Positions 1 through 46,222 of a stretch of DNA of 46,222 bases are shown here, piece by piece (position 1 is the first letter of the stretch; each line of letters starts with the position of its first letter). The DNA is from Sedimenticola sp. GTDB lineage: Bacteria; Pseudomonadota; Gammaproteobacteria; Chromatiales; Chromatiaceae. The notes below the pieces were generated by a model, which saw only the letters and a program-made list of their open reading frames with translations, was not told the DNA's origin and ran no database searches. The DNA is taken from assembly GCA_002869585.1 (NCBI GenBank), contig PKUO01000010.1:1-46222 (forward strand), read 5' to 3'. A program made the translations under genes and the position numbers.

Positions 1-989
1 TCGATATCCACGCCACTCAACTGACCGGCGGTGTAACCGTTCTGGGTCAGATCGTTGACGGCGAAAGTGGTGCCGTACTGGCTGGTGGTTGAAAAATCAA
101 GTATCAGAGAGTCGTCATAGGTCCCGGCGATAGCGTCATACACACCGAACTCACCGCCACTGGATGCCGCTCCACCGCCAAATGCCGTGGTGAAGCCGGT
201 CAGGGTTATGTTTCCACCCACAGGCGCCGACAGACCACCAGAGCTGTCGAAGGTCAGGGTATCCGCATTGAGAAATTGAGCGGAGACACCTGTCGCAGGA
301 TCGGTCACATAGGCATGCACGTCCCATGATCCGACGTTGTTGGCATCCTTAACAAAATACATGGTGCTGGTGTAAGGGGTACCCAGGGAATCGTAGATAG
401 TGGTCGCGGTACTGTTTGTGAAGGTGGTTGGATCCGTCCGGTCGAAGAGGTAACCGGCGGCAGTTGTATCGATCCCGGCAATACCGGAATCCAGGTTCAG
501 ACCAACATCAACGTTGGTCGTGGCAAAGGGTTCGCCCGAGGTCGCCGGAATCTGCAGATTGGTCAGGGAGCCGGTGTTGAACGACAACACGCCGCCCGCC
601 TCGACTGCCGGAAAACCCTGCAGATACTTGCCATCGGCATTCACCACGTAGCCTTCACGATCCAAGGTGTAGGCGCCTGCGCGGGTATAGGTCAATGAAC
701 CCGAGCCATCCTTCAGGGCAAACAGCCCCTCACCATTGACCGCCAGATCAAAGGCGTTGGAGGTGAATTCCACGGTACCCTGGCTGAACTGCTGGGCAAT
801 GCGCGCCACTTTCACGCCACGGCCCGCGGCCGTTGCGCTGGTATCCTGCACGGATGAGGCGTAGATATCGGAAAACTCCGAACGCGACAGCTTGAAGCCG
901 TTGGTCGCCGCATTGGCGATGTTGTGGCCGGTGACCTCAAGGTCGGTCGATGCGGCATCAAGTCCGCTCAGTGCGATTTGAAAAGGCAT
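1..989 (-). CDS. flgE: Flagellar hook protein FlgE (3' end cut by window edge)
   Basis: FlgE polymerises into the extracellular hook that joins the rod to the filament. Translating the minus strand from the ATG at 989 gives 329 residues with no stop before the window edge. The N-terminus begins MPFQIALSGLDAAS and has the rod/hook signature with NIANAATNGFK, followed by the FlgE core rich in Gly, Ser and Thr. An AGGAGAG ribosome binding site lies just before the ATG. It is the fourth gene of flgBCDE and starts 27 bases after flgD. The C-terminal D0 helix is outside the window, so full length and intactness cannot be judged. FlgF and FlgG share the N-terminal signature, but gene order and the long variable core favour FlgE. 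Confidence 0.95.
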   Translation of the reverse strand, partial: MPFQIALSGLDAASTDLEVTGHNIANAATNGFKLSRSEFSDIYASSVQDTSATAAGRGVKVARIAQQFSQGTVEFTSNAFDLAVNGEGLFALKDGSGSLTYTRAGAYTLDREGYVVNADGKYLQGFPAVEAGGVLSFNTGSLTNLQIPATSGEPFATTNVDVGLNLDSGIAGIDTTAAGYLFDRTDPTTFTNSTATTIYDSLGTPYTSTMYFVKDANNVGSWDVHAYVTDPATGVSAQFLNADTLTFDSSGGLSAPVGGNITLTGFTTAFGGGAASSGGEFGVYDAIAGTYDDSLILDFSTTSQYGTTFAVNDLTQNGYTAGQLSGVDI

Positions 990-1016
990 TATTGCTCTCC
1001 TCTGCGAATACGATAA

Positions 1017-1697
1017 TCAGCGGATTTCCGCCACATCATTAAAAGAAACATGCCCTAAACCTTCCAGGTTCAGGGTCAATCCATCGGTGCCCAGGCTGAC
1101 ACTGTTGACAGCGGCTTCAACCAGCACATAGGGCGAAAGCACCTCGCCGTCGATCTCCGCCTGAGCAGAAATCTGATACTCACCGGCAGGCATGGGCTCA
1201 CCCAGATCATTCAGTCCATCCCAGGTAAAATTCACTTCACCAGCCGGCTTGTTACCCATGCTGATCTCGCGCACCAGTGATCCGGCCGCGTTGGAAATCC
1301 GCACGGTGACGTTCGATGCCTGGGAACTGAGACCCAGCACACCCTTGACCGAACCACCCTCGCCCAGGTAACCGTTATAGGTCGGCACCAGCACACTGCG
1401 TCCCACCAGACCGCTCGCCTGGAGCGCCTGATTGGAGACCAGCGAGCCGCTGAGATCGTTGAAAGAACCATTCAGCTGTTCGATACCGGAGACGGCGGCA
1501 AACTGGGAAATCTGGGTTGCCAGCTCGGCGTTGTCCATCGGCTTGAAAGGGTCCTGGTGGGTCATCTCGGTGACCATCAGGTTGAGGAAATCCTCCATCT
1601 GAAGCTCACTCTGGCTCTTACCCTGCCCCTTATCGACCGGCTGATTGGTCAGACCGAGGCTCTGGTAGAGGTCGTAGTCGGCGTTGACTAGGCTCAT
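1017..1697 (-). CDS. flgD: Flagellar hook assembly (capping) protein FlgD
   Basis: FlgD is the scaffold that caps the growing hook and is replaced as FlgE subunits insert. The 226-residue product has the family block at about residues 30-80: MEDFLNLMVTEMTHQDPF, then PMDNAE, then QFAAVSGIEQLN. The C-terminal half holds the FlgD Ig-like and Tudor-like folds, including the motif FTWDGLNDLGEPMPAGEY. AAGGAG precedes the ATG. It sits 15 bases after flgC and 27 before flgE, so it is in the same transcript driven from the sigma-54 promoter ahead of flgB. Confidence 0.97.
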   Translation of the reverse strand: MSLVNADYDLYQSLGLTNQPVDKGQGKSQSELQMEDFLNLMVTEMTHQDPFKPMDNAELATQISQFAAVSGIEQLNGSFNDLSGSLVSNQALQASGLVGRSVLVPTYNGYLGEGGSVKGVLGLSSQASNVTVRISNAAGSLVREISMGNKPAGEVNFTWDGLNDLGEPMPAGEYQISAQAEIDGEVLSPYVLVEAAVNSVSLGTDGLTLNLEGLGHVSFNDVAEIR

Positions 1698-1712
1698 CGA
1701 TTAACTCCTTTA

Positions 1713-2123
1713 CTAGCCAAGGCGAAGGGTGGCTGACATCAGCTTCTTCGCGGTGGTTACCACTTCCACATTGCTCTGGTAGGAGCGGGAGGCGGATATC
1801 ATGTTGGCCATCTCTTCGGCGACATTGACGTTGGGTCGGAAGATATAACCCTCCTCGTTCGCCATCGGGTGATTCGGGGCAAACTCCATATTCAGAGGCG
1901 CATCGCTCTCGACCACGCCCTTAACCTGGACCCCGGTTGCCGGATCATCAGGGTTGACCTGATTGAGGATCGCGCCGAATACCGCCTGACGGGCCTTGTA
2001 GGTTTCATCGATGCTGCTGCTGACGTTATCGACGTTGGCCAGATTGCTGGCCACCAGGTTCAGACGCAGGGACTGCGCGCTCATGCCGGTTGCGGCGGTA
2101 TCAAAGATCTTGAACATTGACAT
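1713..2123 (-). CDS. flgC: Flagellar basal-body rod protein FlgC
   Basis: FlgC is a proximal rod subunit in the periplasm. The 136-residue product is of normal length. It starts MSMFKIFDTAATGMSAQSLR and has the rod signature NLVASNLANVDNVSS. The C-terminal coiled segment includes NVEVVTTAKKLMSATLRLG, which pairs with the N-terminal helix in assembled rods. It starts only two bases after the flgB stop; its ribosome binding site AAGGGGC lies inside the end of flgB, so translational coupling is likely. Confidence 0.96.
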   Translation of the reverse strand: MSMFKIFDTAATGMSAQSLRLNLVASNLANVDNVSSSIDETYKARQAVFGAILNQVNPDDPATGVQVKGVVESDAPLNMEFAPNHPMANEEGYIFRPNVNVAEEMANMISASRSYQSNVEVVTTAKKLMSATLRLG

Positions 2124-2125
2124 GG

Positions 2126-2515
2126 TTATTGCCCCTTGATGGCTGTCAGCAGGCTCTGGATCTTGCCACTGAGAAAGTTCAGGCTGGCGGTATACTCCAT
2201 GGCGTTGGAGGCAAACGCGGCATGCTCGATCTGGGTATCCACGGTATTGCCGTCCAGGCTCGGTTGCGACGGCACCCGATAGGACATGCTGCTCGGCGGC
2301 ACCACGCCAGATTCTGTCTGCATATGGCCACTTTGGGTGGCGTGCATACGCACCGGCTGGCTGATTTCACTGCTCAACATGCTCTTGAAATCAAAATCCT
2401 GCGCCTTGTAGCCGGGGGTATCCGCATTGGCGATATTGCTCGCCAATACCTCTGCCCGGCGTGCCCGCAACTGCAGGGCCTGCTGGTGGATGCCAAACGC
2501 GTCATCTAATTTCAT
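2126..2515 (-). CDS. flgB: Flagellar basal-body rod protein FlgB
   Basis: FlgB is a proximal rod protein and the first gene of the minus-strand rod/hook operon. The 129-residue product carries the rod signature VLASNIANADTPGYKAQDFD at about residues 23-42 and the C-terminal block with YTASLNFLSGKIQSLLTAIKG. A GGAG ribosome binding site lies 10 bases before the ATG. A sigma-54 promoter sits directly upstream, which fits the early or middle class of polar flagellar hierarchies in Pseudomonas and Vibrio relatives. Confidence 0.96.
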   Translation of the reverse strand: MKLDDAFGIHQQALQLRARRAEVLASNIANADTPGYKAQDFDFKSMLSSEISQPVRMHATQSGHMQTESGVVPPSSMSYRVPSQPSLDGNTVDTQIEHAAFASNAMEYTASLNFLSGKIQSLLTAIKGQ

Positions 2516-2552
2516 CGTCTCTACTCCAGAGATATTTTCTCAACAGCAGATA

Positions 2553-2568
2553 AGCACAGGCCGTGCCA
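2553..2568 (-). promoter_or_regulatory. Sigma-54 (RpoN) promoter of flgBCDE
   Basis: Read on the minus strand, 2568 to 2553 gives TGGCACGGCCTGTGCT, matching the RpoN consensus TGGCAC-N5-TTGCW with one change. The GG of -24 and GC of -12 are ten bases apart, as required. The implied start point near 2541 lies about 26 bases before the flgB ATG. Confidence 0.85.
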
Positions 2569-2620
2569 TTGTTTATTTTTTTATATAAATCAAATGGATA
2601 TAAAATTATAAATGGAGGTC

Positions 2621-2634
2621 GTCAAAAACATGAC
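2621..2634. promoter_or_regulatory. Candidate FleQ/FlrA-type activator box
   Basis: The 14-base dyad GTCAAAAACATGAC has the GTCA-N6-TGAC layout of the Pseudomonas FleQ box. It lies in a longer dyad, GTCGTCA (2618-2624) and TGACGAC (2631-2637). Its centre is about 86 bases upstream of the predicted flgB start point, a normal enhancer distance for sigma-54. The gene for such an activator is not in this window, so the assignment is inference. Confidence 0.5.
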
Positions 2635-2658
2635 GACAGAAAAAACGACGTCAGCAGT

Positions 2659-2702
2659 GAAAATCATCTGAAAGCGGCAAAATCATGCCGCCACAAATGA
2701 TC
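2659..2702 (-). terminator. Stem-loop terminator after cheVR
   Basis: On the minus strand just after the cheR stop, GCGGCA and TGCCGC form an inner stem with a six-base loop. ATCAT and ATGAT extend it across a bulge, and TTTTC follows. It would separate the cheVR transcript from flgBCDE. Confidence 0.5.
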
Positions 2703-2713
2703 CACGCGGGAGG

Positions 2714-3547
2714 CTATTTCAGACGGTAGGCAATGCCACCCAGGGCACTGACCATTTCATACTGATCGCTGTGCGAGGAGAGGGATTCGGTGGAGCCGAG
2801 GAACAGATAAGCACCAGGATTGAGCACCCGGGCCATACGGCGCAGGATGTCCTGCTTCTGCTGGCTGGAGAAGTAGATCAGCACATTGCGGCAGAAGATT
2901 ACATCGAACTTGCCCAGGAGTTCGTAGCCCTTGGTCAGATTCAGTTCGCGGAAGGTGACGCGGTTTTTGATGTCGGGACGCACCGTCAGGCAGTCGTCCT
3001 TAGCGATGAAGTAACGGCTGCGTTGTTCCGCCGTCAGACCGCGCGAGGCGGCAATACCGCAGTAATGACCCTTTCTGGCATCCTGGAGAATGCTGGTGGA
3101 GATATCCGTCGCCACCACTTCCACGCCCATCAGCTTGCCGGGATTGCGCATCTGATAATCGTAACTGATCATGCTCAGGTTGTAGGGTTCCTGACCGGAC
3201 GAGCAGGCCGCTGACCAGATACGCAGCGGGCGACCATTGCGCAACGCCAGAATCTCCCCGAACACACGGTCGGTGAGCATGCGAAAATGGGCCATATCCC
3301 GAAACCAGAAGGTCTCGTTGGTGGTCATGGCATCGATGATGGATGTTCTCAGTTTTGGGCTTCTGCCCATCTTCAACTGTTTGAGCAGATCGCCCAGGGT
3401 GTCGATCGAGTGTTCGCGCATCAGGCTATTGAGGCGGCTCGAGACGAGATACTCCTTGCCAGCGCCCAGCACGATGCCGCAGGCCTCCTCCAGAAACCCC
3501 TGGAAGGCCGTATAGTCCTCATGAGTGAGTGTTAATCGGGTAGACAC
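2714..3547 (-). CDS. cheR: Chemoreceptor methyltransferase CheR
   Basis: CheR methylates glutamates of methyl-accepting chemotaxis proteins with S-adenosylmethionine, balancing CheB in adaptation. From the GTG at 3547 the product is 277 residues: a helical N-terminal domain (to about 80), then the methyltransferase fold with the SAM loop WSAACSSGQEPYNLSM and the FDVIFCRNVLIYF segment. I chose this GTG because GGAAGG lies four bases upstream and the length fits gammaproteobacterial CheR; a TTG at 3586 would add 13 residues. It follows cheV by 50 bases. The cheV-cheR pair beside flgA and flgB is the usual order in Pseudomonas and Vibrio relatives. Confidence 0.93.
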   Translation of the reverse strand: MSTRLTLTHEDYTAFQGFLEEACGIVLGAGKEYLVSSRLNSLMREHSIDTLGDLLKQLKMGRSPKLRTSIIDAMTTNETFWFRDMAHFRMLTDRVFGEILALRNGRPLRIWSAACSSGQEPYNLSMISYDYQMRNPGKLMGVEVVATDISTSILQDARKGHYCGIAASRGLTAEQRSRYFIAKDDCLTVRPDIKNRVTFRELNLTKGYELLGKFDVIFCRNVLIYFSSQQKQDILRRMARVLNPGAYLFLGSTESLSSHSDQYEMVSALGGIAYRLK

Positions 3548-3597
3548 TGGACCTTCCAATAGTTGCCGGATACCAAGGCTTGCCAACGGGCCCTGGG

Positions 3598-4548
3598 CTA
3601 CTGCACCAACGCAGCCGCTTCCTTTTCCTTTTTATGCTCTTTCAGCCGGTCCTGTACAATTTTCGCCAGTTCATCCGGTTCGTATTTTGCCAGAAAGCTG
3701 TTTGCGCCGACCTTCTGCACCATCGCCTGGTTGAACACACCGCTCAACGAGGTGTGCAGTATCACATGCAGGCGGGACAGTTCAGGGTCCTTGCGGATCT
3801 CTGTGGTCAGGGTATAGCCGTCCATCACCGGCATTTCCACATCGGAAATGACCAGCGCCAGAAAATCATCCAGATCCACCCCCTCATCCACCCACTTTCT
3901 CAGCTGTTGCTGGGCGTGCATGCCATCATTACACAGGGTGGTCTCCACTCCCAGCTGATCAAGCACCCGTTTCACCTGGTTGCGTGCCACTGATGAATCG
4001 TCCACCACCAGTACATGCTGTGTTTCGTTACGGATATCCTCGTCGATGATGCCCTCTGAGACGGTTTCAGAACCACCCATAATCTCCTTCATCACCTTCT
4101 CGACGTCGATGATCTCCACCAGTTCGTTGTCCACCTGGGTAACGGCAGTCATGTAACTCCCCCCTGCAGCACCTTTGGGAGGCGGCATGATTTCACCCCA
4201 GTTCATATTCACAATCCGGTCGACCGCGCCGACCATGAAACCCTGAATCTTGCGGTTGTATTCGGTGATAATCACGAACCGGCCGCTGGTATCACCGAGT
4301 GATGCGCCACCGATGGCCATGCTCAGGTCCATCACCGTGATGGTTTTGCCGCGCATATTGGCAATACCCTTTACCACCGGATGCGATCCGGGCAGCTGGG
4401 TCAGCTTGGGACACTGGATCACTTCCTGAACCTTGAACACGTTGATGCCGAAACGCTGCTTGCCCGCCAGCTTGAACAGCAGCAACTCCAGGCGGTTATG
4501 CCCAGCCAGTTTGGTTCGTTGGTCAACGCCATCAAGAATACTTGCCAT
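3598..4548 (-). CDS. cheV: CheW-receiver coupling protein CheV
   Basis: CheV couples chemoreceptors to the kinase CheA and carries a phosphorylatable receiver used in adaptation. The 316-residue product has a CheW-like domain over about residues 15-165 (KQRFGINVFKVQEVIQ, then GIANMRGKTITVMDL) and a CheY-like receiver over about 180-305, with the phosphoacceptor in ALVISDVEMPVMDG and the acidic pair in VVDDSS. GGAG lies upstream of the ATG. A sigma-28 promoter precedes it, which places it in the late flagellar class, unlike its divergent neighbour flgA. Confidence 0.96.
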   Translation of the reverse strand: MASILDGVDQRTKLAGHNRLELLLFKLAGKQRFGINVFKVQEVIQCPKLTQLPGSHPVVKGIANMRGKTITVMDLSMAIGGASLGDTSGRFVIITEYNRKIQGFMVGAVDRIVNMNWGEIMPPPKGAAGGSYMTAVTQVDNELVEIIDVEKVMKEIMGGSETVSEGIIDEDIRNETQHVLVVDDSSVARNQVKRVLDQLGVETTLCNDGMHAQQQLRKWVDEGVDLDDFLALVISDVEMPVMDGYTLTTEIRKDPELSRLHVILHTSLSGVFNQAMVQKVGANSFLAKYEPDELAKIVQDRLKEHKKEKEAAALVQ

Positions 4549-4580
4549 GGTTGTTCTCCGTCATTTAATTCTCCCTGAAA

Positions 4581-4607
4581 CTAGCGGCTAACATGCCGAT
4601 AGCTTTA
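4581..4607 (-). promoter_or_regulatory. Sigma-28 (FliA) promoter of cheV
   Basis: On the minus strand TAAAG (4607-4603) and GCCGCTAG (4588-4581) are separated by 14 bases, matching TAAAGTTT-N11-GCCGATAA. The predicted start point near 4574 lies about 26 bases before the cheV ATG. Confidence 0.8.
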
Positions 4608-4679
4608 GCCGATTTTCAAACAAACTCTCTGCCAGCAGAAAATAAATTCCGATTTTCATGAGCCGACGAAACCCTTTGT

Positions 4680-4695
4680 CGGCATGCGCCTTGCA
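4680..4695 (+). promoter_or_regulatory. Sigma-54 (RpoN) promoter of flgA
   Basis: CGGCATGCGCCTTGCA has GG (4681-4682) and GC (4693-4694) spaced by ten bases and a perfect TTGCA half. The predicted start point is about 30 bases before the flgA ATG. A 6-bp dyad, GCCGAC (4662-4667) and GTCGGC (4678-4683), overlaps the -24 element and could be a repressor site. Confidence 0.72.
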
Positions 4696-4738
4696 TTGTT
4701 CTACCGGTAAGACCCTATCGCCATAAAAATGACGCGTT

Positions 4739-5482
4739 ATGAAAAGTTACATTGGAAAGCCTCGAAAACAGTCCCTCAGCCTGGCCTTCAGGTTTGCTGC
4801 CTGGATTGCCTTATGGCTGACACATGCTGTTTTCACAGTATCGGCAGCTGAATTCCAGAGCCTGGAGAGTATCCGCTCTGCAGCAGAGCAGCATGTCCTT
4901 GAACTACTGGATAATCCCGGAAATGAGATGAGTGCCTCTGCCGGTAGCCTGGACCAACGCCTGCGCCTGTCAGATTGCACGCAACCCCTGGAGACATTCT
5001 CACCCCCCGGGCGCAGCAGCGGCGCACGCCGAACCGTAGGTGTGCGCTGCACGGATGAGAGTCACTGGAGCCTGTATGTGCCGGTCACGCTCTCTATCGA
5101 CAAACCGGTGGCGGTGGCCAGCGGTGTATTGCCCAGGGGCCATATACTGACGAAGGACGATGTCCTGTTTGACCAGCGTGATGTCGCCGGACTGCACCAC
5201 AACTATTTCACCGAGACCGATCAGATCATTGGCCAAAAGCTGAAACGCACGATCAAGAGCGGCGACATACTCAGCGCCAGACAACTCGTCGCCCCGCAAG
5301 CGGTGAAGCGTGGAGAAACGGTGGTCATAGTAGCAAAATCAGATACTATTCAAATACATATGTCAGGCAAGGCCAAAGAAAACGGGGCTGTGGGCGAGCG
5401 CATCACAGTCACCAACAGCAGCTCCGGAAAGGAAGTCGAGGCGACCGTGATCGAACCGGGAATTGTCACCGTGGCCTTCTAG
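4739..5482 (+). CDS. flgA: Flagellar P-ring assembly chaperone FlgA
   Basis: FlgA is a periplasmic chaperone needed for FlgI to form the P ring around the rod. The 247-residue product has an N-terminal signal peptide (positive MKSYIGKPRKQ, hydrophobic core to about residue 36, cleavage near VSAAEF). The C-terminal SAF-like domain contains VASGVLPRGHILTKDDV and SGDILSARQLVAP, typical of FlgA. No strong ribosome binding site is visible; an out-of-frame ATG at 4729 is rejected because its frame does not encode FlgA. It is transcribed away from cheV and lies about 90 bases before flgM, which has its own promoter. Confidence 0.95.
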   Translation: MKSYIGKPRKQSLSLAFRFAAWIALWLTHAVFTVSAAEFQSLESIRSAAEQHVLELLDNPGNEMSASAGSLDQRLRLSDCTQPLETFSPPGRSSGARRTVGVRCTDESHWSLYVPVTLSIDKPVAVASGVLPRGHILTKDDVLFDQRDVAGLHHNYFTETDQIIGQKLKRTIKSGDILSARQLVAPQAVKRGETVVIVAKSDTIQIHMSGKAKENGAVGERITVTNSSSGKEVEATVIEPGIVTVAF

Positions 5483-5516
5483 AACCTCGCCTGATGCACA
5501 AACCGCGAAATATTGC

Positions 5517-5543
5517 TAAAGTCTGTTCAGCGATTGCCGCTAA
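5517..5543 (+). promoter_or_regulatory. Sigma-28 (FliA) promoter of flgM
   Basis: TAAAG (5517-5521), a 14-base spacer and GCCGCTAA (5536-5543) match the FliA consensus at nearly every position. It lies about 33 bases before the chosen flgM ATG. It therefore rules out the upstream in-frame ATG at 5513, which would precede the -35 element. Confidence 0.88.
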
Positions 5544-5575
5544 CGCTAACAGGACTTTACATATATAGGTGTGAT

Positions 5576-5911
5576 ATGAGCGTTGAAATCAGCGGTGTAA
5601 CTGGACGGGCAGCACAGAGTACCGGCGACAGCGGCCAAGCGGCTTCGGTTGAGAACAAGGTTGCAAATTCTCAGACACAGCCGACCAACTCCCCGAATGT
5701 CGGTGGCGATAGCGTCAAATTGACCGATACCGCCACTAAACTGCAGCAGCTGACCGCGACCGTTGCGGCCATGCCGGTCGTCGATGTACAGCGGGTGTCC
5801 GATGTACAACGCGCAGTAGGCACCGGCAGCTTCCAGTTTGAACCGGCAACAGCCGCAGACAACCTGGTGACTCAGGAAAGGGAGTTGGCCCTTCTTGATA
5901 TATCCAAATAA
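5576..5911 (+). CDS. flgM: Anti-sigma-28 factor FlgM
   Basis: FlgM binds FliA in the cytoplasm and is exported through the finished hook-basal body, releasing late gene expression. From the ATG at 5576 the product is 111 residues, normal for FlgM. The N-terminal half is low complexity (Ser, Thr, Gln, Asn), consistent with a disordered export region. The C-terminal half holds the sigma-binding helices, beginning with DSVKLTDTATKLQQL and ending with QERELALLDISK. The start was chosen because the sigma-28 promoter lies between it and the alternative ATG at 5513. Self-regulation by FliA, as known in enteric bacteria, is implied. Confidence 0.92.
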   Translation: MSVEISGVTGRAAQSTGDSGQAASVENKVANSQTQPTNSPNVGGDSVKLTDTATKLQQLTATVAAMPVVDVQRVSDVQRAVGTGSFQFEPATAADNLVTQERELALLDISK

Positions 5912-5919
5912 GGGACAAT

Positions 5920-6405
5920 ATGCACGTCGATCCAGATCAGCTTAATCAGTTCACCTCGATATTGACCGTTGAACTTGAGTCGGCGCAAAAACTCGACAAG
6001 ATTCTGGATAAAGAGCACAGAGCCCTCACCAGCGGCGACCCGGAGCAGATTCTGGCCGCCGCTGATGACAAGCAGCGCCAGATGCAGGAAACCCTGAAGT
6101 TCCTGACCGAACGCAACCGCTTTCTCCAGTCACTGCAGCTGTCACCCGGCAAGACTGGCAGTGAACAGTTTCTCGACCGTCTGCCGGCGGATGTCCCAGC
6201 CAGAGCCCTATGGCAGGAGATCGAAGCCCTTGCCCATGTCCTGAGGGATAAAAATGAGATCAATGGCGGTATCGTCTCACTGGCGCAGCGCCACACCCGT
6301 CAGGCCCTGGATATACTCAGCGGCAAGATGTACTCCAGCGACACCTACGGCAAGGGCGGAGAACGCCAGTCCGGTCCCTCTTCACCACCTATTGCCAAGG
6401 CCTGA
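5920..6405 (+). CDS. flgN: Flagellar export chaperone FlgN
   Basis: FlgN is the cytoplasmic chaperone for the hook-filament junction proteins FlgK and FlgL. The 161-residue product is largely helical. The N-terminal helix LNQFTSILTVELESAQKLDKI and the central LTERNRFLQSL segment are typical of the family, and the polar C-terminus is less conserved. The ribosome binding site AAGGG overlaps the flgM stop codon and the genes are eight bases apart, so the two are translated together. Sequence identity across FlgN proteins is low; position after flgM is the strongest support. Confidence 0.9.
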   Translation: MHVDPDQLNQFTSILTVELESAQKLDKILDKEHRALTSGDPEQILAAADDKQRQMQETLKFLTERNRFLQSLQLSPGKTGSEQFLDRLPADVPARALWQEIEALAHVLRDKNEINGGIVSLAQRHTRQALDILSGKMYSSDTYGKGGERQSGPSSPPIAKA

Positions 6406-6450
6406 TTGCCGGATGTTCTGAACACCTCCGGCCATCCGCGATAGTCAACC

Positions 6451-7212
6451 ATGCTGAAGGCAATCAAAAACGCTATCTGGGGCCGTCATGATGACGAACC
6501 TCAGGTCGTTTCAACACACCATATCACCGACAAGCCGCAGATCACTGCACTGCTCGTCCAGGCCTTCAAGGCCCACACCCTGTTCAATGCCAGTTTTACC
6601 GATGAAACCAATCTGTTCAACACCGCACTGCTCGGCATCTATGATGAGTACGGGTTTATCGTACTCGACGAGATCAATCCCAACCGTGGTCATGAACTGT
6701 TACTGGAGACCCGCGAAGCGATTCTGACAGGGCGTGTCGATGGGGTGGAGATGCGTTTTCGCAGCAAGCTGATCGAAGCGCGTGAGAAAAACGGCGTCTC
6801 CTATTACAAGATGGAGATTCCGGCACAGGTCTATTTCCTGCAACGGCGCAAGGACTACCGCGTACCCACCCGTGGTACCCAGATACCCTTCAGGGCCCAA
6901 GGTGGCTACCAGAGCGGCCAGTTTATAAACGGTTATCTGAATGACATCTCCCGCAGCGGCATAGGTATCACCCTCAATGAGCTGGTCAACCTGAGCAAAG
7001 GCGAGGTGCTGTCAACCTGCAAGGTAAGCATGCCCGGCGGTTCCGAGATCATTTTCTCCATGGAGATCTGCTTTTGCTGGCGAGACACCTCACGCGGTAT
7101 CACGCGGCTTGGCGGGCGTTTTCAGAATCTCGACCGCAGCAGCCTGCAGAAGATCCGTAAAACCATCAATCAGATGGAACGCGCCATGGCCAAACGCCTA
7201 CACGGCGGTTAA
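6451..7212 (+). CDS. ycgR: YcgR-type flagellar brake, c-di-GMP-binding PilZ protein
   Basis: YcgR slows the flagellar motor when bound to cyclic di-GMP. The 253-residue product has the YcgR N-terminal domain (about 10-120) and a C-terminal PilZ domain. Both parts of the binding motif are present: RKDYR at residues 133-137 (RxxxR) and NDISRSG at 164-170 (D/NxSxxG). It starts 45 bases after flgN and is probably co-transcribed from the sigma-28 flgM promoter. Its 3' end overlaps the convergent DUF2064 gene by 15 bases. Conservation of the ligand residues suggests it is functional. Confidence 0.9.
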   Translation: MLKAIKNAIWGRHDDEPQVVSTHHITDKPQITALLVQAFKAHTLFNASFTDETNLFNTALLGIYDEYGFIVLDEINPNRGHELLLETREAILTGRVDGVEMRFRSKLIEAREKNGVSYYKMEIPAQVYFLQRRKDYRVPTRGTQIPFRAQGGYQSGQFINGYLNDISRSGIGITLNELVNLSKGEVLSTCKVSMPGGSEIIFSMEICFCWRDTSRGITRLGGRFQNLDRSSLQKIRKTINQMERAMAKRLHGG

Positions 7213-7818
7213 CGCGCGATAACGGACAAGATCCTCAGGTCTGTCCAGATCCCAGAGCGGCTCCAACTCCTCCCAGCGCCACCCCAGCCGCTCCATGCGC
7301 ACCCTGGTCTGCACCAGCACCTGATCCTCGCCCCACGGCATATCACTGAATAGTGAGGGATGGTAGCAATTGAGCCCGAGCAGCACATAGCCACCGTCCT
7401 CCGCTGGCCCCAAAACCGCATCGCACCCCTGCTGCAGCCTGCCCAGCACACGCAACAGATGACCTGTCGCCAGCACCGGACAATCCGCGCCAATCAGCAC
7501 CACCGACTCAGCGGTATGCAACGCCTGCTGTGCCGCAAAACCCATGCGTTCCCCCAGATCCAGGCCTTGTTGGACCTGCAACTCCAGATCATGCGCCTCT
7601 GCGAGCTGCTGGAACAGCGGGTGCTGGGCATCCGGCGCGCACCAGCATTCGACTTCACATAATCCGGTCCGGGAAAAAAGCTCGACAGTGCGGATCAGCA
7701 ATTGCTGATAGAGCTGCGCCGCGGCTTCAAACCCCAGTGCCGGCGCCAGACGGGTTTTGACCCTGCCCGGTTCGGGTGCCTTGGCAAAAATCAGGAGTTT
7801 GGCGCGGGGGAACTGCAC
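7198..7818 (-). CDS. DUF2064 / TIGR04282-family transferase-like protein
   Basis: This family resembles nucleotidyl or glycosyl transferases (GT-A fold) and has no firmly assigned reaction. From the GTG at 7818 the product is 206 residues, starting MQFPRAKLLIFAKAPEPG and continuing VKTRLAP, the family's N-terminal signature. LIGADCPVLATGHL and GPAEDGGYVLLGL are the other conserved blocks. I chose the GTG because AAGG lies eight bases upstream and the longer open frame adds only residues antisense-free of family similarity. It overlaps the end of the GT2 gene by 28 bases, so the two are likely coupled. The partner genes suggest a shared small-molecule pathway. Confidence 0.85.
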   Translation of the reverse strand: MQFPRAKLLIFAKAPEPGRVKTRLAPALGFEAAAQLYQQLLIRTVELFSRTGLCEVECWCAPDAQHPLFQQLAEAHDLELQVQQGLDLGERMGFAAQQALHTAESVVLIGADCPVLATGHLLRVLGRLQQGCDAVLGPAEDGGYVLLGLNCYHPSLFSDMPWGEDQVLVQTRVRMERLGWRWEELEPLWDLDRPEDLVRYRALTAV

Positions 7819-8498
7819 TCGCGGTACCTTGTTGCCAGGGTTTGCGGGTCGGCGCCGAGGGCATAGGCCAGTCTCAAACGCCACATGAGAAGAATTGTCC
7901 GGATAATCCCCCGCTGTTCCCAGCGGCGACTGGAGGTGAGCAGGCGAGCATGGAGAGAAACCGGCCGGGAGACGGCCTTGAGCCGCTTACTCAGCGCCAC
8001 ATCCTCCATCAGCGCAATCTCGGGAAAACCACCCACCTGCCTGAACAGCGTCGTATAGAGGAAAATACCCTGATCACCGGTGGCAATGCCGGTCAAACGG
8101 GATCGCCAGTTGATCATGAATGCAACGACTTTCAGTAGAACAGGGTTGCCGGAGAGGCTGACATCAAACCGGCCCCAGCCTCTGCCGCTTTTCGTCAGGC
8201 CCGTGACAATCGACTCATCCGAGCCAGACGGCAACTGGGTGTCGGCATGCACAAACCAGAGGATCTCGCCTGTCGCGCCGGCGGCTCCGGCGTTCATCTG
8301 TCGGGCTCGACCCTTTTCCGATTCAATCAGCTGGTCAACCCAGGGTTTCGCCCTGGCAAGCGTATCATCCTGACTACCACCATCGACCAGAATCAATTCG
8401 TGCCCCCTGCTGCGAAACGTCTGCAGATTCTCGAGCAGAGGCCCAATAACCGCCCCCTCATTCAGACAGGGAATAATGATCGAAATCAGCTGACTCAC
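7791..8498 (-). CDS. GT2 family glycosyltransferase (TIGR04283-like)
   Basis: The 235-residue product begins SQLISIIIPCLNEGAVIG, the GT2 nucleotide-binding strand. It has ILVDGGSQDDT and the metal-binding WFVHADTQLP (DxD-like) motifs, and a later LMEDVALSKRL segment matching the ED motif. Sugar donor and acceptor are unknown. I place the start at the GTG at 8498, six bases after the radical SAM stop, because the family begins there; a TTG at 8528 would add ten residues overlapping the upstream gene. TIGR04283 and TIGR04282 proteins are commonly neighbours of ArsS-like radical SAM genes, as here. Confidence 0.87.
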   Translation of the reverse strand: MSQLISIIIPCLNEGAVIGPLLENLQTFRSRGHELILVDGGSQDDTLARAKPWVDQLIESEKGRARQMNAGAAGATGEILWFVHADTQLPSGSDESIVTGLTKSGRGWGRFDVSLSGNPVLLKVVAFMINWRSRLTGIATGDQGIFLYTTLFRQVGGFPEIALMEDVALSKRLKAVSRPVSLHARLLTSSRRWEQRGIIRTILLMWRLRLAYALGADPQTLATRYRECSSPAPNS

Positions 8499-8503
8499 CC
8501 GGA

Positions 8504-9469
8504 TTACTCGGACAATGCCCCGCCACAACTACTACCCTGCCCGGCGGTGCAGCCATAGCAGTGTTCGCCGATCCGGATCGGCCAGTCCTGCACATCGGCC
8601 TCGATCAGATCGTTGATGTGTACCGGCCCACGATCGTTGTGGGAAACCGGCATTTTCAACATCTGGTTAAAGTCGCAATCATAGACATAGCCCTGCCAGT
8701 CGATACTCAACAGGGTGCGGCACATTACCGTGGCCAGGTTTTCCTCGCTGAAAGAAGACTTCAACAGCGCCATGTAGTCATGAAATTGCCCCTTGGAGAG
8801 CAACATGCTGCCAAAGCGGCTGATAGGCATATTGGTAATGGTATAGAGCTGGTTGAAGTTGATGCCGTAGCCCTGTTTCAGTTTCTGTTTGTAATCATCC
8901 TCCAGCGTTTCCTGGGGCGGAGGAAGGTTGGGTCCCTGGGGGTTGTAGACCAGATTCAGTACCAGACCGCTGTCCGGCTCACCGTAACCGAGCGCGTTCA
9001 GACGTTTGAGCCCTTTGATACTGGCATCGAACACGCCTTTTCCCCGCTGGCTGTTGACGTTCTCCTCGAGATAACAGGGCATGGAGGCAATGACCTCGAC
9101 TCCCTGCTCTGCGAGAAAGTCAGCAAGCCCTTCATAACCCGGCTCTTCGAGAATGGTCAAGTTGCAACGATCGAGAACTTTAACGCCCAGTTCCGTGGCT
9201 TTAGCCACAAGATACTCGAATTCCGGGTTCATTTCCGGCGCGCCGCCGGTCAGATCCAGGGTGCTGATCTGTTGCCGCCGCAAAAACTGGAGCACCTGGT
9301 CAACCGTGTGCCGATCCATCAGTTCCGTACGCTTTGGACCGGCATTCACATGACAATGATTGCAGCTTTGATTACACAGATAGCCCAGATTGACCTGCAG
9401 ACTGTCCATCTTTCCCCGTGAAAGTGGGGGAAAGGTTGTTGGGAATAGGAGATTTGCCGTTTCTAACAT
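8504..9469 (-). CDS. arsS: Radical SAM protein, ArsS / DUF3641 family
   Basis: ArsS-type enzymes use a [4Fe-4S] cluster and S-adenosylmethionine; the named member makes arsenosugars by transferring a deoxyadenosyl group to dimethylarsenic. The 321-residue product has the cluster motif CNQSCNHC at about 32-39, LDLTGGAPEMNPEF, and the DUF3641 Cys-rich C-terminus with C-Y-GC and SSCGGALSE. The stop is TAA, so the selenocysteine extension seen in some relatives is absent. It heads the three-gene unit with the two transferase genes. No arsM methyltransferase is nearby, so the substrate here may not be arsenic. The symbol is tentative. Confidence 0.85.
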   Translation of the reverse strand: MLETANLLFPTTFPPLSRGKMDSLQVNLGYLCNQSCNHCHVNAGPKRTELMDRHTVDQVLQFLRRQQISTLDLTGGAPEMNPEFEYLVAKATELGVKVLDRCNLTILEEPGYEGLADFLAEQGVEVIASMPCYLEENVNSQRGKGVFDASIKGLKRLNALGYGEPDSGLVLNLVYNPQGPNLPPPQETLEDDYKQKLKQGYGINFNQLYTITNMPISRFGSMLLSKGQFHDYMALLKSSFSEENLATVMCRTLLSIDWQGYVYDCDFNQMLKMPVSHNDRGPVHINDLIEADVQDWPIRIGEHCYGCTAGQGSSCGGALSE

Positions 9470-9645
9470 TATTGCAACCCATCTGAATTACTTGACTTGA
9501 CGCTTTACTGCATAGTGAGGGAGTGAGAGATGGCAGCATCCACCTACAAAATGCTAATATGCCCCGCAGGATCATATTCCTCGTTACTGGCACCTGTAGA
9601 CCCAAAGTCCACTACGCCGGAAACACTGCAAAATCATCAAGATTT

Positions 9646-9722
9646 GCCCCTGTAGCTCAGCAGGATAGAGCATCCGCCTCCTAAGCGGAAGGTCGTGCGT
9701 TCGAATCGCGCCAGGGGCGCCA
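9646..9722 (+). tRNA. tRNA-Arg (anticodon CCT)
   Basis: A complete cloverleaf can be drawn over 77 bases. The acceptor stem pairs GCCCCTG with CAGGGGC, followed by discriminator G and encoded CCA. The anticodon stem TCCGC/GCGGA encloses loop CTCCTAA, giving anticodon CCT. The T arm is GTGCG-TTCGAAT-CGCGC. It lies in the divergent gap between the radical SAM gene and the cyclase gene. Confidence 0.96.
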
Positions 9723-9975
9723 TTTTTCATTCCTTTCAACCTATTGACCCGCAACAAACGCATTTTGCTCACCTGATTTGCCAAATATTCATCAAGTTCC
9801 ACGCAAAACAACCGCTAAGAACTATGTGAGGCTGTAAAAAGGCGGCTTGGCACAACCAGCGGGTTATCAAAGGATTACCGAATTCAACCATTGATGACTG
9901 TTAAGCGTTACTATTGAATTTCGCCTGCTCAATCGTTCACGGGACGAGGCATGGACGATACGCAACTGCCCAATA

Positions 9976-11163
9976 ATGAGTGACACCATAAACCAACAAA
10001 TCGACCGGGAACTGCTTCTTCATTATCTGAAAAACAGTTTACCCACCCAACTGGCGGCCTCCATTGTTGCCATATTTACCTTTGTTGCGCTGTATGGCCA
10101 GGTCGATACCGGGCATCTGGTCACTTGGATAAGTCTCTTTTCCCTGGTCACAGCCATGCGTGTCTGGGTATCAATAATCGGCAAGCAACGGGACATCAAG
10201 CGCTCATCTATCTCCGCCAAGTTGCTGTATATCTATGGTCCCCTTTTTTCGGGACTGGGCTGGGCAAGTCTGTTCATCTTTTACGACGTACAGCAGCCAC
10301 AAACCATACAACTGTTCATCCTGGTAATTCTGGTTGGCATGCCAATCGCATCGCTACCCTCAACGGCAGTGAATATGCATTCCTATTATCTGTTCAACAC
10401 GCCGATATTTGCTGCCGATCTAATTTGGGCTCTCACCCTGGGAGGCTCGATGTGGCTCTATTTCGTGGTCGTTGCAATAATTTACCTGCTGCTGATCATT
10501 TCAACCGCGATCAACTACCACCAGAATCTGCTTCTCAGCATCACCCGCACGATTGAAAACAAAAATCTCATGGATGAATTGCAGGAGACCAATACAAAGC
10601 TCGAAGGTCTTGCCTATATCGATCCGCTGACCGAACTGGCCAATCGCAGACAATTCAGTCTTCAGGCGGAACAGGCCCTTAATACGAGCCGGGAACAGCA
10701 ATCCACCCTGGCTGTAATCCTGATTGATATCGACAAGTTCAAATTCGTCAATGACAGCTATGGACACAAGGCGGGGGATGACCTGTTGGTTGCCATCTCC
10801 AGCCGCATCAAGTCATCGCTGAGATCATCTGACCCGGTTGCCCGAGGTTCCGGAGCGGCACGCATAGGCGGCGATGAGTTCATTGTCCTGCTGGAGCATG
10901 CCCAGGCGGAATCCAACATCCTGGATATTGTCGAACGCCTGATCTCGAACCTCTGCGCGCCCCTGTCTTTTGGGGATATCCAATACAGCCCGAGTATCAG
11001 TATCGGCGTGGCCATTTCCCCTGACCACTCATCGGATATCGATGAACTACTGCACTTCGCAGACACGGCAATGTACAAGGCGAAAGGTGATCCCGACATC
11101 CGCTACAGCATCTTCAGCCCTGCCACGAACAGTGAGCCGATACAAGCAGAACCAGTCGCCTGA
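9976..11163 (+). CDS. Membrane-anchored diguanylate cyclase (GGDEF)
   Basis: The 395-residue product has a hydrophobic N-terminal half with about six membrane segments (residues 25-185, MASE-like) and a C-terminal GGDEF domain. YIDPLTELANRRQF marks the domain start and GGDEF is intact at residues 298-302, so cyclic di-GMP synthesis is expected. An RxxD motif (RSSD) lies 11 residues before GGDEF instead of the usual five because of a short insertion (GSGAAR), so product inhibition may be altered. No good ribosome binding site precedes the ATG; an 11-codon frame starting at 9951 after GGGACGAGG ends across the start and could couple translation. The 250 bases between the tRNA and this gene show no other feature. 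Confidence 0.9.
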   Translation: MSDTINQQIDRELLLHYLKNSLPTQLAASIVAIFTFVALYGQVDTGHLVTWISLFSLVTAMRVWVSIIGKQRDIKRSSISAKLLYIYGPLFSGLGWASLFIFYDVQQPQTIQLFILVILVGMPIASLPSTAVNMHSYYLFNTPIFAADLIWALTLGGSMWLYFVVVAIIYLLLIISTAINYHQNLLLSITRTIENKNLMDELQETNTKLEGLAYIDPLTELANRRQFSLQAEQALNTSREQQSTLAVILIDIDKFKFVNDSYGHKAGDDLLVAISSRIKSSLRSSDPVARGSGAARIGGDEFIVLLEHAQAESNILDIVERLISNLCAPLSFGDIQYSPSISIGVAISPDHSSDIDELLHFADTAMYKAKGDPDIRYSIFSPATNSEPIQAEPVA

Positions 11164-11190
11164 GATCACCAGCGACCCGGTTGTTTTTTT
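11152..11190 (+). terminator. Intrinsic terminator after the GGDEF gene
   Basis: CCAGTCGC and GCGACCCGG form a stem with a small bulge, followed within two bases by TTGTTTTTTT. The left arm lies in the last codons of the cyclase gene. Confidence 0.55.
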
Positions 11191-11276
11191 CAGCAGCGAT
11201 ATCGATGTTTGTTGCAGTAGATCATGCATGCCCGGACCATTCCAGTACTATACTTTCTGATAGGGAGGTAAAGCGT

Positions 11277-11927
11277 ATGCGAATGGATAGCTATGCAGTA
11301 TGGCTGCTTGTTTCGGCGATTTTTCTGGGTGGGCTCAGCGCCTGCTCCACCACGCAGATCTATTCAAACACCCAGCACCAGAAACTCGACCTGGACAATG
11401 GCCTGCTGACCAGTCAGGGCATTGCCTTTCTGACCCCATCGACCATTACCGGCCAGGAAGAGGACAAGCAGATTATCGCCTTCGTGTTCACCGAAACCCT
11501 GGCGGAACAGCGCCCGGACATCCCATATCTGTCCCTACCTCAGACGCTGAGCGCCATCAACGACGCAGGTCTGGCGGATGAATACAGGAATATCCTGCTC
11601 GATTACCGTGCAACCGGGATATTCGACAAGAAGACCCTGGCGAAAATCCGCGAGGCCACCGGAAAGCGTTTCATCGCTCAGCTGAAACTCTCCGATTTTG
11701 AGCAGGGATCACGTGGTCGTTTCGGCGCCTTCGGCCTGCGTATCATGGACACCAAACAGGCCCATGTGCGGATATTCCTGCAAATCTGGGATGGAGATAA
11801 GGGGGCGATCGTCTGGGAAGCCACGGAGGAACTCAGTTATTCCCATGACACCACATCCGAAAAACCGGTTACTTTCGACAAGATCGTCAGCGAGGCGGCG
11901 AAAAACCTGATCAAGGATCTGCCCTGA
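11277..11927 (+). CDS. Predicted lipoprotein of unknown function
   Basis: The 216-residue product starts at the ATG at 11277 after a strong GGGAGGT ribosome binding site; the longer open frame adds residues before the signal and is rejected. The signal peptide ends in the lipobox LSAC with Cys23, so the protein should be lipidated and membrane anchored. The mature part has alternating beta and helical character, with FIAQLKLSDFEQGSRG and IFLQIWDGDKGAIVWEATEE suggesting an ABC-transporter-auxiliary-like or PelC/CsgG-like periplasmic fold, but I do not recognise a family with confidence. It follows a terminator, so it is probably its own transcription unit; TATACT near 11248 could serve as a -10. 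Confidence 0.8.
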   Translation: MRMDSYAVWLLVSAIFLGGLSACSTTQIYSNTQHQKLDLDNGLLTSQGIAFLTPSTITGQEEDKQIIAFVFTETLAEQRPDIPYLSLPQTLSAINDAGLADEYRNILLDYRATGIFDKKTLAKIREATGKRFIAQLKLSDFEQGSRGRFGAFGLRIMDTKQAHVRIFLQIWDGDKGAIVWEATEELSYSHDTTSEKPVTFDKIVSEAAKNLIKDLP

Positions 11928-11939
11928 GATGGCGGCTGG

Positions 11940-12107
11940 CTATTTTCTCACGGCCAGGAGTAATGCAGTGCCGCCGGCGAGGATTACGATCAGCATCACG
12001 ATCGCGCCCCAGATGGTAAGACCCTGATTGACCAGGGCGGAGAGCGCGGCATAGAGAAAGATCAAAATGCCGACAACCGCCCCGGCAAAGAGTGCAATTT
12101 TGTTCAT
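11940..12107 (-). CDS. Small two-helix membrane protein, 55 residues
   Basis: This short frame starts at the ATG at 12107 (MNKIALFAGAVVGILIF) and ends with TAG at 11940. It has two hydrophobic segments, about residues 4-25 and 31-52, joined by a short loop with NQG, and ends in a positively charged ARK-like tail (AVRK). The sequence composition is that of a real membrane protein and not a shadow frame. It is convergent with the lipoprotein gene, 12 bases from its stop. No family is recognised. The longer overlapping frame on the same strand is arginine rich and is rejected. Confidence 0.65.
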   Translation of the reverse strand: MNKIALFAGAVVGILIFLYAALSALVNQGLTIWGAIVMLIVILAGGTALLLAVRK

Positions 12108-12200
12108 CGTTACTGAACCCCCTCAACTACGGGTTACAAGTTAGACGGTAAAGTTGGCGGAATCACCATTCGCAGACAGGCTGGTGCCTTGCTCAGATTG

Positions 12201-12437
12201 TCAGGATTTGGCCTTCTTCCAGGTCATTCCCCGGGCGTGACGCAGGCGCCGTAGATGCTCACCCAATACATTCTCCAGCTCCTTGTAGGCCCTGATTTGC
12301 GCCTCCTGATAATAGGAAGAAGGGGTCTCTCTCAAGAGCGCCAGACGCGCATCAAAATAGGCAATATCCGCCTCTAACGAGGAGATACTCAGATCCGACC
12401 AGGGGATGCTTTGGTTTGGCGAATTATCCTGCCCCAT
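12201..12437 (-). CDS. Hypothetical protein, 78 residues
   Basis: From the ATG at 12437 (MGQDNSPNQ) the product is 78 residues, mostly helical and charged, with SLEADIAYFDARLALL in the middle and a basic C-terminus ending WKKAKS. A TTG at 12446 could add three residues. No ribosome binding site is clear. It has no recognised domain and no membrane segment. It lies 93 bases upstream of the 55-residue membrane protein on the same strand. The 256 bases between this gene and sucA are AT rich and contain the divergent promoters, which I cannot place with confidence. Confidence 0.6.
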   Translation of the reverse strand: MGQDNSPNQSIPWSDLSISSLEADIAYFDARLALLRETPSSYYQEAQIRAYKELENVLGEHLRRLRHARGMTWKKAKS

Positions 12438-12702
12438 GACAAACAAACAGTGTCCCGTATGAATTTACTCTCACCAGATTGACTTTCCAGTATACACCGC
12501 AATGCGCCCTATTTTTTAAGTGATTGAAATAATTTTGAATTTAGTAAATATCTAATAAACCTCCTGGTTTTTTATGCAAAAAACAAGAGAAATAATAAGA
12601 CAATCGTACTAATTGATAATAAATCGCTTTAAAATTGGTTTGACTGTGCTAACATCGATTTAAATGCCTTTCCCAGCCATAAAATAGGTTAATCATCCAA
12701 AA

Positions 12703-15564
12703 ATGAGCGCCTTACTCGATCTGCTAAGAAAAACATCCGCTCTCTCCGGTGGTAATGCCGCATTCATTGAAGACCTTTACGAACGCTATCTGCAGGATCC
12801 AAGCAGCGTGGACGAGCAGTGGAGAAACCGATTCGACAGCCTCATCAAGGAATCTGCCAACGAACAACCTGACATTGCCCATGGACCAGTAAGATCGAAT
12901 TTTGCCCGTCTGGCGCGGGAAAAACGTCCCAGCACGCGATTTGGCGCGGACCGCATGTCGCCTGGCGCTGCCGAGAAACAGGCCGCTGTGTTACGTCTTA
13001 TCAATGCCTGGCGCGTGCGCGGTCATCAATACGCAACTCTGGACCCCCTCAATCTGCGCGAACAGGAGCAGGTGCCTGACCTTGAGCCCTCTTTCCATAG
13101 ATTGAGCGATACCGACATGGATACGGTTTTCAACACCGGCTCCCTGTTCGCCCCCGATCGCATGCCGTTGAGAGAGATCATCAAGCTGATCAAAGAGGTC
13201 TATGGCGGCAATGTCGGCTCGGAATACATGCACATCACCGACACCCGCCAGAAACGCTGGATTCAGAAACGGGTGGAGGGCTATAAGGCCAGGCCTGAAG
13301 TCAACGAGGATGACAAACGCTGGCTGCTGACCCTGCTCACTGCCGCCGAGGGGCTGGAGAAATACCTCCACACCCGGTACGTCGGGCAAAAACGTTTCTC
13401 CCTGGAAGGCGGCGAGTCACTGATCCCCCTGCTGGACGAACTGATTCAACGCGCCGGCGCCAGCAGTGTCAAAGAGGTCGTCATCGGCATGGCCCACCGG
13501 GGCAGATTGAATGTACTGACCAACATCCTTGGCAAGCCACCGGCAGACCTGTTCGAGGAGTTCGAGGGCAAGAAGAGCCCCGATGCCCTGCGCAGCATGG
13601 GTGATGTGAAGTACCACATGGGATTCTCCACCGATGTCGAAACACCGGGCGGTTTCACCCACGTGGTTCTCGGCTTCAACCCCTCGCATCTGGAAATCAT
13701 CAATCCGGTAATCGAAGGCTCGGTAAGGGCCCGTCAGCAGCGCCGCAAGGACCGTTCGGGCGATCATGTGCTACCCGTGCTGATCCACGGCGATTCGGCG
13801 TTCGCCGGACAGGGCGTGGTGATGGAGACACTGCAAATGTCCCAGGCGCGCGGCTATAGCACCGGCGGCTCTATTCATGTAGTGATCAACAACCAGATCG
13901 GCTTCACCACCTCGAACCCCCTGGACACCCGCTCAACCCTATACTGTACCGATGTGGGAAAAATGGTTCAGGCACCGATTTTTCATGTCAATGGCGACGA
14001 TCCCGAGGCGGTGATATTCGTCACCCGCCTGGCCTACGATTTCCGCAAGCATTTCCACAAAGACGTGATTATCGACCTGGTCTGCTATCGCCGCCACGGC
14101 CATAACGAGGCCGATGAACCGGCGGTCACCCAACCCCAGATGTACCAGAAAATCAGGCGCCTGCCGACCACCCGCACCAACTATTCCGACCAGTTGATCT
14201 CTGAAGGGGTGATCACCCCGGAACAGAGCCGGGAGACTGTGGAAGACTATCGTCTCTCGTTGGAACAGAACTCGGTGGTGGCCCGGCCGACATTGAACGA
14301 CCTCGCCTACCCCTACCACATCAACTGGGCGCCGTTTAACAACGTCAACTGGGAGCAGCCGGCCGAGACCGCGATATCCCTGGAACAGCTGGAAAAACTG
14401 GCCAAGCCGCTGGTGGAGATCCCGGACGGCATCGAACTCCACCCACGAATCGCCAAGATCATGCAGGAGCGCCACAAGATGGCCCTGGGTGATCAACTGG
14501 TTGACTGGGGCTTTGGTGAAACCCTGGCCTACGCCAGCCTGCTTGATAACGGCTACCCCGTGCGACTGTCGGGGCAGGACTGTGGCCGCGGCACCTTCTT
14601 CCACCGTCATGCGGTACTGCACAACCAACTCAACGGTGAAACCTATATTCCCCTCCAGCAACTGGGGCCCGATCAAGCGAATTTCGTAGTGATCGATTCA
14701 CTCCTGTCCGAGGAGGCGGTGCTCGGTTTTGAGTATGGTTTCGCCACTGCCGACCCCAGCTCCCTGACCATTTGGGAGGCCCAATTCGGCGATTTCGCCA
14801 ACGGCGCCCAGGTGGTGATCGACCAGTTCATCACCTCTGGCGGAGCCAAATGGGGGCTGCACTGCGGCCTGGTATTGTTTCTCCCGCACGGCTATGAGGG
14901 TCAAGGCGCAGAGCACTCCTCGGCGCGGCTGGAACGCTATCTGCAACTGTGCGCAGAGCACAATATCCAGGTCTGCATACCGACCACACCGGCCCAGGTT
15001 TTCCACATGCTGCGCCGGCAGATGGTACGCCCACTGCGCAAACCGCTGGTGGTCATGACACCCAAGAGCCTGCTGCGCCACCGCCTCGCCACATCCTCAC
15101 TGGAAGACTTCACCAACGGTACATTCCAGAACGTGATCGGCGAGGTGGATGACCTGAATACCGATGAGGTTGAACGTATCGTGGTCTGCTCCGGCAAGGT
15201 CTATTACGAACTGCTGGAGGCCCGGCGCGCCCGCGGTGTCCGGAATGTCGCAATCATCCGGCTGGAACAGCTGTACCCCTTTCCACGCGGTGAGTTTGAT
15301 CAGGTCATCGATCAATACAGCAACGTAAAAACCCTGATCTGGTGTCAGGAAGAACCCCAGAACCAAGGCGCATGGGATCAGATCAAACATCGATTCCATA
15401 CCCAGTTGGATAAAGGCAAGCGGCTCTTCTATGTAGGAAGGCCGGCATCTGCCGCCTCCGCGGTCGGATTCTATCCGATACACGTCCAACAGCAGGAAAC
15501 ACTGATCGATGAAGCCCTCACCGGGCGAATCAACCCAGCCATGAACCGAAGGATCCCAGACTGA
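12703..15564 (+). CDS. sucA: 2-oxoglutarate dehydrogenase E1 component
   Basis: SucA is the thiamine diphosphate-dependent decarboxylase of the 2-oxoglutarate dehydrogenase complex in the citric acid cycle. The 953-residue product is slightly longer than the E. coli enzyme. It starts with the E2-binding N-terminus that includes [18 protein letters not shown]. Conserved blocks are [18 protein letters not shown], then [18 protein letters not shown], and [10 protein letters not shown] around the cofactor and magnesium sites. The C-terminal transketolase-like domain has [18 protein letters not shown]. Its TGA overlaps the sucB ATG (ATGA), so E1 and E2 are translated together. No sdh genes lie upstream in this window. 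Confidence 0.98.
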
Positions 15565-16790
15565 TGAGCACAAATGTTAACGTCCCAGCCCTACCGGAAT
15601 CCGTTGCCGACGCGACCATACTGGCCTGGCACAAAAAGCCCGGTGACACGGTAAAGCGTGATGAAAATCTGGTTGACCTGGAAACCGACAAGGTTGTCCT
15701 GGAAGTGCCATCGCCGATCGATGGAGTGCTCGCCCAGGCAGCAGTGGATGTCGGCGATACAGTACAGGCCGGCGATCTGATCGCTGTCATCGAAGCAACC
15801 GCCGCCGGCGCCGCAAAAGCGGAGGAGAAACCCTCCGCTGGCAAGAGCCCGGCTGCCCCGGCAGCTACAGCCAGCGACGAAGAGCCGATACTGACCCCTG
15901 CCGTACGGCGGCTGGTCAAACAGATGAATGTCGATCCCAACGCCATTCAGGGCACGGGCAAGGATGGACGCATCCTCAAGTCCGATGTCATGGCCTACCT
16001 GGATGCACGCGAGGCAGAGATTGCCGCCAGCGGGAAAGATGCCGAAGTGCACCCAACTGCCATTGGCCCGCAGATAGGCATAGAAGGTGACCGCCCAGAG
16101 CAGCGCGTACCGATGACCCGCCTGCGTGCGCGTATCGCCGAGAGATTGCTGGAGGCGCAACAGAACGCAGCCATCCTGACCACTTTCAACGAAGTCAATC
16201 TCAGGGCCATCAACGATCTTCGCAGCCGCTACAAGGAAAAATTCGAGAAAGAACATGAAGTACGTCTCGGCTTCATGTCCTTCTTCGTCAAGGCCGCCGT
16301 TGAGGCGCTGAAGCAGTTTCCCGCGGTGAATGCATCGGTCGATGGTCAGGATATCGTCTATCACGGCTTTTATGACATCGGCATTGCCGTAGGCGGCGCC
16401 AGGGGACTGGTGGTTCCGATTCTGCGCGACGCAGACCAGCTTGGATTTGCCGAGGTGGAAAAAGCGGTGCGTGAATTCGGCAAAAAGGCCCAGGACGGCT
16501 CGCTCTCCTATGAAGAACTCACCGGCGGCACCTTCACCATCTCCAACGGAGGCGTCTATGGGTCGATGCTCTCAACCCCGATCCTCAACCCGCCCCAGAG
16601 CGCCATTCTCGGCATGCACAGCATACAGCAGCGCCCCGTGGTTGAAGATGGCGAGATTGTGATACGGCCCATGATGTACCTGGCGCTCTCCTACGATCAC
16701 CGCATCATCGACGGTAAAGAGGCGGTCCAGTTCCTGGTTGCGATCAAGAACGCCCTGGAAGACCCAACGAGACTGCTTCTACAAGTGTAA
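15564..16790 (+). CDS. sucB: Dihydrolipoyl succinyltransferase (E2)
   Basis: SucB forms the core of the 2-oxoglutarate dehydrogenase complex and transfers succinyl groups to coenzyme A. The 408-residue product has a lipoyl domain at 1-77 with the lipoylated Lys43 in [10 protein letters not shown], an Ala/Pro-rich linker, a peripheral subunit-binding domain at about 110-150 ([11 protein letters not shown] and [12 protein letters not shown]), and the catalytic domain with the active-site block [15 protein letters not shown] near the C-terminus. A strong terminator 27 bases downstream ends the operon, so lpd for E3 is encoded elsewhere. Confidence 0.98.
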
Positions 16791-16817
16791 CCCCCAAAGG
16801 CAGGGAGAGCCTTTTCC

Positions 16818-16853
16818 CGCGGACATCTTGTCAAGGTGTTCGCGTTTTTTATT
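16818..16853 (+). terminator. Intrinsic terminator of sucAB
   Basis: CGCGGACATCTT and AAGGTGTTCGCG form a 12-bp stem with two G-T pairs and a three-base loop. TTTTTTATT follows directly. This is a textbook rho-independent terminator. Confidence 0.9.
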
Positions 16854-16902
16854 AGGTCTGGACCTGTGGCGATACGCACCGGACAACGACCGGAACGACC
16901 CG

Positions 16903-16940
16903 GGGCCTGTTAACACTGCGCGCACAGTGTTAACAGGCCC
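16903..16940. repeat. Perfect 16-bp inverted repeat with twin TGTTAACA sites
   Basis: GGGCCTGTTAACACTG (16903-16918) and its exact complement (16925-16940) flank the six bases CGCGCA. Each arm contains the self-complementary octamer TGTTAACA (16908-16915 and 16928-16935), 20 bases apart, about two helical turns. No T tract follows. A pair of operators is more likely than a terminator. Confidence 0.75.
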
Positions 16941-16959
16941 TGAAACGAGCGGCTATAAT
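16930..16959 (+). promoter_or_regulatory. Sigma-70 promoter of the Na/Pi transporter operon
   Basis: TTAACA (16930-16935) and TATAAT (16954-16959) are 18 bases apart; the -10 is a perfect match and the -35 differs by one base. The -35 lies inside the right-hand TGTTAACA dyad, so binding there would block RNA polymerase. Confidence 0.7.
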
Positions 16960-17029
16960 CCATGAATGAGCAAACGGTCGTCAAAACACAGCAAAATAAA
17001 CCGCCGCTACCAGGGGCAAGCGTGAAAAA

Positions 17030-18862
17030 ATGCTGAAAAAAGTAGTCCTCCCTGCGATTTTTTTAATCCTGGCCTATGGTTTCTGGATCAGTCCCGACTT
17101 CAAGGCAATCTCCGCAGGGGTCGCAATCTTTCTGTTCGGCATGTTCTCCCTGGAGCAGGGGTTTCGCTCTTTTACCGGGGGCATCCTCGAAAAAATCCTG
17201 CGGGTGTCCACCTCCCGGCTGTGGAACAGCCTCTCATTCGGGATCCTTAGCACCACCATCATGCAGTCCAGTTCGCTGGTTTCGGTGATCACCATCTCAT
17301 TCCTCAGTGCGGGGCTGATCACCCTCACCGCCGGCATCGGTATCATCTTCGGTGCAAACCTCGGAACCACGACAGGCGCATGGCTGGTTGCCGGATTCGG
17401 CCTCAAGGTCAATATCTCCGCCTACGCCATGCCGATGCTGGTGTTTGGCGTGATCCTGATGTTCCAGGAATCAAAAGCACACAAAGGCATTGGCTATATT
17501 CTTTCCGGACTGGGCTTTCTCTTTCTCGGCATTCACTTTATGAAAGAGGGCTTTGAGGCGTTCAAATCGACCATCGATCTGGCCAAATTCGCCATCGCGG
17601 GATATCCGGGCCTGTTCATGTTTACCGGCATCGGCATCTTCGCCACGGTGGTGATGCAGTCCAGCCATGCCACCCTGGTGCTGATCATCACCGCACTGGC
17701 GGCCAACCAGATCACCTATGAAAACGCCTTGGCGCTGGCGATTGGCGCGAACATCGGCACCACCATTACCGCGATCATCGGGGCGATGAGCGCCAATGAG
17801 CAGGGTAAACGTCTGGCCGGGGCGCACCTGATCTTCAACACAGTGACCGGCCTGATTGCCATCATCTTCATCTACCAACTGGTGAATGCGGTTGACCGGG
17901 TCAGTGATTTTGTCGGGATACGCGCGGATGACTTCACCCTGAAACTGGCCGTCTTTCACACCATTTTCAATCTGATTGGGGTGATCGTGATGCTGCCGCT
18001 GATCAGGCCGCTGGTGACCTTTCTGCAGCGTCTGTTCAAGGAGAAAAAGCCGGAGATCGATCAACCCAAGTATCTGACCAATTCCGCACTGGATTTCCCC
18101 GACACCACGGTCAAGGTAGCACTGCAGGAGACAGAGCACATCTACGACAATGCGCTGAACATCATCATCCATGGTCTGGGGTTTCTCAAGGAGCAGGTCT
18201 TTGCAGAGGTTTCGCTCGAGGATATCGCCAGCCATCAGGGCAAAGTCACCAAGCTGGATATTGACTCAGCCTACAACCGCGGCGTCAAGGGTGTCTACAG
18301 TGCGATCATCGAGTTTATCAGCAAGGCCGACTTCTCATGGAAAGAGGAGCAGTCCGGTGAACTGCACCATCTGCGCGAAGCCAATCAATACATAGTCGAG
18401 GCGATTAAAGACGTCAAACATCTGCAAAAAAACCTGCTGTTTTATGTCAATGGCGAGATCGAGGCGATGCGCAACGCCTATAACCAACTGCGTGTTGAGA
18501 TCCTTACCGTAGTGCGCGACCTGAATGAGATTCGCACCACAGACAACAATGATACCGATATCCTTTCACTGGATGCCCTGAAGATCATGGTGAAGGAATC
18601 ACAGCAGGAACTGACTTCCAATGTCAGCACGCTAATCCGTTCAGGAAAAATCAGCCCGAACATGGGTACTTCTCTGATGAATGACAGCAACTATGTGTAT
18701 GACACCTCCATGAACCTGATTCGTGCCGCCGAAACACTCTTTGTCGGCTCCGAACGTGCTATAACCCAGGCAGCAAGATCCGTCAGCCTGGATGAGCAGG
18801 AACTGCAGACTGTCGCAACCCAGACCCAATCCGACAAAACATCGCCCGAGGCAAGCCAATGA
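17030..18862 (+). CDS. Na/Pi cotransporter family protein with PhoU-like domain
   Basis: The family moves phosphate with sodium across the inner membrane. The 610-residue product has about eight or more membrane segments in residues 1-325, including both diagnostic repeats: IMQSSSLVSVITIS with FGANLGTTTGAW, and VVMQSSHATLVLI with IGANIGTTITAI. From about residue 345 to 570 it is helical and acidic, like PhoU, a likely cytoplasmic regulatory domain. The C-terminal tail is polar. It follows its own promoter and operator-like dyad, and its TGA overlaps the next gene (ATGA). NptA and YjbB are related; direction and specificity cannot be read from sequence. Confidence 0.9.
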   Translation: MLKKVVLPAIFLILAYGFWISPDFKAISAGVAIFLFGMFSLEQGFRSFTGGILEKILRVSTSRLWNSLSFGILSTTIMQSSSLVSVITISFLSAGLITLTAGIGIIFGANLGTTTGAWLVAGFGLKVNISAYAMPMLVFGVILMFQESKAHKGIGYILSGLGFLFLGIHFMKEGFEAFKSTIDLAKFAIAGYPGLFMFTGIGIFATVVMQSSHATLVLIITALAANQITYENALALAIGANIGTTITAIIGAMSANEQGKRLAGAHLIFNTVTGLIAIIFIYQLVNAVDRVSDFVGIRADDFTLKLAVFHTIFNLIGVIVMLPLIRPLVTFLQRLFKEKKPEIDQPKYLTNSALDFPDTTVKVALQETEHIYDNALNIIIHGLGFLKEQVFAEVSLEDIASHQGKVTKLDIDSAYNRGVKGVYSAIIEFISKADFSWKEEQSGELHHLREANQYIVEAIKDVKHLQKNLLFYVNGEIEAMRNAYNQLRVEILTVVRDLNEIRTTDNNDTDILSLDALKIMVKESQQELTSNVSTLIRSGKISPNMGTSLMNDSNYVYDTSMNLIRAAETLFVGSERAITQAARSVSLDEQELQTVATQTQSDKTSPEASQ

Positions 18863-19113
18863 AACGGAAAAAACTGCTGAAAAAACTGTCGGATTATTTC
18901 GACATGGATGCCCGCAAACTCTGTCAGAAGCGGAACAAAATGAAGGAACTATTGCGTCAGTTGCGCAAAAAAGAGAAACAACTGCAGATCAAACACGATA
19001 CCGAAGAGGATGAGCAGAAGAAAAAACGCCTGCAGAAGCATCTGGCCATCGTGCATGCCCAGCGCGTAAAGGGCATCAGCGCACTGAAAGAGATGGGATG
19101 CGACGGCTCCTAA
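18859..19113 (+). CDS. Small basic coiled-coil protein coupled to the Na/Pi transporter
   Basis: The 84-residue product is strongly charged and helical, with a Lys-rich start (MKRKKLLKKL) and heptad-like Leu spacing through KELLRQLRKKEKQLQ. The ATG overlaps the transporter stop (ATGA), so translation depends on the upstream gene. Two Cys are present (about residues 22 and 81). No family is recognised. A role as a cytosolic partner of the PhoU-like domain is inference from position alone. Confidence 0.75.
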   Translation: MKRKKLLKKLSDYFDMDARKLCQKRNKMKELLRQLRKKEKQLQIKHDTEEDEQKKKRLQKHLAIVHAQRVKGISALKEMGCDGS

Positions 19114-19184
19114 TCACCTGCGTCAGTCGTTGATTCCGGCAATGCCGTACTGAGGGATAAGTGTCCTATTCACTGCAACCCCAG

Positions 19185-19213
19185 TCCATAAACTGTCTGA
19201 ATGCGGCTATAAT
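19185..19213 (+). promoter_or_regulatory. Possible sigma-70 promoter of fumarase-acuI
   Basis: TATAAT (19208-19213) is a perfect -10; the -35 at 17-base spacing is the poor TCCATA. The -10 context GCGGCTATAAT also occurs at the Na/Pi transporter promoter (16949-16959). Confidence 0.45.
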
Positions 19214-19264
19214 ATCCAGCCTGTAATCACCAATTTCCCAGTATTTCAATCGGAAACGAAAATC

Positions 19265-20788
19265 ATGGCCATTATCAAGCAAGACGATCTGATCCAGAGC
19301 ATTGCGGATGGACTGCAGTACATCTCCTACTACCACCCCGCCGACTACATCAGTGCATTGACAGAGGCCTGGCAGAGAGAGGAATCACCCGCAGCCAAGG
19401 ACGCCGTGGCGCAGATCCTGATCAACTCCCGGATGTGCGCCGAGGGCCATCGTCCGATCTGCCAGGATACCGGTATGGTGGTGGTCTTTCTGGATGTCGG
19501 CATGGATATTCAGTGGGACGCCAGGCTGAGTCTCGAGGAGATGGTCAATGAAGGGGTGCGCCGCGCCTACAATCACCCGGACAATGTGCTGCGCGCCTCA
19601 ATGGTGGCCGATCCCGCCGGTGCGCGCACCAACACCAAAGACAACACCCCGGCGGTGATCCACACCCGCATCGTGCCGGGGGATAGAGTCGAAATCAAAC
19701 TGGCTGCCAAGGGTGGCGGTTCGGAGAATAAGGCCAAGTTCACGGTGCTCAACCCCTCGGCCAGCCTGGTTGACTGGGTGTTGGATACCCTACCCACCAT
19801 GGGCGCTGGCTGGTGCCCGCCCGGCATGCTGGGCATCGGCATTGGCGGATCTGCAGAAAAGGCCATGCTCCTCGCCAAAGAGTCGCTGATGGAGCATATC
19901 GACATTCATAAACTGAAGGAACGGGGTCCGGGTAATCGCGTTGAGGAACTGCGCCTGGAGCTTTTCGAAAAGGTCAATGCCCTGGGAATCGGGGCTCAGG
20001 GGTTGGGCGGCCTTACCACGGTTCTCGATGTAAAGATCCGCGATTATCCTACCCACGCCGCCTCGCTGCCGGTTGCGTTGATCCCCAACTGCGCGGCTAC
20101 ACGCCACATTGAATTCAGTCTCGACGGGACTGGCCCGGTAGAACTCACACCACCCAGGCTGGACGAGTGGCCGGCGATCACCTGGGACGCCGCCAGCGGA
20201 TCGCGTCGCGTCAATCTCGACACCCTGACCCGCGCGGAGATTGCCGCTTGGCAACCGGGGGAACGTCTGCTGCTGTCCGGCAAACTGCTGACCGGCAGGG
20301 ATGCCGCGCATAAACGCATTCAGGATCTCTTGAACAAGGGTGAACCACTGCCTGATGGGGTGGATTTCAGCAACCGCTTTATCTATTACGTCGGACCGGT
20401 TGATCCGGTAAGGGACGAAGTGGTCGGACCCGCCGGTCCCACGACCTCGACCCGGATGGACAAGTTCACCGAGATGATGCTGGACAAAACCGGGCTGATC
20501 GGCATGGTCGGCAAGGCGGAACGCGGACCGCTGGCGATAGAGTCGATCAGGAAGCACGGCGCCGTCTACCTGATGGCGGTCGGTGGCGCAGCCTATCTGG
20601 TCTCCAAGGCGATCAAGGGCTCACGCATGATAGCCTTCGAAGACCTGGGGATGGAGGCGATACGCGAGTTCGATGTGGAAGATATGCCGGTCACCGTCGC
20701 GGTCGACAGCCAGGGCACCTCAGTACACAAAACCGGCCCCGCCGAGTGGAAAATAAAGATTGAAGAGATCACGAGGATGAAGTCATGA
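19265..20788 (+). CDS. fumA: Class I fumarate hydratase ([4Fe-4S])
   Basis: Class I fumarase interconverts fumarate and malate using an oxygen-sensitive [4Fe-4S] cluster. The 507-residue single chain joins the alpha and beta domains, as in E. coli FumA/FumB. Three conserved cysteines fit the cluster ligands: Cys66 in PICQDTG, Cys184 in GWCPPGMLGIGIGG and Cys276 in IPNCAATRH. The beta domain has SGKLLTGRDAAHKR and GPTTSTRMDKFTEMML. Its TGA overlaps the next ATG (ATGA). A close relative is L-tartrate dehydratase, but length and motifs favour fumarase. Confidence 0.93.
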   Translation: MAIIKQDDLIQSIADGLQYISYYHPADYISALTEAWQREESPAAKDAVAQILINSRMCAEGHRPICQDTGMVVVFLDVGMDIQWDARLSLEEMVNEGVRRAYNHPDNVLRASMVADPAGARTNTKDNTPAVIHTRIVPGDRVEIKLAAKGGGSENKAKFTVLNPSASLVDWVLDTLPTMGAGWCPPGMLGIGIGGSAEKAMLLAKESLMEHIDIHKLKERGPGNRVEELRLELFEKVNALGIGAQGLGGLTTVLDVKIRDYPTHAASLPVALIPNCAATRHIEFSLDGTGPVELTPPRLDEWPAITWDAASGSRRVNLDTLTRAEIAAWQPGERLLLSGKLLTGRDAAHKRIQDLLNKGEPLPDGVDFSNRFIYYVGPVDPVRDEVVGPAGPTTSTRMDKFTEMMLDKTGLIGMVGKAERGPLAIESIRKHGAVYLMAVGGAAYLVSKAIKGSRMIAFEDLGMEAIREFDVEDMPVTVAVDSQGTSVHKTGPAEWKIKIEEITRMKS

Positions 20789-21795
20789 GTGCATTAGCAG
20801 CAGACACCCGTTTTGCAGCCTTTCGGATTCACAACGAAGAAGGCAAACACCGGGCAGGCATCGAACAGATTGGTTTGGATGACCTGGGCGAAGGAGAGGT
20901 GCTGATTCAGACACGCTTCTCCAGCGTAAACTACAAAGACGCCCTCGCCGGCACCGGCAAAGGGAAAATTCTGCGCAGCTTTCCCCTGATCGGTGGTATC
21001 GACAGCTGTGGCGATGTGGTGGAATCCTCCGATCCACGCTTTTCCGCCGGGGACCAGGTGATTGTCACCAGTTACGGTTTAAGTGTCTATCATAACGGCG
21101 GCTATTCAGAATACCTGCGTGTCCCGGCCGACTGGGTAGTGAAGATGCCGGAGGGCATGGGGCCATTCGACGCAATGGTGCTGGGCACGGCTGGATTGAC
21201 TGCCGGCATGGCCTGCTATCGCATGGAACAGAACGGCCAGCGACCGGAACAGGGGCCTGTGGTGGTCACCGGCGCTACCGGTGGTGTTGGCAGCCTGGCG
21301 ATCGATATCTTCGCCAGCCGCGGTTATGAGGTGGTGGCGGTCTCCGGCAAACCGGAAATGAAGGATTACCTGGAATCCCTGGGCGCTGCCCGCGTAATCG
21401 GCCGGGATGAGATCTCACCCGGAAGCCGCCCCCTGGAAAAGGCTGCCTGGGCAGGCGCCGTTGATAATGTCGGCGGCGAGATGCTGGCCAACCTCACCCG
21501 CACCACCAAACCCTGGGGCAACATCGCCAGCATCGGCCTAGCAGGTGGCTTTGAACTCAACACCACAGTCATGCCCTTCATCATCCGCGGGGTCAGCCTG
21601 CTCGGCATAGACTCCCAGGAATGTCCGGCGGACATTCGGGCATCGGTCTGGAACAGGCTGGCATCCGAATACAAACCCCGTCATCTGGAGGCGATTGTCG
21701 ATAAAGTGGTAAATATGAGCGAGCTTCCGGGGGTATTTGATCAGATGCTCGCGGGCAAGACCAAGGGGCGCATTGTGGTTAATACGCGGGACTGA
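20785..21795 (+). CDS. acuI: Acrylyl-CoA reductase AcuI / YhdH-family oxidoreductase
   Basis: AcuI reduces acryloyl-CoA to propionyl-CoA with NADPH. The 336-residue product is a zinc-free MDR protein: FSSVNYKDALAGTGKGKILR at the substrate site, LIGGIDSCGDV, and the nucleotide loop VVVTGATGGVGSLAIDIFA. IASIGLAGG and PFIIRGVSLLGIDS are AcuI/YhdH blocks. It is translationally coupled to fumarase by a four-base overlap. Physiologically it could detoxify acrylyl-CoA from propionate or DMSP-type metabolism; the fumarase link suggests C3-C4 acid flow, which is inference. Convergent with the gene ending at 21895. Confidence 0.9.
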   Translation: MSALAADTRFAAFRIHNEEGKHRAGIEQIGLDDLGEGEVLIQTRFSSVNYKDALAGTGKGKILRSFPLIGGIDSCGDVVESSDPRFSAGDQVIVTSYGLSVYHNGGYSEYLRVPADWVVKMPEGMGPFDAMVLGTAGLTAGMACYRMEQNGQRPEQGPVVVTGATGGVGSLAIDIFASRGYEVVAVSGKPEMKDYLESLGAARVIGRDEISPGSRPLEKAAWAGAVDNVGGEMLANLTRTTKPWGNIASIGLAGGFELNTTVMPFIIRGVSLLGIDSQECPADIRASVWNRLASEYKPRHLEAIVDKVVNMSELPGVFDQMLAGKTKGRIVVNTRD

Positions 21796-21830
21796 CCCTG
21801 TTCGTCTGTATGGAATACATTCCACAGATG

Positions 21831-21875
21831 TCAACGCCCCTTGCCTGAATCAGAGTCAGGCAAGGGGGACGTTGA
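21831..21875. terminator. Long hairpin between convergent genes
   Basis: CCCCTTGCCTGA (21837-21848) pairs perfectly with TCAGGCAAGGGG (21856-21867), and TCAACG pairs with CGTTGA outside a two-base bulge. A second dyad, TCTGT and GGAAT against ATTCC and ACAGA, lies at 21805-21828. There is no T tract, so a bidirectional rho-assisted terminator is the best guess. Confidence 0.55.
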
Positions 21876-21894
21876 TCGGCCTTACAGCCAATAG

Positions 21895-22116
21895 CTAGCG
21901 CTTAACCTCGTCATCCCGGTAATGCACATCAACCCAGCATTGCGGGAGGGGTTCTCCTGAGAGGAAGATCAGCTCTTTTTTGATGAACTTCTCCGGGTCC
22001 TGGAGCTCTTCACCAACATTATAGCGACCCACCAGTTCGGCGTGATTGGGATTAAATAGATCCGTGAGGCTCAAAACCTCGACCAGTTTTCCATTTTTGG
22101 CATGTTTTACAAACAC
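21895..22116 (-). CDS. Hypothetical protein, 73 residues
   Basis: The start is set at the GTG at 22116 because a strong AAGGAGG (22122-22128) lies five bases upstream. An ATG at 22134 or TTG at 22143 would place that ribosome binding site inside the gene. The product is 73 residues with VEVLSLTDLFNPNHAELVGRYN and a C-terminal FLSGEPLPQCWVDVHYRD block, which looks folded and conserved. No domain is recognised, and there is no signal or membrane segment. Confidence 0.65.
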   Translation of the reverse strand: MFVKHAKNGKLVEVLSLTDLFNPNHAELVGRYNVGEELQDPEKFIKKELIFLSGEPLPQCWVDVHYRDDEVKR

Positions 22117-22243
22117 AACACCCTCCTTCCGCATCCCGGCCAAAACCTGCTTTCAGCCGATATTCGAAAAAGCCACTTCTATTAGTAAGTATGGAAACCG
22201 GAGGGGTGCTTTTCAAGGCAATAACATGGAATGAAGGTAAATA

Positions 22244-22486
22244 TTATCCGGCCCTTGCCGCCCATTTTTCCGGGGTAAAGGTCTTGATCGAGAGGGCGTG
22301 TAACTCGTCGCTCTCAATCTGTGACTTGACTGTCTCTTTGACCATGCGGTGTTGCTGAATCAAAGACTTTCCCTCGAACTCGGCACTGATTACCTGCACC
22401 TCGAAATGCCGTCCATCACCGGTCACATGGGCCTCACAACCTGGCAGGCCCGCCTCGATCAACTGTTTAACTGTATCATTTTCCAT
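22244..22486 (-). CDS. ibaG: BolA-family protein IbaG
   Basis: IbaG-type BolA proteins partner with monothiol glutaredoxins in iron-sulfur cluster handling. The 80-residue product starts MENDTVKQLI and shows HVTGDGRHFEVQVIS, FEGKSLIQQHRMV and ELHALSIKTFTPEKW, close to E. coli IbaG in order and length. The conserved C-terminal His in ELHALSIK is the family's likely metal ligand. GAGAAACC precedes the ATG weakly. It follows prfC in direction but precedes it in coordinates. Confidence 0.93.
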   Translation of the reverse strand: MENDTVKQLIEAGLPGCEAHVTGDGRHFEVQVISAEFEGKSLIQQHRMVKETVKSQIESDELHALSIKTFTPEKWAARAG

Positions 22487-22525
22487 CGGTTTCTCGCTTT
22501 TTTGTCGACCAACAGGCCATTGCCA

Positions 22526-24106
22526 CTATAGTTCGCGCGTCGCCATGAATTGTATATCCGGCCAGCGTTCCTCTGTCAGACTCAGATTGACCCGGGTCGG
22601 GGCCAGATAGACCAGTTCACCATCGCCATCCTCGGCCAGATTTTCATAGGCCTTTACGCGGAAATTGGCCAACATCTTCTCATCGTTACACTTCACCCAG
22701 CGTGCGGTATGAACGCCCACCGGTTCGACCACGGCCTCCACGCTGTACTCGTCTTTCAGGCGATGGGCCGCGACATCAAACTGTAGCACACCCACAGCGC
22801 CGAGGATGAAATCATTGTTTTTAAGTGGCCGGAAGACCTGGGTGGCGCCCTCTTCGCAGAGTTGCAACACCCCTTTCTGCAGGGCCTTCATGCGCAGCGG
22901 GTCGCGCAAAACCACGCGTCGGAAGAGTTCCGGCGCAAAATAGGGAATACCTTCATACTTCAGATCCTCGCCCTCGGTGAAGGTATCGCCGATCTGAATG
23001 GTGCCATGGTTGTGCAGCCCGATAATATCGCCCGGCCAGGCCTCCTCGACATGGCGGCGCTCATCCGCCTGGAAGGTGATCGCATTGCTCACCTGCACTG
23101 TCTTGCCGATGCGCACATGGCGCATCTTCATGCCCTTCTTGTAGGATCCGGAACAGACCCGAAGAAAGGCGATGCGGTCACGATGGGCAGGGTCCATGTT
23201 CGCCTGAATCTTGAAGATGAAGCCGGTGAACTTCTCCTCGCCGGGATCAACCGTGCGCTGTCTGGTCACGCGGGGACGCGGTGGCGGTGCATACTTGACG
23301 AAGGCATCCAGCAGTTCCTTGACGCCGAAATTATTGATCGCGGAACCGAAGAACACCGGGGTCAGTTCACCCCGACCATAGGCATCGAGATCGAGGTCAT
23401 GGCTGGCGCCCTTCACCAGTTCGATCTCATCACGCAACTCCTGGGCCTGATCGCCGATCACCTCGTCCAGTCGCGGGTTGTCCAGCCCCTTGATCAACTC
23501 ACCCTCTTTGATCTTGCCGCCATGGGTAGCCGAGTAAAGATAGGTGGTTTCGTTGCGCAGATCGAACACCCCTTTCAAGCGCTTGCCCATGCCGATTGGC
23601 CAGGTCACCGGCGAGCATTTGATCTGCAGCACATCCTCGATCTCATCAAGGATCTCCAGCGCATCGCGGCCTTCCCGGTCCAGTTTGTTGACGAAGGTGA
23701 GGATCGGCGTATCGCGCAGCCGACAAACCTCCATCAGCTTGATGGTGCGCTCCTCGACACCCTTGGCGACGTCGATCACCATCAGCGCCGAATCCACCGC
23801 AGTCAGGGTGCGGTAGGTATCCTCAGAGAAGTCTTCATGGCCCGGGGTGTCAAGCAGATTGACGATCGAGTCGTGATAGGGAAACTGCATCACCGAGGAG
23901 GTGACCGAGATACCCCGCTCCTTCTCCAGTTCCATCCAGTCAGAGGTGGCGTGGCGCGCGGCCTTGCGGCCCTTCACGGTACCGGCCATCTGGATGGCGC
24001 CGCCGTACAGCAGCAGCTTCTCCGTCAGCGTGGTCTTACCCGCATCGGGGTGCGAGATAATGGCAAAGGTGCGCCGGCGTTTCAGTTGCTCAAGCAGTTC
24101 AGACAT
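22526..24106 (-). CDS. prfC: Peptide chain release factor 3 (RF3)
   Basis: RF3 is the GTPase that recycles RF1 and RF2 from the ribosome after termination. From the ATG at 24106 ([19 protein letters not shown]) the product is 526 residues, against 529 in E. coli. GTPase motifs are [10 protein letters not shown] (G1), the switch region [21 protein letters not shown] (G3) and NKLDRE (G4). [10 protein letters not shown] in domain III is typical of RF3 and separates it from EF-G. An in-frame ATG at 24145 would add 13 non-conserved residues, so the inner start is preferred. Confidence 0.97.
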
Positions 24107-24161
24107 CTGGGGATCGACTAATGGGAAAAGAGCGGGATTATACATTCCGCAGCTTAACTTT

Positions 24162-24629
24162 TCAGCAAAGACTCAGCGCCAGCAGCACCGCATCTTCGCG
24201 CCCCGCTTTCGCCGGGTAGTAGCCGGGTCGCAACCCTATCTCGTTGAAGCCGAGGGTTTCATAGAGCCGGAGCGCGGCACGATTGGAGGCCCGCACCTCG
24301 AGAAAGGCAGTGTCGGCCCCCTGTTTTTTCGCCAGTGTCAGGGTGCGTTCCAACAGCCTTCGGCCCAATCCATGCCCCTGATGCTCCGGAGCAATGCAGA
24401 TATTGAGAATATGCGCCTCACCGACCGCTACCGACATTACGCTGAATCCGATGATCTGCTGATCCAGACTATAGACCCAGCAGTGATAGCCCACCCGCAG
24501 GCAGTCACGAAAAATACCCGGCGTCCAGGGAAATTCGTAGGCGCGGCTCTCGACCTGCATCACCGCATCGACATCCGACTCGCTCATCGGTCGTATTTTC
24601 AGCAAGGGGTCTTTAATCAACGCGCTCAT
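24162..24629 (-). CDS. rimI: Ribosomal protein S18-alanine N-acetyltransferase RimI
   Basis: RimI acetylates the N-terminal alanine of ribosomal protein S18. The 155-residue product is a GNAT protein: [15 protein letters not shown] at the N-terminus, [18 protein letters not shown] with the acetyl-CoA loop, and [27 protein letters not shown] precedes the ATG at 24629. It lies between the hypothetical gene at 24648 and prfC on the same strand, probably one transcript. Confidence 0.94.
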
Positions 24630-24647
24630 GGTTTTCCTGATTTCAGG

Positions 24648-25016
24648 TCAACGGAAACCGTCCGCTTCAAGTTCGAACAACAGAAATCGCAACTCATCCG
24701 CAAACAGGTTACAGCCATCCTCGTGGCTCCCCAGCCGCCCGTTCTCCAGACGATACCGCAAGGCCTCGATCAACGTCTCTTCCGGCTCCCACTGCCCCGT
24801 CATGCCATCACTAGAATCATGGCTGGCGTTGACCTCATAGAGCCGCCCATCTCTGGAAAACAGCACAAAGGCCTCACCGTAAAAGGCGTCCCGGCAGTAG
24901 GAGGCGAGCAGGATTTCGATGCCCTGCAACTCTGCTGCAGGTATCGCAAACTGCTCTATCAGAACCTGGTTGTCCGCGTCCTTCCAGTCATTCAGAAACA
25001 GTCCACTTTCATGCAT
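24648..25016 (-). CDS. Hypothetical protein, 122 residues
   Basis: The 122-residue product is acidic and soluble, with no signal or membrane segment. Visible blocks are IPAAELQGIEILLASYC, EAFVLFSRDGRLYEVNASH and the acidic C-terminus LRFLLFELEADGFR. It has no recognised domain. It sits 18 bases from rimI and 15 from xthA on the same strand, so it belongs to an xthA-hyp-rimI-prfC run. The start ATG lacks a clear ribosome binding site, and translation may be coupled to xthA. Confidence 0.75.
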   Translation of the reverse strand: MHESGLFLNDWKDADNQVLIEQFAIPAAELQGIEILLASYCRDAFYGEAFVLFSRDGRLYEVNASHDSSDGMTGQWEPEETLIEALRYRLENGRLGSHEDGCNLFADELRFLLFELEADGFR

Positions 25017-25031
25017 GATCGTCTAGCTTGT

Positions 25032-25853
25032 TCAGAGATCGAATTCCGCCCACACGGGACAGTGATCCGATGGTTTCTCCATGGCGCGGATATCATAGGC
25101 GATACCCGCATCGATGCATTTTGCCGCCAACCGGCTGGTGGCGAGGATCAGGTCAATCCGCAAACCGCGTCTTGGCTCGCGCTCAAATCCCCGGCTGCGG
25201 TAGTCAAACCAGCTGTAAAGGCCGTTGGTATCCCCCTGCAGAGATCTGTAGGTATCGATCAGACCCCAGTCGCCCAGGCGTTGCAGCCACTCGCGCTCTT
25301 CCGGCAGGAAACTGCACTTGCCGGTGCGTAACCAGCGCCTGGCGTTATCCTCGCCTATACCTATATCCAGATCTTGCGGGGCGATATTCATATCACCAAT
25401 AACCACAAGGTTATCATCCGGGCTGAAACCCGATTCGAGGTAGCTCATCAAGTCAGCATAAAATTTCTGCTTGGCTGGAAACTTCACCGCATGGTCGCGG
25501 CTTTCACCCTGGGGGAAATAACCATTGATCACCACCAGACGCTCGCCGTTGCCGGTCTCGTAGGTGGCGCTGATCAGGCGACGTTGTGCATCCTCTTCAT
25601 CAGTAGGATAGCCCTTCTGCACGGAAACTGGCTGGTTTTTTGAAAGCAGCGCGACGCCATAGTGGGTCTTCTGGCCAAAGTAGTGGGGCTGATAGCCCAG
25701 ATCTTCGATCATACCGATAGGGAAATCCTGATCCTGCACCTTGGTTTCCTGAATACCGATAATATCGGGGTCATACTGCGACCTGAGCATCTGCAACTGG
25801 TGCGGTCTGGCCCGTATGCCATTGGTATTGAAAGAAACGATTTTGATAGCCAC
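25032..25853 (-). CDS. xthA: Exodeoxyribonuclease III (AP endonuclease)
   Basis: ExoIII cleaves DNA at abasic sites and removes nucleotides from 3' ends in base excision repair. The 273-residue product matches the family length. Motifs are IVSFNTNGIRAR, GIQETKVQDQDF with the metal-binding Glu, VIGDMNIAPQDLDIG, and the C-terminal catalytic EKPSDHCPVWAEF. It starts at a GTG at 25853 with AAGG ten bases upstream. It heads the minus-strand run with rimI and prfC. Confidence 0.96.
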   Translation of the reverse strand: MAIKIVSFNTNGIRARPHQLQMLRSQYDPDIIGIQETKVQDQDFPIGMIEDLGYQPHYFGQKTHYGVALLSKNQPVSVQKGYPTDEEDAQRRLISATYETGNGERLVVINGYFPQGESRDHAVKFPAKQKFYADLMSYLESGFSPDDNLVVIGDMNIAPQDLDIGIGEDNARRWLRTGKCSFLPEEREWLQRLGDWGLIDTYRSLQGDTNGLYSWFDYRSRGFEREPRRGLRIDLILATSRLAAKCIDAGIAYDIRAMEKPSDHCPVWAEFDL

Positions 25854-25986
25854 GTCAGTACAACCTTCTGAATCCTGATCCGATATTAAAGCCTATCACG
25901 CCGGGCCTGACAAACCGAGAAAACCAGCGCCTGAAAACGCCAATGGGCTATTATTTATTTGATTGTTTCCAGCCTGTAGTAAAATC

Positions 25987-26763
25987 ATGGGCATGCAACT
26001 GATAGACACCCACTGCCATTTTGATGATAACTCGTTCGACAGTGATCGAACTCAGGCCCTGGCCCGCGCCCATAGCGCCGGGGTCTGCGCCCAGATCATC
26101 CCGGCCATTGCCCGGAGCTGGTGGCCGCGGGTTAAGGCGGTCTGTGACCGCTATCCTGAAATCTACCCCGCCTACGGCCTGCATCCGATGTACCTGTCCG
26201 AGCACAAACTGGATGATCTACGGGAGTTGGCCGACTGGATCGAACGGGAAAAGCCCCTGGCAGTGGGTGAGTGCGGACTCGATTTCTACATTGACGATCC
26301 GGACAAACAGGCTCAACAGCGGTTTTTCGAGGGACAACTGGAACTGGCACTGCACTATCGTCTGCCGGTGATTATTCACGCCCGCCGTGCCGTTGAAGAG
26401 GTGATCAATACCCTGCGCAACTACCCCGGCATTCGCGGTGTACTGCACAGCTATTCCGGCAGCCAGGTGCAGGCCGAGCGCCTGATCGAGATGGGATTCA
26501 TGATGAGCTTTGGCGGCCCGATCACCTATGCGCGGGCGAATCGTCTGCGGCAACTGGTTGCCGATCTGCCCCTGGACAGTATTCTGCTGGAGACGGACGC
26601 CCCGGATCAGCCGGACAGCAGCCATCGCGGGGAGCGCAACGAACCCGCCTATCTGGGCCTGATTCTGAGCACCCTGAGTGAGCTGCGGGGAGAACCGGAA
26701 ACGCTGATTGCCGAGGCCACCAGCGCCAATGCCCAACGGCTGTTTGGTATCGCTTGCCCCTAG
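25987..26763 (+). CDS. yjjV: TatD-family metal-dependent hydrolase (YjjV-like)
   Basis: TatD-family enzymes are metal-dependent nucleases or deaminase-fold hydrolases. The 258-residue product begins MGMQLIDTHCHFDD, with the metal-binding HxH. It also has VGECGLDFY, VIIHARRAVEEV, and LLETDAPDQP, the other metal ligands of the barrel. HSYSGSQVQAERLIEMGF and GGPITYARANRLR match E. coli YjjV better than TatD. The start is the ATG at 25987; an upstream TTG at 25963 is not needed. TATTAT near 25950 may be a -10. Confidence 0.88.
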   Translation: MGMQLIDTHCHFDDNSFDSDRTQALARAHSAGVCAQIIPAIARSWWPRVKAVCDRYPEIYPAYGLHPMYLSEHKLDDLRELADWIEREKPLAVGECGLDFYIDDPDKQAQQRFFEGQLELALHYRLPVIIHARRAVEEVINTLRNYPGIRGVLHSYSGSQVQAERLIEMGFMMSFGGPITYARANRLRQLVADLPLDSILLETDAPDQPDSSHRGERNEPAYLGLILSTLSELRGEPETLIAEATSANAQRLFGIACP

Positions 26764-26764
26764 G

Positions 26765-26783
26765 GCCTGCAGTTACTGCAGGC
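26765..26783. terminator. Hairpin between convergent yjjV and exported-protein gene
   Basis: GCCTGCAG and CTGCAGGC form a perfect 8-bp stem around TTA, which is the stop codon of the minus-strand gene. No T tract follows on either strand. Confidence 0.4.
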
Positions 26784-27183
26784 TGCTCAACTGCTTGATC
26801 AGGGTGGTAGTTGCGGTAAAAAAATCCTCGTCGGGGTTCTCCTCACAGATGATCTGAACCCGGCGCATCACCGACTTGACCTCCACCCCCTGCAGCACAT
26901 CCATGGCGGTTGCCAGGGAAAGCCCCGTAACCAGACCCGACACCCAGTCCTGATAGCGGAGATACTCCAGGATCTCCCTGTCGTCCCCCTTTTCCCAACC
27001 GGCGTAAGTCGTCAGGTAGGAAGCGCAGGTTTTCACCCCGTACCCCTGAATCTGCGGTGCGCCCTCCGACAGCGCCATTGCAGGCAGGGTCAGCAGGCAC
27101 AGAATCACCCAGCGAGTGATTCGCCTACCCGCAAACCAGCGTAGAGAACAGAATACTTCATTATTATTATCTATTGTCTTCAT
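26773..27183 (-). CDS. Predicted exported protein, unknown function
   Basis: The 136-residue product has an N-terminal basic stretch (FAGRRITRW) followed by the hydrophobic core VILCLLTLPAMALSEG, a likely signal peptide with cleavage after ALS or nearby. The mature part is about 98 residues with two Cys, YGVKTCASYLTTYAGWEKGD and RRVQIICEENPDEDFF, consistent with one periplasmic disulfide, a layout like small HdeA or Rap1a proteins; I cannot assign a family. The long N-region before the signal is unusual. It is divergent from the 48-residue membrane peptide gene. Confidence 0.75.
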   Translation of the reverse strand: MKTIDNNNEVFCSLRWFAGRRITRWVILCLLTLPAMALSEGAPQIQGYGVKTCASYLTTYAGWEKGDDREILEYLRYQDWVSGLVTGLSLATAMDVLQGVEVKSVMRRVQIICEENPDEDFFTATTTLIKQLSSLQ

Positions 27184-27270
27184 AAAAAAATTTAATTAAA
27201 CCTTTTGCCTGACAGGTCGTCAAACATATTAGTATATACTTATATATTGGTAGATGTAGAAGGTGATACC

Positions 27271-27417
27271 ATGATTATTGACAACCTGACCCTTATTGCA
27301 ATCATTGCTGTGACAGCGATATCGGTATTCCTGCTCCTGGACTACAAGCCTGAGCGCATGAAAACTACCCGCCGCTCAGCCGCCTCCCCAGCAAAAGACA
27401 CCGAAACCCCTCGCTAA
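27271..27417 (+). CDS. Small single-pass membrane protein, 48 residues
   Basis: From the ATG at 27271, after GAAGGTG, the product is MIIDNLTLIAIIAVTAISVF followed by LLLDYKPERMK and a polar Ser/Pro/Thr tail. It has one membrane helix (about residues 6-25) and a basic cytoplasmic-type tail. The upstream region is AT rich with TATATACTTATATAT at 27232-27246. No family is recognised. An upstream start in the same frame adds residues without a ribosome binding site and is rejected. Confidence 0.55.
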   Translation: MIIDNLTLIAIIAVTAISVFLLLDYKPERMKTTRRSAASPAKDTETPR

Positions 27418-27477
27418 TTCCCGAGCCCGGCGCTTTTTTGCAGGCTTAAACGGCGCGTCAAAGACCCCTCATCACTA

Positions 27478-27512
27478 CGGACAGATTCATTATCCCATAA
27501 TGAATCTGTCCG
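27478..27512. repeat. Perfect 16-bp inverted repeat with 3-base loop
   Basis: CGGACAGATTCATTAT (27478-27493), CCC, then the exact complement (27497-27512). It lies in the 274-base gap between the 48-residue gene and the rhodanese gene. GCGGCGGGCTTTTGCTTTT follows on the plus strand, so termination is possible but there is no clean T tract. Confidence 0.7.
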
Positions 27513-27691
27513 CGGCGGGCTTTTGCTTTTCCCGAACAATGCCCATTCGCCATCGCTTCTGGATTGACAATCTTCAATGACGGTAGTGGGCTATTCCTTA
27601 CAATCACACTCAGTCTTTTTAGCCCGATACCCGGCTGGTTGGGAACCACATCGGTTTCCAGACCCAGCTTCACAATCCACGGAGACCATCC

Positions 27692-28186
27692 ATGGAAAGA
27701 GAATCCTACAAAACAATGGTGGCAGCCCTCAGCGGCCAGATCGAGGAGGTTTTCCCTTGGGATCTTCTGGACGAAATGGACCTCACCGATCCCCCCATGT
27801 TGCTGGATATACGCTGCCCCCACGAGTACCAGACCGCGCGCATTCCAGGATCCATCAACGTGCCTCGCGGTATCCTGGAAATGGCCGTGGACTATGGCTA
27901 TGAAGAGACCGTTGCCGATCTGGTCGCGGCACGGGAGCGAAGAATCATTATCATCTGCCGCTCCGGCAACCGCAGCATCCTCGCCTGCCATACCCTGCAA
28001 CAGATGGGCTACAGCAACGTGGCATCACTGCGCACCGGGCTGAAGGGCTGGAATGATTATGAACAGCCGCTGATCGATAACCAGGGACAGCCGTTGGATA
28101 TCGAACTGGTCGATACCTACTTCACGCCAACCCTGCTGCCGGAGCAACTAGGCACCAGCCCTGGTGCAGAGCGGGACAGCCAGTAA
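27692..28186 (+). CDS. Rhodanese-domain protein
   Basis: Rhodanese domains transfer sulfane sulfur through a persulfide on cysteine. The 164-residue single-domain product has LLDIRCPHEYQTARIPGSIN and the catalytic loop CRSGNRS with Cys89, followed by HTLQQMGYSNVASLRTGLKGW. GGAG lies nine bases before the ATG. The C-terminal 30 residues beyond the domain are acidic and not conserved. There is no signal peptide, so it acts in the cytoplasm. Specific sulfur acceptor is unknown; TusE/Dsr-like genes are not nearby. Confidence 0.9.
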   Translation: MERESYKTMVAALSGQIEEVFPWDLLDEMDLTDPPMLLDIRCPHEYQTARIPGSINVPRGILEMAVDYGYEETVADLVAARERRIIIICRSGNRSILACHTLQQMGYSNVASLRTGLKGWNDYEQPLIDNQGQPLDIELVDTYFTPTLLPEQLGTSPGAERDSQ

Positions 28187-28290
28187 CGCGGCTTAGGTTA
28201 GACCTGGGCCAACGGCCGTGACCGGCCTGCTTCCAATCCATAAATTAAACAGTATCATGGGGATAAGTCTCTTATTCGCAGGTACTAGCC

Positions 28291-31200
28291 GTGACGCAGA
28301 CCAACGCCCCATCACCGGGTAAATTCACAACTGACAGGCAGAGCCAGCCCTGGATATTTGCGCTGGTCATAGCGCTGCTTATCCTCCTCACAGAACAGGT
28401 GATCGAGCACTTCGCACAACGCAGTATCGTCGAAGAAGAGCAAGCTCATGTCATTGTTCACCTGTCCACAATACGGGCACGACTGGAAGGTGAGGTCAAC
28501 TCAAACCTGCTATTGGTCCAGGGACTGGCCGCTGTTATCGCAGCCCAGCCCAACATGGACCAGACGGAGTTCGCCCGTATAGCCAAAAATCTGACCAACA
28601 AGGGGAATGCCCTGCGTAACATTGTCGGCGCACCGGACATGGTGGCATCACTGCTCTATCCGGTCGCCGGTAACGAAGCCGTACTGGGACTGAATTACCG
28701 AACTCACCCGACCCAGAGCGCCGAGGCGATGCGCGCCATGGAACAAGGCAAACCGATAATCGCAGGACCGCTGGAACTAGTGCAGGGCGGCATTGGCATT
28801 ATTGCCCGAGAACCGGTGTTCATTGTAGAGGATCCAGGAATTCCTCCCCGCCCATGGGGGTTGATATCAGCGGTGCTCGATACAGACGAACTCTATCGAG
28901 TGACAGGGTTGGACAAGGTCGACCACGGTCTGCAACTGGCCATTCGCGGCACAGACGGCACCGGGGCCGATGGCCCTGTTTTTTTTGGCGAACCCCAGGT
29001 ATTCCAGCAAACACCTGTCACTCTCGATGTCAGCCTGCCCAGCGGCTCCTGGCAGTTGGCCGCAATGCCTGCCGCCGGCTGGGGCGAATCTGACAGTACA
29101 TTGGTCATAGTTCGTATTCTCGGGGTACTTATCGCGCTTGCTGCGGCAGTAGCGGGCTATCTGCTTTCTCAAGGCAATATTCGACTAACCAGAACAGCCG
29201 AGCAACTGGGTAACAGCGAGGCACGTCTGCGCACCCTGCTAAACACCATTCCCGACCTGATCTGGATGAAAGACCCGCAGGGTGCTTACCTGTTTTGCAA
29301 TCCCCGATTCGAGGCGATCTATGGTGCGAAAGAGTCCGAGATCAGGGGTAAATACGACCGTGATTTCATCGACGCCTCTCAGGCTGATGAAATTCAAAAG
29401 AGGGATCAAACCGCGATAGCAAGTAGCACTCCTCAGACCTATGAAGAGTGGGTCGTTTTTTCCGATGACGACCACCGTGAACTGCATGAAACGATCAAAA
29501 CCCCGGTCTACAACAACAACGCAAAACTGATCGGGATAATGGGCATCGGCCGTGATATCACCAAGCGCAAGCAGACAGAAGATGAACTGCGCAAGCAGAA
29601 GGCCCTGCTGGATCGCACCAGTCGCCTTGCCAAGGTTGGCGGCTGGCAATTTGATGTCGATACCCTGGAGGGATACTTCACCGAAGAGGCAAGGCGCATT
29701 CACGATCTGGAGCCCAACGCCAGTATATCCCTGGAAAAGGGGCTGAGTTTCTATACCGAAGAATCCCGCCCACTGATCGAGCAGGCTGTGAAGAATGCAC
29801 TGGAACAGGGCACACCCTACGACCTTGAGTTGGAGATGATCACGGCAACTGGTGCCCATAAGTGGATCAGGGCAATGGGTCAACCGATCAAAGAGGGGGG
29901 CAAGGTAGTGCGTGTGGAAGGGGCGATCCAGGATATCAGCGATCTGCATGAGGCTGAAGCCATCGCCCGGCAACGGGAGACCGTACTCGACTCGGTATTC
30001 CAGTCGATCCCCGATCTGTTCTTTCTCATGGATGCCGACGGGACCATACGAGACTATCGCGCACAGCAAACCGCCAACCTTTATGTGCCACCCGAGGCGT
30101 TTCTCGGAAAACGCATGTCCGAGGTGTTGCCACCCGATGTCAGCCAGTTATTTTCGCAAAAACTGCAATTAGCCTTCATGCAGAAAAAACTTATCACCTA
30201 TGAGTATGATCTAGCAATATCCGGGGAGGTACGCCGGTTTGAGAGCCGACTCAGCAAACTCCCGGACAGCGACCAGTGTATCGCCATCGTGCGCGACATC
30301 ACAGAGCAACACCACACCCATCAAGCATTAACGCAAAGCGAACAGCGCTATAGAAACCTGCTGGAAAACGCACCCTTTCCAGCCCTGCTCAGCGATGCCG
30401 AGAACGGAACACTGCTCTACTGTAATCGTCGAGTCGAGACCCTGTTCGGCCTCAACCACGACCAGGGAATCGGCATGCTGGCGAGTGTTTTCTACCAAAA
30501 TAGCGCCAATCGTCAAGGCTATATCGACCAACTGAAGGCACAGCAGCACATATATGACCTGGAACTCCCCATGCAGACACTGGATGGCAAGCCTTTCTGG
30601 GCGCTGGTGTCAGCATCTCTAATCGACTCCGTGATCTTTACCGCGATCAACGATATCAGCGACCGGAAAAATATGGAGGCGGAAATCACTGCGCTGAACA
30701 GCCAACTGGAAAAACGTGTCCTGGAACGCACCCGGGAGCTGGATGCAGCCAACAAAGAGCTGGAGACATTCACCTATTCTGTGTCGCACGATCTCAAAGC
30801 CCCGCTGCGTGGAATTGATGGCTACAGTCGTCTATTGCAGGAGCAGTATGACAGCCTGCTCGACGAGGAGGGCCAGTTGTTTCTCGGCAATGTGCGCGAG
30901 GGTGTCGAGCAGATGAACAGGCTGATCAACGACCTGCTCGCCTACTCGCGCATGGAACGTCGCAAACTGCAAAACAAGCTGATTGATATTCGGCAGCAGG
31001 TGGAAAAGATTCTGGCGGAGAGCCGTGAGCAGATTCAGGCAACCGGTGCTATTATCAGTGTAAATGTGGATGATATTTACGCACGGGCCGACCTGGATGG
31101 CTTCGCGATTGTGGTGCGAAACTTGCTGGACAACGCCCTGAAATTCAGCCGCGACAGCCAGCCGCCAACCATACAGATCAGCGCGACGCGGCAGGAAAAA

Positions 31201-31422
31201 TCTATTATTCTTGAGATAAAGGACAACGGCATCGGATTCGATATGCAATTTCATGAAAGGATCTTCGAAATCTTCCAACGTCTGCAGCGCGCCGAGGATT
31301 ACCCTGGAACCGGGGTCGGCTTGGCGATTGTGGCCAAGGCGATCAAGCGCATGAATGGCCGGGTATGGGCTGAAAGCACCCCTGGAGCTGGCGCAACATT
31401 CTTTGTGGAACTCGCGCAATGA
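28291..31422 (+). CDS. CHASE-PAS4 sensor histidine kinase
   Basis: The 1043-residue product starts at GTG 28291. It has a membrane helix at about 16-34, a periplasmic CHASE domain at about 70-235 (including NIVGAPDMVASLLYPVAGNE and VLGLNYRT), and a second membrane helix at about 269-291. Four PAS domains follow (about 310-430, 445-555, 560-680, 685-800). The kinase core has His833 in SVSHDLKAPLRGIDGYSR and an ATPase domain ending GVGLAIVAKAIKRMNGRVW. There is no receiver in this chain. Its stop overlaps the next gene (ATGA), which encodes a lone receiver, its probable partner. CHASE ligands are unknown. Confidence 0.9.
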   Translation: MTQTNAPSPGKFTTDRQSQPWIFALVIALLILLTEQVIEHFAQRSIVEEEQAHVIVHLSTIRARLEGEVNSNLLLVQGLAAVIAAQPNMDQTEFARIAKNLTNKGNALRNIVGAPDMVASLLYPVAGNEAVLGLNYRTHPTQSAEAMRAMEQGKPIIAGPLELVQGGIGIIAREPVFIVEDPGIPPRPWGLISAVLDTDELYRVTGLDKVDHGLQLAIRGTDGTGADGPVFFGEPQVFQQTPVTLDVSLPSGSWQLAAMPAAGWGESDSTLVIVRILGVLIALAAAVAGYLLSQGNIRLTRTAEQLGNSEARLRTLLNTIPDLIWMKDPQGAYLFCNPRFEAIYGAKESEIRGKYDRDFIDASQADEIQKRDQTAIASSTPQTYEEWVVFSDDDHRELHETIKTPVYNNNAKLIGIMGIGRDITKRKQTEDELRKQKALLDRTSRLAKVGGWQFDVDTLEGYFTEEARRIHDLEPNASISLEKGLSFYTEESRPLIEQAVKNALEQGTPYDLELEMITATGAHKWIRAMGQPIKEGGKVVRVEGAIQDISDLHEAEAIARQRETVLDSVFQSIPDLFFLMDADGTIRDYRAQQTANLYVPPEAFLGKRMSEVLPPDVSQLFSQKLQLAFMQKKLITYEYDLAISGEVRRFESRLSKLPDSDQCIAIVRDITEQHHTHQALTQSEQRYRNLLENAPFPALLSDAENGTLLYCNRRVETLFGLNHDQGIGMLASVFYQNSANRQGYIDQLKAQQHIYDLELPMQTLDGKPFWALVSASLIDSVIFTAINDISDRKNMEAEITALNSQLEKRVLERTRELDAANKELETFTYSVSHDLKAPLRGIDGYSRLLQEQYDSLLDEEGQLFLGNVREGVEQMNRLINDLLAYSRMERRKLQNKLIDIRQQVEKILAESREQIQATGAIISVNVDDIYARADLDGFAIVVRNLLDNALKFSRDSQPPTIQISATRQEKSIILEIKDNGIGFDMQFHERIFEIFQRLQRAEDYPGTGVGLAIVAKAIKRMNGRVWAESTPGAGATFFVELAQ

Positions 31423-31847
31423 CCACAACGATCAATCGACCCATTCTACTGATCGAAGATAACCCGGTGGATATCGACCTGACCCTGCGCGCCTTTTCCC
31501 GGCGCAATCTGGCCAATCCTATTGAAATCGCCCGGGATGGTGAAGAAGCGGTCGGTTGGATAGCGCGCTGGGAAGCCGGCGCTCCACTGCCGATCGTCAT
31601 TCTCCTCGACCTGAAACTGCCACGCATCGATGGGCTGGAGGTGCTGAGACGCTTCCGGGATCACGAGATCAGCAAAAACCTGCCGGTCGTGGTGCTGACT
31701 TCATCCAGCGAGGACCGCGATATCGAGACCGCCTACAACTACCATGCCAACTCGTATATCGTGAAACCGGTCAATTTTGACAAATTCACCGAGGTTGCAG
31801 CACAGATCGAACTGTACTGGTGCCTGCTCAACCAACCCCCAGAGTAA
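31419..31847 (+). CDS. Single-domain response regulator (Rcp1-like)
   Basis: The 142-residue product is a receiver only. It shows the acidic pair in LLIEDNPVDIDLTLRAF, the phosphoacceptor Asp64 in ILLDLKLPRIDG, the Thr/Ser in VVLTSSSEDRD and the Lys in SYIVKPVNF. The extended loop and C-terminus resemble Rcp1, the receiver partner of bacteriophytochrome kinases. The ATG overlaps the kinase stop by four bases, so the pair is translated together. It most likely shuttles phosphoryl groups from the kinase and may pass them to the receivers of the next gene product. Confidence 0.92.
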   Translation: MTTTINRPILLIEDNPVDIDLTLRAFSRRNLANPIEIARDGEEAVGWIARWEAGAPLPIVILLDLKLPRIDGLEVLRRFRDHEISKNLPVVVLTSSSEDRDIETAYNYHANSYIVKPVNFDKFTEVAAQIELYWCLLNQPPE

Positions 31848-31851
31848 CCCC

Positions 31852-34800
31852 GTGCACGTCTTATACGTCGAAGATAACGCGACAGATGCAGACCTGACCC
31901 TGCGCGCCCTAGCTCGCCTGTCGACGGACATCGACATGCATCACGTAACCACCCTCGCCGACGCCCGCCAGGCACTGCAACAACCAACAGGGTATGACCT
32001 GGCACTGATCGACCTGCGACTGCCGGATGGCAACGGCATGGAACTCCTATCACAGATCCGGGAACAGCAACTGCCCATTGCTGTGGTCATGTTAACCGGC
32101 TCGGGAGATCAGGAGACGGCGATCGCCGCACTCAAGGCTGGCGCAGACGATTACCTGAACAAGCAAAGCGACTACACTCGCCTGCCAGTGACGCTGCAAC
32201 AAGCGCAGAAACGTTTTCTGGAGACGACAAGTGTTCGCAACCATCGACTGCGGATTCTTTATGTCGAGCATAGCGATGCCGACATCGACCTGACCCGGCG
32301 TCACCTGGAAAAATACGCCCCGCATATCCACCTGACCGTGGTCAACAGCGCGGAACAGGCGCTGCAACTGCTGCCATCCAATCAGAATTCGTCATCCAAT
32401 TATGATGCGGTACTGCTGGACTACCGCTTGCCGGGAATCAATGCCCTGGAAATGGCGAAAATTTTGCGCCTGGATAGAGGTCTCAAACTCCCCATTGTGC
32501 TGATCTCGGGCCACGGCAGCGAGACGGTAGCTGTCGAGGCATTGCGCATCGGCATCGATGAGTACCTGACCAAGCATCAGGGCTATCTCTATGAGTTGCC
32601 CGCCACCCTGGAAAAGGTACAGCATCGGGCGAAACTGCTGGAGGAACAGGCGAATCTGCGCCAGACATCGGAACGGTTGAATCAGCTGCTTACTGCCAGC
32701 CCGGTGGTCCTCTACAGCCTGCGACTTTCCGATGATCAAATAGCCGCCACCTGGGTCAGCGACAACATCACTAAACTACTCGGTTATAGCGTAGAAGAGG
32801 CGCTATCACCCGACTGGTGGGTCAGCAATATCCACCCCCTTGACCGGGATTCCACCCTATTGGCTTTCGCATCCTTAGGAGAAATAAAGCACCTGGTTCA
32901 CGAGTACCGTTTTTTGGACAAGGAAGGCAAGATCCATTGGTTGCATGACGAAATCCAGCTGCGACTCGATGCCGATGGCAAGGCCGTGGAGGCAACAGGT
33001 GCCCTGCAGGATATAACCGTTGCCAAACAGGCGGACATCATCCAGCAAGCGCGTCTTTCGGTGTTCGACCAACTGGTGCAGCATGATTCACTGGAACAAC
33101 TGCTGGGTGACATCGTAGCGCAACTGGAGCATGCCCGCCCGGAAATGCGGGTTTCCATTCTACTCAAGGACATCAAAACAGGGCTTCTATACACAGGTGC
33201 GGCGCCCAGCCTGCCGGACTTTTACAACGCCGCTGTTGATGGTCTCGAACCCAAGATAGGTAACGGCTCATGCGGAACCGCCGCCGCCCTGGGTGAGCCG
33301 GTATTTGCCGAGGATATACAGACCCATCCCTACTGGCAGAAATACCTGGAGCTCACGCAGCAGGCTGGCGTGGCCGCCTGCTGGTCGATTCCATTCACCA
33401 ATGAAAACGGTGATGTACTAGGAACCTTTGGCATCTACTATGATCAGCCAAACTCACCCAGCCAGGCAGATCTGCACCTGATCACGGAATTTTCCCGCAT
33501 CACCGGTCTGGCGGTTGAGCGGTTTCGCGTGGAGACCTGCCTGCGCCAATATGCCCAGGTTTTTGAAAGCACGCGGGAAGGTATTGTCATCACCGACCTG
33601 ACCCCGAATATCATCAGCGTGAATCGCGCCTATCAGGAGATGACGGGATATACCCAGACCGAAGTGGTAGGGCGCAATCCACGTATACTAAAATCCGGAA
33701 GACACGGGGAAGCCTTCTATCAAACCATGTGGGCCAACATCCACACATCCGGTTACTGGCAGGGAGAGATCTGGAACCGGCGTAAAGACGGCGAGATTTA
33801 TCCGGAGCTACTCACCATAAGCACCGTCAAAGATGATCAGGGCAAGCCCAGCCACTATGTGGGTGTTCTGACCGACATCAGCCAGATCAAGCACACCGAA
33901 CAGAAACTCGAACATCTGGCACACTACGATCCACTTACCGAACTGCCCAACCGATTGCTGGTGCAGTCCCGCCTCGGCCATGCACTGGAACGCGCGCAGC
34001 GCCAGCACCTGGAAGCCGCGGTTCTGTTCATCGACCTGGACAGATTCAAAACCGTGAACGACAGTCTCGGCCACCCAGTGGGGGATGAACTGCTCGAGGC
34101 ATTTGCCCAGCGCATGCGTGACAGACTCAGAAAGGAAGACACCATGGGCCGTCTTGGGGGAGATGAGTTTCTGGTGGTGCTGGAAGAGCTGCAACACCCG
34201 GAAGATGCGGCAGGTGTTGCACAAAGCCTGATCAGCATGTTGGAAAGACCCTTCATATTATCAGGCGGACAAGAGGTCTATGTTGGGGCAAGCATCGGCA
34301 TCAGTATTTTTCCTGGAGATGGCAAAAACTCCATCGAACTGGTGCAGAACGCCGATACTGCCATGTACCAGGCCAAGGATCAGGGACGCAATACCTATCG
34401 GTTTTACACACCGGCACTATCTGAAGCGGTCAATGAAAGACTGGAGATGGAGGCGAAACTGAGACGCGCCTTGGTTAATAAGGAATTTGTTCTTTACTAT
34501 CAACAGCAAGTTGACATTAGCAGCAGCAAGATCAAGGGGGTCGAGGCACTGGTGAGATGGCAAAGCCCCACTGCCGGTATCATCTCGCCTGCTCGCTTCA
34601 TACCACTGGCAGAAGAGACCGGACTGATTCTTCCGTTGGGCGAATGGGTATTAAGAACAGCCTGCACCCAGACCAAACAGTGGCTGGATGCAGGACTTCC
34701 GGTTGAGGCGGTTGCCATCAACATCTCCAGCAGGCAACTCCAGCAGAAAAACATCGTCGAACTGGTCGCGCAAGTTCTGGCTGAAACCGGCCTTGCCGCC

Positions 34801-35205
34801 GAGCATCTGAAACTGGAACTGACCGAAAGCGTGATCATGGAACGCGGAGCGCAGGCAGTGAAAATCCTGACTGAACTCAGAGACCTTGGCGTCAGACTCG
34901 CGATTGATGATTTCGGCACCGGCTACTCATCTCTGGCCTACCTGAAACGCTTCCCGATTGACGAACTGAAAATCGATCAGAGCTTTGTGCGTGATATCCC
35001 CAGTGACAAAAATGACATGGAGATTGCCGCTACCATCATCGCTATGGGACGAAATCTCAACCTGAGCATCGTGGCTGAAGGCGTCGAGACTAAAGAGCAG
35101 CTTGAGTTTCTTACCGCACACGAATGCCAGGCATATCAGGGTTATCTTTACAGCCGCCCGATATCTTCGACGGAATTTGAGCTGTTACTGTCTGACTTAA
35201 CATGA
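31852..35205 (+). CDS. REC-REC-PAS-GAF-PAS-GGDEF-EAL signalling protein
   Basis: From the GTG at 31852 the product is 1117 residues; it starts VHVLYVEDNATDAD, so the longer open frame, which overlaps the previous gene, is rejected. Domains: REC1 (1-115, Asp54), REC2 (130-245, Asp190), PAS (270-390), GAF (405-560), PAS (565-690), GGDEF (695-855, intact GGDEF at 769-773) and EAL (870-1110, EALVRW at 898). EAL catalytic blocks are present: NISSRQLQQ, ELTESVIM, DDFGTGYSSL, VAEGVET. It could make or break cyclic di-GMP. In REC2 the acidic pair is Glu139-His140 instead of two acids. It follows the lone receiver by four bases. Confidence 0.92.
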   Translation: MHVLYVEDNATDADLTLRALARLSTDIDMHHVTTLADARQALQQPTGYDLALIDLRLPDGNGMELLSQIREQQLPIAVVMLTGSGDQETAIAALKAGADDYLNKQSDYTRLPVTLQQAQKRFLETTSVRNHRLRILYVEHSDADIDLTRRHLEKYAPHIHLTVVNSAEQALQLLPSNQNSSSNYDAVLLDYRLPGINALEMAKILRLDRGLKLPIVLISGHGSETVAVEALRIGIDEYLTKHQGYLYELPATLEKVQHRAKLLEEQANLRQTSERLNQLLTASPVVLYSLRLSDDQIAATWVSDNITKLLGYSVEEALSPDWWVSNIHPLDRDSTLLAFASLGEIKHLVHEYRFLDKEGKIHWLHDEIQLRLDADGKAVEATGALQDITVAKQADIIQQARLSVFDQLVQHDSLEQLLGDIVAQLEHARPEMRVSILLKDIKTGLLYTGAAPSLPDFYNAAVDGLEPKIGNGSCGTAAALGEPVFAEDIQTHPYWQKYLELTQQAGVAACWSIPFTNENGDVLGTFGIYYDQPNSPSQADLHLITEFSRITGLAVERFRVETCLRQYAQVFESTREGIVITDLTPNIISVNRAYQEMTGYTQTEVVGRNPRILKSGRHGEAFYQTMWANIHTSGYWQGEIWNRRKDGEIYPELLTISTVKDDQGKPSHYVGVLTDISQIKHTEQKLEHLAHYDPLTELPNRLLVQSRLGHALERAQRQHLEAAVLFIDLDRFKTVNDSLGHPVGDELLEAFAQRMRDRLRKEDTMGRLGGDEFLVVLEELQHPEDAAGVAQSLISMLERPFILSGGQEVYVGASIGISIFPGDGKNSIELVQNADTAMYQAKDQGRNTYRFYTPALSEAVNERLEMEAKLRRALVNKEFVLYYQQQVDISSSKIKGVEALVRWQSPTAGIISPARFIPLAEETGLILPLGEWVLRTACTQTKQWLDAGLPVEAVAINISSRQLQQKNIVELVAQVLAETGLAAEHLKLELTESVIMERGAQAVKILTELRDLGVRLAIDDFGTGYSSLAYLKRFPIDELKIDQSFVRDIPSDKNDMEIAATIIAMGRNLNLSIVAEGVETKEQLEFLTAHECQAYQGYLYSRPISSTEFELLLSDLT

Positions 35206-35243
35206 AACGCCTATATCAATAAATCGGCATAATTTACGCTGCA

Positions 35244-35687
35244 TCAATTGACAGTAATGGTAATTTTCTCAGAGATCAGTGGTGGATCCTGGGGTTCATG
35301 ATCTTCATCACCCAGCAGCAGTTGCAGGGTATGCCTACCAGAAGGCAAATCAAGAACAGCACTGGTCTCACCCTGGTCATAATGGACATGCTGCGTATCA
35401 CTGGGAATGGGCTCATCCAGATCGGGTAGTTTTTCTAAATCAATAAGAAGATGATGGTGACCGGCCGAATGCCTTTGCTTGCCCTTGGTTCCCGCAGGCG
35501 TTATTCCAAATCCTTTGATACCAAATTCAACCTTTACTGGATTCGTTACTACTGCTCCATCCTCCAGATTGACAAAAAACACCTTCGCATGTTCCGGTGG
35601 CGTATGTGCCCATGCGAATGAGGCTGCAACTAGAACACCCGCTGCTATGAGTGGCATAACGAGTAAAGTATTTATCTTATTGATCAT
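35244..35687 (-). CDS. Exported DUF4399 protein in copper operon
   Basis: From the ATG at 35687 (AGGAG nine bases upstream) the product is 147 residues with a signal peptide ending near ASFAWAHTPP. The mature part contains two DUF4399-like blocks: VFFVNLEDGAVVTNPVKVEF with KGKQRHSAGHHHLLID, and THQVHYDQGET-type residues with HTLQLLLGDEDHEPQDPPL. The repeated His clusters suggest a metal-binding periplasmic protein. It is last in the copper operon, about 48 bases after the original copB end, so a role in copper handling is likely but inferred. It is convergent with the GGDEF-EAL gene. Confidence 0.85.
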   Translation of the reverse strand: MINKINTLLVMPLIAAGVLVAASFAWAHTPPEHAKVFFVNLEDGAVVTNPVKVEFGIKGFGITPAGTKGKQRHSAGHHHLLIDLEKLPDLDEPIPSDTQHVHYDQGETSAVLDLPSGRHTLQLLLGDEDHEPQDPPLISEKITITVN

Positions 35688-35734
35688 TGTGTTCTCCTGA
35701 TAATCATTCGTGTGATAGGTGCTATCCATTCAGG

Positions 35735-36439
35735 TCAAAACCAGGCGCGGATACCCGCGACTAACTGCACATCACTGACATCTCCACCCTCAGCCCTGGT
35801 AAAATCAGCGGTTCGACCAAACTGTTTCTACCAATTCACACCAATGTATGGCGCAAACTCACGGCGTACTTCATAGCGCAAACGCAGCCCAAATCCCATA
35901 TCGGAGAGACCGGAACCTATGCCTACCGCCTCATCATCCTTGCTGTGAAAATTCATCTCCATCTCAGGTGACAAGATCAGTTTTTGTGTAAACATATACT
36001 CGTATTCAACATCCAGCCGGACTCCTAGCTGTCCCGATTCTCCGATAAATAAACTGGTATCGACTTCAAAAAGATACGGTGCTAACCCCTTGAATCCGAG
36101 CACCAGAAAATCCCGATACGGTTCCGGCTTGATATCCCGACGCCATCCCAATTGAAAATCCCAGAAAGGCGCAACGGCACGACTGTAAAGAAACTGCAAC
36201 TCGGCCTCTTCCGCCTTACCATCCACACGCTCTACTTCGGCTTTTAACCAGAACTTGTTAAGGTCTTTTCCAACCCATGCATCTGCATCCAATAGCCAGG
36301 GATCGGGACCGTCGGTATTTCTGATCTCCAGCTTGTTTATCATCACCTTGTAGAGCAACGGGTCGTCTGTGCCCATGCCCGCTGCACTGACTCCGCTGGT
36401 GAACAACATTGCCATAACCATGTATGGTGTTTTCTTCAT
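35735..36439 (-). pseudogene. copB: Copper resistance outer-membrane protein CopB with in-frame amber stop
   Basis: CopB is an outer-membrane beta-barrel of copper resistance operons. The frame from the ATG at 36439 (AAGGGG upstream) has a signal peptide (to about residue 24) and typical blocks: YKVMINKLEIRNTDGPDPW, WKAEVER-like, QFLYSRAVAPFWDFQLGWR, GQLGVRLDVEYEYMFTQ and YEVRREFAPYIGVNW. It ends at TAG (35828-35830) after 203 residues. Reading through gives 30 more residues, KQFGRTADFTRAEGGD and QLVAGIRAWF, then TGA at 35735, which is the normal family C-terminus. A Glu codon GAG changed to TAG explains it. It also lacks the Met-rich N-terminal region of Pseudomonas CopB. Sequencing error is possible. 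Confidence 0.85.
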
Positions 36440-36452
36440 TGTTATCCCCTTC

Positions 36453-38420
36453 TCAACTGACGATGACGGTACGGAACATACCGAGCATGTGATAGAGCAA
36501 ATGGCAGTGGTAGGCCCAGCCGCCCTCGGCATCCACAGTAACCCGGTAGCTGATCCGCGAGCCTGGCTGAACGATCACAGTATGTTTGCGCGGAAGGTGG
36601 TTGTTATCACCCGTCTCCAAGTCACTCCACATTCCGTGCAGATGCATCGGATGATTCATCATGGTGTCATTCACCAGTGTAATGCGCAGTCGCTCTCCCA
36701 GTTTCCAGCGAAGAGGCTCTGCATCACTATGCTTGACGCCATCGATCGACCACATATAGCGCCCCATATTACCAGTCAGGTGAAGTTCTATTTCCCGGTC
36801 AGGTTCACGATGGTCATGGGTGGTTCGGAGGTTTCGAAGATCTGCATAAGTCAGGACTCGACGTCCGTTATTCCGCAGTCCAACTCCGGGGTCATCGAGT
36901 CGGTATTGTGGTGTATCGGCCAACATATCCACATGCGGACCATACTCGGTCGATGCGTGTTTAACAGTAGCACTGCTAAAATCGGATGGGCTGGATTTCA
37001 TTACCGCTTTATTCATGCCCGTCATAGCACTATGGTCCATGCCTGGCATGTTGTTGTGATCCATGTCCGTCATAGCACTGTGATCCATGCCCGGCATGTT
37101 GTTGTGATCCATGTCTGTCATAGCACTGTGATCCATGCCCGGCATGTTGTCATGCTCCATGCCCTTCATAGCACTGTGATCCATACTTGGCATCTCATGG
37201 CCAGTATGATCCATCATGTTCATGCCCATATCCCCATGTCCCAGATTCGGTACAGGGTCCAGTTCGGGAACGGGTGCCTGCTGTGATAGGTTGGATGTCA
37301 GAGTGCCTCTGGCATACCCACTGCGTGCAATATCCTGTGCGAAGATGGTATAGGCAGTATCATCGCCCGGCTCAACGATCACATCATAGGTCTCGGCGAT
37401 TCCGATACGGAACTCGTCAACCATCACCGGTTCGACATATTGTCCATCAGCGGCAACCACTGTCATTTTCAGACCGGGAATACGCACATCAAAAAAGGTC
37501 ATGGCTGAACCATTGATAAAACGCAGGCGTACCTTCTCACCCTTAGTGAACAGACCAGTCCAGCCATCCACAGGAGTCTGGCCATTGGTCAGATAGGTGT
37601 AGGTATAACCGGTCACATCAGACAGATCGCGTTGACTCATGCGCATCTGGTTCCACATTCTGCGATCACTCCAGGTAGCGGCAAGACCTTTCGACTTCAT
37701 ATCCGCGACCAAATCAGTGTGGCTGCGCTCATTGAAGTTGTAGTAGTGGCTGAGTTTCTTCAGTTTGGCGTAGACATCGATGGGATCTTCATCGGTCCAA
37801 TCGGAGAACATCACCACGTAGTCACGATCATAGCTAAACGGCTCAGGCTCCAGAGGATCGATGATTATCGGGCCATAGAGCCCTGTCTGCTCCTGAAACC
37901 CGGAGTGACTGTGATACCAGTAGGTACCACTCTGGAGTACAGGAAATTGGTAGGTAAAGCTTTCTCCAGGCTTAATCCCATTGAAACCCGTGGCAATGCC
38001 GGGCACACCATCCATCGCGCTTGGAAGGATAATGCCATGCCAGTGAATGGAACTGGTCTCGTGCAATAAATTAGTGACTCGCAGAGTAACGCGATCACCT
38101 TCTCGCCAACGGAGAACTGGCGCCGGCAAGGAACCGTTAACGGTGGTGGCAAGACGTGGCGCCCCGGTAAAATTGACGGCCTGCTCACTAAGGATCAATT
38201 TAAAATTATTGCCCTGCAGGGTTTCGGGGCCTTGATGCCTGGTGACATCAGCCAGGGTTCTGGGTCCCAACCCAATGCTGGCAAAAGCGCCCCCCATTGC
38301 CAGCCCCTGTACAAATCGGCGGCGTGTCAAACAGATTCCATCTTGAGATTGGGAATTATTTTGAGTATCGGAAAATCGGGCACAAGCACTGCCCTTAATC
38401 AAGTTATTGATGAGGCTCAT
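36453..38420 (-). CDS. copA: Copper resistance multicopper oxidase CopA
   Basis: CopA oxidises and binds copper in the periplasm. From the ATG at 38420 the product is 655 residues. A Tat signal (TRRRFVQGLAMGG, Arg33-Arg35) indicates folded export. Copper-site motifs are in order: HWHG, WYHSHSG, HPMHLHGMW and AYHCHLLYHMLGMF with the type 1 Cys. A Met/His-rich insert at about residues 410-468 holds tandem MDHSAM repeats. SD-like GAGG lies about 15 bases before the ATG; an upstream TTG is not needed. copB follows by 13 bases. Confidence 0.96.
   Translation of the reverse strand: MSLINNLIKGSACARFSDTQNNSQSQDGICLTRRRFVQGLAMGGAFASIGLGPRTLADVTRHQGPETLQGNNFKLILSEQAVNFTGAPRLATTVNGSLPAPVLRWREGDRVTLRVTNLLHETSSIHWHGIILPSAMDGVPGIATGFNGIKPGESFTYQFPVLQSGTYWYHSHSGFQEQTGLYGPIIIDPLEPEPFSYDRDYVVMFSDWTDEDPIDVYAKLKKLSHYYNFNERSHTDLVADMKSKGLAATWSDRRMWNQMRMSQRDLSDVTGYTYTYLTNGQTPVDGWTGLFTKGEKVRLRFINGSAMTFFDVRIPGLKMTVVAADGQYVEPVMVDEFRIGIAETYDVIVEPGDDTAYTIFAQDIARSGYARGTLTSNLSQQAPVPELDPVPNLGHGDMGMNMMDHTGHEMPSMDHSAMKGMEHDNMPGMDHSAMTDMDHNNMPGMDHSAMTDMDHNNMPGMDHSAMTGMNKAVMKSSPSDFSSATVKHASTEYGPHVDMLADTPQYRLDDPGVGLRNNGRRVLTYADLRNLRTTHDHREPDREIELHLTGNMGRYMWSIDGVKHSDAEPLRWKLGERLRITLVNDTMMNHPMHLHGMWSDLETGDNNHLPRKHTVIVQPGSRISYRVTVDAEGGWAYHCHLLYHMLGMFRTVIVS
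37018..37193 (-). repeat. 48-base tandem repeats encoding Met/His-rich copper-binding insert
   Basis: Unit GMDHSAMTDMDHNNMP occurs twice exactly in protein (GMDHSAMTD etc.), flanked by a degenerate first copy (SMDHSAMKGMEHDNMP) and a partial last copy (GMDHSAMTGMNKAVM). The DNA copies are nearly identical, so copy number may vary by slippage. Confidence 0.85.
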
Positions 38421-38525
38421 AGAGTGATTCTTCCTCTGCAAGTCAGCAGCTTCTGGCCACCAACATAGTGTCAACAGTGTGTTGCCTTTTGATAATCGCT
38501 GAACAATCAGCAATCTGCGGAAGAA

Positions 38526-38897
38526 TCAGGCCCTGGGTGGGCGAAAGAGCAAAGAAGAGGTTTGGCTAACGAAACGTTCGTCTGTCAGGTTTGATTTGGG
38601 TGCGCTGGAAAATATTGCGGTATATGCGAAAGAGGCAGTCAATCCTAAGGCACAGGAAGCACAATGGCCAGACGAGCAGCTATGCCCGCTGCACCTTTTG
38701 TCATCCATGTTCTGAACGCAATCATGAGAAGTCGAATGGTCCATTACCATAGCATCAGCATGGCTATCAGGCATTTGTTGCATACCAACATGCTGATCGG
38801 TAGATATGAAAATTCCTGCAAGCGCACCCTGCAACGGGGCTAGTCCCAGCAGTAAAGTGAGCATAATAATCAGCAGTTTTTCAGGAAGTCGATGCAT
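38526..38897 (-). CDS. Exported Cys/His/Met-rich protein, CopL-like
   Basis: The 123-residue product has a signal peptide (MHRLPEKLLIIMLTLLLGLA to about residue 27) and a metal-ligand-rich middle: HVGMQQMPDSHADAMVMDHS and CSGHSCSSGHCASC. It is the first gene of the minus-strand copper operon, 105 bases before copA. In Xanthomonas, copL, a short Cys/His-rich protein, sits in the same place and is needed for copper-induced expression; similarity here is of composition and position only, since these proteins diverge fast. DUF2946-type proteins are an alternative. Confidence 0.75.
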   Translation of the reverse strand: MHRLPEKLLIIMLTLLLGLAPLQGALAGIFISTDQHVGMQQMPDSHADAMVMDHSTSHDCVQNMDDKRCSGHSCSSGHCASCALGLTASFAYTAIFSSAPKSNLTDERFVSQTSSLLFRPPRA

Positions 38898-38925
38898 ATC
38901 ATCAGATAATACTGAGATTCATTCT

Positions 38926-38958
38926 TATTTCAAGTATCTGATTCGGCAGCTTGAAATA
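38926..38958. promoter_or_regulatory. Dyad upstream of the copper operon (TATTTCAAG-N15-CTTGAAATA)
   Basis: A perfect 9-bp inverted repeat lies 29-61 bases before the first ATG of the copper operon, where an operator would sit. The rest of the gap from 38898 to 39212 shows only AT-rich sequence and one further dyad. The regulator is not in this window. Confidence 0.45.
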
Positions 38959-38969
38959 TAATAAGTTCA

Positions 38970-38990
38970 ACATAATGACTTTTATTATGT
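38970..38990. promoter_or_regulatory. Second dyad upstream of the copper operon (ACATAAT-N7-ATTATGT)
   Basis: A perfect 7-bp inverted repeat with a seven-base spacer, 12 bases from the first dyad. Its place upstream of the likely promoter would suit an activator of the CopR response-regulator type, but no cop box consensus match is claimed. Confidence 0.35.
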
Positions 38991-39212
38991 CAGCCAGATA
39001 GTCCTTTACTCACGCTACCCTGTTTTTTTCAATCACTCCGTTCCGACAATAAAGCCGGCTAAGAATTAATTTTCTGACACAAAGATATAGAAGGTACAAA
39101 CGAACTAAGGTAACCGATTGATTTTCTTTGGCTATAAAGGAAAATAACAAACTATATAACAGTACGTATACTGATTATTTATACTCGGCGGTTTATTTAC
39201 GCAAACTGCGCT

Positions 39213-39252
39213 AAAAAGAAAAAGGCTCACACCGAAAAACGATGTAAGCCTT
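39213..39252 (-). terminator. Intrinsic terminator of the ancestral tRNA-Lys
   Basis: On the minus strand GGCTTACATCG and CGGTGTGAGCC form an 11-bp stem (two G-T pairs) around TTTTT, followed by TTTTTCTTTTT. It lies 12 bases past the CCA of the tRNA-Lys remnant, as expected for a tRNA terminator. Confidence 0.85.
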
Positions 39253-39261
39253 TGATTTATA

Positions 39262-39310
39262 TGGTGGGCCATGAAGGATTCGAACCTTCGACCAATGGAT
39301 TAAGAGTCCC
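39262..39310 (-). other. tRNA-Lys(CTT) 3'-half: attachment site of the integrated element
   Basis: On the minus strand the 49 bases start GGGACTCTTAATCC, giving loop CTCTTAA with anticodon CTT. They continue with the variable loop, a perfect T arm GAAGG-TTCGAAT-CCTTC, acceptor half ATGGCCC, discriminator A and CCA. No 5' half (GGGCCAT, D arm, 5' anticodon stem) is found to the right, where AT-rich sequence begins. This is the pattern left by a tyrosine recombinase that integrates in the tRNA 3' end. The intact tRNA should be rebuilt at the far end of the element. Confidence 0.8.
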
Positions 39311-39478
39311 AATTCATGGTTTATTGCTACTTAGATATCAAGAGATATAGTTGTATTTATTACATTTAATATCAATAGGTTAATATCTAATCTATTGTGC
39401 TCCGTTGGATATTGATAGATCCCCTGATACAATTTCCCTGCTTCCATAGTGCTGCCATGGGGAACGCGGGAGGGGTAT
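39311..39478. other. AT-rich arm region between att core and integrase
   Basis: 168 bases, AT rich, with repeated ATATC/GATAT motifs. TATCAATA (39370-39377) and its complement TATTGATA (39410-39417) form one inverted pair. This is where integrase arm sites and the int promoter would be expected; no site is proven. Confidence 0.4.
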
Positions 39479-40642
39479 ATGTCAGAAAAAATCAGACTCA
39501 CAAAACGACTGGTGGATGCCACCAGGCCGCCGGAGCAAGACGGGGCTTTCATTCAGGTATGGGATACTGAAATCCCTGGGTTCGGCCTCCGGGTAACAGC
39601 CTATGGTGTCAAATCCTATATCCTCAACTACCGCATTCACGGTCGCCAGCGAAAATACACCATAGGCCGTCATGGTGATTTCACCGCTGATCAGGCGAGA
39701 CAGGAAGCGCTGAAATTAAGGGCGCGTATCGCCTCAGGTGATGACCCCCAGGCAGAGAAACACAAAGCGAGCAGTATCCCCCTGCTCTTCCAGTTTGCCG
39801 AAGAATATATTTCGCATATCAAAAAAAGTAAAAAGACCTGGAAGAATGACGAGGCCAAACTGAAAACCCGCATTTTGCCAAAATGGGGAAAGCTGCGGCT
39901 CGATACCATCACCACCCGCCAGATTGAAACGCTCCATAACAACATCAAAGATGCGCGCACCCCGGCAACCGCCAATCGACATTTAGCCATGCTCAAGCGG
40001 ATGTTTAATCTGGCGACCCAATGGGGATATCTGGAGATTAACCCTGCACAGCATGTGAAGCTCTTTAAGGAGAATAACGAGCGGACTGCCTGGTTGGATG
40101 CCCGACAGATCAAACGACTGCTGACGGCCTGTCAGGCCTATCCAGATCCCTTTATCGGGGCTTTCTATCCGTTTCTACTCTATACCGGCGCAAGGTCTGG
40201 TGAGGCACAGAATGCCAAATGGCAGTCGATCGACCTTGAGCGGGGCATGTGGCACATTCCCGAAGCAAAAAGCGGTAAAGGACGTTATGTGCCGTTAGCA
40301 CCCCCAGCGGTGAGTTTATTGAAGGCCTTGCCGCTGCATGCAGGGAACCCCTATGTCTTTTGCGGTCAGGTTCCGGGGCAAGCGGTCGTTAATGTTGCCA
40401 AACCCTGGAAACGTATCCGCATAGAGGCAGATTTGCCCGATGATTTCCGGATTCATGATTTGCGCCATACCTTTGCCTCTTGGGGTGTGTCCAATGGGAT
40501 TGACCTTTACCACATTCAGGCCTTACTGGGTCACTCCTCCTCGCAAATGACCCAACGCTACTCACATTTAGCTGAAGATGGCATCAAATCCAGTGTTCGC
40601 CAGATCAGTGGTTTCATGGAAGAGGCACAAAAGCAGGACTAA
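39479..40642 (+). CDS. int: Tyrosine recombinase (integrase) of the element
   Basis: The 387-residue product integrates and excises the element. The start is the ATG at 39479 with GGGAGGGG upstream. It has the DUF4102-type N-terminal domain (residues 1-85, DTEIPGFGLRVTAYGVKSY), a core-binding domain (about 100-190) and the catalytic domain with Arg239 (TGARSGE), His326 and Arg329 (HDLRHTF), His352 (LLGHSS) and nucleophile Tyr361 (QRYSH). All catalytic residues are present. This P4-like class usually targets tRNA genes, matching the tRNA-Lys remnant 169 bases upstream. Confidence 0.95.
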   Translation: MSEKIRLTKRLVDATRPPEQDGAFIQVWDTEIPGFGLRVTAYGVKSYILNYRIHGRQRKYTIGRHGDFTADQARQEALKLRARIASGDDPQAEKHKASSIPLLFQFAEEYISHIKKSKKTWKNDEAKLKTRILPKWGKLRLDTITTRQIETLHNNIKDARTPATANRHLAMLKRMFNLATQWGYLEINPAQHVKLFKENNERTAWLDARQIKRLLTACQAYPDPFIGAFYPFLLYTGARSGEAQNAKWQSIDLERGMWHIPEAKSGKGRYVPLAPPAVSLLKALPLHAGNPYVFCGQVPGQAVVNVAKPWKRIRIEADLPDDFRIHDLRHTFASWGVSNGIDLYHIQALLGHSSSQMTQRYSHLAEDGIKSSVRQISGFMEEAQKQD

Positions 40643-40696
40643 CGGCAAAGACAATAAATCACGCGTAACCATTCAGATTAGAAAAAAGGGAAAGGT

Positions 40697-41455
40697 ATGC
40701 CGCGCAGTACAATATTTGATAATTACTTGCCGTTAACGGGTGAGATCAATACAGAATCACCGTATGCCTTTTATCTGGAATTGATAGTCATGCGCGCAAG
40801 GCGAATATTAAAAACGCGCAGCGAGGGGCAGATAACAGACGCTTTAGATGTGCTGTACTGGATGATCCAGGAAGGCGATCACGAGCAGCTGAAAGAAGCC
40901 CAATCAAAAGATTTCGATCAGTCTGGATATGTCATGACCGAGGCAAAGGCGCTTCGCCTGTTTATGCCGCTGTTTGATATCAAACAGCAGGAGACGTTTC
41001 CGGATGCCAAATGGGAGGAGTATTTTGCCACCCTCGCACTGTCACAAGTAGCACAGATTGTAATCTCGGCCGAACTCTCTACTGCGAATACTGAGTTCCC
41101 CGATATTCAGGGCGATTATTCGTCTGGGCAACACAAAAAAAGCGTTCAACTTGACCAATTATTGGAGGCTGCTGAAACGATTAGTGCAGCCGAATTTCTG
41201 GCCGAGGGAAAAAACTATATGGCGCGTGCGGGTAGCGCAGGTGGTAAGCGTAGGGTCAAAAAATTCGAGCAATTAAAACAGCACGTTCACAAGGAATGGG
41301 AAACCAAACATAAACGCCGCACTAATCGTGATGCGGCAAAACGGATCTGGGAAGAGATGCCAGAAGATTATCAAAAAGTACTCAGCACTGACGAACCACA
41401 AAAGCGCCTGGAAATCTGGATCGGAAAATGGAAAAAAGGAATAGCAATCCCTTAA
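40697..41455 (+). CDS. Unrecognised element protein, 252 residues
   Basis: The product is 252 residues after GGGAAAGG at the ATG. It is soluble and mostly helical. The N-terminal half (PYAFYLELIVMRARRILK and ALDVLYWMIQEGDHEQL) and the basic C-terminal third (GGKRRVKKFEQLKQ, then NRDAAKRIWEEMPEDYQKVL and QKRLEIWIGKW) suggest a DNA-associated protein. I recognise no domain. It lies between int and the HTH/rep pair, directly before the twin palindromes. Similar proteins beside integrases in other elements would be the best clue to role. Confidence 0.8.
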   Translation: MPRSTIFDNYLPLTGEINTESPYAFYLELIVMRARRILKTRSEGQITDALDVLYWMIQEGDHEQLKEAQSKDFDQSGYVMTEAKALRLFMPLFDIKQQETFPDAKWEEYFATLALSQVAQIVISAELSTANTEFPDIQGDYSSGQHKKSVQLDQLLEAAETISAAEFLAEGKNYMARAGSAGGKRRVKKFEQLKQHVHKEWETKHKRRTNRDAAKRIWEEMPEDYQKVLSTDEPQKRLEIWIGKWKKGIAIP

Positions 41456-41458
41456 AAG

Positions 41459-41498
41459 TATATTCGAAGCGCTTCGAATATATTTCCTAGCGCTTCGA
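41459..41498. promoter_or_regulatory. Twin operator: 24-bp palindrome plus second half-conserved copy
   Basis: 41459-41482 is a perfect 24-bp palindrome (half TATATTCGAAGC). The core AGCGCTTCGA recurs at 41489-41498, 21 bases after the first copy (41468-41477), two helical turns. It lies 4 bases after the 252-residue gene and about 65 before the HTH gene, so it likely controls the HTH-rep transcript. It could also end the upstream one. Confidence 0.65.
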
Positions 41499-41563
41499 GG
41501 ATTCCTCACGACCCGGCACTCCTATAAAACGTCTTCTGTAAGGAAAAACAACAGGAGACAACA

Positions 41564-41854
41564 ATGTCTGAAAATCGCTCAACTATTTCAAGTGATGTAA
41601 CGCGGGCCAGATCGAGAAGTCACGCGCTTTCCGGTTTGGATCTACTACTGACCGAAACCGAAGCAGCCGAACTGATCGGCTTTTCCCGCAATACCCTGCG
41701 CGCCTGGCGTGTTTCAGGACGCGCAACAGCATTTCCTCCGCCTCCGTTCATTAAGTGTGGCCGATCCGTACGCTATCGCGCCTCAGATTTACAGCAGTGG
41801 ATGGCTGAGCAGGTGCTTCTTCGCTCCACCAGTGATCAGGAGCAAGCCGCATGA
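41564..41854 (+). CDS. AlpA/excisionase-like HTH protein
   Basis: The 96-residue product has a helix-turn-helix of the AlpA/MerR-like type: LLLTETEAAELIGFSRNTLR and AWRVSG, then the wing GRSVRYRASDLQQWM. AGGAGA lies just before the ATG. Such proteins act as excisionase or as activators of int and replication genes in satellites and islands. Its TGA overlaps the rep ATG (ATGA), so it is translationally coupled to the replication gene. The twin palindromes upstream are its natural candidate binding sites. Confidence 0.88.
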   Translation: MSENRSTISSDVTRARSRSHALSGLDLLLTETEAAELIGFSRNTLRAWRVSGRATAFPPPPFIKCGRSVRYRASDLQQWMAEQVLLRSTSDQEQAA

Positions 41855-43575
41855 ATGTTTCTGACATGCCCCTCATGCCACCTGCGCCCTGGCATGTCAC
41901 TCCAGGCGAACGGGCGATTTGGGAAACCTCAGATCCCTATGGCTATGACCGTGAGTGGCGACACGAACTGTTTGAAAAACTACCGCTCGGATTTGGTGAA
42001 AAACTGGCGGGTCAATACCGAAAGGATTGGCGGGGTGAAGGGAGGAAAAAAGCCAACACCCGTCTGCGTATTACCGCGCGCCCCTTTCTCGAATCTGGTT
42101 TGCCACTGCTTGCCGATGAGGACCAGTTAGTGCAACAGGCCAGAATCAAGGCCGATCATTGCCGGAGAATCATGTCCTATCATGCGGATTCACGGAAAGT
42201 CTTTGAGGCGCTCTGTGTGTACGCGGTTGAGTCAGGTATTAATCCTATCAAGCTTAGTGCAGCAATCAGCCAGCAAGGGGCCATCAGGCGCTTCTGCTGG
42301 GATGACTGGTGGAAACGTCAGCTCAGAAAGGCGCAGGGCATGGCCATTGAAACCGGAGCCATTTATGGGGGCTTGGTTCAAAATCGAAGAAATATCTATG
42401 TCAGTGATGAAAACTTGGAGAGACAACGCGAACAAAGCCGCCGCACCCGATCAATACTCGAAAGCCTGGTTGCGGTGAATGAGCTGGATGATTCCTACAC
42501 TTTGCAGGAGTTAGCCGACTTATCGGTTTCAAACCCGGTGATTCTGCGCAACGAGATGATGACCCGCATAATGGGTACGGAGTTGTTTGCCGATACAGAA
42601 GGCTTTCTTGCCTTCTTCCTGACCTTGACCTGTCCATCCAGGTTTCATGCCCGCTACAGCAAGAGTGGCGAAGAAAACCCCAATTATGACGGTAGCACCC
42701 CGAAACAGGGTCAGGCCTACCTGAATAAAATTTGGAGCCTGATGCGTTCCCGTTGGAAAGATCACGGCCTGGAGGTTTTTGGGGTCCGGATTGCTGAACC
42801 GCATCATGACGGGACACCCCATTGGCACATCCTCATTTTCCTTAAAGAAAAAGATAAAGACCTGTGCCTGGATTTCTTTAAGAAATATGCCTTAAAGGAT
42901 TCCCCGGATGAGGCTGGAGCCCTTATAAGGCGATTCAAGATCGAGGAGATTGATAAATCGAGAGGGAGCGCCGTGGGTTATGTGGCCAAATATATCTCAA
43001 AGAATATTGACGGCTATGGGGTTGAGTATGACGAACTGGGAAATGATGCTGCCTCATCGGCCGAACGTGTGAGGACATGGGCAAAAACCTGGGGGATACG
43101 TCAGTTCCAGTTTTTTGGGGTTCCCCCTGTAACCGTTTGGCGGGAACTGCGGCGGATTCATTCTGAGATCAGTGGTTCAGCGCCATTAGAGAGAGCCAGG
43201 CAGGCCGCTGATACGGGTAATTGGGCCGAGTATATCTACGCAATGGACGGCGTGTGTATCAGCCGTGACGAGCGGCCTATAGCCCTTATAAAGGTCTGGT
43301 CAGACAAGCCCAATAGATATGATGAACCGGTGGGCGAAATAATCGTTGGGGTCACAACCGGTGATATCACCATCCAAACCCGCATCCATGTCTGGACTAT
43401 AGGCAAAAAGGTCATTGAGGAGGGTGTGCCAAACAGTGATGACCATACCTATAGCACCTGGGATGAATACACTGGCGCAATAACCAGGGAACCTAAAGGG
43501 TCGAACGACCCTTTAGGATTAGAAAATAATTTTGGCCAAAGGCCAGTCCTTACTTACTTGGAGTTCTGTCAATAA
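41851..43575 (+). CDS. HUH replication initiator, phage P2 gpA type
   Basis: The 574-residue product is a rolling-circle initiator that nicks one strand and stays covalently attached. The HUH metal motif is His324-Trp-His326 in HHDGTPHWHILIF. The two catalytic tyrosines are Tyr377 and Tyr381 in GYVAKYISKN, spaced as in P2 gpA and phiX174 gpA (YxxxY), which separates it from one-Tyr plasmid Rep proteins. LAFFLTLTCPSRFHARYSK is the preceding conserved motif. The Phage_GPA family call is firm; the element need not be a full phage, since no capsid or tail genes are seen. A perfect hairpin lies in its 3' end. Confidence 0.92.
   Translation: MNVSDMPLMPPAPWHVTPGERAIWETSDPYGYDREWRHELFEKLPLGFGEKLAGQYRKDWRGEGRKKANTRLRITARPFLESGLPLLADEDQLVQQARIKADHCRRIMSYHADSRKVFEALCVYAVESGINPIKLSAAISQQGAIRRFCWDDWWKRQLRKAQGMAIETGAIYGGLVQNRRNIYVSDENLERQREQSRRTRSILESLVAVNELDDSYTLQELADLSVSNPVILRNEMMTRIMGTELFADTEGFLAFFLTLTCPSRFHARYSKSGEENPNYDGSTPKQGQAYLNKIWSLMRSRWKDHGLEVFGVRIAEPHHDGTPHWHILIFLKEKDKDLCLDFFKKYALKDSPDEAGALIRRFKIEEIDKSRGSAVGYVAKYISKNIDGYGVEYDELGNDAASSAERVRTWAKTWGIRQFQFFGVPPVTVWRELRRIHSEISGSAPLERARQAADTGNWAEYIYAMDGVCISRDERPIALIKVWSDKPNRYDEPVGEIIVGVTTGDITIQTRIHVWTIGKKVIEEGVPNSDDHTYSTWDEYTGAITREPKGSNDPLGLENNFGQRPVLTYLEFCQ
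43492..43517. repeat. 12-bp perfect hairpin in the rep 3' end, candidate origin
   Basis: CCTAAAGGGTCG and CGACCCTTTAGG flank AA only. It is within the last 60 bases of rep. In P2 the origin lies inside gene A, and HUH initiators recognise hairpins, so a nick-site role is possible; a convergent terminator is the alternative. Confidence 0.6.
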
Positions 43576-43587
43576 CTGTACGGTAAC

Positions 43588-46222
43588 TTAACCAATTGCA
43601 GTATCAATCTGCTGATAAACATTCCGACCTTTATCATCAAGCTCTACGACCATAAGGAATAGGCAGCGACCATCACTCTCCTTTGCCCAACGCAGGCCTA
43701 CAGCATTCTTCACCTTTGAGTCATCATTGGTCCTATAGACAGCACCCTTGTATTCAATAACAAATAGGCGACCATCTTCCAGTTCAGCAACAAAATCAGG
43801 GTAAAACCAAGCATTACCTAAAGGCAATCGGAAAGAAGCTTGATGCCGATCTACAAGGTTTCGCACCCAATATTTTACCTTGCTATTGGCATCAATGGCC
43901 TGAGCACATAAAAACTCTTCACCATCCACCTTCAAATCTTCAATAACAGGATAGTAATGTTTGCGGAACTTATAGGCCCCACTATAATACGGACTGCGCG
44001 CAGGGTAGAGACCCGGCTTAAACTCAAAGCCATATTCAAAACTGGTTTCCAGTGGTGCATCATCAGCAAAAATCGACTGCTGAAACCCCTGATCAGCCGC
44101 CTGGCTTTGCAGCAGCATGAGTCGTTGCCGCAACGCTCTGATCAAAAGAAATTTACTTCTGACAAGTGCCGTCAGCGTGTAACCCTTTTCACCTATCATG
44201 TGCGACACCATCTTAACCAAGAACTGATGCATGATGGCCTGATTAAGATGTGGGCTACGTAGCTGCCTATCCAGCCAACGCACCAAGTCATTTTCCGTTA
44301 CATCCATTTGCACCAAATCAAGGTTATAAACCTCCTTCTCTTCCGCAACCTGATAGCTAACTTTCTTACCTTCTACATCTACTTCAAAGGTGGTGTCACT
44401 CTGCTTAATCGAAAAGCCGGGTAATTCAATAGGGAAATCCAGTGGCGACCAATCACCATTCAAGAAAAGAAAGCTCTCTGGCTCTATCAACTCCAACTCA
44501 CCCTGCTTGGCAAAACAGAGCTGAGGCAAAATGGCAAAAGGGATACCCTTTTCAGACGGAGAGAGGGAAACCTCTACGCGGGCGTTATGTTGCTCTATTT
44601 GATCCTGGATCTCTTTCTTTTCCGTGCCCTTGAGTGGTTTGAGGATTTGTTTGTGTAGTGTCTCATCCAGCTTGCCAGATACCTCTATTCGATAACTATC
44701 ACCAACCTGCAGGACACTGACATTAGCTAACAAGGGTTCATGCTCGGGCTTGAACTCTGGCTTGCCGGGAAGATCAATAACTAGCGGTGGTTCAGGTGTC
44801 GGGGTGTAGGTTTCACCAGGGCCGAACATATCATTAGGAGCACCGTGTCGGATATGGGCAGGAACCTCCATGGCCTCAAAGCCCATATTGATCAACTTGT
44901 CTGTCAGTGTTTTCGCTACCGCAGAAAAGCTAGGTGATGCCAAATGGGCATAAGCTCGATTCAATGCTTCAATTTTACGCCGAGTTGCATAAGGCATACG
45001 CAATACACGGCCAAGCAGTTGTTCCGCATCTTTGCTGGAGCGCACATCACGCACGGAACAGAAGACATAGGCAAAAGAACAGTCCCAGCCCTCTTTCAAT
45101 GCTTCGACAGTAATGATGTATTCAATCTTGCAATCAGGAGCAAACAGGTTAATACCATCCAGTTCACGCTGTGTTCCCGTTACGACTGCTATCTTTTTCT
45201 CTTCAATCTTTAGTTCATCGATTAAATAGGTCTTCAGCTTTTCCCAAGGAACCTCACCGTTTTTCTTATCGGCCTGTAGCAACACTATAGGCCTGATATA
45301 GCTCTCTTCTTTTTGTGCCTCAGTCGCCAGCTTATTCCGGGTCAACGAAGCATCTCGAACCGCCGCCTGCCAGTCATTGTGTTCTGTCAGCATGATGGGC
45401 AACTTAATCATCTCCTCTGCTTTCAATTCAGAAGCAGAGACGTGATAAAGCACATTTGAGGCCGATGTATTGGATTGATCGGGTGTAGCCGTGAATTCAA
45501 TCACACAGGCAGGATGTACGCGCTTGAGTGTTTCAAAGGTCAATGGAGTACGGGCATTATGCGCCTCGTCCATAATTACCAGGGGATGCCTCATAGCCAA
45601 CAGATTGGCAAATGAAAACTTAACCTTACCTAAGTCACCTCTACCCAAACCATTCTCTTTCAAATCCGATTCAGTGACCCGTTCAAAGCGTTCATCATTA
45701 GGATCTATTCCAGCAAAATGCGGCTCAAAATCTTCATGGTAAGCGTAGACCTTACGATCACTGGTATCGGAGACACGCAGATTGGCCAAGGTACTGACTA
45801 CGACGATGGCTTGTGAACCCAGATCTTGCTGGCGAATCTGAGTCACTTCATCGTCTTCCAGTATCCTTACACGTTGATCAAAGGCCCTGTCCAGTTCTGC
45901 ACGATAGGGATGACCGGGCTGTTTTAGTGCCTCAAGCGTCTGCCTTTGAATGGTGTTGGTCGGTACCAGCCATAAAACGATGGGGTAGTCCTGTTCCAGA
46001 TAGGCACGGGTTGCCACCTTGATTGCGTGGGATGCTAACACTGTCTTACCGCCACCCGTAGGCAGGCGCAGACAGACATAAGGCACTTGCTCAAAACTGT
46101 AATGCCGATAGGGAAACGCGGTTTTACCCTGTTTAACCAGGCTTTGTTCAAACGCCTGCTCTACGGGCATTAGCCGGGCATCGGCCAAAAACCGTTCCAA
46201 TGCCTCAATGGTCTGTTCCTGG
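43588..46222 (-). CDS. DEAD/DEAH helicase-nuclease, type III restriction Res-like (5' end outside window)
   Basis: The minus-strand frame runs from a stop at 43588 to the window edge without a start that is clearly authentic; the frame stays open beyond a TTG at 46200, so the gene is partial at its 5' end. At least 877 residues are visible. Helicase motifs in order: LPTGGGKT (Walker A), MDEAHN (II), FTATP (III), and QLLGRVLRMP (VI). The C-terminus has YPDFV followed by LFVIEYKG, a PD-(D/E)xK nuclease. This is the layout of Res subunits of type III restriction systems. A Mod methyltransferase, if present, must lie to the right. It is convergent with rep. Confidence 0.9.
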   Translation of the reverse strand, partial: QEQTIEALERFLADARLMPVEQAFEQSLVKQGKTAFPYRHYSFEQVPYVCLRLPTGGGKTVLASHAIKVATRAYLEQDYPIVLWLVPTNTIQRQTLEALKQPGHPYRAELDRAFDQRVRILEDDEVTQIRQQDLGSQAIVVVSTLANLRVSDTSDRKVYAYHEDFEPHFAGIDPNDERFERVTESDLKENGLGRGDLGKVKFSFANLLAMRHPLVIMDEAHNARTPLTFETLKRVHPACVIEFTATPDQSNTSASNVLYHVSASELKAEEMIKLPIMLTEHNDWQAAVRDASLTRNKLATEAQKEESYIRPIVLLQADKKNGEVPWEKLKTYLIDELKIEEKKIAVVTGTQRELDGINLFAPDCKIEYIITVEALKEGWDCSFAYVFCSVRDVRSSKDAEQLLGRVLRMPYATRRKIEALNRAYAHLASPSFSAVAKTLTDKLINMGFEAMEVPAHIRHGAPNDMFGPGETYTPTPEPPLVIDLPGKPEFKPEHEPLLANVSVLQVGDSYRIEVSGKLDETLHKQILKPLKGTEKKEIQDQIEQHNARVEVSLSPSEKGIPFAILPQLCFAKQGELELIEPESFLFLNGDWSPLDFPIELPGFSIKQSDTTFEVDVEGKKVSYQVAEEKEVYNLDLVQMDVTENDLVRWLDRQLRSPHLNQAIMHQFLVKMVSHMIGEKGYTLTALVRSKFLLIRALRQRLMLLQSQAADQGFQQSIFADDAPLETSFEYGFEFKPGLYPARSPYYSGAYKFRKHYYPVIEDLKVDGEEFLCAQAIDANSKVKYWVRNLVDRHQASFRLPLGNAWFYPDFVAELEDGRLFVIEYKGAVYRTNDDSKVKNAVGLRWAKESDGRCLFLMVVELDDKGRNVYQQIDTAIG

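Follow-up and report, generated by a model that had tools for sequence, protein, structure and literature searches.

The right end of a contig from Sedimenticola sp. (PKUO01000010.1) encodes a tyrosine integrase and a two-tyrosine rolling-circle initiator next to restriction genes, which raises the question of what kind of mobile element this gene set represents. The window analyzed here is the whole contig, with a length of 46,222 nucleotides. We interpret the locus, at a probability of about 0.7, as a compact defence island that probably depends on a helper and would replicate by the rolling-circle mode. Excision, replication, transfer and the helper are predicted, and the element is a putative satellite.

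The element and its insertion site

The last 99 bases of the window are identical to the end of another contig, C100. By joining the two, the rightward extension proposed in the preliminary description could be made, and an element of 9.8 kb became readable to its end in a tRNA-Lys(CTT) gene. The order is integrase, a 252-amino-acid protein (X), HTH_17 protein, gpA-type HUH initiator, convergent Type III res and mod, AbiD and the intact tRNA gene. The features are as follows.

39262..39309, minus strand: attL, an exact 48-bp copy of the tRNA-Lys(CTT) 3' end, beside the integrase gene; the repeat continues through a similar terminator to 39244 (66 bp, 61 identical, 92%)
39479..40642, plus strand: tyrosine integrase, 387 aa (Phage_integrase, E 8.3e-31; Arm-DNA-bind_3, 2.2e-18)
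40697..41455, plus strand: X, 252 aa, function unassigned, between the integrase and HTH genes
41456..41498, no strand: palindrome with a partial second copy, between X and the HTH gene
41564..41854, plus strand: HTH_17 excisionase/AlpA-like DNA-binding protein, 96 aa (Pfam HTH_17, PF12728, E 1.1e-10)
41851..43575, plus strand: gpA-type HUH rolling-circle initiator, 574 aa (Phage_GPA, E 3.5e-81)
43588..46222, minus strand: Type III restriction Res subunit, 884 aa (PADLOC REase_III, 4.3e-231)
C100:30826-32346, outside the window: mod, with an in-frame TAG
C100:29855-30802, outside the window: AbiD gene
C100:29559-29603, outside the window: tRNA-Thr-like relic
C100:29376-29451 (= L009:9377-9452), outside the window, at the cargo end: intact tRNA-Lys(CTT)

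The five genes of the element that lie in the window (integrase, 252-aa frame, HTH, gpA and res) had been placed correctly in the preliminary description. The element has a duplicated tRNA 3' end on its integrase side and the intact tRNA-Lys on its cargo side, and its base composition is foreign to the surroundings, with a G+C content of 47.8% versus 54.7% at positions 1-39000 of the window and 56.7% at C100:1-20000. The locus is not a product of chance, since the half-copy of the tRNA, the operon restored by the join and the family of loci with a similar layout are all specific features. A matching empty site was not found; three genomes (G003, G004 and G005) keep the tRNA cluster, and the sequence beyond it is unlike the window.

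The integrase contains the motifs GARSGE at residue 237, HDLRHTFA at 326 and GHSSSQMTQRY from 351. The end of the HTH gene overlaps the start of gpA (41851-41854). Its product was earlier called AlpA-like, which holds for the HTH_17 domain but not for the Phage_AlpA family (PF05930), where the score of 15.7 falls below the cut-off of 21. It also matches a PHROG excisionase family (1.9e-10) and, far more weakly, PHROG 57, “terminase small subunit” (E 2.9e-4). The palindrome upstream is a candidate operator or excisionase site.

No Pfam match of X passes the cut-off (two stand at E 0.15 and 0.42), and at the thresholds applied to PHROGs, NCBIfam and PADLOC there was no match either. Homologs were identified in six other elements, placed after the integrase and before the initiator; within the order, 6 of the 195 genomes contain X. 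A search of genome contigs returned three loci, while nothing was found in plasmids or phages, and the X alignments gave no relative in the viral collection. Two AlphaFold models, with mean pLDDT values of 56 and 70, are both all helical; at E 0.001, the first had no match in PDB and the second none in the viral library, and the best structural comparison (VIA, Z 6.2 over 65 residues) was uninformative. X probably serves the core either as a regulator that binds DNA or as an accessory factor in replication.

The start of res lies 20 bp past the end of the window, in C100, with its first ATG at joined position 46242. Its product contains GGGKT at residue 63, DEAH at 225, PDF at 815 and EYKG at 830 (helicase and PD-(D/E)xK motifs); the protein earlier named a restriction helicase is the Res component of a Type III restriction-modification system. 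The in-frame TAG in mod (L009:11646-11648) leaves 273 amino acids and a second open part rather than an intact Mod, and because of this stop, the Type III system may be switched off. The AbiD and Res frames are open.

The initiator and the search for virion genes

The initiator is full length, matches PHROG 91, “nicking at origin” (1.9e-156), and contains HDGTPHWH at residue 319 and the two-tyrosine motif YVAKY at 377; a second Pfam family, REP_ORF2-G2P, is matched at E 3.7e-9. A conserved-codon scan of gpA for the origin nick site returned tryptophan codons only and did not locate the origin, and the repeats that precede the initiator differ among the related elements described below.

HUH chemistry is shared between initiators and relaxases, and the proteins of the gpA family are known as phage initiators. 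The first of these facts would be compatible with an integrative mobilizable element that is moved by a conjugative helper, its HUH protein doubling as relaxase, and Rep_trans-like proteins serve as MOBT relaxases in other elements according to the part of the source consulted (PMC11389934). However, no Pfam relaxase family was matched by the five proteins scanned, and the phage affiliation of gpA also makes this explanation quite unlikely.

None of the seven proteins of the element had an accepted virion match in Pfam or PHROGs. No capsid, portal, terminase or tail genes were found up to its tRNA end, nor any PHROG match to a double-jelly-roll major capsid protein (MCP) or P9 ATPase. P2-like structural genes downstream would have made the locus an ordinary prophage, but in C100, res is followed by mod, AbiD and the tRNA cluster. 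The preliminary view of a compact integrative element that combines a two-tyrosine HUH initiator with defence genes, and has no virion genes, is thereby upheld.

Likewise, phmmer searches with 22 reference virion proteins detected none in L055, L056, L057, L059, L183-L186 and L195-L198, relatives introduced below, and MCP and P9 ATPase were not detected by phmmer in L055-L057, L059 and L183-L186. The 36 non-core frames (35 from seven relatives plus X) matched 29 PHROG families, and none of the 25 shown was named head, tail, connector or lysis. The virion scan left out L019, and the scan for HTH genes left out L059. In the viral collection, gpA alone found no relative, while the gpA alignment returned at least 600 stretches, of which the best 80 were kept. 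Many of these 80 loci were first scored as virion-less, which is partly an effect of short flanks that left them without a hallmark; the three of them that were inspected, L074, L098 and L110, have tail-like genes by eye.

A phylogeny was inferred from 38 rows that we picked from the usable loci (five of 104 had no gpA frame and two were too short) and four new ones, with inoviruses other than CTXphi (RstA) as yardsticks. The Peduovirus-type rows L103, L115, L126, L151 and L153 are split from the lineage of the element with support of 96/86, and their side also holds L060, L105 and two PM2-type rows. The P2-type rows L063, L074 and L098 sit elsewhere, beside the inoviruses, L063 being labelled from this position rather than from a hallmark match. 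Since gpA falls outside the Peduovirus clade, the earlier term “P2-type” is imprecise and a degraded P2 element is unlikely; the latter also fits poorly with the full-length gpA and with purifying selection on gpA and integrase in two close relatives.

Alternatively, a tailless (PM2-like) or P2-like prophage could have decayed at this locus, losing its virion genes while retaining the integrase, the regulator, gpA and an accessory defence locus. In the tree, the PM2-like proviruses L058, L069 and L070 share an unresolved fork with L057, L185 and L186. Tailless Vibrio prophages of less than 16 kb also have defence genes in a variable locus, as stated in the portion of that study used here (PMC11630473). 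This explanation is unlikely in view of the comparisons below.

A family of related elements

Among the 195 genomes of the order, 6 contain gpA, as do 20 of 369 of the class, the source genome included in both counts. From the class set, 14 places in 13 genomes were taken. Of these, L055, L056, L057 and L059 were retained; virion genes are present in L058, L060 and L064, and L061, L062, L065, L066, L067 and L068 were left out as fragments, transposon-rich or very distant. In total, twelve relatives have parts of the same plan with different cargo. The set of integrase, X, HTH and gpA that the preliminary description suggested searching for recurs in parts, and X was not seen in the other gpA elements. 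The initiator is gpA in 9 of the 13 elements, a G2P-like protein in three X elements (L195-L197, best-matching family REP_ORF2-G2P) and a DUF927 protein in one X element.

The elements are 6.8-11.7 kb in size and located mostly at tRNA-Lys, tRNA-Met or tRNA-Thr. Direct repeats of a tRNA or tmRNA end were observed in 8 of 13, including a 36-bp repeat in L056, which is at tmRNA. Of the 11 relatives scanned, 10 have an HTH gene of this type ahead of the replication gene and in the same orientation. Strong defence-gene matches (PADLOC, E < 1e-15) were obtained for 7 of 13 (the present element, L056, L059, L183, L184, L186 and L197), and the cargo of the family includes Type III, IIG and C5-methylase restriction-modification, AbiD, SIR2, FRG and NACHT genes. 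For L185, which holds an integrase remnant, the two cargo frames given to PADLOC contained no recognised defence gene. The L059 gpA is N-terminally short (342 aa).

Empty tRNA-Met sites corresponding to L183 are present in three sister genomes (G781, G008 and G782); compared with these, the insertion takes in an unexplained 1.6 kb to the left of the att copy. Between L183 and L184, dN and dS are 0.10 and 0.99 for gpA and 0.09 and 1.03 for the integrase, and both genes are under purifying selection.

These data bear on two of the alternatives. A prophage remnant is at odds with the recurrence of the virion-less state in nine gpA elements, although a single common virion-less clade was neither rejected (p-AU 0.373) nor demonstrated, and with the intact core frames, the dN/dS of about 0.1, the att repeats and the joining of the same integrase-X-HTH core to other initiators. 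An immobile defence island, with genes parked at a tRNA and gpA as a relic, would agree with the interrupted mod, the lack of a matching empty site for the 9.8-kb element and three relatives in which no integrase was seen (L055, L057 and L059). It is very unlikely, however, given that gpA, integrase and HTH are full length and the tRNA half-copy lies at the integrase end, and that relatives are polymorphic for empty sites and evolve under purifying selection.

Proposed life cycle and comparison with known systems

In the defence-island interpretation, a circle would be excised by the integrase, aided by the HTH protein in the role of excisionase or regulator. By nicking this circle, gpA would drive its rolling-circle copying, for which the host would supply helicase and polymerase. 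The DNA would travel as a satellite or hitch-hiker with a helper, most likely a phage, the integrase would insert it into a tRNA gene of a new host, and the cargo would earn its keep as antiviral defence. A PM2-type MCP, the sole helper type searched for, was present in 2 of 13 genomes, one of them the genome that supplied the MCP query, and thus in only 1 of 12 element hosts.

Most described satellites replicate by primase-helicases. We suggest, as a tentative and rather doubtful extension, that the elements form an unnamed phage-satellite family with an HUH rolling-circle replicon instead, in which a fixed integrase-X-HTH core is combined with exchangeable initiators (gpA, G2P, DUF927) and defence cargo, and which might ride as single- or double-stranded circles in particles of small tailless or filamentous phages. 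These carriers are proposed because the nearest virion-bearing initiators are theirs and their genomes are of the same size. In a literature search that covered few subscription journals and preprints, none of the entries listed had a title or opening of the abstract that described an integrase-X-HTH-HUH family.

Virion-less islands of about 10 kb with a rolling-circle initiator are a plausible carrier of single defence systems between bacteria, and a small family with a shared core and swapped cargo may help to explain how bacterial immune genes travel. Since the core is recognisable by integrase, X and HTH, and complete genomes are available with an occupied (G790) and an empty (G781) site, excision, replication and helper are directly testable. 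The exchange of initiator modules under one core, together with the second tRNA-end relic inside the element, would let site switching be traced.

The element shares the gpA-superfamily initiator and tyrosine integrase with P2-like (Peduoviridae) prophages, but lacks their structural, terminase and lysis genes, and its gpA lies outside the Peduovirus rows. It resembles PM2-like tailless phages and proviruses in its related initiator, which reaches 46% over 410 amino acids with that of L058, and in a size near 10 kb, but has no MCP or P9, the virion block being replaced by defence cargo. Tailless and filamentous Vibrio prophages are likewise small, integrated and equipped with interchangeable defence genes, but encode virions, as far as the consulted part of the report describes them (PMC11630473). 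The PICMI satellites of Vibrionaceae are, in the sections of the source considered here, very small elements with an integrase, AlpA/HTH_17 and a replication gene and without capsid genes, which use a DUF3987/DUF5906 primase and insert at fis (PMC10803314). The integrase and HTH_17 are shared with the present element, in which AlpA (PF05930) is below the cut-off. It differs in having no DUF3987/DUF5906 match, gpA as replication gene and tRNA-Lys as insertion site.

The nearest system in print, judging from the part of the publication available to us, is represented by the I55 islands of Pseudomonas, which are transduced by a jumbo phage (PMC12595487). According to the same part, the I23, I44 and I55 islands are moved by jumbo phage, have a tyrosine integrase, AlpA and an “inovirus Gp2-like” protein, direct repeats of tRNA or tmRNA ends and defence cargo such as restriction-modification, and have no genes for autonomous transfer; their length ranges from about 20 kb to more than 70 kb, they have RadC and YqaJ, and they are located at tmRNA (PMC12595487). 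No RadC or YqaJ gene is among the frames of the 9.8-kb element, and its integrase is beside tRNA-Lys rather than tmRNA, where the relative L056 is found. The family differs from the islands so described in its smaller size, its mostly tRNA-Lys/Met/Thr sites and its gpA and X. Candidate counterparts of the Gp2-like protein are the REP_ORF2-G2P proteins of L195-L197 and gpA with its second Pfam match, and the tyrosine integrase, AlpA-like gene, tRNA/tmRNA-end repeats and defence cargo are common to both.

Extent and content of the element

The source genome comprises 3.93 Mb in 109 contigs, of which C94 is the full window. The integrase, 252-aa protein (here X; 40697-41455, forward strand), HTH protein, gpA initiator and Res-like helicase leaving the right end that the preliminary description had reported were each present as placed. 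The final 99 bases of the window match exactly the end of contig C100 of the same genome, with no second match elsewhere. C100 adds 14 residues to the Res frame, which thereby reaches 884 aa and contains GGGKT, DEAH and a PD...EYK motif. The mod gene of this Type III system precedes res and is interrupted in frame by a TAG following codon 273 (L009:11646-11648, in a stretch of C100), either a real stop or an assembly error, while both parts are otherwise open. The cargo also includes an AbiD gene (PADLOC 6.4e-80), beyond which C100 contains the tRNA cluster Pro-Arg-His-Lys.

The intact tRNA-Lys(CTT) lies at the cargo end of the element. At the integrase end, located in the window, the 3' half of this tRNA is duplicated exactly over 48 bp, as part of a 66-bp repeat of 92% identity. 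From the inner edge of this copy to the tRNA end, the element measures 9,828 bp, with a G+C content of 47.8% versus 54.7% at window positions 1-39000 and 56.7% in C100:1-20000. No virion, terminase or lysis genes were found between the two ends. The HTH protein has a weak terminase-small-subunit PHROG match (2.9e-4), which is outranked by excisionase (1.9e-10). A multicopper-oxidase-like ORF (36453-38513), with repeated Met/His/Asp/Ser motifs by eye, adjoins the left end.

Distribution, plan and initiators of the family

Homologs of this gpA were identified in six of the 195 genomes of the order (own included; one weak match), 20 of 369 of the class, and two of 55 relatives, one of them weak. 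X was present in 6/195 genomes of the order and 4/369 of the class, own counted in both. The comparison set contained 13 elements: nine with gpA (own, L055, L056, L057, L059 and L183-L186), and four in which X accompanies another initiator, namely REP_ORF2-G2P in L195, L196 and L197 (E 9e-9, 1e-8 and 2e-6) and DUF927 in L019. The delimited elements span 6.8 to 11.7 kb. An integrase was seen in ten (none in L055, L057 and L059), and a tRNA or tmRNA gene in all loci except L196, a 5.4-kb contig. Direct repeats of the tRNA or tmRNA 3' end were found in eight (own, L019, L056, L183, L184, L185, L195 and L197). The order integrase, X, initiator is shared by own, L183, L184, L019 and L195-L197. Ten of the 11 relatives scanned, L056 being the exception, have a small HTH gene of the own type upstream of the initiator and on its strand. 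X homologs in stretches without a visible integrase occur outside recognisable elements (L020:8881-9846, L021:9625-10506 and L198:8893-9642), one of them adjoining genes of Type I R-M-like appearance. Partial tandem copies of a tRNA-Leu 5' part lie just upstream of the intact gene at L055:5972-6091.

Seven of the 13 elements had a PADLOC defence match below 1e-15.

Defence cargo with PADLOC matches below 1e-15
Own: Type III; AbiD
L056: C5 methylase
L059: Type IIG; also Fic
L183: FRG; PDC-S15
L184: SIR2 (as PDC-S25, 1.4e-16, and ThsA, 3.6e-16)
L186: Type III-like methylase
L197: MmeI-like Type IIG, split over two ORFs

NACHT proteins in L055 and L057 were recognised by Pfam only, L195 has a TIR match at 7e-8, and L019 a weak HNH match. 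Neither of the two cargo ORFs of L185 put to PADLOC gave a match, and the cargo of L196 was left out.

The own gpA is complete (HDGTPHWH and YVAKY). In tblastn searches, its nearest phage and plasmid records, including P2-like, filamentous and PM2-like phages, were all below 60% identity. The first tree (98 rows) grouped it with L055, L056 and L059 (SH-aLRT 89). The 38-row tree joined it to L183 and L184 at 100/99, and showed a group of six virion-less rows at 92/94, below the starring threshold. L057, L185 and L186 formed an unresolved fork with three PM2-like rows, while the Peduovirus-type rows were separated at 96/86. A single virion-less gpA clade was not rejected (p-AU 0.373).

Mobility and proposed change of integration site

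L183 occupies a tRNA-Met site, and its left flank directly adjoins the tRNA in G781, G008 and G782, which thus hold empty sites; relative to these, L183 has an extra 1.6 kb immediately left of the att copy. At the same site in three further genomes fetched (G780, G786 and G831) the left flanks differ. Other genes follow it in G786 and G831 (L239 and L241), with a SIR2-like ORF in L241 by eye, and the site looks like a hotspot. L183 and L184 are similar in the integrase (87%), gpA (82%) and the pair of genes next to the tRNA (92% and 88%), but not in X (27%) or the intervening cargo, a pattern of module exchange. Between the two elements, gpA has a dN/dS of about 0.1 and the integrase one of 0.09. 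An integrase C-terminal fragment adjoining gpA (L185:8977-9183; Pfam 1.3e-9) is a trace of older recombination. No matching empty site was found for the own element; G003, G004 and G005 keep the tRNA cluster without the window flank beside it.

The integrases of L183-L186 and L019 share 47-87% identity with each other, but the own integrase reaches no more than 27-31% with any of them. About 100 bp inside its tRNA-Lys end, the element contains a 45-bp relic of a tRNA-Thr 3' half (L009:9560-9604, equal to C100:29559-29603). It agrees with four tRNA-Thr genes from other hosts in 36-40 of its 45 positions, and with eleven other tRNAs in 25-29. Its 36-bp core has no other match in the own genome with up to three mismatches. 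The site of L185, L186, L057 and L197 is also tRNA-Thr. From these sequence comparisons we infer that an ancestor probably resided at tRNA-Thr and that its integrase was later replaced.

The integrase and HTH protein would excise a circle, gpA would nick it to start rolling-circle copying, a helper would move the element, and insertion would restore the 3' end of the new host's tRNA. The palindrome at 41456-41498 may be the HTH site. The helper search, directed at PM2-type capsid genes, gave one of 12 element hosts, G829, with six copies. In this host of a gpA element, the PM2-like major capsid gene lies on six contigs (L200-L205).

Relation to described systems

Among the literature entries listed, none described the family in its title or the opening of its abstract, and we classify it as a variant of a described class. 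The closest class in print is represented by I55, a jumbo-phage-transduced island which, in the part of the source consulted, carries R-M cargo together with an integrase, AlpA and an inovirus Gp2-like protein (PMC12595487). Compared with that account, the family studied here is smaller, contains X and mostly uses gpA. The PICMIs, as far as the consulted part of their description extends (PMC10803314), share its minimal plan but differ in initiator and site.
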